Source of the DNA: Candidatus Parcubacteria bacterium
Lineage (GTDB): Bacteria; Patescibacteriota; Patescibacteriia; Buchananbacterales; SURF-54
NCBI GenBank assembly: GCA_003599635.1
Contig: QZIX01000011.1
Span: 1-47,860, forward strand
Direction of reading: 5' to 3'
Length of the DNA stretch: 47,860 nucleotides
The notes under the pieces: model-generated
What the model saw: only the letters and a program-made list of their open reading frames with translations
Database searches by the model: none
Told to the model about the DNA's origin: nothing
Shown here: positions 1-47,860 of the stretch, piece after piece
How positions within the stretch are numbered: position 1 is the stretch's first letter
How the letters are laid out: every line of letters starts with the position of its first letter
Program-made: the position numbers and the translations under genes

Positions 1-211
1 CTCGGGGACACACCCGCTGGTTAAATTTTAAGCAACGCTTAATTGTTTTTACAGATTTTAACAGAAAGCATTCCAGCAGCGGAAAAAGGACACATGATTA
101 AATCATTCCCTTAATCATACTGGTTCAGTCTGCTAAGTCTGCCTTCCGCCTGTCGCCGAAAGATTTAGTAAGTATTTATGGTAATAAAAACCGTAATAAC
201 TGTCAATACGC
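1..211. other. Unassigned 5' edge region
   Basis: I recognise no gene here. One forward frame is open from the window edge to a TAA near 101, but its translation resembles no family I know and could be the tail of a gene or noise. An 8-bp inverted repeat (ATGATTAA/TTAATCAT) lies around 96-120. No tRNA, tmRNA or RNase P consensus could be matched. Confidence 0.3.
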
Positions 212-240
212 TTGACTTATAGGTAATTATCTGCTATATT
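212..240 (+). promoter_or_regulatory. Sigma-70-type promoter for secG
   Basis: TTGACT, a 17-bp spacer and TATATT. The predicted transcript starts about ten bases before the ATG at 257, which makes a short leader and argues against the TTG at 239, because that codon lies inside the -10 box. Confidence 0.7.
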
Positions 241-256
241 GATTTATATCAAAATT

Positions 257-466
257 ATGATTTTAGACATAGTCCAAATAGCGGCAGCTATTATTTTAAT
301 TATAATAGTTCTGATGCAAAATCAAGGCGCCGGTCTTGGCGCGGCTTTCGGCGGCGAAGGGAACGTATTCCGCACCAAACGCGGGTTTGAAAAAACTCTT
401 TTTATTTTTACCATCATTATCTCTATAATATTTCTAGCCACAGCTTTGGCCAACGTAATATTATAA
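257..466 (+). CDS. secG: SecG, protein-export translocon subunit
   Basis: Small integral membrane subunit of the SecYEG channel, which aids SecA-driven export. The 69-residue product has two hydrophobic helices separated by the glycine-rich loop typical of SecG (QNQGAGLGAAFGGEG, then a basic FRTKRG). The ORF track starts at TTG 239, but the -10 box overlaps that codon, so ATG 257 is preferred. The length is normal for the family. The next gene, an exported peptide-binding protein, follows after about 30 bases and may be co-transcribed. Family assignment is firm; only the start is inferred. Confidence 0.92.
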   Translation: MILDIVQIAAAIILIIIVLMQNQGAGLGAAFGGEGNVFRTKRGFEKTLFIFTIIISIIFLATALANVIL

Positions 467-498
467 AGGAAAATTTTCATAACTAATCTATAGAATAA

Positions 499-2478
499 GT
501 GTTAAATTTGTTTAGAAAAAAGAAAAACGGTTTTTCCAATCCTGAAAACAACAATTCATCATCGACTGATTGGCAGAACGGGCTTGATAAAAAGCTGGTT
601 TCTTCGTTATCGAAAAAAAGAATACCTAACCTTTCGCAATTAAAACATCTAAAAAAAATAATTTCTAAAAAAGAGCTTTGGCTGATACGGATTTGTTTTC
701 TGATAATCGTTGCCAGCGTCGGTTTTCTAGGACTCGGATTTTATCTTGGCAACTTCAGACCCGTGCCCATAACCGGCGGCACCTATACCGAAGCTTTGGT
801 CGGCGCGCCTCAATATATCAATCCCCTGCTGGCCCAGACAAATGATGTGGACAGGGATATTTCGCGGCTGGTTTTTTCGGGATTATTGAAATATGACAAA
901 AACCTAAGTTTGGTTCCTGACCTGGCTTCTGACTACAAGATAAGCGATGATCAGAAAACTTACACCTTTAACTTAAAAAAAAATATCAAATGGCATGACG
1001 GCACGCCGTTTACCGTCGACGACGTAATTTTTACGGTTCAAAGTATCATGGATCCCGATTTTCGCAGTCCCCTGTTGTCGGCATTTAAGGGCGTGACCGT
1101 TTCGAAAATAAATGACGAACAAATTGCTTTCATTTTGCCCGAACCGTTTCCGTCTTTTGTTGAAGCTTTGAATTTCGGCATCTTGCCGGAACACATCTGG
1201 CAGGACGTCCCGCCGATAAACGCGACATTAAACGAATACAACATAAAACCAGTCGGTACCGGCCCCTGGAAGTTTAAAAAATTAAGCAAAGACAATTTTG
1301 GAAACATTAAGTCATATACACTGGAAAGAAACGAAACCTACTACGGAAAACAGCCTTATCTTTCTGAAATTAATTTCAAATTCTATCAGGATTTCGATTC
1401 AGCTGTCAGCGCTTTAAAAAATAAAATCGTTGAAGGCATAAGCTATCTGCCTAAACGGCTGAAAAAAGAATTGTCAGCCAGTACAGGTATTAATTACAAT
1501 TCTTTTTCTCTGCCGCAGTATACAGCAGTATTTTTTAATCAAAAACAAAACGAATTTTTAAAAGAAAAAGATGTCCGCCTGAGTTTAAGCATGGCTGTTG
1601 ATAAAACAAAAATACTCAGCGATGCTCTGCACCTGGAGGGCGAAATAATCGGCGGGCCGATACCGGCCGATTTCCCCGGCTATAATCCGGCGCTGGAAAA
1701 AATCGCCTATAATCAGGAACAAGCGGCTGCCGCTTTGGACACCGCAGGATGGAAAAGGATAAACCAGGAAGAATATAAACAATTGATGCTGGAAGAATTC
1801 AATAAAATGAAAACGGCCGAAGCGAAGGAAAAACCGGAAGCTGAACTGACGGAGGAAGAAAAAAAATCAGCTGAAGAATCTTTGAAAAACGAGCAAGAAG
1901 AATATATAGCGGTAAAATTTAATCCCTCTCAGGAATTCTACCGCGTCAAAGACGGCAAAATTCTGGAAATAACCTTAACAACCGTTGATCAGTCAGAAAA
2001 TGTAAAAGCTGCGGAATTAATAGCCGGCTTTTGGGAAAAAATCGGCGTAAAAACAGTTCTGGAACTGGTAAGCAGTTCTAAAATAAGCCGCGAAACGATC
2101 AAAACCAGAAATTATCAGGCACTGCTTTACGGTGAAATTTTGGGCGCTGATCCTGACCCGTTTCCCTTTTGGCATTCTTCGCAAAGCCAGGATCCCGGGC
2201 TGAATCTGGCTGTTTTTTCCAACAGGCATGTCGACGATATTCTTGAGGAAGCAAGAACAACCAATGATCTGCAAAAAAAACACGAGCTTTACTCCCAGTT
2301 TGAAAAAATTATAGTTACCGAAATCCCGGCCATATTCTTATATAATCCGACGTACACTTACGTTATCGGCAAAAATATCAAGGGAATAGACATTTCCCGC
2401 ATCATCGTGCCATCCGACCGCTTTAATAACCTGGACGGCTGGTATGTTAAGACGAAAATGAAGTATAAAAAAAGCTAG
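499..2478 (+). CDS. Membrane-anchored ABC transporter peptide-binding protein (SBP family 5)
   Basis: Solute-binding protein of the OppA/DppA family, expected to capture peptides or similar solutes outside the membrane. Residues 1-60 are hydrophilic and basic, 61-84 form a single transmembrane anchor, and the rest is a family-5 binding domain starting at GGTYTEALVGAPQYINPLLA, with the usual WHDGTPFTVDDV and GTGPWKFK segments. A Glu/Lys-rich insertion sits at about residues 425-475. It has an uncleaved anchor with a cytoplasmic tail rather than a lipoprotein signal. No permease or ATPase gene is adjacent, so substrate and partners are unknown. Start is GTG with no clear SD. TAG stop. Confidence 0.88.
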   Translation: MLNLFRKKKNGFSNPENNNSSSTDWQNGLDKKLVSSLSKKRIPNLSQLKHLKKIISKKELWLIRICFLIIVASVGFLGLGFYLGNFRPVPITGGTYTEALVGAPQYINPLLAQTNDVDRDISRLVFSGLLKYDKNLSLVPDLASDYKISDDQKTYTFNLKKNIKWHDGTPFTVDDVIFTVQSIMDPDFRSPLLSAFKGVTVSKINDEQIAFILPEPFPSFVEALNFGILPEHIWQDVPPINATLNEYNIKPVGTGPWKFKKLSKDNFGNIKSYTLERNETYYGKQPYLSEINFKFYQDFDSAVSALKNKIVEGISYLPKRLKKELSASTGINYNSFSLPQYTAVFFNQKQNEFLKEKDVRLSLSMAVDKTKILSDALHLEGEIIGGPIPADFPGYNPALEKIAYNQEQAAAALDTAGWKRINQEEYKQLMLEEFNKMKTAEAKEKPEAELTEEEKKSAEESLKNEQEEYIAVKFNPSQEFYRVKDGKILEITLTTVDQSENVKAAELIAGFWEKIGVKTVLELVSSSKISRETIKTRNYQALLYGEILGADPDPFPFWHSSQSQDPGLNLAVFSNRHVDDILEEARTTNDLQKKHELYSQFEKIIVTEIPAIFLYNPTYTYVIGKNIKGIDISRIIVPSDRFNNLDGWYVKTKMKYKKS

Positions 2479-2497
2479 CTTCTTTTGTGAAGCTAGC
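2474..2497 (+). terminator. Hairpin overlapping the stop codon of the binding protein
   Basis: Perfect 9-bp stem GCTAGCTTC/GAAGCTAGC with a 6-base loop; the TAG stop is in the left arm. No U-tract follows, so it may be an inefficient terminator or an mRNA 3'-end stabiliser. Confidence 0.45.
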
Positions 2498-2524
2498 AGC
2501 GATTGTACTAATGCCGTATTCAGT

Positions 2525-2839
2525 TTAAGGTGTTAAGGTGAAATTGAAGGTATTTCTGACAAAAAAACCTATATTGCGTATATCAATAATCCTCCAGAAA
2601 TCGTTGATGGCGGCTCTTATCGACCCGCGCAATGCTTCCGCCTTATCTGTGGGAACGTCCATTGCCAAATAAAGGCGGCTATCCAAGTGCATAACTTTTG
2701 GATTAAAATTAGTCAAATCAACGCTCCCCTTAATCGCCGAAACAATATCATCCAAGTCTTTTACTGAAATAGTGGTTTCTTTCACTGGCAGGAGTACTAG
2801 TACTGTTGTTTTTTCCTCTTCGCAATGAGCCAGGGCCAT
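2525..2839 (-). CDS. Hypothetical protein, 104 aa
   Basis: Not a family I recognise. The product is soluble, with alternating hydrophobic strands (TTVLVLLPVK) and an amphipathic helix (KDLDDIVSAIKGSV) near the N-terminus, so a small alpha/beta fold is plausible. A strong Shine-Dalgarno (AAGGAGGAAT) precedes the ATG and a good promoter lies about 65 bases upstream, so I take it as a real, independently expressed gene. It is convergent with the peptide-binding protein. No metal-binding motif or membrane segment is seen. Confidence 0.72.
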   Translation of the reverse strand: MALAHCEEEKTTVLVLLPVKETTISVKDLDDIVSAIKGSVDLTNFNPKVMHLDSRLYLAMDVPTDKAEALRGSIRAAINDFWRIIDIRNIGFFVRNTFNFTLTP

Positions 2840-2901
2840 AATTCCTCCTTGTTCTTTTAGTAAAGTACGGACGGCTAAAAAATCATTCCTACGCTTATTA
2901 T

Positions 2902-2929
2902 ATCTTATAAAAATTTAAAAAATTGTCAA
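2902..2929 (-). promoter_or_regulatory. Promoter for the 104-aa reverse gene
   Basis: On the reverse strand: TTGACA, a 16-bp AT-rich spacer, TAAGAT, located upstream of the SD of the gene at 2525-2839. Confidence 0.55.
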
Positions 2930-2956
2930 ATTGGCAATAAACAAAACAAAAACTGT

Positions 2957-3090
2957 ATGTTGATGTGGTGAAACTGGCAACCCAGTACCATACGGTACAG
3001 GGCAAGCACGCTGATAAAAATTTATGCTGAAGTGGCGGAATTGGTATACCCTGTACCATACGGTACAGGGCAAGCGCAGCTTCAAATTTA
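2957..3090 (+). repeat. Two tandem truncated tRNA-Leu-like units
   Basis: Units at about 2957-3021 and 3024-3090 each begin like tRNA-Leu (TTGATGTGGTGAAACTGGC; CTGAAGTGGCGGAATTGG). The anticodon arm is replaced by a hairpin built on GTACC-ATAC-GGTAC, followed by AGGGCAAGC and an AT-rich tail. The hairpin at 3049-3070 is a perfect 9-bp stem; the one at 2981-3002 has one A-A mismatch. Neither unit has a T arm or CCA. The genuine tRNA-Leu follows at 3096, so the three units are spaced by about 67 and 70 bases. Confidence 0.65.
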
Positions 3091-3095
3091 CATAT

Positions 3096-3180
3096 GCCGA
3101 TGTGGTGAAATTGGCAAACACGCACGCTTCAGGAGCGTGTGCCGCAAGGCTTGTGGGTTCAAATCCCACCATCGGCACCA
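3096..3180 (+). tRNA. tRNA-Leu (anticodon CAG)
   Basis: Class-II tRNA: acceptor arms GCCGATG and CATCGGC, D arm TGGTGAAATTGGCAAAC, anticodon arm CACGC-TTCAGGA-GCGTG giving CAG, a short variable arm, T arm GTGGG-TTCAAAT-CCCAC, discriminator A and encoded CCA. It decodes CUG leucine codons. It lies on the same strand just downstream of two degenerate tRNA-Leu-like units. The track ORF across it (3024-3209) is spurious. Confidence 0.95.
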
Positions 3181-3339
3181 TAAAATTTATATTTTTAAAT
3201 AAACAATAATTGCCAATTATAAATTGTTAATTGGCATTCATCTCTAAATTAATTAACTTAAAAATTCCAAACAAATCCCTTTAAATTATAAATTAAAGTA
3301 TTTATCAGGGTTTGATTTTAGAATTATGAAACTTATCCT

Positions 3340-5100
3340 ATGATTGCAAAGACAACAAAACAAGTTAGAACAGGAAAAACCAGAATGCTGTTCAGAAAAA
3401 AAACGGCGAGAAAAACGCCCGTACAAATTACCGGCCAAAAAGAGAAATTAAAAATTATTCCTTTGGGCGGCCTTGAGGAGGTCGGTAGAAATATGATTCT
3501 TTTCGAGTATGGCAGGGATATTATTATTGTAGACATGGGTCTGCAGTTTCCCGAAGAAGACATGCCCGGGATTGATTACGTCATCCCAAATATTTCATAT
3601 CTTAAGGATAAAATAAAAAATATCAGGGGTGTAATAATTACCCATGGCCACTATGACCATATCGGCGCCATACCGCACTTAATGCCCCGGCTGGGAAATC
3701 CCGCCATTTTTACCGCCAGACTGACTGCCGGCATTATCCGAAAAAGGCAGGAAGAACATCAAAATCTGCCCAAACTTAATATTCAGGAAGTAAATGAACA
3801 TTCACGGATTAAGTTAGGCGTCTTTAACCTGGAATTCTTCCATTTAAACCACAATATTCCCGATTCTTTCGGACTTTTTATAAAAACTCCGGTAGGAAAT
3901 CTTGTCCATACCGGCGATTTCAAACTCGATTATAATCCTGTTTATGAAAAGCCGGCTGATCTGAACAGGATCGCCCAAATCGGAAATTCCGGCATACTGG
4001 CTTTGATGTGCGATTCAACAGATGCCGAAGAACCGGGCCATCAGATTTCTGAAAAAGAGGTGGGAATTGAACTTGAAAAAATCTTTGAACAGGCGCCGGG
4101 CAGAATAATTATCGGCACTTTTGCCTCGTTGCTTTCGCGCGTGCAGCAAATTTTCTGGATCGCCGAAAAATTGGGAAAAAAAATTATGGTTGAAGGCCGC
4201 AGCATGAAAACTAACGTGGAAATCGCCCATGAACTGGGCTATCTTAAGTTTAAACCGGAAACCTTAGTTGACGAAAAAAACTTCCGGGAAGTGCCGGAAA
4301 ATAAGCTTATCGTACTGTGCACGGGAGCTCAGGGCGAAAGGCATGCCGTACTGATGAGAATTGCCAACAACGAGCATCGGTTTATCTTTTTCAAAACCAA
4401 AGATACGGTAATTTTTTCCTCATCGGTCGTTCCCGGCAATGAAAGAACGGTTCAGAATTTAAAAGATACCATATACAAACACGACGCCAGAGTCATTCAT
4501 TACCAGATGATGGACATCCACGCCGGCGGTCATGCCAAGCAGGAAGATTTGAAAATGATGATAAGATTGGTTAAACCGCAATTTTACATTCCGATTGAAG
4601 GCAATCACTATATGCTTCGCATCAACGGCGACCTTGGAAAAGCAGTCGGCGTTCCTGAAAATAACATCATTATCGGGGAAAACGGACGGATTATCGAATG
4701 TCAAAAAAACAGCTGCAAACTTACGGCTAAAACGGTGCCGGCTGATTACGTCTTTGTTGACGGCCTTGGCGTTGGTGATGTTTCGCAAATTGTTTTGCGC
4801 GACCGTCAGATGATGGCAGCGGACGGCATGTTGGTCGTTATCGCGACGATCTACAAAAAAACCGGCGCATTGGTGCAAAACCCGGATCTGATATCGCGCG
4901 GCTTTGTGTATTTGAAGGAAAACAAAAAACTGATTGAACAGATAAGAAGCAAAGCAAAAAAAATTATGCATGATTCCGACACCAAATCCCCTGCTTTTGA
5001 AAGTTATATCAAGGATAAAATCAGAAACGACATCGGCCAGTTTATTTATTCCAAAACTAAACGTCGCCCGATGATTTTACCGGTGTTGATTGAAGTCTAA
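3340..5100 (+). CDS. rnj: Ribonuclease J
   Basis: Metallo-beta-lactamase/beta-CASP ribonuclease with 5'-to-3' exo- and endonucleolytic activity in mRNA decay and rRNA processing. After a basic N-terminal extension of about 35 residues the catalytic domain starts at LKIIPLGGLEEVGRNM. The zinc-binding HGHYDH is at about 101-106, GDFK is further on, and the beta-CASP region includes GTFASLLSRVQQIF and MDIHAGGHA. The 586-residue length fits the family, including the C-terminal domain. Start is ATG with no obvious SD. A strong terminator follows. Assignment is firm; whether it is closer to J1 or J2 cannot be told. Confidence 0.95.
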   Translation: MIAKTTKQVRTGKTRMLFRKKTARKTPVQITGQKEKLKIIPLGGLEEVGRNMILFEYGRDIIIVDMGLQFPEEDMPGIDYVIPNISYLKDKIKNIRGVIITHGHYDHIGAIPHLMPRLGNPAIFTARLTAGIIRKRQEEHQNLPKLNIQEVNEHSRIKLGVFNLEFFHLNHNIPDSFGLFIKTPVGNLVHTGDFKLDYNPVYEKPADLNRIAQIGNSGILALMCDSTDAEEPGHQISEKEVGIELEKIFEQAPGRIIIGTFASLLSRVQQIFWIAEKLGKKIMVEGRSMKTNVEIAHELGYLKFKPETLVDEKNFREVPENKLIVLCTGAQGERHAVLMRIANNEHRFIFFKTKDTVIFSSSVVPGNERTVQNLKDTIYKHDARVIHYQMMDIHAGGHAKQEDLKMMIRLVKPQFYIPIEGNHYMLRINGDLGKAVGVPENNIIIGENGRIIECQKNSCKLTAKTVPADYVFVDGLGVGDVSQIVLRDRQMMAADGMLVVIATIYKKTGALVQNPDLISRGFVYLKENKKLIEQIRSKAKKIMHDSDTKSPAFESYIKDKIRNDIGQFIYSKTKRRPMILPVLIEV

Positions 5101-5118
5101 ATTAATTTTATTAAAAAT

Positions 5119-5147
5119 AAAACGCCATACTATTAATATGGCGTTTT
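5119..5147 (+). terminator. Bidirectional intrinsic terminator after rnj
   Basis: Stem AAAACGCCATA/TATGGCGTTTT with a 7-base loop, flanked by A-rich and T-rich sequence. It serves rnj and the convergent gene ending at 5160. Confidence 0.85.
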
Positions 5148-5159
5148 ATAGTTAAATCA

Positions 5160-5447
5160 CTAACCTTTAGGAGTAAGCCCACTCCATGTACAACCATTAG
5201 ATTCAGTTACTAAAATTTCTGCAGATTTACCAGTTGATTGAACAGCGTTTTCAGCATTAACCAATACTTGTGCTAATTCCTCGGAACTGTTAATAGTATA
5301 TTCACCCCGCGGTAAATAAAAAGTTCTTCCATTATCAGACAAAATAAATCTGCTAAAACCTTCACTTGCCATTGCGTTGTGTAATAGTGTAAAGTCAGGG
5401 TTATAGATACTACTGTGCAACTCAATCCTAACATTATATCTTCTCAT
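5160..5447 (-). CDS. GhoS/DUF2622-like small protein
   Basis: A 95-residue protein with the look of the GhoS-related DUF2622 family: an N-terminal strand RRYNVRIELH, then LHNAMASEGFSRFI, a YLPRGEY strand and a C-terminal strand ending VTESNGCTWSGL. In E. coli GhoS is a Cas2-like endoribonuclease that is the antitoxin of the type V system and cleaves ghoT mRNA. Most DUF2622 proteins elsewhere are uncharacterised, and no ghoT-like short membrane ORF is apparent beside it, so a toxin-antitoxin role is only a possibility. TAG then TGA terminate it in tandem. Confidence 0.6.
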   Translation of the reverse strand: MRRYNVRIELHSSIYNPDFTLLHNAMASEGFSRFILSDNGRTFYLPRGEYTINSSEELAQVLVNAENAVQSTGKSAEILVTESNGCTWSGLTPKG

Positions 5448-5466
5448 CTACTTTGACTTTCAAAAT

Positions 5467-5497
5467 TACTTTTGCTAAAATAATATTAGCAAAAGTA
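5467..5497. terminator. AT-rich hairpin upstream of the GhoS-like gene
   Basis: A perfect stem of about 12 bp (TACTTTTGCTAA/TTAGCAAAAGTA) with a 7-base loop. It lies 20 bases upstream of the reverse-strand start at 5447, so it could be an operator or leader hairpin for that gene, or part of a forward-strand small RNA. Confidence 0.45.
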
Positions 5498-5572
5498 CAG
5501 TGTTTAATCTAGCTCGACCTTTCAAAACCTTTCGATCTTAAAGGTTTGCTAGACCACTGAATGAATTAGATA

Positions 5573-5602
5573 TTTAAACCTCCCCCGTCGGGGAGGTTTA
5601 AA
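5573..5602. terminator. Strong hairpin with forward-strand T tract
   Basis: 13-bp stem TTTAAACCTCCCC/GGGGAGGTTTAAA with a 4-base loop, followed on the + strand by TTTATTTTTT. It sits just downstream of the reverse gene 5604-5981, but the T tract is on the forward strand, where no gene precedes it. Confidence 0.8.
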
Positions 5603-5603
5603 T

Positions 5604-5981
5604 TTATTTTTTAATCAATTTAATTACAAATAACTTACCAAATTCATCATCATTTACCATTTCCGGGACATACTTATTTTTAAATTCATCAATATTTACA
5701 TCCTTTAAAAAAGTTGTAAAAAATGATCGCGCTACAATTGATCTGGAATTAGTACCCTTGTTTTCGATAAGTTTGAAAGCACTATCGCCTTGATTTCTAA
5801 CAAACTTAAAAGCAATTTTAATTCCATCATCGCTGTTATCAAAAAATAATTCAACATAGTTATAATCGGCTAAATCACTAATTTGTAAAAAATCACCACC
5901 AAATCCAAAAGAATGACTTGATGTTATTGATATAAAACTTGAGTTACGGCGTCCAAATTGGGTAAATTTTTTGAATGTCAT
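5604..5981 (-). CDS. Hypothetical protein, 125 aa
   Basis: Unrecognised soluble protein. The N-terminus (KKFTQFGRRNSSFISITSSHSFGF) reads like a conserved basic segment, followed by DYNYVELFFDN, GIKIAFKFVRNQ and RSIVARSFFTTFL, which suggests a small beta-rich domain with two or three strands. There is no SD before the ATG; the upstream region is AT-rich and a leaderless transcript is possible. It is flanked by a strong terminator on the 3' side and the T-box leader region on the 5' side, so it is probably monocistronic. Confidence 0.65.
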   Translation of the reverse strand: MTFKKFTQFGRRNSSFISITSSHSFGFGGDFLQISDLADYNYVELFFDNSDDGIKIAFKFVRNQGDSAFKLIENKGTNSRSIVARSFFTTFLKDVNIDEFKNKYVPEMVNDDEFGKLFVIKLIKK

Positions 5982-6124
5982 AAATCAAGCATAGCATTGA
6001 AATAAAACGTTGTCAAATTAAAAAAGTAGCAGATAATCAGCAAGAACTAGTGTAAAATTACAATTGTAATAGTATATGAATTAAAGTTATCCACAAGAAT
6101 TATAATTATAAAATAAAAATTTTT

Positions 6125-6153
6125 TTGACAAATCTTTGGAGATAAGATAAAAT
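6125..6153 (+). promoter_or_regulatory. Consensus promoter of the T-box leader
   Basis: Perfect TTGACA, 17-bp spacer, TAAAAT. Transcription should begin near 6160, at the start of the structured leader. Confidence 0.8.
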
Positions 6154-6474
6154 AGCAGTACATTGAAAACTGCTAAAACCTACATTTAGGTCCTCCGATG
6201 CCAAATCGGAGGATTGGGCCTAAATTAAGCTTATTGCCTGGGTGGTCAATGCGCCAGTGTTGACCCGGCCGGCTCCGTAACCATAGCCTAACTGATGTCG
6301 TTTACCCTGAGTTTGTCAAAGGGTGAAGTCATGAGTCAGTAAAAGAGGATTATCCGTTTTTACTGACGGATTTTTTTAAATCTGTCGCGGGTAATCAACA
6401 AAGGTGGCACCGCGGAAATTAAATCCGCCCTTTGTACAATAGCTGTTGTTATTGTATTAAGGGGGGATTTTTTT
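6154..6474 (+). promoter_or_regulatory. T-box riboswitch with intrinsic terminator
   Basis: tRNA-sensing transcription attenuator. The T-box core AAAGGTGGCACCGCGG is at 6400-6415. The terminator pairs AAATCCGCCCTTTGTACAAT with the segment ending AAGGGGGGATTT and is followed by a T run. Upstream are several helices: TCCTCCGAT/ATCGGAGGA, GGTCAA/TTGACC, an ACCCTGA..TCAAAGGGT hairpin, and CAGTAAAA/TTTTTACTG. The bulge reads UGGC, which pairs with GCCA, so the cognate tRNA should carry G73 (Trp, Asn, Asp, Gln, Glu or Ser, not Cys or Leu). I could not fix the specifier codon. The first downstream gene is the 45-aa zinc ribbon. Confidence 0.85.
6304..6324. repeat. REP-like palindromic word inside the T-box leader
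   Basis: ACCCTGAGTTTGTCAAAGGGT, an imperfect inverted repeat of a type that recurs between genes. A related word lies at 6490-6510. It forms one of the leader hairpins. Confidence 0.45.
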
Positions 6475-6489
6475 ATTCACTAAGATGCC

Positions 6490-6510
6490 ATCCTGAATTT
6501 ATTTCAGGAT
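6490..6510. repeat. REP-like palindromic word between T-box terminator and SD
   Basis: Inverted repeat ATCCTGAA / TTCAGGAT with a short loop, related in form to the word at 6304. It would fold in the mRNA just upstream of the SD of the zinc-ribbon gene. Confidence 0.45.
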
Positions 6511-6547
6511 CCCAAACTGACTAATCTGAACCTTAAGGAGGAAAAGC

Positions 6548-6685
6548 ATGGATGCATCAACAAAATTGTGTCCGCTCTGCCATCACAATATGAAGCAAAT
6601 TGATGAAAGACGGCAAGGTTTCGGCCAAGGATCATCAAAAGTCTGGGTTTGCGAAAATCCTGCCTGCGGACACAGAATGTGCTAA
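6548..6685 (+). CDS. T-box-controlled zinc-ribbon microprotein, 45 aa
   Basis: Too short for the ORF track, but well supported: a consensus SD (AAGGAGGAAAAGC) precedes the ATG, an attenuator lies upstream and a terminator downstream. The product has two cysteine knuckles, LCPLCHH near residue 8 and VCENPACGHRMC at residues 34-45, so a zinc ribbon is likely. It is basic in the middle (DERRQGFGQG). The gene is the only one between the T-box and the next terminator, so tRNA charging appears to control it specifically. By analogy with B. subtilis anti-TRAP (a small zinc protein under tRNA-Trp T-box control) a regulatory role in tryptophan physiology is possible, but the sequences are not evidently homologous. 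Confidence 0.8.
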   Translation: MDASTKLCPLCHHNMKQIDERRQGFGQGSSKVWVCENPACGHRMC

Positions 6686-6701
6686 CAGCATTCTAATTTT
6701 T

Positions 6702-6727
6702 GAGGGAGGAATTAATCTTCCTCCCTC
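6702..6727 (+). terminator. Terminator-like hairpin after the zinc-ribbon gene
   Basis: 10-bp perfect stem GAGGGAGGAA/TTCCTCCCTC; the T content that follows is modest (CACTCTTTCT). Confidence 0.65.
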
Positions 6728-6888
6728 ACTCTTTCTAAAACCCATATAACATACTATTTTTTCAAAAATAAAGCCTCTGAAACCTGCCGAATACCTACTT
6801 ATCGTTCTTAACCCTTCACTAACCTTAAACTTTTAAGGCCGAAAGCCTCAGGCGGAGTTCTGGAGCAAAAATTAATTAGGAGATTATC

Positions 6889-7116
6889 ATGGCCAACCAA
6901 TCCGCACCTTCAATTGTTAATCAGCCCTTGCCGATGAAAATGGAAATTGAATTTTGCTTTCCGGAAAAAGTATACAGGCGATGGCAATTTGAGAATCAGT
7001 ATCCAAGCCGTGAAGAATTCCATGATCATCTTACAGGCTGCAGAACCTGCCAGATGGCAATATTCTTATTACGGGGAGGCAGAGGAAAAAATGGCAAAAC
7101 GGTAATAATAAAATAG
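6889..7116 (+). CDS. Small putative metal-binding protein, 75 aa
   Basis: Unrecognised protein with an SD (TTAGGAGA) seven bases before the ATG. The central part carries EEFHDHLTGCRTCQ, an HxxxCxxC arrangement like the zinc-binding motif of ZAS-type anti-sigma factors, although the rest is too short for a full anti-sigma domain. The C-terminus is basic (GGRGKNGK). It stands between two terminators, so it is a separate transcription unit or depends on read-through from the T-box unit. Its closeness to another Cys-rich microprotein suggests a related role, which is inference. Confidence 0.65.
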   Translation: MANQSAPSIVNQPLPMKMEIEFCFPEKVYRRWQFENQYPSREEFHDHLTGCRTCQMAIFLLRGGRGKNGKTVIIK

Positions 7117-7127
7117 ATAAAAATACG

Positions 7128-7156
7128 GCGGCATTAATTTACTAATGCCGCTTTTT
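7128..7156 (+). terminator. Intrinsic terminator
   Basis: GCGGCATTA/TAATGCCGC stem followed by TTTTT. Confidence 0.88.
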
Positions 7157-7163
7157 CTAAAAG

Positions 7164-7220
7164 TTTATTGTAATTAAATTTTGAATTAGAAAAAACACTA
7201 CCATATATCGTTATATGGTA
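7164..7220. repeat. 57-bp direct repeat with hairpin, copy 1
   Basis: AT-rich segment starting TTTATTGTAATTAAATTTTG and ending in the hairpin ACCATATA-TCGT-TATATGGT. It is near-identical to 7316-7372, with which it shares length and boundaries. Confidence 0.75.
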
Positions 7221-7315
7221 GTGACCAATTTTCAAAATAAAAGGATGCCAGCAAACGGTACTACCAGATAATATAGCGAGTTTTATTGCTACATTGGCCG
7301 CCACCTTTTCTTAAA

Positions 7316-7372
7316 TTTATTGTAATTTAATTTTGAATTAGAAGAAACACTATCATATATCGTTATATGGTA
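7316..7372. repeat. 57-bp direct repeat with hairpin, copy 2
   Basis: Second copy, 152 bases after the first, differing at only a few positions; in this copy the hairpin is weakened by one change. The 95 bases between the copies hold no recognisable gene. Confidence 0.75.
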
Positions 7373-7405
7373 ACAAAAAAAAATTACAACAAAACATATA
7401 AAAAA

Positions 7406-7425
7406 GGGAAGACCTTTGTCTTCCC
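7406..7425 (-). terminator. Reverse-strand intrinsic terminator
   Basis: GGGAAGAC-CTTT-GTCTTCCC with a run of A on the left, which is a T tract on the reverse strand, directly downstream of the 30-codon reverse ORF. Confidence 0.75.
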
Positions 7426-7440
7426 CGCGGAATTGCTTGT

Positions 7441-7533
7441 CTACTCACCCAGGATCTGAGCTTGCATAGCGAGTAATTCTGCCCGTGTGAGCGTTAACAT
7501 TCCCAACAAAATTTGAGGGCGGCCGCTAACCAT
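7441..7533 (-). CDS. Possible 30-aa reverse microprotein
   Basis: Short ORF below the track cut-off: MVSGRPQILLG, then MLTLTRAELLAMQAQILGE. The second half is a strongly amphipathic helix. A purine-rich AGAGAAG lies eight bases before the ATG, and a good intrinsic terminator follows 16 bases after the stop, which together argue for a transcribed unit. No family is recognised; it could equally be the coding-like part of a small RNA. Confidence 0.4.
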   Translation of the reverse strand: MVSGRPQILLGMLTLTRAELLAMQAQILGE

Positions 7534-7592
7534 AATACTTCTCTTTATTTTATAGCTATCCTGATTTGATTAAATTCCCATCCGCTTAGGTT

Positions 7593-7621
7593 TTGACTTC
7601 AACAAATTTTAATAGTAAAAT
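7593..7621 (+). promoter_or_regulatory. Promoter for trpS
   Basis: TTGACT, 17-bp spacer, TAAAAT. The predicted start is within about ten bases of the trpS ATG, so trpS itself seems to have almost no leader and no T-box of its own. Confidence 0.7.
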
Positions 7622-7636
7622 ATAAATATTATCTCT

Positions 7637-8836
7637 ATGACAGACGTTATTTTATCAGGTATACAACCCTCGGGAAAATTGCATATCGGGAACTATCTCG
7701 GCTCGCTTAAAAACTTTGTCGAATTGCAAAACAAATACGACTGCTATTTTTTTATTGCCGACTATCATTCCATAACCGAAGATTATGAGCCGAAAATAAA
7801 ACCACAGCAGATAATCGATCTGGCTAAGGACTATCTGGCTGCGGGATTGAACCCGAAGAAATCAAACTTGTTTGTCCAGTCCCATCTCCCTGAACATACG
7901 GAACTGGCGTGGATTTTTAACTGCCTAACACCAGTAAGTTATCTACTCCGAATGACACAATTTAAAGACAAATCTGCTATCATTGACCTAAAAAAAACTG
8001 TAGCGGGATCTAACTCTCCAATTGAAGTTAAAAATAAAGATAAGAGTTTAAAGGAACTAGATCTTATTTCAAAGTCAACAGATAATAAAGCATTACAACT
8101 TAAACTTAATAAAATTCTAGATATGGCTTTAACAGAAAGAATCGAAGAAGTTGGAGAAAAAGTCACCCACCTAAAAGAATTAAGTTCACTTTATAAAGAA
8201 TTAAATAATCTGTTTAAACTTCAAAAATCAAATACTGGACTTTTAACTTACCCTGTACTGCAAGCGGCTGATATTTTAATGTATAAAGCCACAGCCGTAC
8301 CGGTCGGCGTAGACCAGGATCAGCACGTGGAACTGACGCGCCAAATCGCCAGGTTCTTCAACAACCGTTTTGGTAAAACTTTTCCCGAACCAAAAATTTT
8401 ACATACGGAAACTCCAAAAATAATGAGCATAGTTGAACCCGAAAAAAAGATGTCCAAAAGTTTAGGCGATAACCACTGCATTTATATAGAAGACGAAATT
8501 GATGCCATAAAAGAAAAATTGGCCAAAGCGCCGACAGATTCCGGAGATGCCACAAGCTTGGGCGCCAAAAATTTGTTGGCACTATGTAAAATATTTTCGA
8601 AAGCTGAAACCTGCCATAAATTTACTAATGACGCACAGACAGGCAAATTAAAATATTCCGAACTAAAAAATCAACTGGCAGCTGATATTGCCGGATATTT
8701 TCAAAGCTATCGCAAAAATAAAAAACAAATTAAAGACAACGAAGTAAAAAAGGTCCTGGCAGCCGGTGCCGAAAAAGCCGCCAAAATTGCCAAAGCCACC
8801 ATGGCTGATGTTAGAAAAAAAATCGGCGTCAGATAA
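7637..8836 (+). CDS. trpS: Tryptophan--tRNA ligase with an internal insertion
   Basis: Class Ic synthetase charging tRNA-Trp. The ATP-binding HIGH-type motif is at PSGKLHIGNYLG (residues 11-22), KMSKS is at about 270, and GVDQDQHVELTR is typical of the family. The length of 399 exceeds the usual 320-340 because about 80 residues (roughly 114-197, lysine-rich and probably helical) separate FKDKS from GLLTYPVLQAADI; in typical TrpRS only a few residues lie there. The inserted DNA is more AT-rich, with more CTA and AGA codons than its flanks. Both catalytic motifs are intact, so activity is likely. Confidence 0.93.
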   Translation: MTDVILSGIQPSGKLHIGNYLGSLKNFVELQNKYDCYFFIADYHSITEDYEPKIKPQQIIDLAKDYLAAGLNPKKSNLFVQSHLPEHTELAWIFNCLTPVSYLLRMTQFKDKSAIIDLKKTVAGSNSPIEVKNKDKSLKELDLISKSTDNKALQLKLNKILDMALTERIEEVGEKVTHLKELSSLYKELNNLFKLQKSNTGLLTYPVLQAADILMYKATAVPVGVDQDQHVELTRQIARFFNNRFGKTFPEPKILHTETPKIMSIVEPEKKMSKSLGDNHCIYIEDEIDAIKEKLAKAPTDSGDATSLGAKNLLALCKIFSKAETCHKFTNDAQTGKLKYSELKNQLAADIAGYFQSYRKNKKQIKDNEVKKVLAAGAEKAAKIAKATMADVRKKIGVR

Positions 8837-8857
8837 TTATTAATAATAGGAGGGGAA

Positions 8858-9397
8858 ATGCTTATTTATTACTTAATTTTTTTATTTTCTTTTTTGCTCA
8901 TTTTATTTACTGGTGCGGCCACCTTTCTTCTTTTGTGGTCAATTGGTACTTATTTGATTGTCAGAGTACCCTATGCTCCCACACCTAAAATTGTCGCGGG
9001 GGAAATTATTAAAGCAGCGGAAATTTCGCCGGGACAAACGGTTTATGATCTTGGCTGTGGCGACGGCAGAATATTGTTTCTGGCAGAAAAAATGGGCGCC
9101 CGTACAGTAGGTTACGAATTGTCTTTATGGGCATACCTGCAGGCAAAAATAATTTGCCGAATTAAAAAATCAAAAACAAAAATATTTTGCAAAAACTTTT
9201 TAAAGGATGACATTTCCGAAGCTGACGTAATATTTTGTTTTCTCCTGGGAAGGGTAATAGAAGACATCGGCACAAAAATAAAATCAAGCGCCAGGCCCGG
9301 GACAAAAATAATTTCTTATACCTTTCAATTCCCCGGCTGGCAGCCGTATAAAATAATCCAGACAAGCAGGGCTAAAACTTATTTTTATAGAATTTAA
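8858..9397 (+). CDS. Membrane-anchored class I methyltransferase, ATPSCKMT/FAM173-like
   Basis: SAM-dependent methyltransferase with an N-terminal transmembrane segment (residues 1-33, LIYYLIFLFSFLLILFTGAA). Motif I is VYDLGCGDGR at about 63-72, followed by GYELSLWAYLQAK and a C-terminal SYTFQFPGWQP. The single anchor, the acidic post-motif-II GYEL..W and the PFP/W tail resemble the mitochondrial FAM173 lysine methyltransferases (ATPSCKMT methylates the ATP-synthase c-subunit) and archaeal aKMT. The substrate here is unknown; a membrane-protein lysine is an inference. The SD (AGGAGGGG) is strong and the gene follows trpS by 21 bases, so the two are probably co-transcribed. Confidence 0.82.
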   Translation: MLIYYLIFLFSFLLILFTGAATFLLLWSIGTYLIVRVPYAPTPKIVAGEIIKAAEISPGQTVYDLGCGDGRILFLAEKMGARTVGYELSLWAYLQAKIICRIKKSKTKIFCKNFLKDDISEADVIFCFLLGRVIEDIGTKIKSSARPGTKIISYTFQFPGWQPYKIIQTSRAKTYFYRI

Positions 9398-9450
9398 ATA
9401 AAGCGTAACTCGTACCTTGTTACCTGTTACTTTTTACCTGAACAAAAACT

Positions 9451-10716
9451 ATGAATCCATTTCAAAATGCAATGACGCAGCTAAAGAAAGCGTCTGACAT
9501 CCTGAATCTTGATCCGGATGTTTTGGAAGTTTTAAAGAAACCAAAAAGAATTCTGGAAGCATCAATACCCGTAAGAATGGATGACGGCACCATGAAAGTT
9601 TTTTCCGGTTACCGTGTCCAATACAATGACGCACGCGGTCCCTTTAAGGGCGGCATCCGTTATCATCATGAAGTAAATCTAAACGAAGTTAAAGCTTTGG
9701 GTTTTTGGATGACGGTAAAATGCGCTACGGTGGGCATTCCCATGGGCGGAGGTAAAGGCGGCGTCATAGTCAAACCTCAGCTCTTAAGCTGGTCGGAATT
9801 GGAAAAATTGTCCAGAGGATACATCAGGGCTTTTGCCGATTTTATCGGTCCCGAAAAAGATATTCCCGCGCCTGATGTCTACACTACCCCGCAAATTATG
9901 GCCTGGATGATGGATGAATATTCAAAAATAAAGGGCTACAACTGCCCGGCAATAATAACGGGAAAACCGCTGCGCGTGGGCGGTTCGGCAGGACGCGACA
10001 CGGCAACCGCTCAAGGCGGATTTTATGTAACAGAAGAGCTGCTTAAAAAACTTAAGATAAAACCCAAAAGCTGCCGGGTTATCATCCAGGGTTTCGGCAA
10101 TGCCGGATGCAATATGGCGGATCTGCTTTTTCACGCAGGTTTTAAAGTTATAGGTTATTCCGATTCCAAAACCGCGATAATCGATATGAAAGGCAAGGGT
10201 TTTGATTCGCATATTATTGAAAAAATTAAAAAGAAAAAGGGTTATGTCGATGTCTGCGACTGCGATAATATTAAATGTAAATGCAAAGACCATAAACATT
10301 TAACTAACGAACAGCTGCTGATCCAGGATTGCGATATTTTAGTGCTGGCAGCTTTGGAAAATCAGATCACTAAAGACAATGCCGTTAAAATAAAGGCAAA
10401 AATCGTGGTGGAACTGGCCAACGGGCCGACAACACCGGAAGCAGATGAAAAATTATTTAAAAAAGGTATTTATCTTCTGCCGGACATTTTAACCAACGCG
10501 GGCGGCGTGACCGTATCTTATTTTGAATGGGTGCAGAATCTGCAATCCTATTACTGGACAAAAGACGAGGTTTTTGAAAAACTGCAAAAAATTATGGTTG
10601 ATTCGTTTAACCGCGTGTATGATCTAGCGACCGAATATAAAGTTGATTTGCGGACCGGGGCTTATTTGCTAGCTATAGGCAGGATCGCGGATGCGATTAA
10701 GGAAAGAGGCGTTTAA
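9451..10716 (+). CDS. gdhA: Glutamate dehydrogenase family protein
   Basis: Catalyses interconversion of glutamate and 2-oxoglutarate plus ammonium with NAD(P). The catalytic region contains KGGIRYHHEV, PMGGGKGGV (catalytic lysine loop, about 98-106) and GPEKDIPAPDVYT; the NAD domain has GFGNAG and LAALENQIT. The length of 421 is normal. An unusual short segment in the NAD domain, about residues 266-281, reads VCDCDNIKCKCKDHKH and could bind a metal. There is no obvious SD. A terminator follows. Leu/Phe dehydrogenases share the fold, but length and motifs favour GDH. Confidence 0.92.
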   Translation: MNPFQNAMTQLKKASDILNLDPDVLEVLKKPKRILEASIPVRMDDGTMKVFSGYRVQYNDARGPFKGGIRYHHEVNLNEVKALGFWMTVKCATVGIPMGGGKGGVIVKPQLLSWSELEKLSRGYIRAFADFIGPEKDIPAPDVYTTPQIMAWMMDEYSKIKGYNCPAIITGKPLRVGGSAGRDTATAQGGFYVTEELLKKLKIKPKSCRVIIQGFGNAGCNMADLLFHAGFKVIGYSDSKTAIIDMKGKGFDSHIIEKIKKKKGYVDVCDCDNIKCKCKDHKHLTNEQLLIQDCDILVLAALENQITKDNAVKIKAKIVVELANGPTTPEADEKLFKKGIYLLPDILTNAGGVTVSYFEWVQNLQSYYWTKDEVFEKLQKIMVDSFNRVYDLATEYKVDLRTGAYLLAIGRIADAIKERGV

Positions 10717-10738
10717 GTCAATATTGAAATATTAAAGT

Positions 10739-10763
10739 GCGGGACTCATTGTCTCGCCTTTTT
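10739..10763 (+). terminator. Intrinsic terminator after gdhA
   Basis: GCGGGAC-TCATT-GTCTCGC (one G-U pair) followed by CTTTTTT. Confidence 0.85.
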
Positions 10764-10838
10764 TATTATTTACAAAATTAACGATGTTTTACCGCCTTTT
10801 TTAAACGCAGTGCTCTCCTAATATATTTATGAGTTTAC

Positions 10839-10870
10839 AAAAAAACAAAAATAATGATCTTTGTTTTTTT
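10839..10870 (-). terminator. AT-rich terminator for the murI transcript
   Basis: A7CAAA / TTTGT7 inverted repeat just downstream of the murI stop on the reverse strand, ending in a T run. Confidence 0.55.
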
Positions 10871-10876
10871 ATGGAA

Positions 10877-11683
10877 TTATGCTAACCTAGCCACTTCCAA
10901 ATTTATTTCTCTGCCCAGCCAGTTTTGAGCGTTTTCCTTGAATTTTTCTGTTACATCAGTAACTAAAAATTTATGACTGTTGCCTTTTTTTAATTTGCTT
11001 TCGATTTCAGGATGGCGTGATAAATAATCAGTCAGTTTATCGGCGACAATTTCAGGAGTATCCAAAACTTTACATGATTTTCCCATCACTTCTTTGAATT
11101 GCTTGTGTAAAAACGGATAATGGGTGCAGCCCAGAACTAAAGTGTCAATTTTCTGCAATTTTAGCGGGCGTAAATATGATTTTAAAATCATTTTCGTCTC
11201 CCGCCTTTTAATAAAACCTTCTTCAATCAACGGCACTAAAAGCGGGGCTGACTGCTGAAAAATTTCAATCCCGGGATTAAATGATTTGATTTCACGGACA
11301 TAACTTCCTGAATTAATTGTTCCGCGGGTGCCCACAACCCCCACCCTTTTTGACTTTTTATTTTCCGCCACAGCTTCGGCAACGGGCCGGATTACTCCCA
11401 GAACTTTTTTATCCGGATAATTTTTAGGCAAAAATTCCTGCTGTATTTTTCGCAATGCCTCGGCTGATGCCGTATTGCAGGCAATAATTATCAATTCACA
11501 ACCCTGCTTAAACAAAAAATCAACGGCCTGTTCGGTAAATCTATAAATGAGTTCCTGCGAGCGGTTGCCGTAAGGAGTCCGTGCAGTATCCCCGAAGTAA
11601 ATGGTCTGATACTGCGGCAGCTTTTCATAAATTTTTTTGGCGACGGAAAGTCCGCCGATTCCGGAATCAAAAATTCCTATCAT
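10877..11683 (-). CDS. murI: Glutamate racemase
   Basis: Converts L- to D-glutamate for peptidoglycan stem peptides. Hallmarks are the N-terminal IGIFDSGIGGLSV, YFGDTARTPYG, the first catalytic cysteine in ACNTASA (Cys69) and the second in LGCTHYPFL (near 185). The 268-residue length is standard. It lies 35 bases downstream of the phosphohexomutase on the same strand and may be the last gene of a four-gene reverse run (15667 to 10877). Confidence 0.95.
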   Translation of the reverse strand: MIGIFDSGIGGLSVAKKIYEKLPQYQTIYFGDTARTPYGNRSQELIYRFTEQAVDFLFKQGCELIIIACNTASAEALRKIQQEFLPKNYPDKKVLGVIRPVAEAVAENKKSKRVGVVGTRGTINSGSYVREIKSFNPGIEIFQQSAPLLVPLIEEGFIKRRETKMILKSYLRPLKLQKIDTLVLGCTHYPFLHKQFKEVMGKSCKVLDTPEIVADKLTDYLSRHPEIESKLKKGNSHKFLVTDVTEKFKENAQNWLGREINLEVARLA

Positions 11684-11718
11684 ATTAACTAGCAGTCAAA
11701 AATTTGATTTAAAAATTA

Positions 11719-13905
11719 CTATAAATCTTTATAGAGGTACTCTTTATAATTTTTTTCCACCTTATCATATATTCTTTGTGAAAATTCTTCCGGTATGTAT
11801 TTCCTGTAGACATCCGGTAAATTACCGTCATAATGGAGAAGTATTTGAAGATAATCTTTTGCCCGATCTTTATCGCTGCCACCGCTGTATCCTCTCATTT
11901 TTGCATCAGTCCCGGAACGCCTTATCTGAACAAAAATTGTTTTAAACTTGAGGTGGCTGCTTTCACCAACAAAATAAATGTTTTCCAGGTCACTAAAATC
12001 AAGGTTGCAAAAAGTCCTGCCTAAAATTTCCTGCACCTGTTTTATGGTAATAATTTTTTCTTTTAAAGATAAAGCCAGTCCAAGATAAAACATATCAGTT
12101 TTATCCCGCAAAAGCTCCCCCGCCTTTTTTTCCTGCCTTATTTTCTCCGGATCAGGTTCGCTTTCATTGTAATAGATAATATCATCCCTAAAATAATAGC
12201 GGCTACTAATAGCGTTTTTTTCAAAAATTTCTAAAAGGTAATCAGAAAGGGATTTTTTATTTAAAAACAAGTCTGCAGCCAACGCAGTGGTGATTATAGC
12301 CGCCTCCCCCGCGCTTTTTTCTCTCATAGCCAACGCCTTTCTGCCGCCTTTGCTAATTAATAATTCCTCCGGACCTGTAATCATGCCGCCGCTTTCCTCG
12401 CCGGCAAAAACAAGCCGAGGATCTTTTCCCAAATTAATTTCATTTCCGAAAATATTTGTAAGCACAACGTTACGGTTGGAATCAGCTATAATCTTTTTCT
12501 CAACTTTTTTCATTACTGTGGCTATTTCTTTAAAACCCACTGGCGTAGTAATTACTTTTATCCCCTGCGCTTTTGCCCATTCATCCCAAGAGCGGCTTGA
12601 GGGCGCCGTATTTATCATAAAGCGCGAATGATTTTCCCAAATCCCCGCTGCTTTCAGCTGTCTAGCGTGAAAATCCATTGTCATTAAAAAAGAATAAGTA
12701 GGATGATAAACAGAAAAAATTTTTTCATCAACAATTCTTTCATAATAAATGCCCAAATCATCAAGCAGTTTTGCCTTAGCTGAAGGTTCAATTTGGCCTA
12801 TCACCAATCTGTCTCCGTCGGGATCTGTCATAAGGACTAACTGTCCAATATCACAATCTTTTAAGTCCTCTGCATATCCCATGGTTTTTACAACTTCGGG
12901 TAAAGTTGAATCACATGACAAATCAAAATATTCTATTTTTCCGGTTTTTATGCTCTTTCGTCTGGTTTTGCCGACGCCATGAAAAAAAGGGTCTTCCTCC
13001 TTATTACGCCACTGATAAACTTTATCTATGCCGAAAGATTTAAGGATCGGGGGCATATTAGCACCCATACAACCACCGACTGTGTCAAAAATAATTTTTA
13101 AACCTTTTTTTTCGGCAGACTTTATTAAATCCAAATTGGTTTTATTAGCAATGCCTTTTTTAAGGTAATCAACGTACATATCGTAACCATCAAAATCTTC
13201 TTTTATTCTGCTGTCGTTCCTTGCGGAAACTTTGATTACATAGCCGGATTTATGGGTTTTGGCATATTGAAGTATCTGCCTTATCTTCTCAACAAAGGCC
13301 AAAGACATTTCCGGCAAAAACTGGCTACCCTGGTTTTCCAAATCTTTTGTTGCGGTCTTGGAGGAAACGGCGTGGCTAGAGGTGACATATTCGCCACCAT
13401 CATAATCAAGCATAAAAATTAAAAGCGAAGTCAGCCAAACGGTTGTCGGCTTCCTTCCATATGGCATATGGACATTTATCCCTTGGGCAGCTGCAATACG
13501 AGAAATTAATTCCACATATTCGGCAGTATTATATCTGACCTCTCCCGAAACTATTTTATTAATTTCCCTCTCTTTTATTTGTTCCTTTAAAACCAAAGCC
13601 TTACCCAAGGTCGCCAAAGCCACTCCCATCTGATTAATAGGAAAACGGGTATCCCAATAATACAAAACATTTTGTGGACCGCGTATACCACCGGTAGAAA
13701 CTTTTGCTTCTTTTTCATATTCTAACAACCATCTCTCCAACTGGAATTTTTCTACTATGTCTTTTGTCAAAACAAATTCAAAGGGGTTGGGGTTCTTTAA
13801 ATCAAAAAAAGGGGCTTTTTTAATTTCTGCTGGGGTCGCCTCTTCAACCCCTTTAAAAAAATCTTGCTTTAGATCTTTAATGTACTCTAACCGTGATTTA
13901 GACAT
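11719..13905 (-). CDS. Phosphoglucomutase/phosphomannomutase superfamily protein, large form
   Basis: Alpha-D-phosphohexomutase for sugar phosphate interconversion. Visible elements: substrate-entry STGGIRGPQNVLYYWDTR, the phospho-serine loop YVTSSHAVSSKTATKD, metal loop LMTDPDGDRLVIG, sugar-binding EESGGM and the C-terminal phosphate loop IRRSGTDAKMRGYSGG. I start at the ATG giving MSKSRLEYIKD (13905), because the track start at 13989 runs back into the upstream gene; this leaves a 7-base gap. The 728-residue product is longer than usual (450-570), with extra sequence in the N-terminal and C-terminal parts. Exact sugar specificity cannot be told. Stops are TAG then TAA. Confidence 0.86.
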   Translation of the reverse strand: MSKSRLEYIKDLKQDFFKGVEEATPAEIKKAPFFDLKNPNPFEFVLTKDIVEKFQLERWLLEYEKEAKVSTGGIRGPQNVLYYWDTRFPINQMGVALATLGKALVLKEQIKEREINKIVSGEVRYNTAEYVELISRIAAAQGINVHMPYGRKPTTVWLTSLLIFMLDYDGGEYVTSSHAVSSKTATKDLENQGSQFLPEMSLAFVEKIRQILQYAKTHKSGYVIKVSARNDSRIKEDFDGYDMYVDYLKKGIANKTNLDLIKSAEKKGLKIIFDTVGGCMGANMPPILKSFGIDKVYQWRNKEEDPFFHGVGKTRRKSIKTGKIEYFDLSCDSTLPEVVKTMGYAEDLKDCDIGQLVLMTDPDGDRLVIGQIEPSAKAKLLDDLGIYYERIVDEKIFSVYHPTYSFLMTMDFHARQLKAAGIWENHSRFMINTAPSSRSWDEWAKAQGIKVITTPVGFKEIATVMKKVEKKIIADSNRNVVLTNIFGNEINLGKDPRLVFAGEESGGMITGPEELLISKGGRKALAMREKSAGEAAIITTALAADLFLNKKSLSDYLLEIFEKNAISSRYYFRDDIIYYNESEPDPEKIRQEKKAGELLRDKTDMFYLGLALSLKEKIITIKQVQEILGRTFCNLDFSDLENIYFVGESSHLKFKTIFVQIRRSGTDAKMRGYSGGSDKDRAKDYLQILLHYDGNLPDVYRKYIPEEFSQRIYDKVEKNYKEYLYKDL

Positions 13906-13912
13906 ATTTATT

Positions 13913-15019
13913 TTATTTATATTCCGCCAGAGCTTCTTTCTTGGCAGAAAGCAAACTGCCCCCAGCCCATAAAACCGCAACGAATGCAATAAGCCACCCT
14001 AAAACAGGAATGCTTGCAACGATATCAAAAATCAGCAGGCCTGATACCAGCGGCCAAAGCAAACTGCCTTTATAATTATCCCTGGTCATTTTGTCCAGCA
14101 CAAAAAGTCCCACTTTCACACCGACAAAAATCTTTGAAATATAGATCATAATCAAATAAAACGCCAACAATATCAAAGCCAAAGGTATGCCGATCATTGT
14201 GATTGTCAACAAAATAATTATTACGGGCACGGCCATAAGAAAAATCAAGCCCCAGACAATCCCTTTTATCGGTTCCTTTGACATCTTTACTGCTACCTGA
14301 CTGACAAATTTCGGCGCTATTGTTATTAAAACAAGACCGACAACCAAAGAACCGAAAAAGAAAGTCAGATCGAAAAAAATGAAAGAAAAGAAATTATTTT
14401 TCTGCTCTATTTCAATAAATTTGACTTCATTCAGCGTCGCCCCTGCCGTATCCAGACTTTCCTTTGTGTCGGACATATAAGTCAGGTTTCCTTCTATTTT
14501 TCCAAAAACCCGGGCTGTTCCTTTTTCCCCCAGATTCAAAACGACATTGCCGGAAACATTTCCCGGTATTTCAATTTTTGCGCCTTCAAACTGAAGCCCC
14601 CGGGAAATTTTGCCTTTAACCTCCGCAAAAGACGCGACAATCGCGGCATCCCAAATAATTTCAGCTTTTTCATCGACCAATACTTTTTCTGCCATTAAGT
14701 TGGCATTTTTTTCCGTTCGTCCGCTGACTGTAATTTCATTTGCCAAAAGGCGTATGCTGCCTAAAACATCGCCGTCTACCGTTATTTTTTTTCCCACGGC
14801 GAAAACATCCCCGGCCACGGTACCGGAAATTTTGATTTCACGGGCCACTAAAAAAAGGTCGCCGTTAACTTTGCCGCTGATTTCTATATTGCCGGCTATT
14901 TTTATGAAATTACCGTCGACTATTTCGGACTCATCGACAATAACCTTTTCATCAAAACCAGCCAGCGCCGAAATCGGCAATAAAAATATGACTAACGCTG
15001 TTATGACTATTTTTTTCAT
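13913..15019 (-). CDS. Bactofilin-like (polymer-forming) exported membrane protein
   Basis: Signal peptide (MKKIVITALVIFLLPISALA), then about 165 residues of short regular beta repeats (IEISGKVNGDLF, IKISGTVAGDVF, ITVDGDVLGSI) typical of the DUF583/bactofilin right-handed beta-helix, then four or so transmembrane helices from about residue 210. Bactofilins polymerise into cell-shape scaffolds; this architecture, with an external helix and a C-terminal membrane domain, is seen in uncharacterised envelope proteins. It is placed upstream of the phosphohexomutase and murI, consistent with an envelope role. The function is inferred. Confidence 0.82.
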   Translation of the reverse strand: MKKIVITALVIFLLPISALAGFDEKVIVDESEIVDGNFIKIAGNIEISGKVNGDLFLVAREIKISGTVAGDVFAVGKKITVDGDVLGSIRLLANEITVSGRTEKNANLMAEKVLVDEKAEIIWDAAIVASFAEVKGKISRGLQFEGAKIEIPGNVSGNVVLNLGEKGTARVFGKIEGNLTYMSDTKESLDTAGATLNEVKFIEIEQKNNFFSFIFFDLTFFFGSLVVGLVLITIAPKFVSQVAVKMSKEPIKGIVWGLIFLMAVPVIIILLTITMIGIPLALILLAFYLIMIYISKIFVGVKVGLFVLDKMTRDNYKGSLLWPLVSGLLIFDIVASIPVLGWLIAFVAVLWAGGSLLSAKKEALAEYK

Positions 15020-15037
15020 ATACTTAAAAATATTTTA

Positions 15038-15667
15038 TCAGAAATTCGCGACGGTGACAATGTTTCTGCCGGTAATTTTACTGCGGCTTTTAAAACCGGC
15101 TTTTCTTAAAATAAAGTCAAGTTCCTTTAAATTAAAATTATGATAATATCTGTAAACGGCTTCATTTTTGTTGCGCCAGGCAACGTAAAAATCGTCTTTC
15201 CCCAAATCCTTTGCCTGAATTTTGTTTTTAAAATTTTCTAGCCGCCAATTGGTCATCAACACTATGCCTCCCGGTTTTAAATGATTTTTAACGTTTTCTA
15301 AAACCTTAAGCCGAAGATCTTCCGAAGGTATATGATGTAAAACTGCAAACGACAAAATGACATCAAATTTTTCGTTTAACTTAAAAGATGTGATATCTGC
15401 CGCCTTAAAATTAACGGCGGGAAATCTGCCTTGAGCTTTTCTGATTAATACGCTACAATTGTCTATGCCCAAATACCTGATTTTCATATTTTTAAGAAGC
15501 GGCAAAATTCGGCCTTCTCCGCATCCTAAATCCAAAACCGAATCTTCATTTTTGATTTTTTTTAATAAAGATTTTTCTTCAGGCCAAATATTTTGCCTGA
15601 CGCGGCCGATTCGGCAGTAATCCTGCTTTACTTTTTTTAATATTTTTTTTGCTTGTTTGTTATTCAT
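15038..15667 (-). CDS. Class I SAM methyltransferase, Trm9/ALKBH8-like
   Basis: Rossmann-fold methyltransferase: motif I VLDLGCGEGRILP, acidic GIDNC, and post-motif FDVILSFAVLHHIP and HLKPGGIVLMTNW. The opening (DYCRIGRVRQNIWPEE) and the LDLGCGEGR..YLGID pattern recall the Trm9/ALKBH8 tRNA-wobble methyltransferase group, which methylates cm5U made by Elp3. The Elp3 gene is the divergent neighbour starting 139 bases away, which supports but does not prove that reading. It heads the reverse run of four genes. Confidence 0.75.
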   Translation of the reverse strand: MNNKQAKKILKKVKQDYCRIGRVRQNIWPEEKSLLKKIKNEDSVLDLGCGEGRILPLLKNMKIRYLGIDNCSVLIRKAQGRFPAVNFKAADITSFKLNEKFDVILSFAVLHHIPSEDLRLKVLENVKNHLKPGGIVLMTNWRLENFKNKIQAKDLGKDDFYVAWRNKNEAVYRYYHNFNLKELDFILRKAGFKSRSKITGRNIVTVANF

Positions 15668-15678
15668 GTTTTTACCTT

Positions 15679-15801
15679 GTCTTTCCGAGCGAAGTCGCCT
15701 TTGGCGACCGGAATGGAGGAGTCTTAACCTTTCAATATTGTATGGTGCGGGATCTATCCGCCCATAAAATAACTAAATACCGGCCGAGATGACAAAAGAG
15801 A
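15679..15801. repeat. Degenerate palindromic intergenic element
   Basis: The divergent interval carries roughly inverted ends (TTGTCTTTCCGAGCG and CGGCCGAGATGACAA) and an inner GCGAAGTCGCCTTTGGCGAC stem-loop. This looks like a REP/MITE-type element. No transposase is associated. Confidence 0.45.
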
Positions 15802-15805
15802 AATT

Positions 15806-17437
15806 ATGAAATCTAATTTCGAAAAAATAATCAAACACTTGATTAAAGTTGACCCTGAAGACAGATCTGCTTTTGTAATTGCCAGACGGAAAATGTCTAA
15901 CAGCTTAAAAATAGCTCCGCCGCAAAGTTCAGACCTTATAAGAACCTACCGTCAACTGTTAAAAAAGAAAAAAATAAAAGAGAACAAAACTGTACTGAAC
16001 TTTCTTAAAAAAAGAGAAGTTCGCACAATTTCCGGAGTCGCACCAATTGCCGTTTTAACAAAGCCCTACCCTTGTCCCGGAAAATGCATTTATTGCCCGA
16101 CTGAAAGCAAAATGCCCAAAAGCTACCTTTCCAGCGAACCGGCTGTAATGAGGGCCATAATCAATAATTTTGACCCGTTCAAGCAGGTGCGGATGCGTTT
16201 ACGGGCGCTAGGCGCAAACGGTCATGAGCTTGATAAATGCGAACTGATTATTTTGGGAGGTACCTGGTCATTTTTGCCGAAACCGTATCAACAAAATTTT
16301 ATCAGAAGATGCTTTGACGGTTTGAATGGAAAAATTTCCAAAAATCTTGCTTCGGCTCAAAAGCTGAATGAAACTGCCAAAAATCGCTGTGTCGGCATTA
16401 CCGTGGAAACCCGGCCGGATTATATTGACGCTGAAGAAATCGCCCGGATGAGAAACTTGGGTGTTACCAAAGTTGAAATCGGCCTTCAAAATATTAGTGA
16501 CGACATTTTAAAGCTTAACAAACGTGGACATAATGTCAATGACGTTATTGAGGCGACAAAAATGCTAAAAGACGCCGGTTTTAAGGTTGGTTACCATTTA
16601 ATGCCTAACCTTTTGGGCGCAACTGTAAAATCGGATCTGGAGATGTTTAAAAAAATATTTAATGACAATAACTTTAAGCCGGATTATCTGAAAATCTATC
16701 CTTGCGTGGTTACCAAAAATTCACGGCTTTACAAGCTGTGGCGGCAAAAAAAATATAAATCTTATACCGACAAACAGCTTTGCAATTTGCTTTTGCAAAT
16801 TAAAAAAATCATGCCTCCGTATGTCCGCATCAGCCGTTTGGTCCGCGACATCCCTTCAGAAAACATTGTTGCGGGAAATAAAATTTCCAATTTGAGGCAG
16901 CTGTTGAGCGACGATTTAAAAAAGAAAAAAATCACCTGCCGCTGCATCAGATGCCGGGAAACAGGGCATAATTTAGCTGATAGCGCATCGCTAATAGCTA
17001 ATGGCAGCAAACCTAAATTAAAAATTAAAAAATATCCGGCTTCAGATGGCACTGAATATTTCTTAAGTTATGAAAGCAGTAACAGGAAAATTTTATACGC
17101 TTTTTTAAGATTAAGATTGCCTAAAAAAACCGACGCGGAAATTATCAAAGCAATTCCTGAAATTGATAATTCCGCTTTAATCCGCGAATTGCATACTTAC
17201 GGACAATTGATACCGTTAAGAAAAACCGGCCAGGTACAGCATACTGGTTTTGGAAAGAAACTTATGGCTGAAGCGGAAAAAATCTGCCGGCAAAGTAAAT
17301 TAAAAAAAATTGCCGTAATTTCCGGAATCGGAGTCAGGCAATACTATAAAAAATTAGGCTACAGACTGGAAGACAGTTATATGACCAAAACCTTAAAAAA
17401 AAGGCCAACTAATAATAGTCAGCCAGCCTTTTCATGA
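15806..17437 (+). CDS. elp3: Elp3-type tRNA uridine-34 modification enzyme
   Basis: Radical-SAM plus acetyltransferase enzyme that makes 5-carboxymethyluridine at the tRNA wobble base from acetyl-CoA. The N-terminal tRNA-binding region is followed by the radical-SAM cysteine motif YPCPGKCIYCPT (about 88-98), GGTWSFLP and VETRPDYI. The GNAT domain occupies the last 110 residues (QHTGFGKKLMAEAEKI, GVRQYYKKLGYRLEDSYM). The length of 543 matches archaeal and eukaryotic Elp3 without other Elongator subunits. Its 3' end overlaps the convergent gene by 19 bases. The neighbouring Trm9-like methyltransferase could act next. Confidence 0.93.
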   Translation: MKSNFEKIIKHLIKVDPEDRSAFVIARRKMSNSLKIAPPQSSDLIRTYRQLLKKKKIKENKTVLNFLKKREVRTISGVAPIAVLTKPYPCPGKCIYCPTESKMPKSYLSSEPAVMRAIINNFDPFKQVRMRLRALGANGHELDKCELIILGGTWSFLPKPYQQNFIRRCFDGLNGKISKNLASAQKLNETAKNRCVGITVETRPDYIDAEEIARMRNLGVTKVEIGLQNISDDILKLNKRGHNVNDVIEATKMLKDAGFKVGYHLMPNLLGATVKSDLEMFKKIFNDNNFKPDYLKIYPCVVTKNSRLYKLWRQKKYKSYTDKQLCNLLLQIKKIMPPYVRISRLVRDIPSENIVAGNKISNLRQLLSDDLKKKKITCRCIRCRETGHNLADSASLIANGSKPKLKIKKYPASDGTEYFLSYESSNRKILYAFLRLRLPKKTDAEIIKAIPEIDNSALIRELHTYGQLIPLRKTGQVQHTGFGKKLMAEAEKICRQSKLKKIAVISGIGVRQYYKKLGYRLEDSYMTKTLKKRPTNNSQPAFS

Positions 17438-17916
17438 TCATATAATAAAAGGAGCGTCTGGTCAATTTTCTCTTTAGTTCTGCCTTTTCCTTTTTTTATT
17501 ATTTCTACTAAACTCCTGTATCTTAAGATCTGTTCAATAGTGGGGCTTTTGCGCCTACGTTTTCTGTTAAAATAAGCAAGCATATCTTTGGCGGAAAAAT
17601 ATCCAAGAGTAGTGTCAACCGGGTTGGCTGGAATTCCATCTTCCACCAGCAAAAAGATGATTTCCCTGCATGTAACTCTTTTCGCCGGACTAAAGGACCA
17701 AGACTCCCTGACGCCTTTCCATAAACCCAGATAAATTGCTGAAATCTTTTTCCTTTTTTGCAAATCGTTTATTTCTTCTGCCAGGATTTGTGAAATATCT
17801 TCACGAATCTTCCTGATAAAATAAGGCGGCACTATGCCCATTTTGATAATGCCGACGACAAGTTTGTAATGTTTCTCAGAAAATGCCGGCATGGCTGTAC
17901 TTTTCTGTATATTCAT
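17419..17916 (-). CDS. Hypothetical protein, 165 aa
   Basis: Basic, mostly helical protein with no recognised family. A strong SD (AAAGGAGAGG) precedes the ATG. The stretch KRVTCREIIFLLVEDGIPANPVD and the later SPTIEQILRYRSLVEIIKKG resemble helical DNA- or RNA-binding segments, but I cannot name a fold. It is convergent with elp3, and its last six codons lie inside the 3' end of elp3, so one of the two genes constrains the other there. Confidence 0.65.
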   Translation of the reverse strand: MNIQKSTAMPAFSEKHYKLVVGIIKMGIVPPYFIRKIREDISQILAEEINDLQKRKKISAIYLGLWKGVRESWSFSPAKRVTCREIIFLLVEDGIPANPVDTTLGYFSAKDMLAYFNRKRRRKSPTIEQILRYRSLVEIIKKGKGRTKEKIDQTLLLLYDHEKAG

Positions 17917-17991
17917 TTTATTCCTCTCCTTTACTTGGAAGGTTGTCTAGGAACCTATAATATCCTATAATAATAATGTTAATAGCGCAAT

Positions 17992-18633
17992 ATGGATAAA
18001 AAAAATTATAAAATTATTGCCAACTTCTTTTTTGAAATGGGCATGCTAAAACGGCAGCGCGAAGAGGGGCCGGCCATGGCGGGAATAATGTCCGACGCCA
18101 CAAGCATTGCCGATCACAGTATGCGCGCCGCCTTAATCGCTTATTTTCTGGGAATGCTTGAAAATGCCGACGCCAAAGAATGCGCTTTGATGTGTCTGTT
18201 CCATGATCTGCCGGAAACAAGGACTTTGGATTTACATAAAGTGGCAGCGAGATATATTGACACCAGAGAAGCCGAACGAGAAGCTTTTAATGAACAAATT
18301 TACAATCTGCCTGAAAAATTGAAAAATCAGCTGAAATACTACTGGGAAGCGACCGAAAAAAGGAACACCAAGGAAGGAATAATCGCCAAAGACGCCGACT
18401 GGCTTGAACATGCAGTTTCTGCCCGGGAATACATTGTTCTAGGATATAAGGGAATGCAAAATTGGATTGATAATGTAAAAAAAGCTTTGGAAACTGACTC
18501 GGCCAAAAAATTGCTGGCAATAATTGAAAAATCAGATTTAAACGATTGGTATTCAGGATTAAAAAGAATGACTTACAAAAAAATAAAAGGAAAAAATGTA
18601 CTAAGGGTAAAAAAACATAAAAGAGGCGGCTAA
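17992..18633 (+). CDS. HD-domain hydrolase, YfbR/HDDC2-like 5'-deoxynucleotidase
   Basis: Metal-dependent phosphohydrolase. HD-type metal ligands are visible: H in SIADHSMRAAL (about residue 41), HD in LFHDLPETRT (about 70), and D in AKDADWLEHAV (about 134). This spacing and the 213-residue length fit the HD_3 group that includes YfbR and HDDC2, which dephosphorylate deoxynucleoside monophosphates; the substrate is inferred. It has its own forward unit ending in a terminator. Confidence 0.82.
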   Translation: MDKKNYKIIANFFFEMGMLKRQREEGPAMAGIMSDATSIADHSMRAALIAYFLGMLENADAKECALMCLFHDLPETRTLDLHKVAARYIDTREAEREAFNEQIYNLPEKLKNQLKYYWEATEKRNTKEGIIAKDADWLEHAVSAREYIVLGYKGMQNWIDNVKKALETDSAKKLLAIIEKSDLNDWYSGLKRMTYKKIKGKNVLRVKKHKRGG

Positions 18634-18648
18634 AGTAAATTTTGAAGC

Positions 18649-18676
18649 AGCGGCAAAATAAAGCCGCTTTTTTTAT
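18649..18676 (+). terminator. Intrinsic terminator
   Basis: AGCGGC-AAAATAAA-GCCGCT followed by TTTTTTT. Confidence 0.85.
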
Positions 18677-18726
18677 TGCTCAAATTAAAAAAACAACTGT
18701 TTGCTGCCTCGTCGTTTTATTCTAAA

Positions 18727-19664
18727 TAGAAATGCGACATAGAGTGATATAATTATAAAGTTCTAACTAAGTAATTATAATCAAAACTATGCCGCACTAT
18801 AATTCTATCACAAAGATTAAGATTTGTTGGAGTCTTTACCAAAACATGGTATCTCCAGAAGAAATACCTCAGCAGTTAGGAATTCATAGGGCGACAGTTT
18901 ACCGTTGGCTAAAAGGCATTAAATTGAAAGGAATTAATAAATTCATTCGGGATTACAAACAAGCCAAGAAAGGCAGACGGCAACCGAGAAAAACCCATCC
19001 GATAATTAAGGCTAGAATCTACCGAATTAGAAAAGAAAAACACGATTGTTGCGGTGAAAAGATTAAATATTTTCTTAAAACAGAATGCAGACAAATAGTT
19101 TCGGTTTCCACCATTTATCGGATTTTAAATGAAAAATACCAATTAAGCTCAAAGTGGAAGAAATATTGCAAGCGAGGACATCTCAAAAAAGGCGAAAAGC
19201 CGAGAGAATCTATTCAAACTGACACGGTAGACTTAGGAGAACTATTTGCTTTTAATGCTATTGATACTTTTACCAAGGAAGCTGCAGTCATCATCAAACC
19301 AGCATTAGACGCCGCTTTCGCCGGCAGGCAAGCACTCAAAGAACATTTAAGTTTTTTTGAAAGGGTTGATCATATCCAGAAAGACGGCGGTTCGGAATTC
19401 AAAGCGGAGTGGCAAGCTTATGCCAAAAAACACATTTCCAGTATCAGAACGGCGCGACCTTACAAGAAAAACGAACAGGCATTTATTGAAAGATTCAACG
19501 GCATCTTGCGAAAAGAGTGCCTGGGCTATCTGACCTACAAGAAAAAAGACTTAAAAACACTCCAAGAAAAAGTTAATCAATACCTTGATTATTATCATAA
19601 CCAAAGGCCCCATCTCTCGCTAGGGATGAAAACACCTAAGGAATTCGCTATGTCACATTTGACA
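18727..19664 (+). mobile_element. IS481-like insertion sequence
   Basis: About 940 bp with a single transposase ORF. Imperfect terminal inverted repeats were found by eye: left AAATGCGACATAGAG (18730-18744) against right CGCTATGTCACATTT (19646-19660), matching at 13 of 15 positions. The right end closes with TTTGACA, giving a TGTC-type terminus. The transposase stop lies inside the right repeat. No clear target duplication was seen. Confidence 0.75.
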
Positions 19665-19667
19665 TGA
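18789..19667 (+). CDS. IS481-like transposase
   Basis: DDE recombinase of 292 residues. An N-terminal helix-turn-helix (PEEIPQQLGIHRATVYRWLKG, residues 21-41) is followed by a second helical region and an rve catalytic core with D in QTDTVDLGE, D in QKDGGSEFKAEW and E in NEQAFIERFNGILRKE, then the usual YLDYYHNQRPH. All three acidic residues are present and the ORF is intact, so the element may be active. It opens the accessory island that contains the ankyrin genes. Confidence 0.92.
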   Translation: MPHYNSITKIKICWSLYQNMVSPEEIPQQLGIHRATVYRWLKGIKLKGINKFIRDYKQAKKGRRQPRKTHPIIKARIYRIRKEKHDCCGEKIKYFLKTECRQIVSVSTIYRILNEKYQLSSKWKKYCKRGHLKKGEKPRESIQTDTVDLGELFAFNAIDTFTKEAAVIIKPALDAAFAGRQALKEHLSFFERVDHIQKDGGSEFKAEWQAYAKKHISSIRTARPYKKNEQAFIERFNGILRKECLGYLTYKKKDLKTLQEKVNQYLDYYHNQRPHLSLGMKTPKEFAMSHLT

Positions 19668-19681
19668 AAGAGAACGATGGC

Positions 19682-19710
19682 TTGACAAAATTAAATATAC
19701 GTGCTATTAA
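19682..19710 (+). promoter_or_regulatory. Promoter downstream of the IS
   Basis: TTGACA, 17-bp spacer, TATTAA, starting 18 bases beyond the IS right end. It probably drives the 81-aa membrane gene and perhaps the first ankyrin module. Confidence 0.6.
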
Positions 19711-19772
19711 ATTATGTTGGCTCTTTTAAATAAGCAATCAACCATTTTGTTTTCCAAACAAGGAGAAGAAAA

Positions 19773-20018
19773 ATGAAAAAGCTTATCGTTGTTATCAGGC
19801 TCATTATTGGTGTAGTTTCCGGAGCCTTTACTTTGTTTTTCATTCTTTTCGGTGTGTATTGTTTTGTGGTCCCATTTTTTGTTAAGGGGTCAGAGGTGCT
19901 GGTTGTGGGCACATTTATATCACTTCTTTTTGCATATCCATCTGGCAAACTTGCACTTCAATGCCTAAGCAAAGAACAAGCGGAAGCTTTTAAAAGGTAT
20001 GACCCTCTTGACCAATAA
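19773..20018 (+). CDS. Small membrane protein, 81 aa
   Basis: Two predicted transmembrane helices (about 4-36 and 40-56) with a short cytoplasmic tail ending KRYDPLDQ. The leader AACAAGGAGAAGAAAAATG is a good SD and almost identical to the leaders of both ankyrin genes downstream, which suggests these genes belong to one duplicated family of transcription units. No known family was recognised. The ORF track's reverse ORF across it is a shadow. Confidence 0.7.
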   Translation: MKKLIVVIRLIIGVVSGAFTLFFILFGVYCFVVPFFVKGSEVLVVGTFISLLFAYPSGKLALQCLSKEQAEAFKRYDPLDQ

Positions 20019-20115
20019 GATTGGGGTTGAGCGATGGTGTTAGGTTGGAAGAAGAAGCCGGGATAAAAAGCATTTTTGGTTTTAGTTTGGTCAATTCTAA
20101 TGTGGAGGCTAGAAA

Positions 20116-20478
20116 ATGAGTGAACGAATCAGCGCAGCCAGGAGAAGGGTATGGGAATTAGCACGTGCTATTCTAAACCCGGAAATAGGGGCAAATCGCC
20201 TGGTTGACATCACGGACATCGAATTGATAACGGCCGAATAGGGAAGATTCACAGACCAAGAGAGATTCTTAATCACAGTCTGCATCCCTGAAGTCAGGGA
20301 AAGTATCCGGGAAAAGAGGAATGATCTTTATTGGCGTTGTTATTAGGCTACCGCCAATAATCTTTTGGAACTTTTTTCTGATGCCAGGTATACGATCGAA
20401 GAGTTCAACAGGGCTTTAGACGAAGCTAAAGCAAGGGAAACAAAAAAAACAATGGTCGGGCTTGTTGAACTTCCTTAA
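20116..20478 (+). pseudogene. Small module ORF interrupted by two in-frame TAG codons
   Basis: From ATG 20116 (SD TGGAGG) one frame runs 120 codons to TAA 20476-20478, broken only by TAG at 20239-20241 and 20344-20346. All three segments look coding: ISAARRRVWELARAI, then GRFTDQERFLITVCIPEVRE, then ATANNLLELFSDARYTIEEF. The final TKKTMVGLVELP is identical to the end of the small ORF before the second ankyrin gene. The simplest reading is a nonsense-broken paralogue; translation of only the first 41 codons is also possible. Family unknown. Confidence 0.65.
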
Positions 20479-20493
20479 ACAAGGAGAAAGAAA

Positions 20494-21465
20494 ATGAAAA
20501 AGGGAAAAGGTCCAGTCGTCGTAGCGGCAATTGCTGCCTTTGCCTTAGTTTTATCCTGTTTTATTTTTTCGGGTTCAGAAGATGCAAACAAAGCGTCAAA
20601 AACCGCACATAACGATTATGAAAAAGCCACGGAAATCTGGCTTGGCACCGGAGCAAAAATTGATGAACATAACGATTGGGGCAAAACGCCGCTGATAGAG
20701 GCTGTTGAAGGCGGAAATGCGCAATTTGTTTCGGCGCTGCTTGACGCCGGAGCGAAAATTGACAAACAAGGTTATTCTGGCGACACCGCTCTAATAACTG
20801 CTGTAAGGCAAGGAAACGAAGAACTTGTTTCGGTCAATATAAGGCCTAGGGACAATACGGCGCTAATAACTGCAGTATGGGAAGAAAATACGGGGATTGT
20901 TTCTTTACTGATCAATGCCAATGCTGATGTCAATATGAAAAACTTCTCAAGTGAAACGGCTCTAAGTATAGCAGCCAAGCGGGAAAATTTACCAATAATG
21001 AAATTATTGATTGATGCCGGTGCAAAAGCTGATTTTCTAGCTGATACAATATTTTCAGAGCGCCAGGAGGAGAAGCTTGTCGCGACCTTAGTCAGTGCCG
21101 GCGCGTATGTTGATCGCCTTCTTTATGAAAATGCGGATTATGAAACCCAAAAAGCTATCCTTCAAGACTGCCTGGTAAATGCAATTTTGGATGGCAAAAC
21201 CGATGATGTTCGTTATTTACTAAATAATGGAGGAGATCCAGTAATTCCAGGCTCTTCAGGAAAAATCCCCTTGAAATTGGCACTGCAACATCGGAAAAAA
21301 AATATCAGGGATATTATTATCCAAGACTGTTTTTTTTCAGCACTGCGGACAGGGAAAATTGAAGCCGTTCAAATCTTGATGGATCATGGTGTAAATCCGA
21401 AAGACTCGGGCTTATCCGACCAGGAAATATGCGGGATAATGGCCAGACTTGAATTAAAGTACTGA
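20494..21465 (+). CDS. Membrane-anchored ankyrin-repeat protein 1
   Basis: A hydrophobic N-terminal segment (residues 8-26, with a possible lipobox VLSC) anchors about six to seven ankyrin repeats with the usual G-TPL-A...G...V..LL..GA pattern (GKTPLIEAVEGGNAQFVSAL). One repeat is shortened at SVNIRPRDNTALITAV, as if a partial deletion joined two repeats. The C-terminal third (DCLVNAILDGKTDDVRYLL, IPLKLALQH) is clearly homologous to the second ankyrin protein at 22383. The repeats would face outside the cytoplasm and mediate protein binding; the partner is unknown. Confidence 0.85.
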   Translation: MKKGKGPVVVAAIAAFALVLSCFIFSGSEDANKASKTAHNDYEKATEIWLGTGAKIDEHNDWGKTPLIEAVEGGNAQFVSALLDAGAKIDKQGYSGDTALITAVRQGNEELVSVNIRPRDNTALITAVWEENTGIVSLLINANADVNMKNFSSETALSIAAKRENLPIMKLLIDAGAKADFLADTIFSERQEEKLVATLVSAGAYVDRLLYENADYETQKAILQDCLVNAILDGKTDDVRYLLNNGGDPVIPGSSGKIPLKLALQHRKKNIRDIIIQDCFFSALRTGKIEAVQILMDHGVNPKDSGLSDQEICGIMARLELKY

Positions 21466-21472
21466 AAGTTAA

Positions 21473-21509
21473 AAGGGCTTATTCTTTATAGATAGGCCCT
21501 TATTTTTTC
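21473..21509 (+). terminator. Intrinsic terminator after ankyrin gene 1
   Basis: AAGGGC..TAT / ATA..GCCCTT stem followed by TATTTTTT. Confidence 0.75.
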
Positions 21510-21642
21510 CTTAAAAAACGGATGAAACTTCTATTTCCATAAACAAAAAAATTTAGATTCAAAAATAAGCCAAAAGCCCACAATAAGGTTTGATGGTCCG
21601 AATTATTTAGCTAAATATTTAAATTTTAAAGGAGCTGCATGC

Positions 21643-21658
21643 GACATTCGCGAATGTC
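21643..21658. promoter_or_regulatory. 16-bp perfect palindrome
   Basis: GACATTCGCGAATGTC, a perfect dyad in an otherwise degenerate interval. It could be an operator left from a lost gene; no adjacent intact gene explains it. Confidence 0.35.
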
Positions 21659-21684
21659 ACCTTCTATATTTATTAAAAAAGGCC

Positions 21685-21813
21685 TCACCAGAAAAAACTG
21701 ATGCGGCATTTAAGAAAAGTATTCTTCCTTTCGGAATCGGTATCGCCGGCTTCTTTGAATTTTTCAACTAGTTTGAAAAATTCAGACATCATAATATTTA
21801 ATGTCATAACCAT
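21685..21813 (-). pseudogene. Coding-like remnant, reverse strand
   Basis: A 42-codon reverse ORF without an SD. It encodes MSEFFKLVEKFKEAGDTDSE, a charged helical stretch that looks protein-like and then runs out in NTFLKCRISFFW. It may be the end of a decayed gene. The forward frame across the same bases has no start codon and is probably its shadow. Confidence 0.35.
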
Positions 21814-21878
21814 GTAATGTCTTTATTCAGAATGCGTTTTATCCATCGGTATTTTTCTTCTTTATTTGATTTAGGCAT
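21804..21878 (-). pseudogene. Transposase N-terminal fragment
   Basis: Twenty-four codons, MPKSNKEEKYRWIKRILNKD then ITWL and TGA. The EEKxRWIKxILNKxI pattern resembles the start of transposases with an N-terminal helix-turn-helix; the rest is missing. This is a scrap of a second mobile element in the island. Confidence 0.5.
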
Positions 21879-21945
21879 AATTTTTGACATATGCCCTCAG
21901 AATATCCTAAAAGTGCAAAATGTGTGTGCACATTACCACAGCCTA

Positions 21946-21974
21946 TTGACAAACTATTATGGATTCGGTAATAT
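21946..21974 (+). promoter_or_regulatory. Promoter of the second ankyrin module
   Basis: TTGACA, 17-bp spacer, TAATAT. It places the transcript start near 21981, upstream of the SD at 22021 and incompatible with the track's TTG start at 21978. Confidence 0.75.
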
Positions 21975-22032
21975 TTATTGTTGCTCAAAGAGGGTATTTT
22001 GCAAGGGGATCTTTTTTACAAGGAGGATACGA

Positions 22033-22367
22033 ATGTTAAAAAACGAACCGGTATCCGGGCAGAATCAGATTTCACTGATCCATCTTCGGCAGGACTCCCT
22101 AACGAAGAACCAAACGTTCCAGAACTTGTTGTAGGCGAATTTTATCGTTACGAACAGCTGCCGGAAGGATCAGTCTTCGCACTGCCGGGGGAATCAGGAT
22201 TCTATTTCAAACTTAACGACGATTTCTTCGTCCAGACAGAACTCAAGACAGAACTGGACTACATGGAACCGGTCCCAGAAAAAAAAATATGGAAAGGCGT
22301 GGGAGTTGCACAAAAAGTGAACGAAGAAACAAAAAAAACAATGGTCGGGCTTGTTGAACTTCCTTAA
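22033..22367 (+). CDS. Module small protein with out-of-frame start (apparent -1 shift)
   Basis: An ideal SD (AAGGAGGATACGA) precedes ATG 22033, but that frame ends after 33 codons. The long, conserved-looking frame (RAESDFTDPSSAGLPNEE ... TKKTMVGLVELP, ending at 22367) is in -1, reached exactly at ATG TTA AAA AAC, an A_AAA_AAC slippery heptamer in phase. Either one A has been lost from a seven-A run, or slippage restores the frame; the product would then start MLKKRTGIRAE, about 110 aa. The domain (VVGEFYRYEQLPEGSVFALP) is not recognised. The last 12 residues equal those of the broken ORF at 20116. The ankyrin gene follows after 15 bases. Confidence 0.65.
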
Positions 22368-22382
22368 ACAAGGAGAAAAAAA

Positions 22383-23648
22383 ATGAAAAAGGGAAACGGT
22401 TACAAGGCAGTAGTCGCGGTCGCTGTTGTCGGAATAATTATAGCAGCAGCGATTCTTATTCCGGGTGTAACATGGTTAAAAAGGTCGGCAACATCAGGAT
22501 ATGCGAAAAATATCGACGCCTGGATTGAAAAAGGTGTCCGACTCGACGCTGAGGATAACTTCGGCAAAACTGCGCTCATGATGGCCGTAGAGGCGGAAAA
22601 TACCGAGCTTGTTCTTGTCCTCCTTAAGGCCGACGCAGACATTAACCATATAAACAGGTATGGAAATACTGCGTTAAGAACCGCTGTAATGCAGGGAAAC
22701 GTAAAACTTGTCTATCAGCTAATCAAGGCAAGCGCCAAGGTCAATAACGGCAGATCAGCTCTTCTAACCGCCGTTTCTTCAGAAGATTTGCCAATCATTG
22801 ATTTATTGATCGACAATAACGCCAACCTTGATGTTATTGAAGGAAATGATACACTGCTTTCGGCGGCTGTAAAAACAGGCAACGAAGAAGTAGTTTCCAG
22901 GCTGCTCAATGCCGGAGCCCGTATTGATATGACAGATCCTTACGGACAAACAGCGCTTCATGTCGCCTCCGAATTCGGTCATTTGCCAATCGTTAATTTA
23001 TTGATTGAAAATGACGCGAATCTTGACGCAACGGACAGCAATGGCATCACGCCGCTGATGGCAGCTGTCAGTAGAAAAAACACAGCAATTGCTTCCGCGC
23101 TTATCAAAGCCGGTGCGGATATCAGCCCAAGGTCTCCAGGAGGAACTGCCTTATTAATCGCGGCTCAATTAGAACATCTGCCGACGGTTAAACTATTGGT
23201 TGAAGCCGGGTCGGAGTTAGATATTAAAAATGATGAAGTAACGTCTGTTCTGATATGGGCTGTAAAAAAAGGACATACAAAACTTCTTACTACCTTGCTT
23301 TATGCCGGCGCAAACACCAATCGATATCTTTACCAAATGGCTGACTGCCGGGTAAAAAAGGTAATGATACAGGATTGCCTGACAAGTTCAATAATCAAAG
23401 GCAATACTGAAAATATCAAGTTCTTTTTGAATGAAGGAGCTGATGTTACGGTTCGTGACACTTTCGGAAGAATACCCCTGAAATTGGCACTCGAGCAAGG
23501 CAAGGGAGAGGTAAGACACATTGTAGTTCAAAGCTACTTCTTTGAAGAATTAAAGCACGGAAAAGTTGCAAATAAAGAGTGGCTGGATTGGGACGGCGAC
23601 GCAAGAGAATTCGGTTTTCCGGAAAACATAACCGCCATGAAACATTAA
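22383..23648 (+). CDS. Membrane-anchored ankyrin-repeat protein 2
   Basis: The 421-residue paralogue of the protein at 20494. The N-terminal anchor is residues 8-31 (KAVVAVAVVGIIIAAAILIP). About nine ankyrin repeats follow (GKTALMMAVEAENTELVLVL, GQTALHVASEFGHLPIVNLL, GGTALLIAAQLEHLPTVKLL), then a C-terminal region shared with protein 1 (DCLTSSIIKGNTENIKFFL, IPLKLALEQ). The last repeat differs from that of protein 1. Leader and first codons (AACAAGGAGAAA, ATGAAAAAGGGAAA) are nearly identical to those of protein 1, evidence for duplication. Ligand unknown. Confidence 0.88.
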   Translation: MKKGNGYKAVVAVAVVGIIIAAAILIPGVTWLKRSATSGYAKNIDAWIEKGVRLDAEDNFGKTALMMAVEAENTELVLVLLKADADINHINRYGNTALRTAVMQGNVKLVYQLIKASAKVNNGRSALLTAVSSEDLPIIDLLIDNNANLDVIEGNDTLLSAAVKTGNEEVVSRLLNAGARIDMTDPYGQTALHVASEFGHLPIVNLLIENDANLDATDSNGITPLMAAVSRKNTAIASALIKAGADISPRSPGGTALLIAAQLEHLPTVKLLVEAGSELDIKNDEVTSVLIWAVKKGHTKLLTTLLYAGANTNRYLYQMADCRVKKVMIQDCLTSSIIKGNTENIKFFLNEGADVTVRDTFGRIPLKLALEQGKGEVRHIVVQSYFFEELKHGKVANKEWLDWDGDAREFGFPENITAMKH

Positions 23649-23656
23649 AATCCTTA

Positions 23657-23694
23657 CAGGCCTATCTAAAAAATAGGCCTGTTATTTTATTTTT
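23657..23694 (+). terminator. Intrinsic terminator after ankyrin gene 2
   Basis: CAGGCCTAT-CTAAAAA-ATAGGCCTG followed by TTATTTTATTTTT. Confidence 0.88.
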
Positions 23695-23873
23695 ACAATT
23701 TACTATTATATATTAATACACTTCAATTATACTGAAATTAAAAAAACCGCACTAAAAATTTTGATGCGGCAAATTTTTTTAAGAAACGTCAAGATTATCT
23801 TCAAAATCCTGCGGCTGTTCAACTATCTAAAAAAAACGAGATGCTGTTAAATCATAAATTGATACCAGAACAA

Positions 23874-24035
23874 TTAAATTTTTACGCTGGTATTGACCGC
23901 GCCGTTTTCTATTCTTAAAATCAGCGCCCGGGAAAGGCGGGACTCTTTTGCCGTATTTTACAAGGTCAGTCCCATGCTATTTCTTATTTTTTTCAAAGTT
24001 CTGCCGATACTATAAAGGGTTATGCCTTCGGTCAT
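23874..24035 (-). pseudogene. XRE-family helix-turn-helix regulator, nonsense-broken and truncated
   Basis: From an SD-preceded ATG (AAAGGAGAAAACAA) the frame reads MTEGITLYSIGRTLKKIRNS then MGLTL, a TAA at 23958-23960, and continues NTAKESRLSRALILRIENGA before a second TAA. Together this is a classic XRE/Cro HTH (GLTLxxxAKESRLSRALILRIENG), with the stop taking one position between helices, as a CAA-to-TAA change would. The normal continuation after helix 5 is missing. It is a regulator pseudogene beside the ankyrin modules. Confidence 0.7.
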
Positions 24036-24094
24036 TTGTTTTCTCCTTTGTTATACCATTAAATTAGTTGACGAATGTTTCAAGCCCAAATACA

Positions 24095-24123
24095 TTTACA
24101 AAAAAGACAAATTATAATAAGAT
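24095..24123 (+). promoter_or_regulatory. Promoter for glyA
   Basis: TTTACA, 17-bp spacer, TAAGAT, about 25 bases upstream of the glyA ATG. Confidence 0.55.
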
Positions 24124-24148
24124 AAATCAATAACCATTAACAATTTTT

Positions 24149-25444
24149 ATGAAAATACTGCCAAAACAAGACCCCAAAGCTTATGAAGCCGTAAAGCTCG
24201 AATTAAAAAGGATAAGGGAGGGAATTGAACTTATTCCGTCTGAAAATTTTGTGTCAGTGGCCGTATTGGAAGCCATGGGAACGGTTTTCACCAATAAATA
24301 TTCCGAGGGGTACCCGCAGAAAAGATACTACGGGGGAAACCAAGTAGTTGATATTGTCGAACAAATGGCAATTGACCGGGCCAAAGAATTGTTTGGCGCC
24401 GAGCATGTCAATGTCCAGCCTTATTCCGGGTCGCCTGCCAATATGGCGGTATTTTTTGCGTTATTAAATCCAGGCGACAAATATATGGGTCTTGATTTGT
24501 CTGCCGGCGGCCATCTGACCCACGGCTCGCCTGTAAATTTTTCAGGAAGATTATTCAACTGCGTTCCTTATAATGTAGAGAAAGAAACTCAGCTTTTAGA
24601 TATGGACAAAGTAAGGGAACTGGCTTTAAAAGAAAAGCCGAAAATGATTTTGTCTGGTTTGACTGCTTATCCACGGAAATTGGATTTTGAAGCTTTTCAA
24701 AAAATTGCCGATGAAGTCGGCGCTTACCATTTTTCCGATATTTCCCATATCGCCGGCTTATGCGCCGCAGGCATTCATCAAAATCCTGTACCCTATTGCG
24801 ATGTCGTTACAACAACTACTCATAAAACCCTGCGCGGCCCCCGGGGCGCCATGATAATGTCTAAAATCAAAGACAAATACCATGACAAATATCATCAAGG
24901 CAGCAAAAAGAATCTTGCGGAACTGATAGATTTCAACGTTTTTCCCGGTATTCAAGGCGGGCCTCATGACCACATAAATTTGGCCAAAGCCGTGGCTTTC
25001 GGCGAAGCCCTAAAACCGGAGTTTAAAAACTATGCCGAACAAATTGTAAAAAATGCCAAAGCTCTTTCATTGGAACTGATTGAACAGGGCATAAATTTGG
25101 TTTCGGGGGGGACTGACAATCATTTAATGGTAATTGATTTGTCAAAAATAAATCTAACCGGCAAAGGCAAGGAAATTCAGCACGCGCTGGAACTGGCCGA
25201 AATTTACGTCAATAAAAATACGATTCCCTATGAACCGGCAACGCCATTTAATCCCAGCGGCATCCGGCTTGGGACTCCTGCGATAACAAGCCGTGGTATG
25301 AAAGAGGAAGATATGAAGATAATCGCCAGAGGCATTGCCAAAGTCATAAAAGATTACGAAAATGAAACGACAATAGAAAACGTTAAAAAATCAATGAGGG
25401 AATTAACAGACAAATATCCGTTATATCCGGATTTGGAAATCTGA
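24149..25444 (+). CDS. glyA: Serine hydroxymethyltransferase
   Basis: PLP enzyme that transfers the serine hydroxymethyl group to tetrahydrofolate, giving glycine and methylene-THF. Family blocks are clear: LIPSENFVS, YPQKRYYGGNQVVD, NVQPYSGSPANMAVF, HLTHGSPVNFSG, the PLP-lysine motif VTTTTHKTLRGPRG and FPGIQGGPH. The length of 431 is normal. folD follows on the same strand after about 70 bases, making a one-carbon pair; the FolD product uses the methylene-THF made here. Confidence 0.96.
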   Translation: MKILPKQDPKAYEAVKLELKRIREGIELIPSENFVSVAVLEAMGTVFTNKYSEGYPQKRYYGGNQVVDIVEQMAIDRAKELFGAEHVNVQPYSGSPANMAVFFALLNPGDKYMGLDLSAGGHLTHGSPVNFSGRLFNCVPYNVEKETQLLDMDKVRELALKEKPKMILSGLTAYPRKLDFEAFQKIADEVGAYHFSDISHIAGLCAAGIHQNPVPYCDVVTTTTHKTLRGPRGAMIMSKIKDKYHDKYHQGSKKNLAELIDFNVFPGIQGGPHDHINLAKAVAFGEALKPEFKNYAEQIVKNAKALSLELIEQGINLVSGGTDNHLMVIDLSKINLTGKGKEIQHALELAEIYVNKNTIPYEPATPFNPSGIRLGTPAITSRGMKEEDMKIIARGIAKVIKDYENETTIENVKKSMRELTDKYPLYPDLEI

Positions 25445-25517
25445 CAAGGATAAATAGAAGGCGAATTTAAGCCACATTTTACAATTTTAATTTGCGTCAA
25501 TTCGTATTTTAATTCGT

Positions 25518-26363
25518 ATGGCTAGTAATTCTAAAACTATCATCTTTGACGGCAAGACCGCGGCACAGGAGATTCTTTTTGATTTAAAAAAGAAAATCAT
25601 GACGATGGCGAAAAAGCCCGGCATAGCTGTAATTTTGGTTGGCGACGACAGACCATCACATATTTATGTGAAAAACAAGGAAAAAGCCAGCCATTTTTGC
25701 GGCATCCGCTTCCATAAATATTTAATGGATGAAAATATTTCTGAAACAGAGCTTTTAAAATGCCTGAATTTTTTAAACGAAGACCCTGATGTCAATGCCA
25801 TTGTGGTTCAGCTGCCTTTGCCGAAAAAATTTAATGCCGACAAAATCATTGCCGCCATAAATCCTGCCAAGGATGCCGACGGTTTTCACCCGGAAACGCT
25901 AAAAAAAATTAAAGAAGGAAAATCAAAAATTAAATCCGCTTTGATCGAAGCCGTCGAAAAAATTTTATGCCACTGGGGGCAAAAATTACCCGGTAAAAAA
26001 GCAATTTTGGTTTCCAATTGCAACCTATTCGGCGCCGCTTTTAAAGATGAGCTGCAGCGCTTAAATATCGAAACGGAAATAGTTAAAACCGCTGACAAAA
26101 AACTGGCGGAAAAAACAAAAAAAGCCGACATTTTATTTGCTGCCGTCGGCAAGGCGAACTTTATCAAAGAAGAAATGGTAAAAGAAGGCGCAGTTGTTAT
26201 TGATATAGGCACCAGCTGGATTGACAAAAAATTCATCGGCGACGTTGATTTTGAAAGTGTCAAAAAGAAAGCTTCATTTATAGCTCCGGTTCCGGGCGGC
26301 GTCGGGCCGATGACCGTGGCCATGCTTTTAAATAATGTCTATAAATTATCTGTAAAAAAATAA
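25518..26363 (+). CDS. folD: Methylene-THF dehydrogenase/cyclohydrolase, divergent
   Basis: Bifunctional folate enzyme converting methylene-THF to formyl-THF. Recognised by YVKNKEKAS (catalytic lysine region), VVQLPLPKKF, DADGFHPETL and the C-terminal PVPGGVGPMTVAMLLNNVY. The length of 281 is typical. The usual NADP-loop GRSxxVGxP is replaced by LVSNCNLFGAAF, so cofactor binding or dehydrogenase activity may be altered. Start is ATG without a clear SD. A bidirectional terminator follows. Confidence 0.9.
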   Translation: MASNSKTIIFDGKTAAQEILFDLKKKIMTMAKKPGIAVILVGDDRPSHIYVKNKEKASHFCGIRFHKYLMDENISETELLKCLNFLNEDPDVNAIVVQLPLPKKFNADKIIAAINPAKDADGFHPETLKKIKEGKSKIKSALIEAVEKILCHWGQKLPGKKAILVSNCNLFGAAFKDELQRLNIETEIVKTADKKLAEKTKKADILFAAVGKANFIKEEMVKEGAVVIDIGTSWIDKKFIGDVDFESVKKKASFIAPVPGGVGPMTVAMLLNNVYKLSVKK

Positions 26364-26395
26364 AAACCGGCTTTAAACAAAGCCCGGTTTTTCTT
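26363..26395. terminator. Bidirectional terminator between folD and a reverse gene
   Basis: AAAACCGG-CTTT .. AAAGC-CCGGTTTTT inverted repeat with one bulge, between convergent genes. Confidence 0.75.
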
Positions 26396-26400
26396 TAAAA

Positions 26401-26799
26401 TTATTTCAGCTGTTTCTGAGCTGATTTTTTTTGTTGTAAATAGCCAGCCAGACCGGCCGATAATAAAGAAATCAAAACGCCAACCCAGATATGCCACGAT
26501 TTAAAATACCCGGCGTAATTATCTTCAAAAAACCAGGGCGCTGTTATGCCAAGATCCAAAATTATGGAAACGCCAAGCATTATTGCGCCGTAAGTAAACG
26601 CTTCTTTGACCGCTCCGCCGTACTTTTTAAGCAAAAATTTTACTACATAAAAACCTAAAGCCGCGGCCAGGAGCCAGTCTAAAATGTACACCGCCCATCT
26701 GAATTCTTTTAGAAAAAACATTGCCAGGCCGATAACCACAAAAAAGACCGCCCAGACCGCCGCTCCCAAAAGAACCAAAATTTTCCATTTTTCTATCAT
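26401..26799 (-). CDS. Integral membrane protein, 132 aa
   Basis: Four predicted transmembrane helices (about 7-30, 35-56, 66-84, 100-122), an acidic loop after ITAPWFFEDNYAGYFKSW and a basic, Gln/Lys-rich tail. No family recognised. It is the last gene of a reverse run reaching back to 28750 (cutA and small genes), with a terminator shared with folD. No SD is visible. Confidence 0.65.
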   Translation of the reverse strand: MIEKWKILVLLGAAVWAVFFVVIGLAMFFLKEFRWAVYILDWLLAAALGFYVVKFLLKKYGGAVKEAFTYGAIMLGVSIILDLGITAPWFFEDNYAGYFKSWHIWVGVLISLLSAGLAGYLQQKKSAQKQLK

Positions 26800-26879
26800 A
26801 TAATATTTTATTATTTAATTTTACTCCTCTCAATTTGAATTTAAAAGATCCTTTGGCTCGGCTCAGAAAGACACTTCGT

Positions 26880-27191
26880 TCAATTATTTAATTCGTTATT
26901 TAGCCACTTCATTACATCTTTGCTGACTTCGATTTTTCTGACGGCGTACGACGGCAGTTCATAACTGTGCCATTTTTTAATAATCCTTTCTGCTGTCTTT
27001 ACTTTATTTCTGGTAGTTTTAAAAATAACAGCCGCTTCGGATCCGGTTTCCATTTTGCCTTTCCACCAGTATAAAGAACTTACCGGAAAAATATTGGCGC
27101 AGACGACAAGTTTGTCTTTTAACAGCTCCGTTGATATTTTTTTCGCTTCCTTCAAATCTTTACAGGTTAAATATATTGATACAGCTTCCAT
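26880..27191 (-). CDS. cutA: CutA-like protein
   Basis: Small trimeric CutA1 family protein, historically linked to divalent-cation tolerance, but of unclear biochemical function. Matches include VSIYLTCKDLKEAKKIST, VVCANIFPVSSLYWWKGK and AAVIFKTTRNKVKTAERIIKKWHSYELP; the WWKGK and HSYELP segments are diagnostic. The 103-residue length is standard. Confidence 0.93.
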   Translation of the reverse strand: MEAVSIYLTCKDLKEAKKISTELLKDKLVVCANIFPVSSLYWWKGKMETGSEAAVIFKTTRNKVKTAERIIKKWHSYELPSYAVRKIEVSKDVMKWLNNELNN

Positions 27192-27239
27192 GGTTATGAT
27201 ACGTCTTAATGGTTATTTCAAGCCAGGATATTAACTTAA

Positions 27240-27614
27240 TTAAAACGCCTTTATAAATTGACAATCAGGTGTTACCTCAATAAAATGATGGGCTTTGCCC
27301 TGCCTGAATTCAGCGCACTGATTTTGCTGTTCATCGTCATTATTTTGCCTTGGATTATGGGCGACATCACACACCCAATCGTTTACAATACTTCCCGAAA
27401 GGCAAGGCCCTTTAGAAAACTCTTCTTCTGAAATTTCCTGCTTTTTGCTTTGGCACAGTTGTATGCAATTGGCTTTGGCGATAGTTTCCACGCTTGAGGA
27501 TTTAATAGCTATTAAATTTTGCACCCCGTCACTTCCGCTTTTCCCCCTAACCCAAAAAATATATGATCCTAAACCAAGAATCGCCAGAACCATTAATATT
27601 GATAAAAGTCTCAT
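27240..27614 (-). CDS. Exported or anchored cysteine-containing protein, 124 aa
   Basis: N-terminal hydrophobic helix (MRLLSILMVLAILGLGSYIFWV) acting as an anchor or signal, then a hydrophilic external part with six cysteines (NCIQLCQSKK, GPCLSGS, DWVCD, NQCAEF, PDCQF) that could form three disulfides. No family recognised. A disulfide-forming pair (thioredoxin-like and CcdA-like) is encoded elsewhere in the window and might serve such proteins, which is speculation. Confidence 0.65.
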   Translation of the reverse strand: MRLLSILMVLAILGLGSYIFWVRGKSGSDGVQNLIAIKSSSVETIAKANCIQLCQSKKQEISEEEFSKGPCLSGSIVNDWVCDVAHNPRQNNDDEQQNQCAEFRQGKAHHFIEVTPDCQFIKAF

Positions 27615-27626
27615 AAAGATTCTGTT

Positions 27627-28010
27627 TTAATGCCAAAGTCTTTCACCGGCCGGTTTTTCCTTATCTTCTTCCGCCCGGAAAATTTTTTTGATTTTTAAAT
27701 TAACATGCGCATGATCGATCCAAAAATCATAATGGTCTTCAACCCATTTGACCATACTTTCATTTATAGGTCCCCAGCCGCTGCGCTTTTGCCAGACAAC
27801 ACTTTGCCCTTCTTCCTGTCTCGGCTCATCCCATTCCAAATAAATCATAAAAGGGGCATATTCTTTGGCCAGTGGTTTTAAAGCATCGGTCGCCAGCAAT
27901 TGTTCAAAAGGCCTAACCATTGATTCGATCAGCTTTTCACGAATTTGTCTTTTTTCTTCCTCTGCCGATTCGGAGGGATTTTTTTCAAAATCCGTTTCGC
28001 TGTTCTGCAT
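27627..28010 (-). CDS. Hypothetical acidic protein, 127 aa
   Basis: Soluble protein with a charged coiled-coil-like start (SESAEEEKRQIREKLIESM), a Trp-rich middle (YLEWDEPRQEE, VVWQKRSGWG, MVKWVEDHYDFWIDHA) and a charged tail. No family recognised. It is tightly packed between the LigD-type phosphoesterase gene (3-base gap) and an exported Cys protein, so it is probably translated from the same reverse mRNA. Confidence 0.62.
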   Translation of the reverse strand: MQNSETDFEKNPSESAEEEKRQIREKLIESMVRPFEQLLATDALKPLAKEYAPFMIYLEWDEPRQEEGQSVVWQKRSGWGPINESMVKWVEDHYDFWIDHAHVNLKIKKIFRAEEDKEKPAGERLWH

Positions 28011-28013
28011 AAG

Positions 28014-28475
28014 TTATCTTTTAGATTTAAAAATCAGCCAGTTTTTATCTTTTAAATTGAGTAAAACATAATCACCTTTTAATTTTTTTCCCTGCAAATT
28101 GAAGGTTATTGAACGTTCGCCGATGTTAACAATTTGAAACTTTCCTTTATCAAAAATTTTTACCCTGCCGGCGCCGTATTCTCCTTTCGGTATTACTCCT
28201 TCAAAATCAATGTAATCGACGGGATGGTCTTCAACTGCCACTGCCAGGTGCCTGACGCCTGCTTTTTTCGGCACGCCTTTTGGAACAGCCCAGGATTTTA
28301 AAACAATGTCTCCCGTTACAATATCTTCCGGCAATTCAAGCCGGAAATCATAATGCAGATGAGATGCATCATGCTTTTGCACAACAAAACGCCACAAATT
28401 TTTTTTTGCCGGTTCGGGCTCTGGCTCCTTGGTTTTAGAAAAATTTCTTCTGGTTTTGTATTTTTCCAATGCCAT
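28014..28475 (-). CDS. Stand-alone LigD 3'-phosphoesterase domain protein
   Basis: Matches the 3'-phosphoesterase domain that forms the N-terminus of bacterial DNA ligase D: RFVVQKHDASHLHYDFRLEL holds the active-site HD and HYDFRLE motifs, followed by KSWAVPKGVP, AVEDHPVDYIDFEGVIPKGEYGAG and a final NWLIFK. In LigD it trims 3'-phosphates and ribonucleotides during end joining. Here it is a 153-residue single-domain protein with neither ligase nor polymerase nearby. It lies 2 bases after the EF-Tu-like gene. Confidence 0.92.
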   Translation of the reverse strand: MALEKYKTRRNFSKTKEPEPEPAKKNLWRFVVQKHDASHLHYDFRLELPEDIVTGDIVLKSWAVPKGVPKKAGVRHLAVAVEDHPVDYIDFEGVIPKGEYGAGRVKIFDKGKFQIVNIGERSITFNLQGKKLKGDYVLLNLKDKNWLIFKSKR

Positions 28476-28477
28476 AA

Positions 28478-28750
28478 TTACACCTGCTTCAGGTAGGCCA
28501 TATCCCCTTCTTTGACCGGCTGAGAAACTTTTAACCCGACGGCGTCGCCGGGCCTGGCCTGCTGGACCTGCTGATGCTCGACTTGTATTGAATCCACTTT
28601 CTGCTCAAATTCTTTTTCATGGCTGGTAACCACAATGGTGTCGCCGACTTTAAGTTCGCCTGAAAGTTCGATTACGGCCACGCCTATTTTGTCAAAATAA
28701 TGGGTGATACGCCCGACTTCCCGTCCTAAATCTTTTTTTTCTTCCGCCAT
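28478..28750 (-). CDS. EF-Tu domain II-like small protein
   Basis: A 90-residue beta-barrel of the translation-factor domain II type: VGRITHYFDKIGVAVIELS, GELKVGDTIVV, then DSIQVEHQQVQQARPGDAVG, which parallels the barrel of EF-Tu/IF2. Such free-standing proteins occur in several bacterial and archaeal lineages; the role is unknown. It is the first gene of the reverse run 28750 to 26401. Confidence 0.85.
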   Translation of the reverse strand: MAEEKKDLGREVGRITHYFDKIGVAVIELSGELKVGDTIVVTSHEKEFEQKVDSIQVEHQQVQQARPGDAVGLKVSQPVKEGDMAYLKQV

Positions 28751-28854
28751 ATAGTTAATCTTTAATTAATGATTCTATATTAATTACGTTAATGTTCGAT
28801 TAATCAGCGACTGGCTACTGATTGCATTTTACCAAAATGCCGGCAATAAAAAAA

Positions 28855-28891
28855 GCCCCGAAACCGCAATGTTTCATCCGCGGTTTCGGGG
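28855..28891 (-). terminator. Terminator of the purine-remnant transcript
   Basis: 12-bp stem CCCCGAAACCGC/GCGGTTTCGGGG with a T tract on the reverse strand (A run at 28847-28854). Confidence 0.88.
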
Positions 28892-28917
28892 TATTATATC
28901 GTTGTTGATCATGCCGC

Positions 28918-29661
28918 CTAAGAAAGATTGATTGTACTCCATTTCTCGGCGAATCTTTTATAACGCTGCGCGCCCTTCGAAAGTACAGCATCGGAAAAAT
29001 CAGGATAAAAAGGAACTTTTTTGCCGGCGGCGCGGGCTTCGTCAACTATTTTTTTGTAGCCCATGTCGATGAGAGCCTGCCGGAAAAATTCCTTTCCTTG
29101 GTGTTCGATCCTTCCCTCTTTTTCCAATGCCTCTAAATCGAAATAGCGATCCTCATCCTGCGTGTGCCAGACATCAACTAACATTGGTGTGCGTTGAGGG
29201 CCGACAAGAGCTATCTCTTTTTTACCGTCACAGTAAGCGTAACCGAGCTACCTCGCCAGCGCCGCTGCAGCTCCATCAAGTCGGTTGATTATCGCCCAAA
29301 TTCTCGCTTCTATTACAGGTGTAATACCGCACAGCCGCAAAGCTTCCTCGTGACTCAGTTCACGATCGCTCTCCTCAAATTTGGTCGTTGCGTGGTTAAC
29401 TGGCCACGGGAGGACTGTTCCTTCGGGAGGAACCTGTTTTGTTGGATCAAAACCGTAATCCTCAAGCTTCTTTTTGCCTGACTTCAGATCGCGAAGGAGA
29501 CTACCCGACAGCAAGTAACGTGTTATCCACTCTATCGGCAGAATGCAATTCGTGTCTTTTTCCGTCAATGGCCTGTCGAGGATAACGTCAAATTCGCGTA
29601 CGAGTATCTTGGTCTCGCTTATTTGCCTTATAAAGGCAGTGGGGATCCCAAGCCATTGTGC
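28918..29661 (-). pseudogene. purC: purC (SAICAR synthetase) remnant: no N-terminus, internal TAG
   Basis: One reverse frame carries a PurC-like sequence: LGIPTAFIRQISETKILVRE, ILPIEWITRYLLSGSLLRDL (SAICAR synthetase signature), HATTKFEESDRELSHEEAL, VDVWHTQDEDRYFD and a normal-looking C-terminus. The track shows it as two ORFs (29248-29568 and 28918-29184) because of an in-frame TAG at 29248-29250, with 21 coding-like codons between that stop and the second ORF's ATG. Upstream the frame closes at 29662-29664 with no start, and the first 80 or so residues (nucleotide-binding lysine region) are absent, replaced by an unrelated membrane ORF. Almost certainly non-functional as SAICAR synthetase. 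Confidence 0.8.
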
Positions 29662-29962
29662 CTACTATTCTGTGCCAACCCAGCATATATTCCATTATTA
29701 TAAACCAACGGTGGCATTTTACCTGAAATTCATGTTTGTGAAATTTCTGGTAAAGGAAGGAAATAATAGCGTAGGTTGTCCAGGACGAATTGAAAATGAT
29801 ATAAATTTCCACTATCTTTTCGGGGAGCATCAGCACAAAAGGCAGGATGCCGATGGTTATGTAGAAACAAATCTGAATTTCCTTTCGCCAGCTTTTTTCT
29901 GCCTTCATCAGAAAATACGACAAAACGAATACCGTAAAGAGTAGTGTTAAAAAAGCAGACAT
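29588..29962 (-). CDS. Small membrane protein overlapping the purC remnant
   Basis: Start chosen at the ATG with a strong SD (AAGGAGGAAATTT), giving MSAFLTLLFTVFVLSYFLMK; the track's TTG start lies upstream of that SD. Two or three hydrophobic helices (about 1-19, 28-43, 52-70). The last 25 or so residues (MAWDPHCLYKANKRDQDTRT) are read from purC DNA in another frame, so the gene probably lost its own end when it was joined to purC. No family recognised. Confidence 0.6.
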   Translation of the reverse strand: MSAFLTLLFTVFVLSYFLMKAEKSWRKEIQICFYITIGILPFVLMLPEKIVEIYIIFNSSWTTYAIISFLYQKFHKHEFQVKCHRWFIIMEYMLGWHRIVGTMAWDPHCLYKANKRDQDTRTRI

Positions 29963-30039
29963 AAATTTCCTCCTTGGTTGATTGTCAATATGCAATGTTT
30001 TAGTCCGATACAAAGAAAAACCCTTTTTATTGTGGTGTT

Positions 30040-30068
30040 ATCTTAATAAAAATAATGGTAGAGGTCAA
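30040..30068 (-). promoter_or_regulatory. Promoter for the small membrane gene
   Basis: Reverse strand TTGACC, 17-bp spacer, TAAGAT, in a TTTTTATTAAGATAA context almost identical to the purB promoter at 31866. Confidence 0.65.
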
Positions 30069-30100
30069 GGAGTTAATACTAAAAAATAAGTATTAAAAAA

Positions 30101-30128
30101 GGCGGGCCTGCTTTTTGTAGTGCCCGCC
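30101..30128 (-). terminator. Terminator after the purH remnant
   Basis: GGCGGGC/GCCCGCC stem with a run of six T on the reverse strand (A run at 30095-30100). Confidence 0.85.
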
Positions 30129-30151
30129 TTTGAATATTTTGTTTTCCCTCT

Positions 30152-30325
30152 TTAGTGGCCAAAAAATCCACGCGCTACTTTGTCCGGCAGCTGATATAAT
30201 ATTACGTCTGCTGCTTTACAGAAAACCTGAACTTTGGTGTCGTTGACCGATCCCGAGGTGGAAAAAATCGCGCGCACGCCTGCGGCAATCAACGCGTTTT
30301 TTCCATCTGTGTTTTCTTCTTTCGA
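30152..30325 (-). pseudogene. purH-like (AICAR transformylase/IMP cyclohydrolase) 3' remnant
   Basis: Fifty-seven codons directly after and in frame with the purB stop: NALIAAGVRAIFSTSGSVND, TKVQVFCKAADVILYQLPDK, then VARGFFGH and TAA. The AGVxAIxxxxGSVxD and final xFFGH pattern is that of the PurH C-terminus. No start codon or upstream purH sequence exists, so about 90 percent or more of the gene is gone. The join at exactly the purB stop suggests a deletion in a purB-purH-purC cluster. Confidence 0.65.
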
Positions 30326-31764
30326 TTAAGCCGCCATACTTAATGCCATTTCTGCTATTTCCTCTGCTTTTTCTGCTGCAAACCCGGTATAATTTTCAGG
30401 ATTATGAAGTAATTCCATAACCTCTTTAGGCATATTCCTCAATGCCTCTGCTAATTCGTCATTATGCATGGCCAATTCCTTACAAATTTCTATTAACATC
30501 CTCTTCTCTGCGGTTGCTCTTGTAACCAGCTGGTGATTAACCAAATTATGCGCATCATTCTCATAACCCGCCATTTGCAAAGCAATATACAGGGGCTCTG
30601 CTAATATCAGGTGGGCACTTTTCTCAAAGTTCTGCCGGCAGGCTTCTTTATTCACATTAAGTCTGCTGATAAAGGTCTGCTTACTTTCTTGGTCTTTTGC
30701 TAAAAGTTTATTCAGTTGCGATTGTAAGCATACAAGAATTACTGGAAAATCGCGTGCAGGACCACTGCCGACCAGGTCACGCTGATGTTCACTGATCAAT
30801 GTGTCTAGCACTTTTCCAAACTCATTTTTAGACCTTACGAAGAAACCTTCCAAGGATTCAAAAGAAATGGGATTCCTTTTTTGAGCCATGGTTGATGAGC
30901 CATCTTGCGTTTTGCCAAATGGTTCGGAAAATTCCGCAATTTCAGTCCGCATCAAATGCCGAGCATCCCTACCTAATTGTGCAAAGGACGCTGACATCAT
31001 AACGCACGAATGCAAAAAATATGCCAAGGGCTCAGGTGGAAGTATCTGCGTACTTATAGGAGACGGCGATAAGTCAAGCTTTTCCAAAACCCTTCTTTCA
31101 AAAGACTTATCGCCGCATTTCTTGGCAATACCTAGCCCCAACTGTGCATTGTATGCCCCGACGGCGCCTGAAATTTTCCCAACCAATTCCTGTGAGCAGC
31201 TTTCCATTTTTCTTGCATTGTAAATAACACGATACAATATTGTCGCCAGCCAAAAACCGACTGTAATCGGCAGGGCATGTTGACCATGAGTCCTGCCAAT
31301 CTGAAGGACTTTTGAAAAACGCTTAACAAGATGTGCCAGCTCCACAATAGCTTCGTTAATTGAAGGTTTTAAGACGTTGTTATATGCCCACAGGTATTGT
31401 AAAATGCGACCGGTATCCAACGGGTCGTAGCTAGTCAACAATACGTGTATCCATTTGCCGATCTTCTTGTCAACGATTTTTTGTGCCTCCTTCACCCACG
31501 CCCTGACGTCATGATGAGTAATTTCTTTTTCTGTTTTATCGACTTTTGTGGTGGCTATGTTTAGAAGCAAAGCGATAAGTTCATCTGTTAACAACATGAT
31601 CTCGGTTTTCGGAATTATACCTATGTCGGCTAATACCTGTAGGTTTGCAATTTCAACTTTGGCAAAGAACCGATACAAATTGTCGTAGCCAAAATATGGT
31701 ATTAGCTGCTTTGGTTGATATCGCAAATTTCCCGGCAAATACAAATTCAGTTCTTTTTTTCCAT
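30326..31764 (-). CDS. purB: Adenylosuccinate lyase, start out of frame by one base
   Basis: Cleaves SAICAR and adenylosuccinate in purine synthesis. Family features: IGRTHGQHALPITVGFW, the signature loop DGSSTMAQKRNPISFE and an all-helical C-terminus; length about 470. The track begins at TTG 31744, but an SD (AAGGAGAAGG) and ATG lie at 31762-31764, in a frame that stops after five codons (ATG GAA AAA AAG AAC TGA). A -1 step on A_AAA_AAG leads into the long frame and would give MEKKELNLYLPGNLRYQ. A lost A in an eight-A run, slippage, or weak TTG initiation are alternatives. The purC and purH neighbours are remnants. Confidence 0.85.
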
Positions 31765-31808
31765 TATCCCTTCTCCTTAATTTGTTTTATGCAATTGTCA
31801 AAGCAGCG

Positions 31809-31836
31809 AAAAAACACTTTTCGCACAGGAAAAGTG
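31809..31836 (-). terminator. Attenuator-like hairpin in the purB leader
   Basis: CACTTTTC-(6)-GAAAAGTG stem followed on the reverse strand by TTTTTT, lying between the purB promoter and its SD. As an intrinsic terminator it would stop transcription prematurely. A 21-codon ORF (MRIWRALFLCEKCFFAALTI) also reads through it. Confidence 0.6.
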
Positions 31837-31865
31837 CCCTCCATATACGCATTTTGCGCGGGTTT

Positions 31866-31894
31866 ATCTTAATAAAAAACATCCTTTCAGTCAA
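31866..31894 (-). promoter_or_regulatory. Promoter for purB
   Basis: Reverse strand TTGACT, 17-bp spacer, TAAGAT in a TTTTTATTAAGATAA context. Confidence 0.7.
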
Positions 31895-31953
31895 GGATTT
31901 TTTTATGCTGGCGGACTGCCGTCAGTACGTCGTTTAGCAAGACGTAAGCTGAT

Positions 31954-33438
31954 TTATATTGTTTCTACTTTAATCAGATTCGTCTCGCCTATATAGCCGA
32001 AAGGATAACTGGAACAGATCACAATATTTTCACCTTTTTTGGCCAATTTTTCCTGCACGACTATTTTTCTGATGCTTTTTATCAGGTCATTTATTGAATG
32101 AGAATATGGAATCAAATACGGTTTTACTCCCCAGCTTAAATTCAGCTGGTGCCAGGTTTTTTCAAAAGGGGTTACCGCCAAAAGCTTGACTGCGGGTTTA
32201 TAGCGGGAAATCGCCCTGGCTGTAAAACCGGAAGTCGTGGAACAGACGATAACTTTGGCGCTGATGTCTTTGGCAATATTTTTCACGGCAAAACCGACAG
32301 ATTCTGTCACCGAACTATCCTTTTCAACGCTGTGATTTTTGTTATTTTCCATTTTTGTGGATTCCACTTCCAAAGCCACCTTCTTCATTACATGAACCGC
32401 ATTAAGCGGATATTTGCCGGTAGCGGTTTCACCTGAAAGCATAATCGCGTCCGTGCCGTCCAGTATGGCGTTGGCTATGTCTGAAACTTCGGCCCGCGTG
32501 GGAATCGGGCTATTGGTCATGGAATCAAGCATCTGTGTCGCCACAATTACCGGTTTTCCCGCTTCATTGCATAATTGGATTATTTTCTTCTGAATCATCG
32601 GTACGTCTTCAAGCGGCAGTTCTATTCCCAGATCACCCCTGGCGATCATTATGCCGTCAGAGGCCTCCAGAATTTCCTTAAAATTTTTGACCGCTTCTTT
32701 TCTTTCGATTTTGGCGATAATCCTGGTATGAATACCTCCCCACTTGCCTCTTTTTTCCGGTTTTTTAAAATCCTTTTTTTGAATTTTTTTGAACTTCCTT
32801 TCCAGCTCCCAAATTTTTTTTCTTAAATTTAAAACATCGTCCGCATCCTTAACAAAAGACAAGGCGATAAAATCAACATCGTGTTTAATGCCGAAAGCGA
32901 CATCTTCAAGATCTTTTTTGGTCACAGCGGGACAGGTAATCATTGATTTGGGAAAATTCATTCCCTTGTGAGATTTAAGCAAACCGCCGTTTTTCACTTT
33001 GCATTTTATGCTCTTGTTTTTTATTTCCAAAACTTCCAGTGAAATATTGGCATCATCAATTAAAATCATTTCCCGGGGTTTAAGGTATTTGTATAGTTCG
33101 TTAAACTGAACAGGTACGAATAGTTCGGCATCTTTCAGATTTATTTTAAAATTTTCAGGGACTAAATTGACTATGGTATTATTGTTCAGCTGTATTCCTT
33201 CTTTTCCCACATCACCCACTCTGATTCTGGGGCCTTGCAAATCCTGTAAAATCGCCACCGGTGAATTCAGCTTTTTCGAAACCTCCCTGATATTTTTAAT
33301 CAGCATCTGGTGATGGGTATAGGTATTATGAGACATATTCAGCCTGGCCACGTTTAAACCTGCAAAAATCATTTTTTCCAGCGTCGTCTTTATTTCCGTT
33401 GCCGGCCCGATTGTGCAGACGATTTTAGTTTTTTTCAT
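31954..33438 (-). CDS. pyk: Pyruvate kinase
   Basis: Final glycolytic kinase converting PEP and ADP to pyruvate and ATP. Family blocks: TKIVCTIGPATE, NVARLNMSHNTY, the active-site region IIAKIERKEAVKNF and IMIARGDLGIELPLEDVP, then ATQMLDSM and DAIMLSGETATGKYPL. The C-terminal allosteric-like domain is complete (494 aa). A lysine-rich insertion, about FKKIQKKDFKKPEKRGKWGG, precedes the IIAKIE segment. No SD is obvious. Downstream is the purB promoter. Confidence 0.95.
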   Translation of the reverse strand: MKKTKIVCTIGPATEIKTTLEKMIFAGLNVARLNMSHNTYTHHQMLIKNIREVSKKLNSPVAILQDLQGPRIRVGDVGKEGIQLNNNTIVNLVPENFKINLKDAELFVPVQFNELYKYLKPREMILIDDANISLEVLEIKNKSIKCKVKNGGLLKSHKGMNFPKSMITCPAVTKKDLEDVAFGIKHDVDFIALSFVKDADDVLNLRKKIWELERKFKKIQKKDFKKPEKRGKWGGIHTRIIAKIERKEAVKNFKEILEASDGIMIARGDLGIELPLEDVPMIQKKIIQLCNEAGKPVIVATQMLDSMTNSPIPTRAEVSDIANAILDGTDAIMLSGETATGKYPLNAVHVMKKVALEVESTKMENNKNHSVEKDSSVTESVGFAVKNIAKDISAKVIVCSTTSGFTARAISRYKPAVKLLAVTPFEKTWHQLNLSWGVKPYLIPYSHSINDLIKSIRKIVVQEKLAKKGENIVICSSYPFGYIGETNLIKVETI

Positions 33439-33472
33439 TATAATAGTTTTTGATTAAATTATGTGGCTTTTG

Positions 33473-33766
33473 TTACAAGTTTATCTTTTGCGCCCATTTA
33501 TTTATCAAAGGAGCTTCCCACCATTCGCCGTTTAACGATTTTATTATACCGACAATCGCCAGGACAATGGCGATAACTCCCAGAATCCAGCCGATTACCG
33601 GAAACCACATGAAAATTTCAACCACAAAAAATATCAATCCCTGCTTGGCATGAAATTGAGCGAATTTTGAATTTTTTTTGGCAGCCAAAACTAAAATTGA
33701 CAAAACCCATATATAGGAAGCCGCTGCCCAGTATTTATCTTGTTGTGTCACTTTTTCATTTTCCAT
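33473..33766 (-). CDS. DUF4870-like membrane protein
   Basis: A 97-residue protein with an N-terminal cytoplasmic segment (QQDKYWAAASYIWVLSILVL), the FAQFHAKQGLIFFVVEI motif and two or three transmembrane helices ending in a short basic tail. The HAKQGL motif is characteristic of the DUF4870/Tic20-like small membrane family. Function unknown. It lies 35 bases upstream of pyk on the same strand. Confidence 0.8.
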   Translation of the reverse strand: MENEKVTQQDKYWAAASYIWVLSILVLAAKKNSKFAQFHAKQGLIFFVVEIFMWFPVIGWILGVIAIVLAIVGIIKSLNGEWWEAPLINKWAQKINL

Positions 33767-33810
33767 AAATGTTGATTAATGATTTAAAAACTATAAAAAT
33801 TATAGCACAA

Positions 33811-33838
33811 AAAGGCGCGGGTTAAAACCCGCGCCTTT
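33811..33838. terminator. Bidirectional terminator after groEL
   Basis: AAAGGCGCGGGTT/AACCCGCGCCTTTT, a 13-bp stem with a very tight loop and T-rich flanks on both sides. Confidence 0.88.
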
Positions 33839-33858
33839 TCTATATCACCTTTTCTGTA

Positions 33859-33887
33859 GCAATTGTACATTGTACATTGTAAATTGC
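33859..33887. repeat. GTACATT-type intergenic repeat
   Basis: Short tandem-like words (ATTGTACATTGTAAATTGC). The same 19-base string occurs at 38348-38366 inside a coding gene. Confidence 0.6.
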
Positions 33888-33909
33888 GGCTTGGCGTTTA
33901 GAACCTGGT

Positions 33910-35574
<1,665 letters not shown>

Positions 35575-35605
35575 TTAGTTGTTTAATTATTTAATTGTTG
35601 TTTAA

Positions 35606-35881
35606 TTACTCTATAACCGCCAACACGTCCTCATCCGATAAAATTTTGTACTCTTTCTCGTCCAATTTCACTTCTTCGCCGGCATATTTGCCGAAGATAA
35701 CCGTATCGCCTTCTTTTAAATCAAGTTTTTTTATTTTTTCACCGTCGCCGATTGCCAAAATTTTGCCTTCCGCCTTTTTTTCCTTGTCCACTGTTTCAGG
35801 CAGGATTATTCCCGATTTGGTGGATTCCTCCTCGGTTAAAGTTTTTACTACCACTCTGTTTCCCAAAGGTCTTAATTTCAT
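35606..35881 (-). CDS. groES: Co-chaperonin GroES
   Basis: Heptameric lid of GroEL. Begins MKLRPLGNRVVVKTL, has the mobile-loop region (EEESTKSGIILPET), GEKIKKLDLKEGDTVIFGKY and the GxEVKLDEKEYKIL strand. The length of 91 is standard. It lies 37 bases upstream of groEL, behind the CIRCE operator and a promoter. Confidence 0.97.
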   Translation of the reverse strand: MKLRPLGNRVVVKTLTEEESTKSGIILPETVDKEKKAEGKILAIGDGEKIKKLDLKEGDTVIFGKYAGEEVKLDEKEYKILSDEDVLAVIE

Positions 35882-35977
35882 AATTTTAATGCCTTAATTA
35901 TTAAACTCCAATCCACGAATTAAACGAATTAACGCTAAATCAGACGCGTTATCCGTTTTTAAATCGTATATCGGATA

Positions 35978-36004
35978 TTAGCACTCAAAAAGAAAGAGTG
36001 CTAA
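35978..36004. promoter_or_regulatory. CIRCE operator (HrcA binding site)
   Basis: Perfect consensus inverted repeat TTAGCACTC, nine bases, GAGTGCTAA, upstream of groES. In known systems HrcA binds it to repress groESL in the absence of heat stress. hrcA itself is not in this window. Confidence 0.97.
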
Positions 36005-36021
36005 TTTTGTTGTCATAATAT

Positions 36022-36051
36022 ATCTTAGTATAGCTAAATAGCGCTTGTCAA
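36022..36051 (-). promoter_or_regulatory. groESL promoter
   Basis: Reverse strand TTGACA, 18-bp spacer, TAAGAT, just upstream of the CIRCE element, so HrcA would block the initial transcribed region. Confidence 0.65.
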
Positions 36052-36183
36052 GGGCTTTAAAAAACCGTTTATTTTAAAATATTGACAAGCTTACGATTAT
36101 TTTAAAAACGGGTAAAATTACGCTAAAAAATAATTCCTATAATGGAATAAAACAGACCTTGAAATTTTCTGGCTGGCAAAATC

Positions 36184-37533
36184 CTAAAGATTATGCGGGG
36201 CAATTTTTATATTTGTATTTTTTACAACTAAGCCGGCAATAATCCAAAACAGCATCAGCCCGAAATACTGCGTCCAAAAATAATGGTCAAAATAGCTTAT
36301 CAGGATAATGGCGATAAAACACAGGGAAAAAATCGTTCCGTAATAATCTTTGCAGCCATATTTAACCGGGTAAACAATTAAAATTATGACGAGAGCAATC
36401 AGCGACAGATAACCGATAATACCGGTTTCGGCAAAAATTAGGGCAAAAATATTATGGACCGGCTGGTAAAACCATGCTTCTTTGGTATTATCTATTTCAT
36501 TAAAAACGGCCAGCGTGTAATTGCCAAGACCGACGCCAAAAATCCAGTTATTTGAAATAATTTCTCTGGCCTGCTCTTTATAAACCTGCCTTAAAAAAAT
36601 GGAATTTTTTTCGATTCTGTTATTGGCAGAAATTCGGTTAAAAATAACCCCGTGTAAGTTCAGGGCCAAAAAACCTATGATGGCAAAATTGACGAAGATG
36701 ATTTTGACAAAACTTTCTTTCAGCCTCCAGTCTTTTTTTTGCATCAGATAAAAACTGAAAAGCAGAACGGCCAAAAACAGACCTATCCAGCCGCTGCGGC
36801 TGAAAGTAAAAAATAAGCTGGATGAGATAAAAATGTATGAAATCAAAATCAATATGTCCGTTCGCCCTTTATTTCTGGCCAAAGCCGGAATCAATAACAT
36901 CAAAAAAGCCACTGCCATATAACCGGCTAAAATATTGGGATGCGGCAGGCCGCCGTATGACCTTAGGTAACGTCCGGACAGATCGTAAGCCACGATGCTG
37001 CCAAATTCAGCCGGTATATGTTCGGCTAAACCAAGCCATTTAAAAGCAAAGGTGCTTTGAGAAAAAAACTGCCAGACCGCAAGCGCGCCCTGTAAGACCG
37101 CGCCGGCTAAAAATGAGACTAGAAATTTATGAATGTCAAATTCAAAATCAATAATTAAAAAAAACAAAGCCACCCCTTCAAGCAGTTTGACAAAGGAATA
37201 AAGCGAAATTTTTCTGTCCGTAGCAAAAAAAATGCTGACCGCCGACGATATTAACAAACCATAAACAAAAATTATTAGCAGAAGCTTTTTTTTGTCCGGT
37301 CGCCTTATGGCCGCAGATTTAATCTTTCGGATGAAAAAAAGAAAAAATAAAGGCAGAAGAATCAATTCCGTGGCATAAAGCGATGCTGAACCGTATTCCC
37401 AGAAAACTCCGTTTAAATAACCCGCCCTAAAAATAAGCCGCGTTTGCCAGGGCAGCAAAAATATAAACAGATAAAAAAGAAATTCGATAATACTGTGTAA
37501 ATTTAATTTATTTTTAAATTCGGTTAACATCAA
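36184..37533 (-). CDS. O-antigen ligase/polymerase-like membrane protein
   Basis: A 449-residue protein with about ten to twelve transmembrane helices and the large periplasmic loop of the Wzy_C/O-antigen-ligase family: SYGGLPHPNILAGYMAVAF in the middle and the later WIFGVGLGNYTLAVFNEID..PVHNIFALIFAETGI, where the H and N residues fit the family. Such enzymes join lipid-linked glycans; the acceptor here is unknown. It is followed upstream by a nucleotidyltransferase-like gene (18 bases), possibly co-transcribed. Stop is TAG. Confidence 0.85.
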   Translation of the reverse strand: MMLTEFKNKLNLHSIIEFLFYLFIFLLPWQTRLIFRAGYLNGVFWEYGSASLYATELILLPLFFLFFIRKIKSAAIRRPDKKKLLLIIFVYGLLISSAVSIFFATDRKISLYSFVKLLEGVALFFLIIDFEFDIHKFLVSFLAGAVLQGALAVWQFFSQSTFAFKWLGLAEHIPAEFGSIVAYDLSGRYLRSYGGLPHPNILAGYMAVAFLMLLIPALARNKGRTDILILISYIFISSSLFFTFSRSGWIGLFLAVLLFSFYLMQKKDWRLKESFVKIIFVNFAIIGFLALNLHGVIFNRISANNRIEKNSIFLRQVYKEQAREIISNNWIFGVGLGNYTLAVFNEIDNTKEAWFYQPVHNIFALIFAETGIIGYLSLIALVIILIVYPVKYGCKDYYGTIFSLCFIAIILISYFDHYFWTQYFGLMLFWIIAGLVVKNTNIKIAPHNL

Positions 37534-37550
37534 TTTTTAGATTTTATCGC

Positions 37551-38516
37551 CTAAGCTAACGCCGATAGTTTTCGTTCCCACAATTCACGGTAAATTATTC
37601 TCCTGTCATTATCATGAAATTTCAGTATAGTGTCGTTTATAAGTACATTGGTATTTTTATTTGCCATTGCCTTCAATTTTTGCGGCATGATAGCCAGCTG
37701 AGCGTAACGTATCACCGCTTCCAAAAAATCCGGCGTCAAAAAAAGCAGCGCCGTTTTTATAAAATCGCATCCAGGCCGGGCAAGACGGCGGACGGCCGTA
37801 TTGTAAGAAATAAAATTCGGTAAATAATTTTTTTTCCATAGGTTTTCAGCTAAAAATTTATTGTACGTTTCGACGCCGAAAACAGGAACCAGTTGGCTTA
37901 ACCAAAAATGAAAATATATATCCCTGTCATCCAGGGCCACTTTTTCCAAATTGAGATTTTCTTCCGAAATGAAAAAACTTAAACAAAACTTGTCCTTTGA
38001 ATTTTTCGTTTTAGGGCGTAAGTCAAGAACCTTAAGAAAAAAAACACTACAAAAGCGGGCCAGCCAGATTCTTTTTTTTTCCGTAATAATGAAAAAATCT
38101 ATGTCAGATGTATCCCGGGAATTGCTGTAGCCTAAAGTATTGCAGACGGCAACCATTTTAATATAAGGTACGAACCTTAAAAATTTCGCCAACCGCAGCG
38201 CCTTTTTAAATTTAATCTCGGCAATATTATATCTTTCAAGTCTTAACCTGATCAAATTGCTTCTTCCGGGCAAAAAATAAAACCCGTTCCGGGTTTCCAA
38301 TTTATTTTCCTCAACTAATTGATTAAGCTCCTCGATTACCCTGGCTAATTGTACATTGTAAATTGCATATTGCCCGTTCCCGCCCGTACCTTGAACCTTG
38401 TCAACCGTGCCCTGATACAGCCATTTCCATGCCTCCAGGATTGTCAGCGGATAATCAAAAATATCAAAATAAACGATTGTCTTGATTATGAAATTAGCTA
38501 ACTTTACATCTGCCAT
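37551..38516 (-). CDS. Nucleotidyltransferase-fold protein with a repeat-derived insertion
   Basis: The middle holds a nucleotidyltransferase-like motif, VCNTLGYSNSRDTSDIDFFI, with GYSN, a serine pair and two aspartates, similar to minimal nucleotidyltransferases. The N-terminal 90 residues look like a winged-helix (FDIFDYPLTILEAWKWL). Residues about 37-56 (VDKVQGTGGNGQYAIYNVQL) are translated from an intergenic-type repeat that lies in frame. The C-terminal half is helical. Substrate unknown. Stop is TAG. Confidence 0.7.
   Translation of the reverse strand: MADVKLANFIIKTIVYFDIFDYPLTILEAWKWLYQGTVDKVQGTGGNGQYAIYNVQLARVIEELNQLVEENKLETRNGFYFLPGRSNLIRLRLERYNIAEIKFKKALRLAKFLRFVPYIKMVAVCNTLGYSNSRDTSDIDFFIITEKKRIWLARFCSVFFLKVLDLRPKTKNSKDKFCLSFFISEENLNLEKVALDDRDIYFHFWLSQLVPVFGVETYNKFLAENLWKKNYLPNFISYNTAVRRLARPGCDFIKTALLFLTPDFLEAVIRYAQLAIMPQKLKAMANKNTNVLINDTILKFHDNDRRIIYRELWERKLSALA
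38348..38366. repeat. GTACATT-type repeat inside a coding gene
   Basis: ATTGTACATTGTAAATTGC, identical to a string at 33869-33887. In the reverse gene it encodes AIYNVQ-like residues. Confidence 0.6.
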
Positions 38517-38574
38517 AAAAGTCCTAAAATATAATTATTTCCGAAAACCAAAGACTTAAAGGAGGAAGAGGGAC

Positions 38575-38802
38575 ATGTTCCTTAAAATCTACCGTAACTT
38601 AAAAAGCGTAAAGTATAGCAATTGGTATCTTGCATTCGCCGGTTTGTCCTTTCTGTCTCAAATTTTGATACTCATTATTGGCGCTTTTGTCAATTGGGAT
38701 CTATGCCGTCTGCTTAAATGTCTGCTTCTGTTTTGTCCATATACCATAGCCGCTCCCCTCGCCATGGGATTCCGTATTAAACTATTTTATAGAGAAGATT
38801 GA
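38575..38802 (+). CDS. Small membrane protein, 75 aa
   Basis: Two transmembrane helices (about 18-39 and 44-64) with basic ends. The SD (AAAGGAGGAAGAGG) is strong. No family recognised. It is paired with the next small membrane gene 16 bases downstream in a short forward operon that ends in a terminator. Confidence 0.7.
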   Translation: MFLKIYRNLKSVKYSNWYLAFAGLSFLSQILILIIGAFVNWDLCRLLKCLLLFCPYTIAAPLAMGFRIKLFYRED

Positions 38803-38818
38803 CCGAGGAGGTCACAAA

Positions 38819-39127
38819 ATGGAACCAAAGTTATCTCTGCTGAAAATAATTTTTACCATAACGGCTAAATTCATTTTGTTTTTGATTGCAAGCATGATCC
38901 TCATCTATTTCGCTGTCATTTGCCTTGTTATTGAATTTCTCGATAATATTTTCGAATATGACAGCGGAATTTCTTTCACTAATGGCGACTGGATACCGAC
39001 CGAAAACTGTCTTATTAGAGAATTAGTTCTAAATACGATTTTTATAGGGGTGATATTATTAATCCTTTGCCTCGCAGTAAATGAAATATATATTTACTGT
39101 GCAATTCTTTGTAACATTTGCCGCTGA
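38819..39127 (+). CDS. Small membrane protein, 102 aa
   Basis: Two long transmembrane helices (about 10-42 and 72-100) flanking an acidic loop (EYDSGISFTNGDWIPTEN). The SD (GAGGAGGTCACAAA) is good. No family recognised. The product has no clear homology to the preceding 75-aa protein, although layout and size suggest they act together. Confidence 0.7.
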   Translation: MEPKLSLLKIIFTITAKFILFLIASMILIYFAVICLVIEFLDNIFEYDSGISFTNGDWIPTENCLIRELVLNTIFIGVILLILCLAVNEIYIYCAILCNICR

Positions 39128-39132
39128 AATTC

Positions 39133-39156
39133 AGGACTCATCAGAGTCCTTTTTTA
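39133..39156 (+). terminator. Intrinsic terminator of the small membrane operon
   Basis: AGGACTC-ATCA-GAGTCCT followed by a T run; convergent with rmuC. Confidence 0.85.
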
Positions 39157-40203
39157 TATTCTCGGCTTTTCAATTTCCAAAGGGTCAACCTGTTTTTCAC
39201 CGCCGATTAATTTGGTAACGTCCTTGTCGATTTTGGCAAATTCTTTATAGGCGGAATTATACATATTAACAGTTGTTCCCAGATTATTGCCGAGTTTCTT
39301 TAAATAATCTTCATAGGATTTTAGATGTTTTCCCAGCATGCCTACATTTTTTAAAATCTCTTTGGTTGATTCCTGTATCTGATACGCCCGCATTCCCTGC
39401 AGCAAGGATTGAAGGGTAACATAAAAAGTCGTCGGTGAAACTATGTGAACTTTTTTTTCATGGATGGCATAATCAATTAAATCCCTGGTGTTGACTTTTA
39501 CCGCTCCGACTTTATTTATCAGCAGATCATAATATATCCCTTCGGCGGGAATGAACATAAAAGCCAGCTCCATAGTGCCCAAATCCGGACGCACATATTT
39601 GGCCGTTTCATCGATCCTTTTTTTCAAATCACTTTTAAACACCTTTTCCAGATCAGATTTCTTTTCAAAATCATGTTCTTCGACAATGCGATTGTAATTT
39701 TCAAGAGAAAATTTCGAATCAATGGGAATCATTTTGTCGCCGAAAAAAAGCACGGCGTCAACAATCAAATCCGCGCCCGTATTTTCGTCTTTGCCCAATT
39801 TGTACTGCATCTGGTATTGATTCGGCTGAAAAGCGTTTTTAAGCAAAGTTTCCAGGTAATACTCTCCTAAAATGCCGCGCTGTTTGGGATTTTTTAAAAT
39901 GTTTTCCAGGCTCTGCAGCTGCTGGGCGAATCCCATCACCTGCCGGTTAGTTTCATCAAGTTTGGTTAATTTTTCCGTAACCGATGAAATAATCTGCGCG
40001 CTTTGGCCAAACTGACTCTGCATTATCCTGGGCAGGTCGCCCAGGCGGTTATCGAGTGTTCTTGTTATTTCATTAATCTGATTCTGCAGCATTAAAACAG
40101 ATTTGTCATCCTTTTCCTGCGGTCTGTTTTTTTTCACTTGCCAAAAAACCAGACCAAACCCTGTTAATAAAATAATTATTATGATTGCAAAAAATAATTC
40201 CAT
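39154..40203 (-). CDS. rmuC: DNA recombination protein RmuC
   Basis: RmuC family: an N-terminal transmembrane helix (residues 1-21), a coiled-coil (about 35-105) and a nuclease-like core with KQRGILGEYYLETLLKNAF, GADLIVDAVLFFGDKMIPIDSKF and MELAFMFIPAEGIYYDLL, where D and E/K residues follow the PD-(D/E)XK pattern. In other bacteria RmuC limits inversions at short repeats. The length of 349 is at the short end of the family. Start is ATG. Confidence 0.92.
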   Translation of the reverse strand: MELFFAIIIIILLTGFGLVFWQVKKNRPQEKDDKSVLMLQNQINEITRTLDNRLGDLPRIMQSQFGQSAQIISSVTEKLTKLDETNRQVMGFAQQLQSLENILKNPKQRGILGEYYLETLLKNAFQPNQYQMQYKLGKDENTGADLIVDAVLFFGDKMIPIDSKFSLENYNRIVEEHDFEKKSDLEKVFKSDLKKRIDETAKYVRPDLGTMELAFMFIPAEGIYYDLLINKVGAVKVNTRDLIDYAIHEKKVHIVSPTTFYVTLQSLLQGMRAYQIQESTKEILKNVGMLGKHLKSYEDYLKKLGNNLGTTVNMYNSAYKEFAKIDKDVTKLIGGEKQVDPLEIEKPRI

Positions 40204-40250
40204 AGTAATATAAATCTAGCACAACTTTAAAACTTTTTCAAAAGGTATAA

Positions 40251-40279
40251 TTGACCTATCTTTTACAATATGTTATTAT
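40251..40279 (+). promoter_or_regulatory. Promoter for the LysM/M23 gene
   Basis: TTGACC, 17-bp spacer, TATTAT. It predicts a leader of nearly 80 bases before the TTG start. Confidence 0.6.
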
Positions 40280-40363
40280 ATTTTCTATCAAAAATAACTG
40301 CTTGAAGAATGCTTTTTTTCTAACTATTAAGCCAAAAATATACCTTTTCCGATAAAAAAAATA

Positions 40364-41653
40364 TTGGTAAAAACGGGGGCGAATTTATTTCGCTTTTTAT
40401 TTTTGTCATCAACAGCCTCTTTGGCCGTCGGCAAGTTTATTGTGGCCGCATCGAAAAAACCGCTGTTTAAAAAAATTGTTATCAATACCTTTATTTTGCC
40501 TCTTTATGAAATTCTTTTCAGCAGTAAAAAACTTATTTACAAATTCTACGGCCGGGGTGAAAACAAACGTTTTTTGCTGCTTTTTTCAAAAAGATACCTT
40601 GTTCATATTGCCTTAATTGCAATTGCACTGCCGGTTGTAGCCGCCAATTTAAATGCGTATGAAGTAAGAAGCGATGATTTTGAAACCAGCATTTTAGCCA
40701 GTCTTTCAATCAATGAAGATCTGGGGTTAATTGAAGAAGAAGGCCCCATAATCAATAAACCCATCCGAAATTACCTGGATCCCAATGCTGTTGAACCGCA
40801 GCAACAGGAAACAGACGGCGAGGAAAGCTCGTTGCCGACAACAGCCGCCGGCAGCGCCATTATCAGGCAGATTATTTCCACAACAGAAGCCGAAACAAGA
40901 CAAAGAGACAAAATTGCCAGCTATACTGTAGAAGAAGGCGACAATATAAATTACATCGCCAAAAAATTCGGTCTCAGTGTCAATACCATGCTTTGGGCCA
41001 ATAATCTGACCAGTTATTCAATTATCAGGCCCGGTGACAAACTGACAATTCTGCCTTCGAACGGTTTGGTTCATAAAATCATTAAAGGCGACACTCTTTC
41101 CAAAATCGCCAAAAAATACAACGCCGAAAGTGAAAAAATTATCGAGGTTAATAAACTGGCTTCAGCCGATGATTTGACACTTGGCGAAAACCTGATCATT
41201 CCCAACGGCGTAAAGCCCGCCACACCGGTTTACAGCCTGAGAACAAACTGGTCACCGGCGCCTGCATCGGCTGCGGCTATCAAAGGGTCCGGCTCAATGC
41301 TTTGGCCAAGTACCTGCCGCCGGATAACGCAATATTTCGGCTGGAGACATTCGGGAATCGACATTGCTTGCCCCCGGAACAGCGCCATTTATGCCGCTGA
41401 TTCAGGAACAGTTATTAAAGCGCAAGGCGGGTGGAACGGCGGCTACGGCATTTACATTATAATTGACCACGGCAACGGTCTGCAGACACTTTACGGCCAT
41501 TTAAGCAAGCTCTATGTCAAATCCGGCGATCAGGTAAACAAAGGGGATGCCATTGGCGCTGAAGGATCGACCGGGCGTTCAACCGGACCCCATGTTCATT
41601 TTGAGGTCCGCCAGGCCGGATATCGCAAAAATCCTCTAAGTTATATTAAATAA
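40364..41653 (+). CDS. LysM-domain M23 metallopeptidase, membrane-anchored
   Basis: Cell-wall endopeptidase. Order: a long basic, hydrophobic N-terminus with a transmembrane helix at about 82-100 (LVHIALIAIALPVVAANL), a linker, two LysM repeats (SYTVEEGDNINYIAKKFGLS and HKIIKGDTLSKIAKKYNAES), then an M23 zinc peptidase with HSGIDIACP (HxxxD), YGHLSKLYVKSGDQVNKGD and HVHFEVR. All zinc ligands are present. The start is the TTG at 40364, because no in-frame ATG lies upstream before a stop. No SD. This layout is common in Patescibacteria. Confidence 0.92.
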   Translation: MVKTGANLFRFLFLSSTASLAVGKFIVAASKKPLFKKIVINTFILPLYEILFSSKKLIYKFYGRGENKRFLLLFSKRYLVHIALIAIALPVVAANLNAYEVRSDDFETSILASLSINEDLGLIEEEGPIINKPIRNYLDPNAVEPQQQETDGEESSLPTTAAGSAIIRQIISTTEAETRQRDKIASYTVEEGDNINYIAKKFGLSVNTMLWANNLTSYSIIRPGDKLTILPSNGLVHKIIKGDTLSKIAKKYNAESEKIIEVNKLASADDLTLGENLIIPNGVKPATPVYSLRTNWSPAPASAAAIKGSGSMLWPSTCRRITQYFGWRHSGIDIACPRNSAIYAADSGTVIKAQGGWNGGYGIYIIIDHGNGLQTLYGHLSKLYVKSGDQVNKGDAIGAEGSTGRSTGPHVHFEVRQAGYRKNPLSYIK

Positions 41654-41728
41654 AAATAAAAAAAACTTGCCTGAAAGATTTTTTAAACTGTTAAATGTTA
41701 CCGTTTATTATTTTTAATATATATCCAC

Positions 41729-41757
41729 TTGTCTAAATTTAAATAATTTCGTATAAT
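41729..41757 (+). promoter_or_regulatory. Promoter of a micro-ORF unit
   Basis: TTGTCT, 17-bp spacer, consensus TATAAT. Confidence 0.78.
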
Positions 41758-41828
41758 TTTTCTATTGTGGCCATCTGTTAAATTAGGAGAGAGTGGGTAA
41801 AACAAGTGACCTTTTTTAGGTAACATAG

Positions 41829-41939
41829 ATGGCATTTGACCCTTTCAATAAATATTCCTCGGAGGATGCGACAATGAAAAAGATACTACATTATGCCCAG
41901 AAAGGCTGGGCGCAAGAAAATTTCGCAGTCGACGTCTAA
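41829..41939 (+). CDS. Microprotein, 36 aa (or 21 aa from an inner ATG)
   Basis: A dedicated transcription unit of about 240 bases (promoter 41729, terminator 41954). The frame reads MAFDPFNKYSSEDATMKKIL, then HYAQKGWAQENFAVDV. The inner ATG (41874) has the better SD (CGGAGGATGCGACA) and would give a 21-residue peptide, MKKILHYAQKGWAQENFAVD plus V. The 5' part of the transcript is unstructured to the eye. No family recognised; candidates are a signalling or modified peptide, or a dual-function small RNA. Nothing else is in this interval. Confidence 0.6.
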   Translation: MAFDPFNKYSSEDATMKKILHYAQKGWAQENFAVDV

Positions 41940-41953
41940 TCGTCGCACAGGTG

Positions 41954-42001
41954 CCCCCACAGTTTCACTCAATAATACACTTGTTCTGTGGGGGTTTTTT
42001 T
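41954..42001 (+). terminator. Strong terminator of the micro-ORF unit
   Basis: CCCCCACAG/CTGTGGGGG 9-bp stem with a 23-base loop, followed by TTTTTTT. Confidence 0.88.
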
Positions 42002-42033
42002 ATTAAAAAAATAAATGTTATGAGCTTCAAACT

Positions 42034-43188
42034 TCAGCAGCAATAAAGTTCCTTTAAAGTTTTGCCTTCTTCCTGTTTACCGAAGGGGTTGCCGTATTGC
42101 CTTACATTTTCTATCATTTTTTTATTGGCAGCGCTGATTTTACCATCCTTTACAAAATCATTTCTGGCCATTTTGGTAAGTTTTTGCCAATCAATTTTTA
42201 CCGGACAATTTATTGTGCAGCTTGAACAAAGGCTGCAGCTGTAATTTTTTTCAAAATCTGAAATTTTCGGCTTAAGCCCGGATGTATTGTATATGGGGCA
42301 GCAGTCATAGCAAGCGCCGCAATTTATGCAGTACAACTTTTCTTTAAAGGGAGACCGAGCAGTTTCGAACCGGCCTGCATCAACAAAAATAACATGAACT
42401 TCCCTGGCGCCATGAGCTCCAAAGACAAGTTCATTTTGAATGTCGCCTGTTTTTGACGGACCGGATATGACATTAACGTAATTGGGCCAATCCTGACCCG
42501 TTCCCCAGACTGCCGCCGCTTTTACCACGTCGTTTGCTTCTGACATATTTTTAACGATTTTGTTGACGCCGACAACTACAATATGCCTGTCAGGCAGGTG
42601 ACTGAGCAGAGAAATATTGCCTTCATTTTCCAAAATTACCACCTGACCTTCGGCGGTAACGGCATTGGCGCCGGTAAGGCCGGTTTTGGCATTCTTTATT
42701 TTTTCCCTTAAATAGCTGCGGACAAAGGCGACGATTTTTTCCGGCTTAGGTTCAACGTCAACATTTAATTTTTTCTTAATCGCAGCTGCCATTTCAGCTT
42801 CAGTCAGACTTAAGGCGGGAATCACGGGATGAGGATCTTTTTTTCCGGCCAGCGATGATAAAAAATCACCGGTATCGGTTTCGATTACTTCCGCACGGAT
42901 TTCTGAAATGCCGACTTTATTTATTGTATTGGATTTGGATTTTACGATATATTTTTCACCGGCAATAAGCTTGTTTATAATATTTAAAGCATCAATATTA
43001 GTTGAAGCCAGATAAACTTGGCAGCCGTTTTTTTCCAGGGATTTCTTCGCCTGGCCCAGATAAACTTCCATATTGTCAATGGCAAAAGTTTTAAAAGTAA
43101 GAAGCCGATCCCTTAATTTTTCAGCTTCAGCCAAAGGAAGCGCGCTTTTTCTTTTTTTTAAATATTCGTAAAGGAATTTTTTATTCAT
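42034..43188 (-). CDS. LutB-like LUD-domain iron-sulfur protein
   Basis: The N-terminal 290 residues form a LUD domain (KSKSNTINKVGISEI, GANAVTAEGQVVILENEGN, VVVGVNKIVKN), and the C-terminus has two 4Fe-4S motifs, CINCGACYDCCP and CSLCSSCTINCP. This is the architecture of LutB, which with LutA and LutC oxidises L-lactate in B. subtilis. LutC is not seen here, so the electron donor may differ. LutA-like follows upstream by about 40 bases; the pair is probably one operon. Stop TGA after a terminal Cys-Cys. Confidence 0.86.
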   Translation of the reverse strand: MNKKFLYEYLKKRKSALPLAEAEKLRDRLLTFKTFAIDNMEVYLGQAKKSLEKNGCQVYLASTNIDALNIINKLIAGEKYIVKSKSNTINKVGISEIRAEVIETDTGDFLSSLAGKKDPHPVIPALSLTEAEMAAAIKKKLNVDVEPKPEKIVAFVRSYLREKIKNAKTGLTGANAVTAEGQVVILENEGNISLLSHLPDRHIVVVGVNKIVKNMSEANDVVKAAAVWGTGQDWPNYVNVISGPSKTGDIQNELVFGAHGAREVHVIFVDAGRFETARSPFKEKLYCINCGACYDCCPIYNTSGLKPKISDFEKNYSCSLCSSCTINCPVKIDWQKLTKMARNDFVKDGKISAANKKMIENVRQYGNPFGKQEEGKTLKELYCC

Positions 43189-43229
43189 TGATTTAGTTCA
43201 TTAAAAAAACGGACGACTGGAATTTTGCG

Positions 43230-44018
43230 CTAAAGGCGTTTTACCGCCTGCATTTGTCCGGCAGCAGTATCATTATTGTTTATTGCCTTAATTTTTCCCA
43301 GTAACAATTCAGAAAATTCACAGACTTGAATTCTGCCGCTGTTCCTTTGAAGGTGAAGCGTACATAACGGACAAGGTGAAGTTAAAACCAAAACCCCTGT
43401 TTCTTCAGCCTGCTTTAGGCGCTCTTTGGCGACTTCATTGGCCAGTTCTGTTTTGTTTGTCTGCAATCCCCCGCCGCCGCCGCAGCAAAAAGAATCCGTT
43501 TTGCTTAAATTCATTTCCTTCAATTCTATCCCCATCATTTTCAGAAGCTTTCGCGGCTGTTCATAGATGCCCGATTTTTTTCCCAAATGGCAGGGATCAT
43601 GAAAAGTGACGGTCAGATTTTCATACTTTGGCAGCCTGATTTTTCCCGATTCAGCCGCAGATAACGCAAATTCCATGAAATGAATCACTTCAATGTCCCA
43701 GCTGCCGCCCAAAATTCCGCTGTAATCTTTTTTTAAGACCTTATAACATGACGGGCAGTTGGTAATAATCTTTTTTACCGAATGTGATTTGAAAATCTTT
43801 AAGTTATCTTCAGCCAGCTTTTTAAAATCATCGAAAAAACCCGCGTTTAAAACCGGGGAGCCGCAGCATTTTTCCAGATCGGCAAGAACTATAAAATCAA
43901 CTCCCGCATCGTTAAGAATTTTTTTATAGTTTTCTTCAATGCTTTTGCCGGCAAATTTTGTCAGACAGCCCGGATAATATAAAATATTCCCGGAAAATAA
44001 TTTGTTCAGTAAAGACAT
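43230..44018 (-). CDS. LutA/GlpC-like CCG-domain protein
   Basis: Two cysteine-rich CCG domains, each with CxnCCG: YYPGCLTK..DLEKCCGSPVLN with TNCPSCYKVL, then VTFHDPCHLGKK..DSFCCGGGGGLQ with SPCPLCTLHLQ. These bind iron-sulfur clusters in LutA, GlpC and HdrB-type proteins. The length of 262 matches LutA. Partner of the LutB-like gene downstream. Redox role certain at family level; the lactate substrate is inferred. Stop TAG. Confidence 0.88.
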   Translation of the reverse strand: MSLLNKLFSGNILYYPGCLTKFAGKSIEENYKKILNDAGVDFIVLADLEKCCGSPVLNAGFFDDFKKLAEDNLKIFKSHSVKKIITNCPSCYKVLKKDYSGILGGSWDIEVIHFMEFALSAAESGKIRLPKYENLTVTFHDPCHLGKKSGIYEQPRKLLKMMGIELKEMNLSKTDSFCCGGGGGLQTNKTELANEVAKERLKQAEETGVLVLTSPCPLCTLHLQRNSGRIQVCEFSELLLGKIKAINNNDTAAGQMQAVKRL

Positions 44019-44056
44019 AAACTAATTTAACTTTGGCGACATTAAGGGTAAATTAA

Positions 44057-44731
44057 CTAAAGCTTTCCCGTAAACATTATAACGGCCAGAGCCAGCATAC
44101 CCAAACCCATAAACAATTTCAGCCATTTTCTCTTACTTAACCTTATCATATTTAACTTCTGACTGGAATAACCGAAATAAACCGCGGCTAAAATCAGAAT
44201 TAAAGGCAGAACAAAGATGAAATTATATATTAACAGATAGATTGTTCCCCGTGATTTTAAACCGCTCTCGGCCAGCATTGACAGGACAGCGAGATAAAAG
44301 ACGCCCGTGCAGGGCAGCTCAAACGCCGAAACTAAAAATCCCAAAACAACCGCACCGGGCACTGACGCTTTGTGGATATATCTTTCAATTAACGGCCGTT
44401 TCGATTCGGGAATTTCCAGACTGAATCCGCGGCCATACCAGAAAAAATCCTTGATGTTGACAAGACCGGCGATAACCAGAAGAATTCCGGCGCCGTAGAG
44501 CAGAAAAACCGAAATATTTACAAAACTTATGGCTTTAAACAGTCCCAGCCCGGCCAGAAAATAGGTTACATAAACCGTAACAATGTAAATGACGCCTATC
44601 TTTAAAATCATTTTTTTTGAACCGATGACCGCAAGATAAGTGAGTAAAAAAACCATGACCGAAATGGCGCAGGGATTGATAGAATCAAGCAAAGCGGCGC
44701 CTAAAACCACAGGCAAAGTAAGGTTTGTCAT
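44057..44731 (-). CDS. CcdA/DsbD-like thiol-disulfide transporter
   Basis: Six or seven transmembrane helices with the paired cysteines of the CcdA/DsbD transmembrane family: LDSINPCAISVMVF near residue 22 and SAFELPCTGVFYLAVL near residue 139. Such proteins carry reducing equivalents across the membrane to extracytoplasmic thioredoxin-like proteins. The thioredoxin-like gene is immediately upstream with a 1-base gap, making a functional pair. Stop TAG. Confidence 0.88.
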   Translation of the reverse strand: MTNLTLPVVLGAALLDSINPCAISVMVFLLTYLAVIGSKKMILKIGVIYIVTVYVTYFLAGLGLFKAISFVNISVFLLYGAGILLVIAGLVNIKDFFWYGRGFSLEIPESKRPLIERYIHKASVPGAVVLGFLVSAFELPCTGVFYLAVLSMLAESGLKSRGTIYLLIYNFIFVLPLILILAAVYFGYSSQKLNMIRLSKRKWLKLFMGLGMLALAVIMFTGKL

Positions 44732-44732
44732 A

Positions 44733-45260
44733 TTATTTTTTCTTTATTATTTTCATTATGAACACGGCGACTATGATTAAAAGCAAGGTAAGAAAAATCA
44801 AGCCGACCGTTTGTTCTTTTTTTCCTTCAGGTAAATTTTTATTTTTCCAGTTTTCCCCGGCAGAAGCGAGTTTTTCTTCAGGCGACTGGCAAATTTTATT
44901 TTGACAGTAATCGATGGCGATATCAATAGCGGAATAATCCTCGCCTATTATAAACTTATCGCCGATAAAAATAACGGGAACGCTGTTATTGTCTGATAAA
45001 CCATAAATATCCGCCAAGACCTGAAACTTGTTTCTGTTTTCTTGATTTTCTGCTCCCAGCATTTCAAAATATTGAAAATCGATATTCTGATTCTGTTTTA
45101 TTTTTTCAGCCATATATTCCTTAACCTGTTTGCAGTGAACGCAGGTTGCCAGGCCGAATTCCCAGACCTGAACTTTATTTTGGGCAAAAACCGCTGACGG
45201 CAGAAAACTTAAGATGAGTAAAGCTGCTAAAAATATTTTTTTCATAACTTTTTTAATCAT
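44733..45260 (-). CDS. Exported thioredoxin/glutaredoxin-like protein
   Basis: Signal peptide (MKKIFLAALLILSFLPSAVFA within the first 26 residues), a thioredoxin-fold domain with a CVHC active site (Cys40, Cys43) in WEFGLATCVHC and cis-Pro in SVPVIFIGDK, and a C-terminal transmembrane helix (about 150-170). It would be an anchored extracytoplasmic disulfide reductant or oxidant served by the CcdA-like protein. The start at 45260 has an SD (AAGGAG). Confidence 0.88.
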   Translation of the reverse strand: MIKKVMKKIFLAALLILSFLPSAVFAQNKVQVWEFGLATCVHCKQVKEYMAEKIKQNQNIDFQYFEMLGAENQENRNKFQVLADIYGLSDNNSVPVIFIGDKFIIGEDYSAIDIAIDYCQNKICQSPEEKLASAGENWKNKNLPEGKKEQTVGLIFLTLLLIIVAVFIMKIIKKK

Positions 45261-45304
45261 AAAAACTCCTTAATTAATCAAAACTCTGTAAAACCTTTTT
45301 TTGA

Positions 45305-45673
45305 TTACTCAAGGAGTTTACAAAAAATACTGCCTTTAAAAAGAATAACGGGAAAAATAAATATTTTTTTTATCCCGCCGCCTAAAGTTCTTTCCTGAAA
45401 AAAATTTTTTCGTCTGAATTCCCCGGGGAAAAAAATCAGGCTTATAACCGCTAAAATCGCCGACAATAAAAAAATCCATTCCAGCTTGGCCAAAAAAAGC
45501 GTCAGCAAAAAATGTATATGCTGATCATACATATTGCCGCTGCAACTTTTGGAAGTATTAACCGCCGCTCCCAGACTGAAATTTTCATGTCCGCATTGAG
45601 GCAAAGAAAAAACCAGAAGTACGGCCGACAAAACAAATAATGAAGAAATGATTAAGTAGAAAAATCTTTTCAT
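45305..45673 (-). CDS. Membrane protein with external cysteines, 122 aa
   Basis: N-terminal helix (residues 4-24), a loop with two cysteines (LPQCGHENFS and SKSCSGNMYDQHIHF), a second helix (about 62-84) and a basic C-terminus. It is upstream of the thioredoxin and CcdA-like genes on the same strand (44-base gap), so it may be a redox partner or substrate, which is inference. No family recognised and no SD. Confidence 0.6.
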   Translation of the reverse strand: MKRFFYLIISSLFVLSAVLLVFSLPQCGHENFSLGAAVNTSKSCSGNMYDQHIHFLLTLFLAKLEWIFLLSAILAVISLIFFPGEFRRKNFFQERTLGGGIKKIFIFPVILFKGSIFCKLLE

Positions 45674-45724
45674 GGTTGTTGTAAAATTTATTATAGCAAA
45701 TTTTTGCTTAAAGTCAAGAAAAAA

Positions 45725-45749
45725 AGCCGGACTGAAATTTTATCCGGCT
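45725..45749 (-). terminator. Reverse-strand terminator
   Basis: AGCCGGA/TCCGGCT stem with an A run on the left (T tract on the reverse strand). No annotated reverse gene ends here, so it may end a small RNA or read-through from the 45928 gene. Confidence 0.65.
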
Positions 45750-45878
45750 AGTCCATCCTTAATCAGAATGTCAAATAGAAGCATGTGCATTTTGCCCGCT
45801 AATGCATTTTCTTATTATTGACAGCGTTCTTTGAATTTACTGGCACCTTATCACAACGAAGACATAAAATCAAGAAAG

Positions 45879-45906
45879 AAGGGCAGACCTTAGAGAGGCT
45901 GCCCTT
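45879..45906 (-). terminator. Terminator of the 120-aa gene
   Basis: AAGGGCAG/CTGCCCTT stem just downstream of the reverse gene 45928-46290. The 130 bases between this and 45749 hold nothing I recognise beyond a weak promoter-like pair. Confidence 0.7.
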
Positions 45907-45927
45907 GTTTTGCAAAGATCACCGTCC

Positions 45928-46290
45928 TTATCCGACTGTCGATGCTTGACCTATATTAATAGAAATTCCTTTCATTCCCTTAAGACTGTTAACTAGACCG
46001 ATAAGATAATGCTGGATTTGATTCGGGGTAAACGAAAAGCTTAATTTGATGGTAAGCAATTGCTTCTCGACTGAATAGTTTACATCAGTGGTTTTCAAAG
46101 GCGTACCGCTGGTCGCCCCCATCAATCTATGAAAAGAATTCGATTCAGCGTCAGATACGCCGGAAACGTTAAAAGTCAAATTACCCTGATTGTCAGTATT
46201 ATTCAGGTTTATCGTGACTTCGACCGACTTGCCGTCCAACAACTTTTTAATTTCTTCGTGTGCTTTGTCAATACCATTTTCTTGGGCCAT
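45928..46290 (-). CDS. Hypothetical protein, 120 aa
   Basis: Soluble protein with a helical start (DKAHEEIKKLLDGK) and alternating beta strands (VEVTINLNNTDNQGNLTFNV, TIKLSFSFT), suggesting a small beta-sandwich. The SD (GGGAGGTAGAT) is strong. No family recognised. Monocistronic by position, with its own terminator. Confidence 0.7.
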   Translation of the reverse strand: MAQENGIDKAHEEIKKLLDGKSVEVTINLNNTDNQGNLTFNVSGVSDAESNSFHRLMGATSGTPLKTTDVNYSVEKQLLTIKLSFSFTPNQIQHYLIGLVNSLKGMKGISINIGQASTVG

Positions 46291-46442
46291 ATCTACCTCC
46301 CTTTGTTTGGAAAAGCGGCTCCGCTTGAAATTAACTTTATATCAGCAATCGGCTATAAAGTCAACAATAACAATTATCACTAAATAAAGATAAAAACAAG
46401 AAAACAAATGCCATCATTGCTTATCTAATTTATGTAACCATT

Positions 46443-46470
46443 ATTCTGATATTCTGCAGAATATCAGAAT
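46443..46470. promoter_or_regulatory. 28-bp perfect palindrome, copy at the 3' end of the ArsR-like gene
   Basis: Half-site ATTCTGATATTCTG followed by its exact reverse complement. It overlaps the TGA stop of the regulator gene. It can act as an operator or form a 14-bp hairpin. Confidence 0.75.
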
Positions 46471-46733
46471 GTTTCAATAAACTTGATAATTTTTAATCCA
46501 TAAGGCGTTATCGTATGTAAGACCAATTGCCGACTGTATTTTTTTGATACCAGTCCGGCCAATGATAATTTTCTAGTATGCTCGGAAATAGTTTTAAAAT
46601 TACAACTAAGGTTTTCGGCAATTTCATTAACAGTTATTCCGCCGCATTTATTCACAAGTAGCAGAATATCGATTCTCCTGTGGTTTGCCACACCCTTAAA
46701 ATATCTTTCAAGTTGTTTTGATGATTTTTCCAT
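46464..46733 (-). CDS. ArsR-like winged-helix regulator
   Basis: Compact 89-residue winged helix: ANHRRIDILLLVNKCGGITV, NEIAENLSCNFKTISEHTRK (recognition helix), LSLAGLVSKKYSRQLVLHTI. There are no obvious metal-binding cysteine pairs beyond single Cys residues, so the ligand is unknown. It lies between two nearly identical 28-bp palindromes; the upstream copy is six bases before the ATG, where an SD would be, which implies autoregulation. Confidence 0.82.
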   Translation of the reverse strand: MEKSSKQLERYFKGVANHRRIDILLLVNKCGGITVNEIAENLSCNFKTISEHTRKLSLAGLVSKKYSRQLVLHTITPYGLKIIKFIETF

Positions 46734-46739
46734 AAAGTT

Positions 46740-46767
46740 ATTCTTATATTCTGCAGAATATAAGAAT
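46740..46767. promoter_or_regulatory. 28-bp perfect palindrome, copy upstream of the ArsR-like gene
   Basis: Half-site ATTCTTATATTCTG followed by its exact reverse complement, with the shared core TATTCTGCAGAATA. It sits in the promoter/leader position of the reverse regulator gene and is the likely operator. Confidence 0.8.
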
Positions 46768-46810
46768 GTTAATTATTAAATTTAAAAATACACCTGCAAA
46801 ATTAATCTCC

Positions 46811-47860
46811 TTATTCAACTTTAGGACGATACTGCAGCGCCTCGGCAACGTGTTTTAATCTGATATTTTCTTCTTCATCCAGATCAGCGATTGTCCTGGC
46901 TATTTTTAAAATTCTGAAATAAGATCTTGCAGAAAGGTTCATCTGAACAACTGCCTGACGCAAAAGCTGCAGAACCTTAAAATCCAAACGGCAAAAATCC
47001 TTCGTCTGTCTGGATGACATTTCCGAATTGGTCAGAATACCGATTTTTTTAAATCTTTCCGTCTGTATATCCCTGGCTTTTTGCACATGGCGTCTTATTG
47101 AAGAAGAATTTTCTCCTTCGGCTTCCTGGGTCAGTTTTTCAAAATTCAGCTTGGGTATCTCAAGGTGCAAGTCAATCCGGTCCAGTAACGGTCCGGAAAT
47201 TTTTTTCTGATATTTAATGATATTGCCGGGAGAACAGGTGCAGGGTCTGTCCGGATCATTAAGATAACCGCAGGGGCAGGGGTTCATGGCCGCAACCAGA
47301 ATAAATTTCGCCGGAAACTGCAATGTCTTGGCCACGCGAGAAACGGAAATTACGCCGTCTTCAAGCGGCTGGCGGAGATTTTCCAAAACCGAACGGGGAA
47401 ATTCGGCAAATTCGTCCAGAAATAAAATACCGCGGTGAGCCAGAGAAATTTCTCCGGGTTTAGGGTAAGTGCCTCCTCCGACCAAAGCCATTGCCGAAGC
47501 TGTATGATGCGGGGAGCGAAATGGTCTTTCGGTGACAAGCGGTTTGTTTCTGGGCAGAAGCCCGGCAACGCTGTAAATTTTTGTTACCGACAGACTTTCA
47601 GATACTTTCATTTCCGGCAAAATAGTGCACATGGCCTTGGCCAGCATGGTTTTTCCCGCACCCGGCGGTCCGGATAAAAGGATATTGTGTGATCCGGCGG
47701 CGGCAATTTCCAGCGCGCGCTTAGCCTGTTCCTGTCCTTTAACGTGCGCCATGTCTGTGTCATAATCCGGAACAATGATTTTATAACTTGCCAAGCTGTT
47801 CGGATGAGAATTTATCTTTTTTTCTTCCCGAAGATGAAAAACAAGATCCTTAAGAAATTC
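46811..47860 (-). CDS. comM: ComM/YifB-like Mg-chelatase-family ATPase, 5' part outside the window
   Basis: AAA+ ATPase of the ComM/YifB group, in other bacteria a helicase that promotes branch migration during natural transformation. Walker A is LLSGPPGAGKTMLAK, Walker B is RGILFLDEFAEF, a zinc-type CPCGYLNDPDRPCTC follows, and the C-terminal helical domain ends LKHVAEALQYRPKVE. The frame stays open to the window edge (EFLKDLVFHLREEKK), so the track start at 47794 is internal; the N-terminal domain is missing. Confidence 0.93.
   Translation of the reverse strand, partial: EFLKDLVFHLREEKKINSHPNSLASYKIIVPDYDTDMAHVKGQEQAKRALEIAAAGSHNILLSGPPGAGKTMLAKAMCTILPEMKVSESLSVTKIYSVAGLLPRNKPLVTERPFRSPHHTASAMALVGGGTYPKPGEISLAHRGILFLDEFAEFPRSVLENLRQPLEDGVISVSRVAKTLQFPAKFILVAAMNPCPCGYLNDPDRPCTCSPGNIIKYQKKISGPLLDRIDLHLEIPKLNFEKLTQEAEGENSSSIRRHVQKARDIQTERFKKIGILTNSEMSSRQTKDFCRLDFKVLQLLRQAVVQMNLSARSYFRILKIARTIADLDEEENIRLKHVAEALQYRPKVE

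Follow-up and report, generated by a model that had tools for sequence, protein, structure and literature searches.

The window, a 47,860-nucleotide stretch of contig QZIX01000011.1 from a Candidatus Parcubacteria bacterium, carries an intact tRNA-Leu(CAG) gene that is followed by a gene for Ribonuclease J and preceded by two tRNA-Leu-like units in tandem (Table 1). This tandem arrangement, described in a first-pass annotation, was recovered, and the start-to-start spacings given there, 67 nt from unit 1 to unit 2 and 70 nt from unit 2 to the intact tRNA-Leu(CAG), were confirmed. In both units, a tRNA-Leu 5' part comprising the 5' strand of the acceptor and the D-arm is followed by a 22-nt palindrome, whose 9-nt arms enclose an ATAC loop, at the edge of the D-loop; tRNA-like sequence then resumes for 10–14 nt and stops. 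Because the resumed sequence is anticodon-arm-like, the units are interrupted 5' halves and not merely acceptor and D-arm sequences. The order of acceptor, D-arm, and hairpin reported earlier stands, amended by the 22-nt length of the palindrome and by the tRNA-like sequence beyond it.

With the palindromes removed, the alignment score is 19 for unit 1 against Leu(CAG), where the best of 500 shuffles reached 9, and 18 for unit 2 against Leu(UAG), where the best shuffle reached 10. Compared directly, the 5' parts of the two units are the same at just 15 of 22 positions, below the identity of each to its closest gene (Table 1). These unlike 5' parts, one resembling Leu(CAG) and the other Leu(UAG), rule out a simple recent duplication, which had been suggested as the origin of the units, and a failed duplication alone would leave both the unlike origins and the precise palindromic insertions unexplained. 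The hairpin had been described as kept in both copies. Both do have the palindrome, but only unit 2, which forms a strong hairpin, folds better than shuffles (z = -4.05, 0/200), whereas unit 1, in which the arm CCCAGTACC carries an A/A mismatch, folds no better than they do (z = -0.28, 68/200). Neither unit was scored as a tRNA cloverleaf by ARAGORN or Rfam. Over the whole window, tRNA was the sole Rfam match, with no match to Intron_gpI (group I intron). No ORF lies between the units and the intact tRNA-Leu(CAG), neither an integrase gene nor a nuclease gene or remnant was seen in either unit, and no 3' half was found downstream of the intact gene in the window. A consensus scan revealed no promoter-like site on the + strand in the scanned stretch upstream of unit 1. 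Elsewhere, the window holds a transposase-like ORF with an integrase core domain (PF13683) at 18789–19667 and a gene for an ankyrin-repeat protein at 22383–23648, with a shorter gene, similar by eye, at 20494–21465.

Table 1. Features of the tRNA-Leu(CAG) locus in the window and of two nested tRNA loci elsewhere in the same genome (G000)
Feature	Position	Strand	Remarks
Unit 1, tRNA-Leu 5' part (acceptor 5' strand and D-arm)	2959–2980	+	19/22 to Leu(CAG), closest
Unit 1, palindrome CCCAGTACC-ATAC-GGTACAGGG	2981–3002	+	one A/A mismatch
Unit 1, tRNA-like stretch past palindrome (start of anticodon arm)	3003–3012	+	by alignment; A/T-rich spacer up to 3025
Unit 2, tRNA-Leu 5' part	3026–3048	+	21/23 to Leu(UAG), closest; 17/23 to adjoining Leu(CAG)
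Unit 2, palindrome CCCTGTACC-ATAC-GGTACAGGG	3049–3070	+	perfect 9-bp arms
Unit 2, tRNA-like stretch past palindrome, ends in anticodon loop	3071–3084	+	by alignment; spacer up to 3095
Intact tRNA-Leu(CAG)	3096–3180	+	ARAGORN, Rfam
Ribonuclease J gene	3340–5100	+	downstream of intact tRNA-Leu(CAG)
L323, nested tRNA-Ile(UAU)	G000:C10:17300–18700		outer tRNA-Ile halves at C10:17448 and 17656
L219, nested tRNA-Gly(UCC)	G000:C4, around 262–334	-	

Recurrence of interrupted tRNA sequences

The gene for RNase J is present in 11 of the 12 genomes of the order and is adjoined by tRNA-Leu(CAG) in nine of these 11, the genome of the window being included in both counts. Units are absent from this locus in the nearest relatives; interrupted tRNA-Leu 5' parts with different inserts were found at the RNase J locus of two further genomes of the order. 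In G228 (L234/L250), a tRNA-Leu 5' part has, at the same site, a long insert with 16-nt inverted ends and a GTAGAC repeat on either side. Among the 381 genomes of the class, a tandem D-arm pattern gave nine matches in eight genomes (control, 0), six of which have a hairpin at the edge of the D-arm. A D-arm-plus-C pattern, for which no second tRNA is needed, gave 18 matches in 15 of the 381 genomes, and 16 of these matches, in 13 genomes, are units. Each of the 16 is followed, 61–396 nt downstream and on its own strand, by an intact tRNA-Leu, with five anticodons represented, and all have the insert at the same D-loop edge. The hairpin sequence is alike within one genome and usually different between genomes; in G165, three units that precede three different tRNA-Leu genes have a nearly identical hairpin. 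The unit arrangement thus recurs beyond the window, in many genera of these ultra-small bacteria, contrary to the lack of recurrence in relatives that the first-pass annotation had named as one half of its refutation.

The insertions can be clean. Excision of a 20-nt palindrome, the CCTGCC type described below, from other tRNA units leaves exact identity to a tRNA over 31, 45, 30, and 42 nt. G038 has two copies of this palindrome around an intact Leu(CAA): on one side it interrupts a 5' half at the D-loop edge, and on the other a 3' half at the T-loop edge. G165 likewise has a 3' half with this palindrome at the T-loop edge. Arg and Gly 5' halves are also interrupted in G057. At locus L238 of the same genome, an intact tRNA-Leu(CAG) lies between the inverted repeats CCCCGACACCAA and TTGGTGTCGGGG, preceded by a 5' half and followed by two 3' halves in tandem; leader and trailer repeats of this kind were found also at L239, L240, L288, and L294. 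The tandem 3' halves at L238 have no palindrome.

In the genome of the window itself, partial copies of the adjoining gene, on the same strand, flank seven of the 30 tRNA genes. A foreign-flank control was positive in 6 of 240 cases, most of them the same real copies in shared neighborhoods. One tRNA-Ile(UAU) is nested in an outer tRNA-Ile(UAU) copy that is split at the anticodon, position 35/36, by an insert of 172 nt. The rejoined outer copy folds as a complete tRNA with its own, different acceptor stem of seven pairs (GGGCGCG/CGCGCCC) and one mismatch in the anticodon stem. A tRNA-Gly(UCC) similarly lies inside an outer tRNA-Gly copy split at 35/36, where the insert ends are TCCCGCA and TGCGGGA. 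A tRNA-Val is followed 36 nt downstream by a GIY-YIG gene and then by a tRNA copy with a D-loop hairpin, and a tRNA-Gly(GCC) is accompanied by a 5' half that has a D-loop hairpin and ends at the anticodon. The nested tRNAs resemble the split and intron-containing tRNAs of Archaea in being interrupted in the anticodon loop, but differ in that the insert in tRNA-Ile holds a second complete tRNA with the same anticodon; from the sequence, the outer tRNA-Ile copy may be read as a split tRNA.

GIY-YIG genes and dispersed palindromes

A gene with a GIY-YIG domain is absent from the units of the window but present at related loci. A small GIY-YIG ORF separates the interrupted tRNA-Leu part from the intact gene at Leu(CAA) of G058, Leu(GAG) of G057, and Leu(CAA) of G038, where it is frameshifted; in G058 and G057 its end abuts or overlaps the intact tRNA. 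The same order of interrupted part, GIY-YIG ORF, and intact tRNA is found at Gly of G057 and, on contigs that had been picked for holding palindromes or transposase genes, at Gly of G741 and Asp of G740; the tRNA-Val locus in the genome of the window shows it mirrored. Four proteins tested from interrupted-tRNA loci match Pfam PF01541 with E values of 6e-13 to 1e-15, as does the protein from the tRNA-Val locus described above (E = 5e-11). In about 1 Mb from three genomes, a tRNA is found less than 500 nt from five of the 11 GIY-YIG ORFs, compared with 5.2% by random placement, a count that comes partly from loci picked by pattern match. Most of the units found have no nuclease gene. In the inserts that were read, no integrase was seen and the ORFs found were GIY-YIG. 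In G116, a short reading frame past the unit resembles, by eye, the start of a GIY-YIG protein.

These genes resemble free-standing GIY-YIG homing endonuclease genes (PF01541) in that small GIY-YIG proteins are encoded beside a presumed target and nuclease-less derivatives would be expected. They differ in being flanked by a displaced, hairpin-bearing tRNA part at one end and by an intact tRNA at the other. No paper on nested tRNAs with GIY-YIG genes in Patescibacteria was found in the open-access literature.

The palindrome of the window occurs in its own genome only as the two unit copies, even with up to three mismatches allowed. In a scan of 257 billion bases, GTACCATACGGTACAGGG was found in 25 stretches, mostly from Patescibacteria and Omnitrophota, where, by our own arithmetic, an 18-mer would be expected about 7.5 times if base composition were even. 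Among 17 genomes picked for having the palindrome, YGTACCNNNNGGTACR has 62 sites compared with five for the reversed control, and genomes with one copy often hold more. The GTACC-type sites are intergenic hairpins and terminator-like stems, some within 16S and 23S rRNA and others near other RNA genes, and the stems around them are longer than those of permuted flanks (4.74 versus 3.46, sd 0.19). Palindromes of this type were seen within the 23S and 16S rRNA genes of other Patescibacteria (L009, L120, and L121). The hairpin was also considered as a mere stable RNA tip, of the kind that exists in 16S and 23S rRNA, but this leaves the tRNA halves unexplained. Insertion sequences reported in rRNA genes of CPR bacteria (PMC11270868) belong to the same bacterial group, include short ORF-less inserts at the tops or bases of stem-loops, and in some cases have GIY-YIG; they differ in being sited in rRNA. 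In viral contigs, the unit pattern had no match, and CTGTACCATACGGTACAG had one, near chance level by our own arithmetic.

A second palindrome, the CCTGCC type CCTGCCTGCCGGCAGGCAGG, is dispersed: G057 has 40 copies of its 18-nt core, and the other genomes searched have at most 13. The 40 copies in G057 were counted as CTGCCTGCCGGCAGGCAG, for which the control gave none in all ten genomes. GTACC and CCTGCC palindromes both occur away from tRNAs as well, and the preference of the CCTGCC type for hairpin loops is weak (3.23 versus 2.83 for permuted flanks, sd 0.19). No paper describing the CCTGCC palindrome was found in the open-access literature. The palindromes resemble REP sequences and their RAYT transposases (PMC3733652) in being short, dispersed, and without visible target duplication, but no GTAG/CGTC-tagged family was recognized here. 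A RAYT/REP origin was rejected: Y1 transposase loci have their own hairpins in places, and the GTACC-N4-GGTAC hairpin was found at none of 31 such loci in 13 genomes, including the single Y1 locus of the genome of the window. Snap-back copying of D-loop sequence into the palindrome was considered because GGCAG and CTGCC are alike, and was dropped because the hairpins of other genomes are unrelated.

Origin and significance of the units

Of the three origins offered by the first-pass annotation, an integration-site remnant is the best supported: many genomes combine a partial copy, an insert, and an intact tRNA, and some of them have a nuclease gene in between. We think it fairly likely that the two units are displaced, interrupted tRNA-Leu 5' halves that small elements left behind on inserting twice in succession into a tRNA-Leu locus, and the elements behind such tRNA relics are probably linked to GIY-YIG nucleases. 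From these arrangements we infer element mobility, an order of events, and a role for the nuclease. Insertion would take place at a hairpin loop (D, anticodon, or T) of the tRNA gene, tRNA sequence supplied or duplicated by the insert would leave one gene intact, and the GIY-YIG nuclease would open, or would once have opened, the target. ORF-less units such as the two in the window would have lost the nuclease gene or be non-autonomous, and unit 1, which is outermost and has the decayed palindrome, would be the older and unit 2 the younger. Because the units of the window and most others are without a nuclease gene, GIY-YIG may be a passenger, and because the GTACC and CCTGCC palindromes are also found away from tRNAs, the palindrome may be a repeat in its own right that inserts into tRNA relics.

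The main rival explanation is partial duplication with independent palindrome insertion, in which replication slippage would have produced partial tandem duplications of tRNA-Leu that were later struck by dispersed REP-like palindromes favoring hairpin loops, with no dedicated tRNA-targeting element and with the nuclease genes as incidental neighbors. The dispersal of the palindromes well beyond tRNAs, the long stems around GTACC-type sites, and the palindrome-free tandem 3' halves at L238 are consistent with it. We nevertheless regard it as unlikely, given that the insert is at the same D-loop edge upstream of tRNA-Leu in every one of the 16 units, that three tRNA-Leu loci of one genome share nearly one hairpin, that nuclease genes abut the intact tRNA, and that the CCTGCC type shows so little preference for hairpin loops. 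Less likely than this is a functional leader, in which the tRNA-Leu-like 5' half and hairpin would be transcribed and would regulate or process the downstream tRNA-Leu. Such a role would suit the strong fold of unit 2, the invariable position of units upstream of tRNA-Leu on the same strand, and a hairpin whose position is constant while its sequence changes, but it is made improbable by the poor fold of unit 1, the lack of a promoter-like site in the scanned stretch, the variable distance from unit to tRNA, and the sparse distribution, with none in the nearest relatives and units in about 13 of the 381 class genomes by the strict pattern. Similar interrupted parts at Gly, Asp, Arg, and Val, and as 3' halves downstream, also argue against it. 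The related proposal of a conserved hairpin under selection, or of a tRNA-derived small RNA, is not supported, in view of the same variable distance and absence from the nearest relatives, of hairpins that usually differ between genomes, and of the mismatch in unit 1.

An insert with a partial tRNA copy at one end and a complete one at the other is the classic mark of integrative elements in tRNA genes (PMC9897764), and both copies do flank the inserts here, as expected if a conventional integrase-borne island had left the units as an att-site relic at tRNA-Leu. Published archaeal elements of this kind are 9–23 kb (PMC9897764), whereas the inserts here measure only tens to hundreds of bases, carry GIY-YIG or nothing, with no integrase gene within those read, and displace 5' halves that hold a palindrome inside. 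We consider such a relic highly improbable.

Returning to insertion by small elements, we suggest more tentatively that the elements could form an undescribed class of very small Patescibacteria elements that invades tRNA hairpin loops (D, anticodon, and T), carries or duplicates tRNA sequence so as to leave an intact tRNA, and spreads with stand-alone GIY-YIG nucleases; some of the split outer tRNAs may still be joined as RNA. Split and nested tRNA copies of the kind described here are overlooked or mislabeled by tRNA finders. If such a class exists, it would provide a likely role and target for the small stand-alone GIY-YIG proteins found here and would explain the tRNA fragments in these genomes. 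It would also represent a route by which parasitic DNA enters essential tRNA genes of strongly reduced genomes while the host survives.
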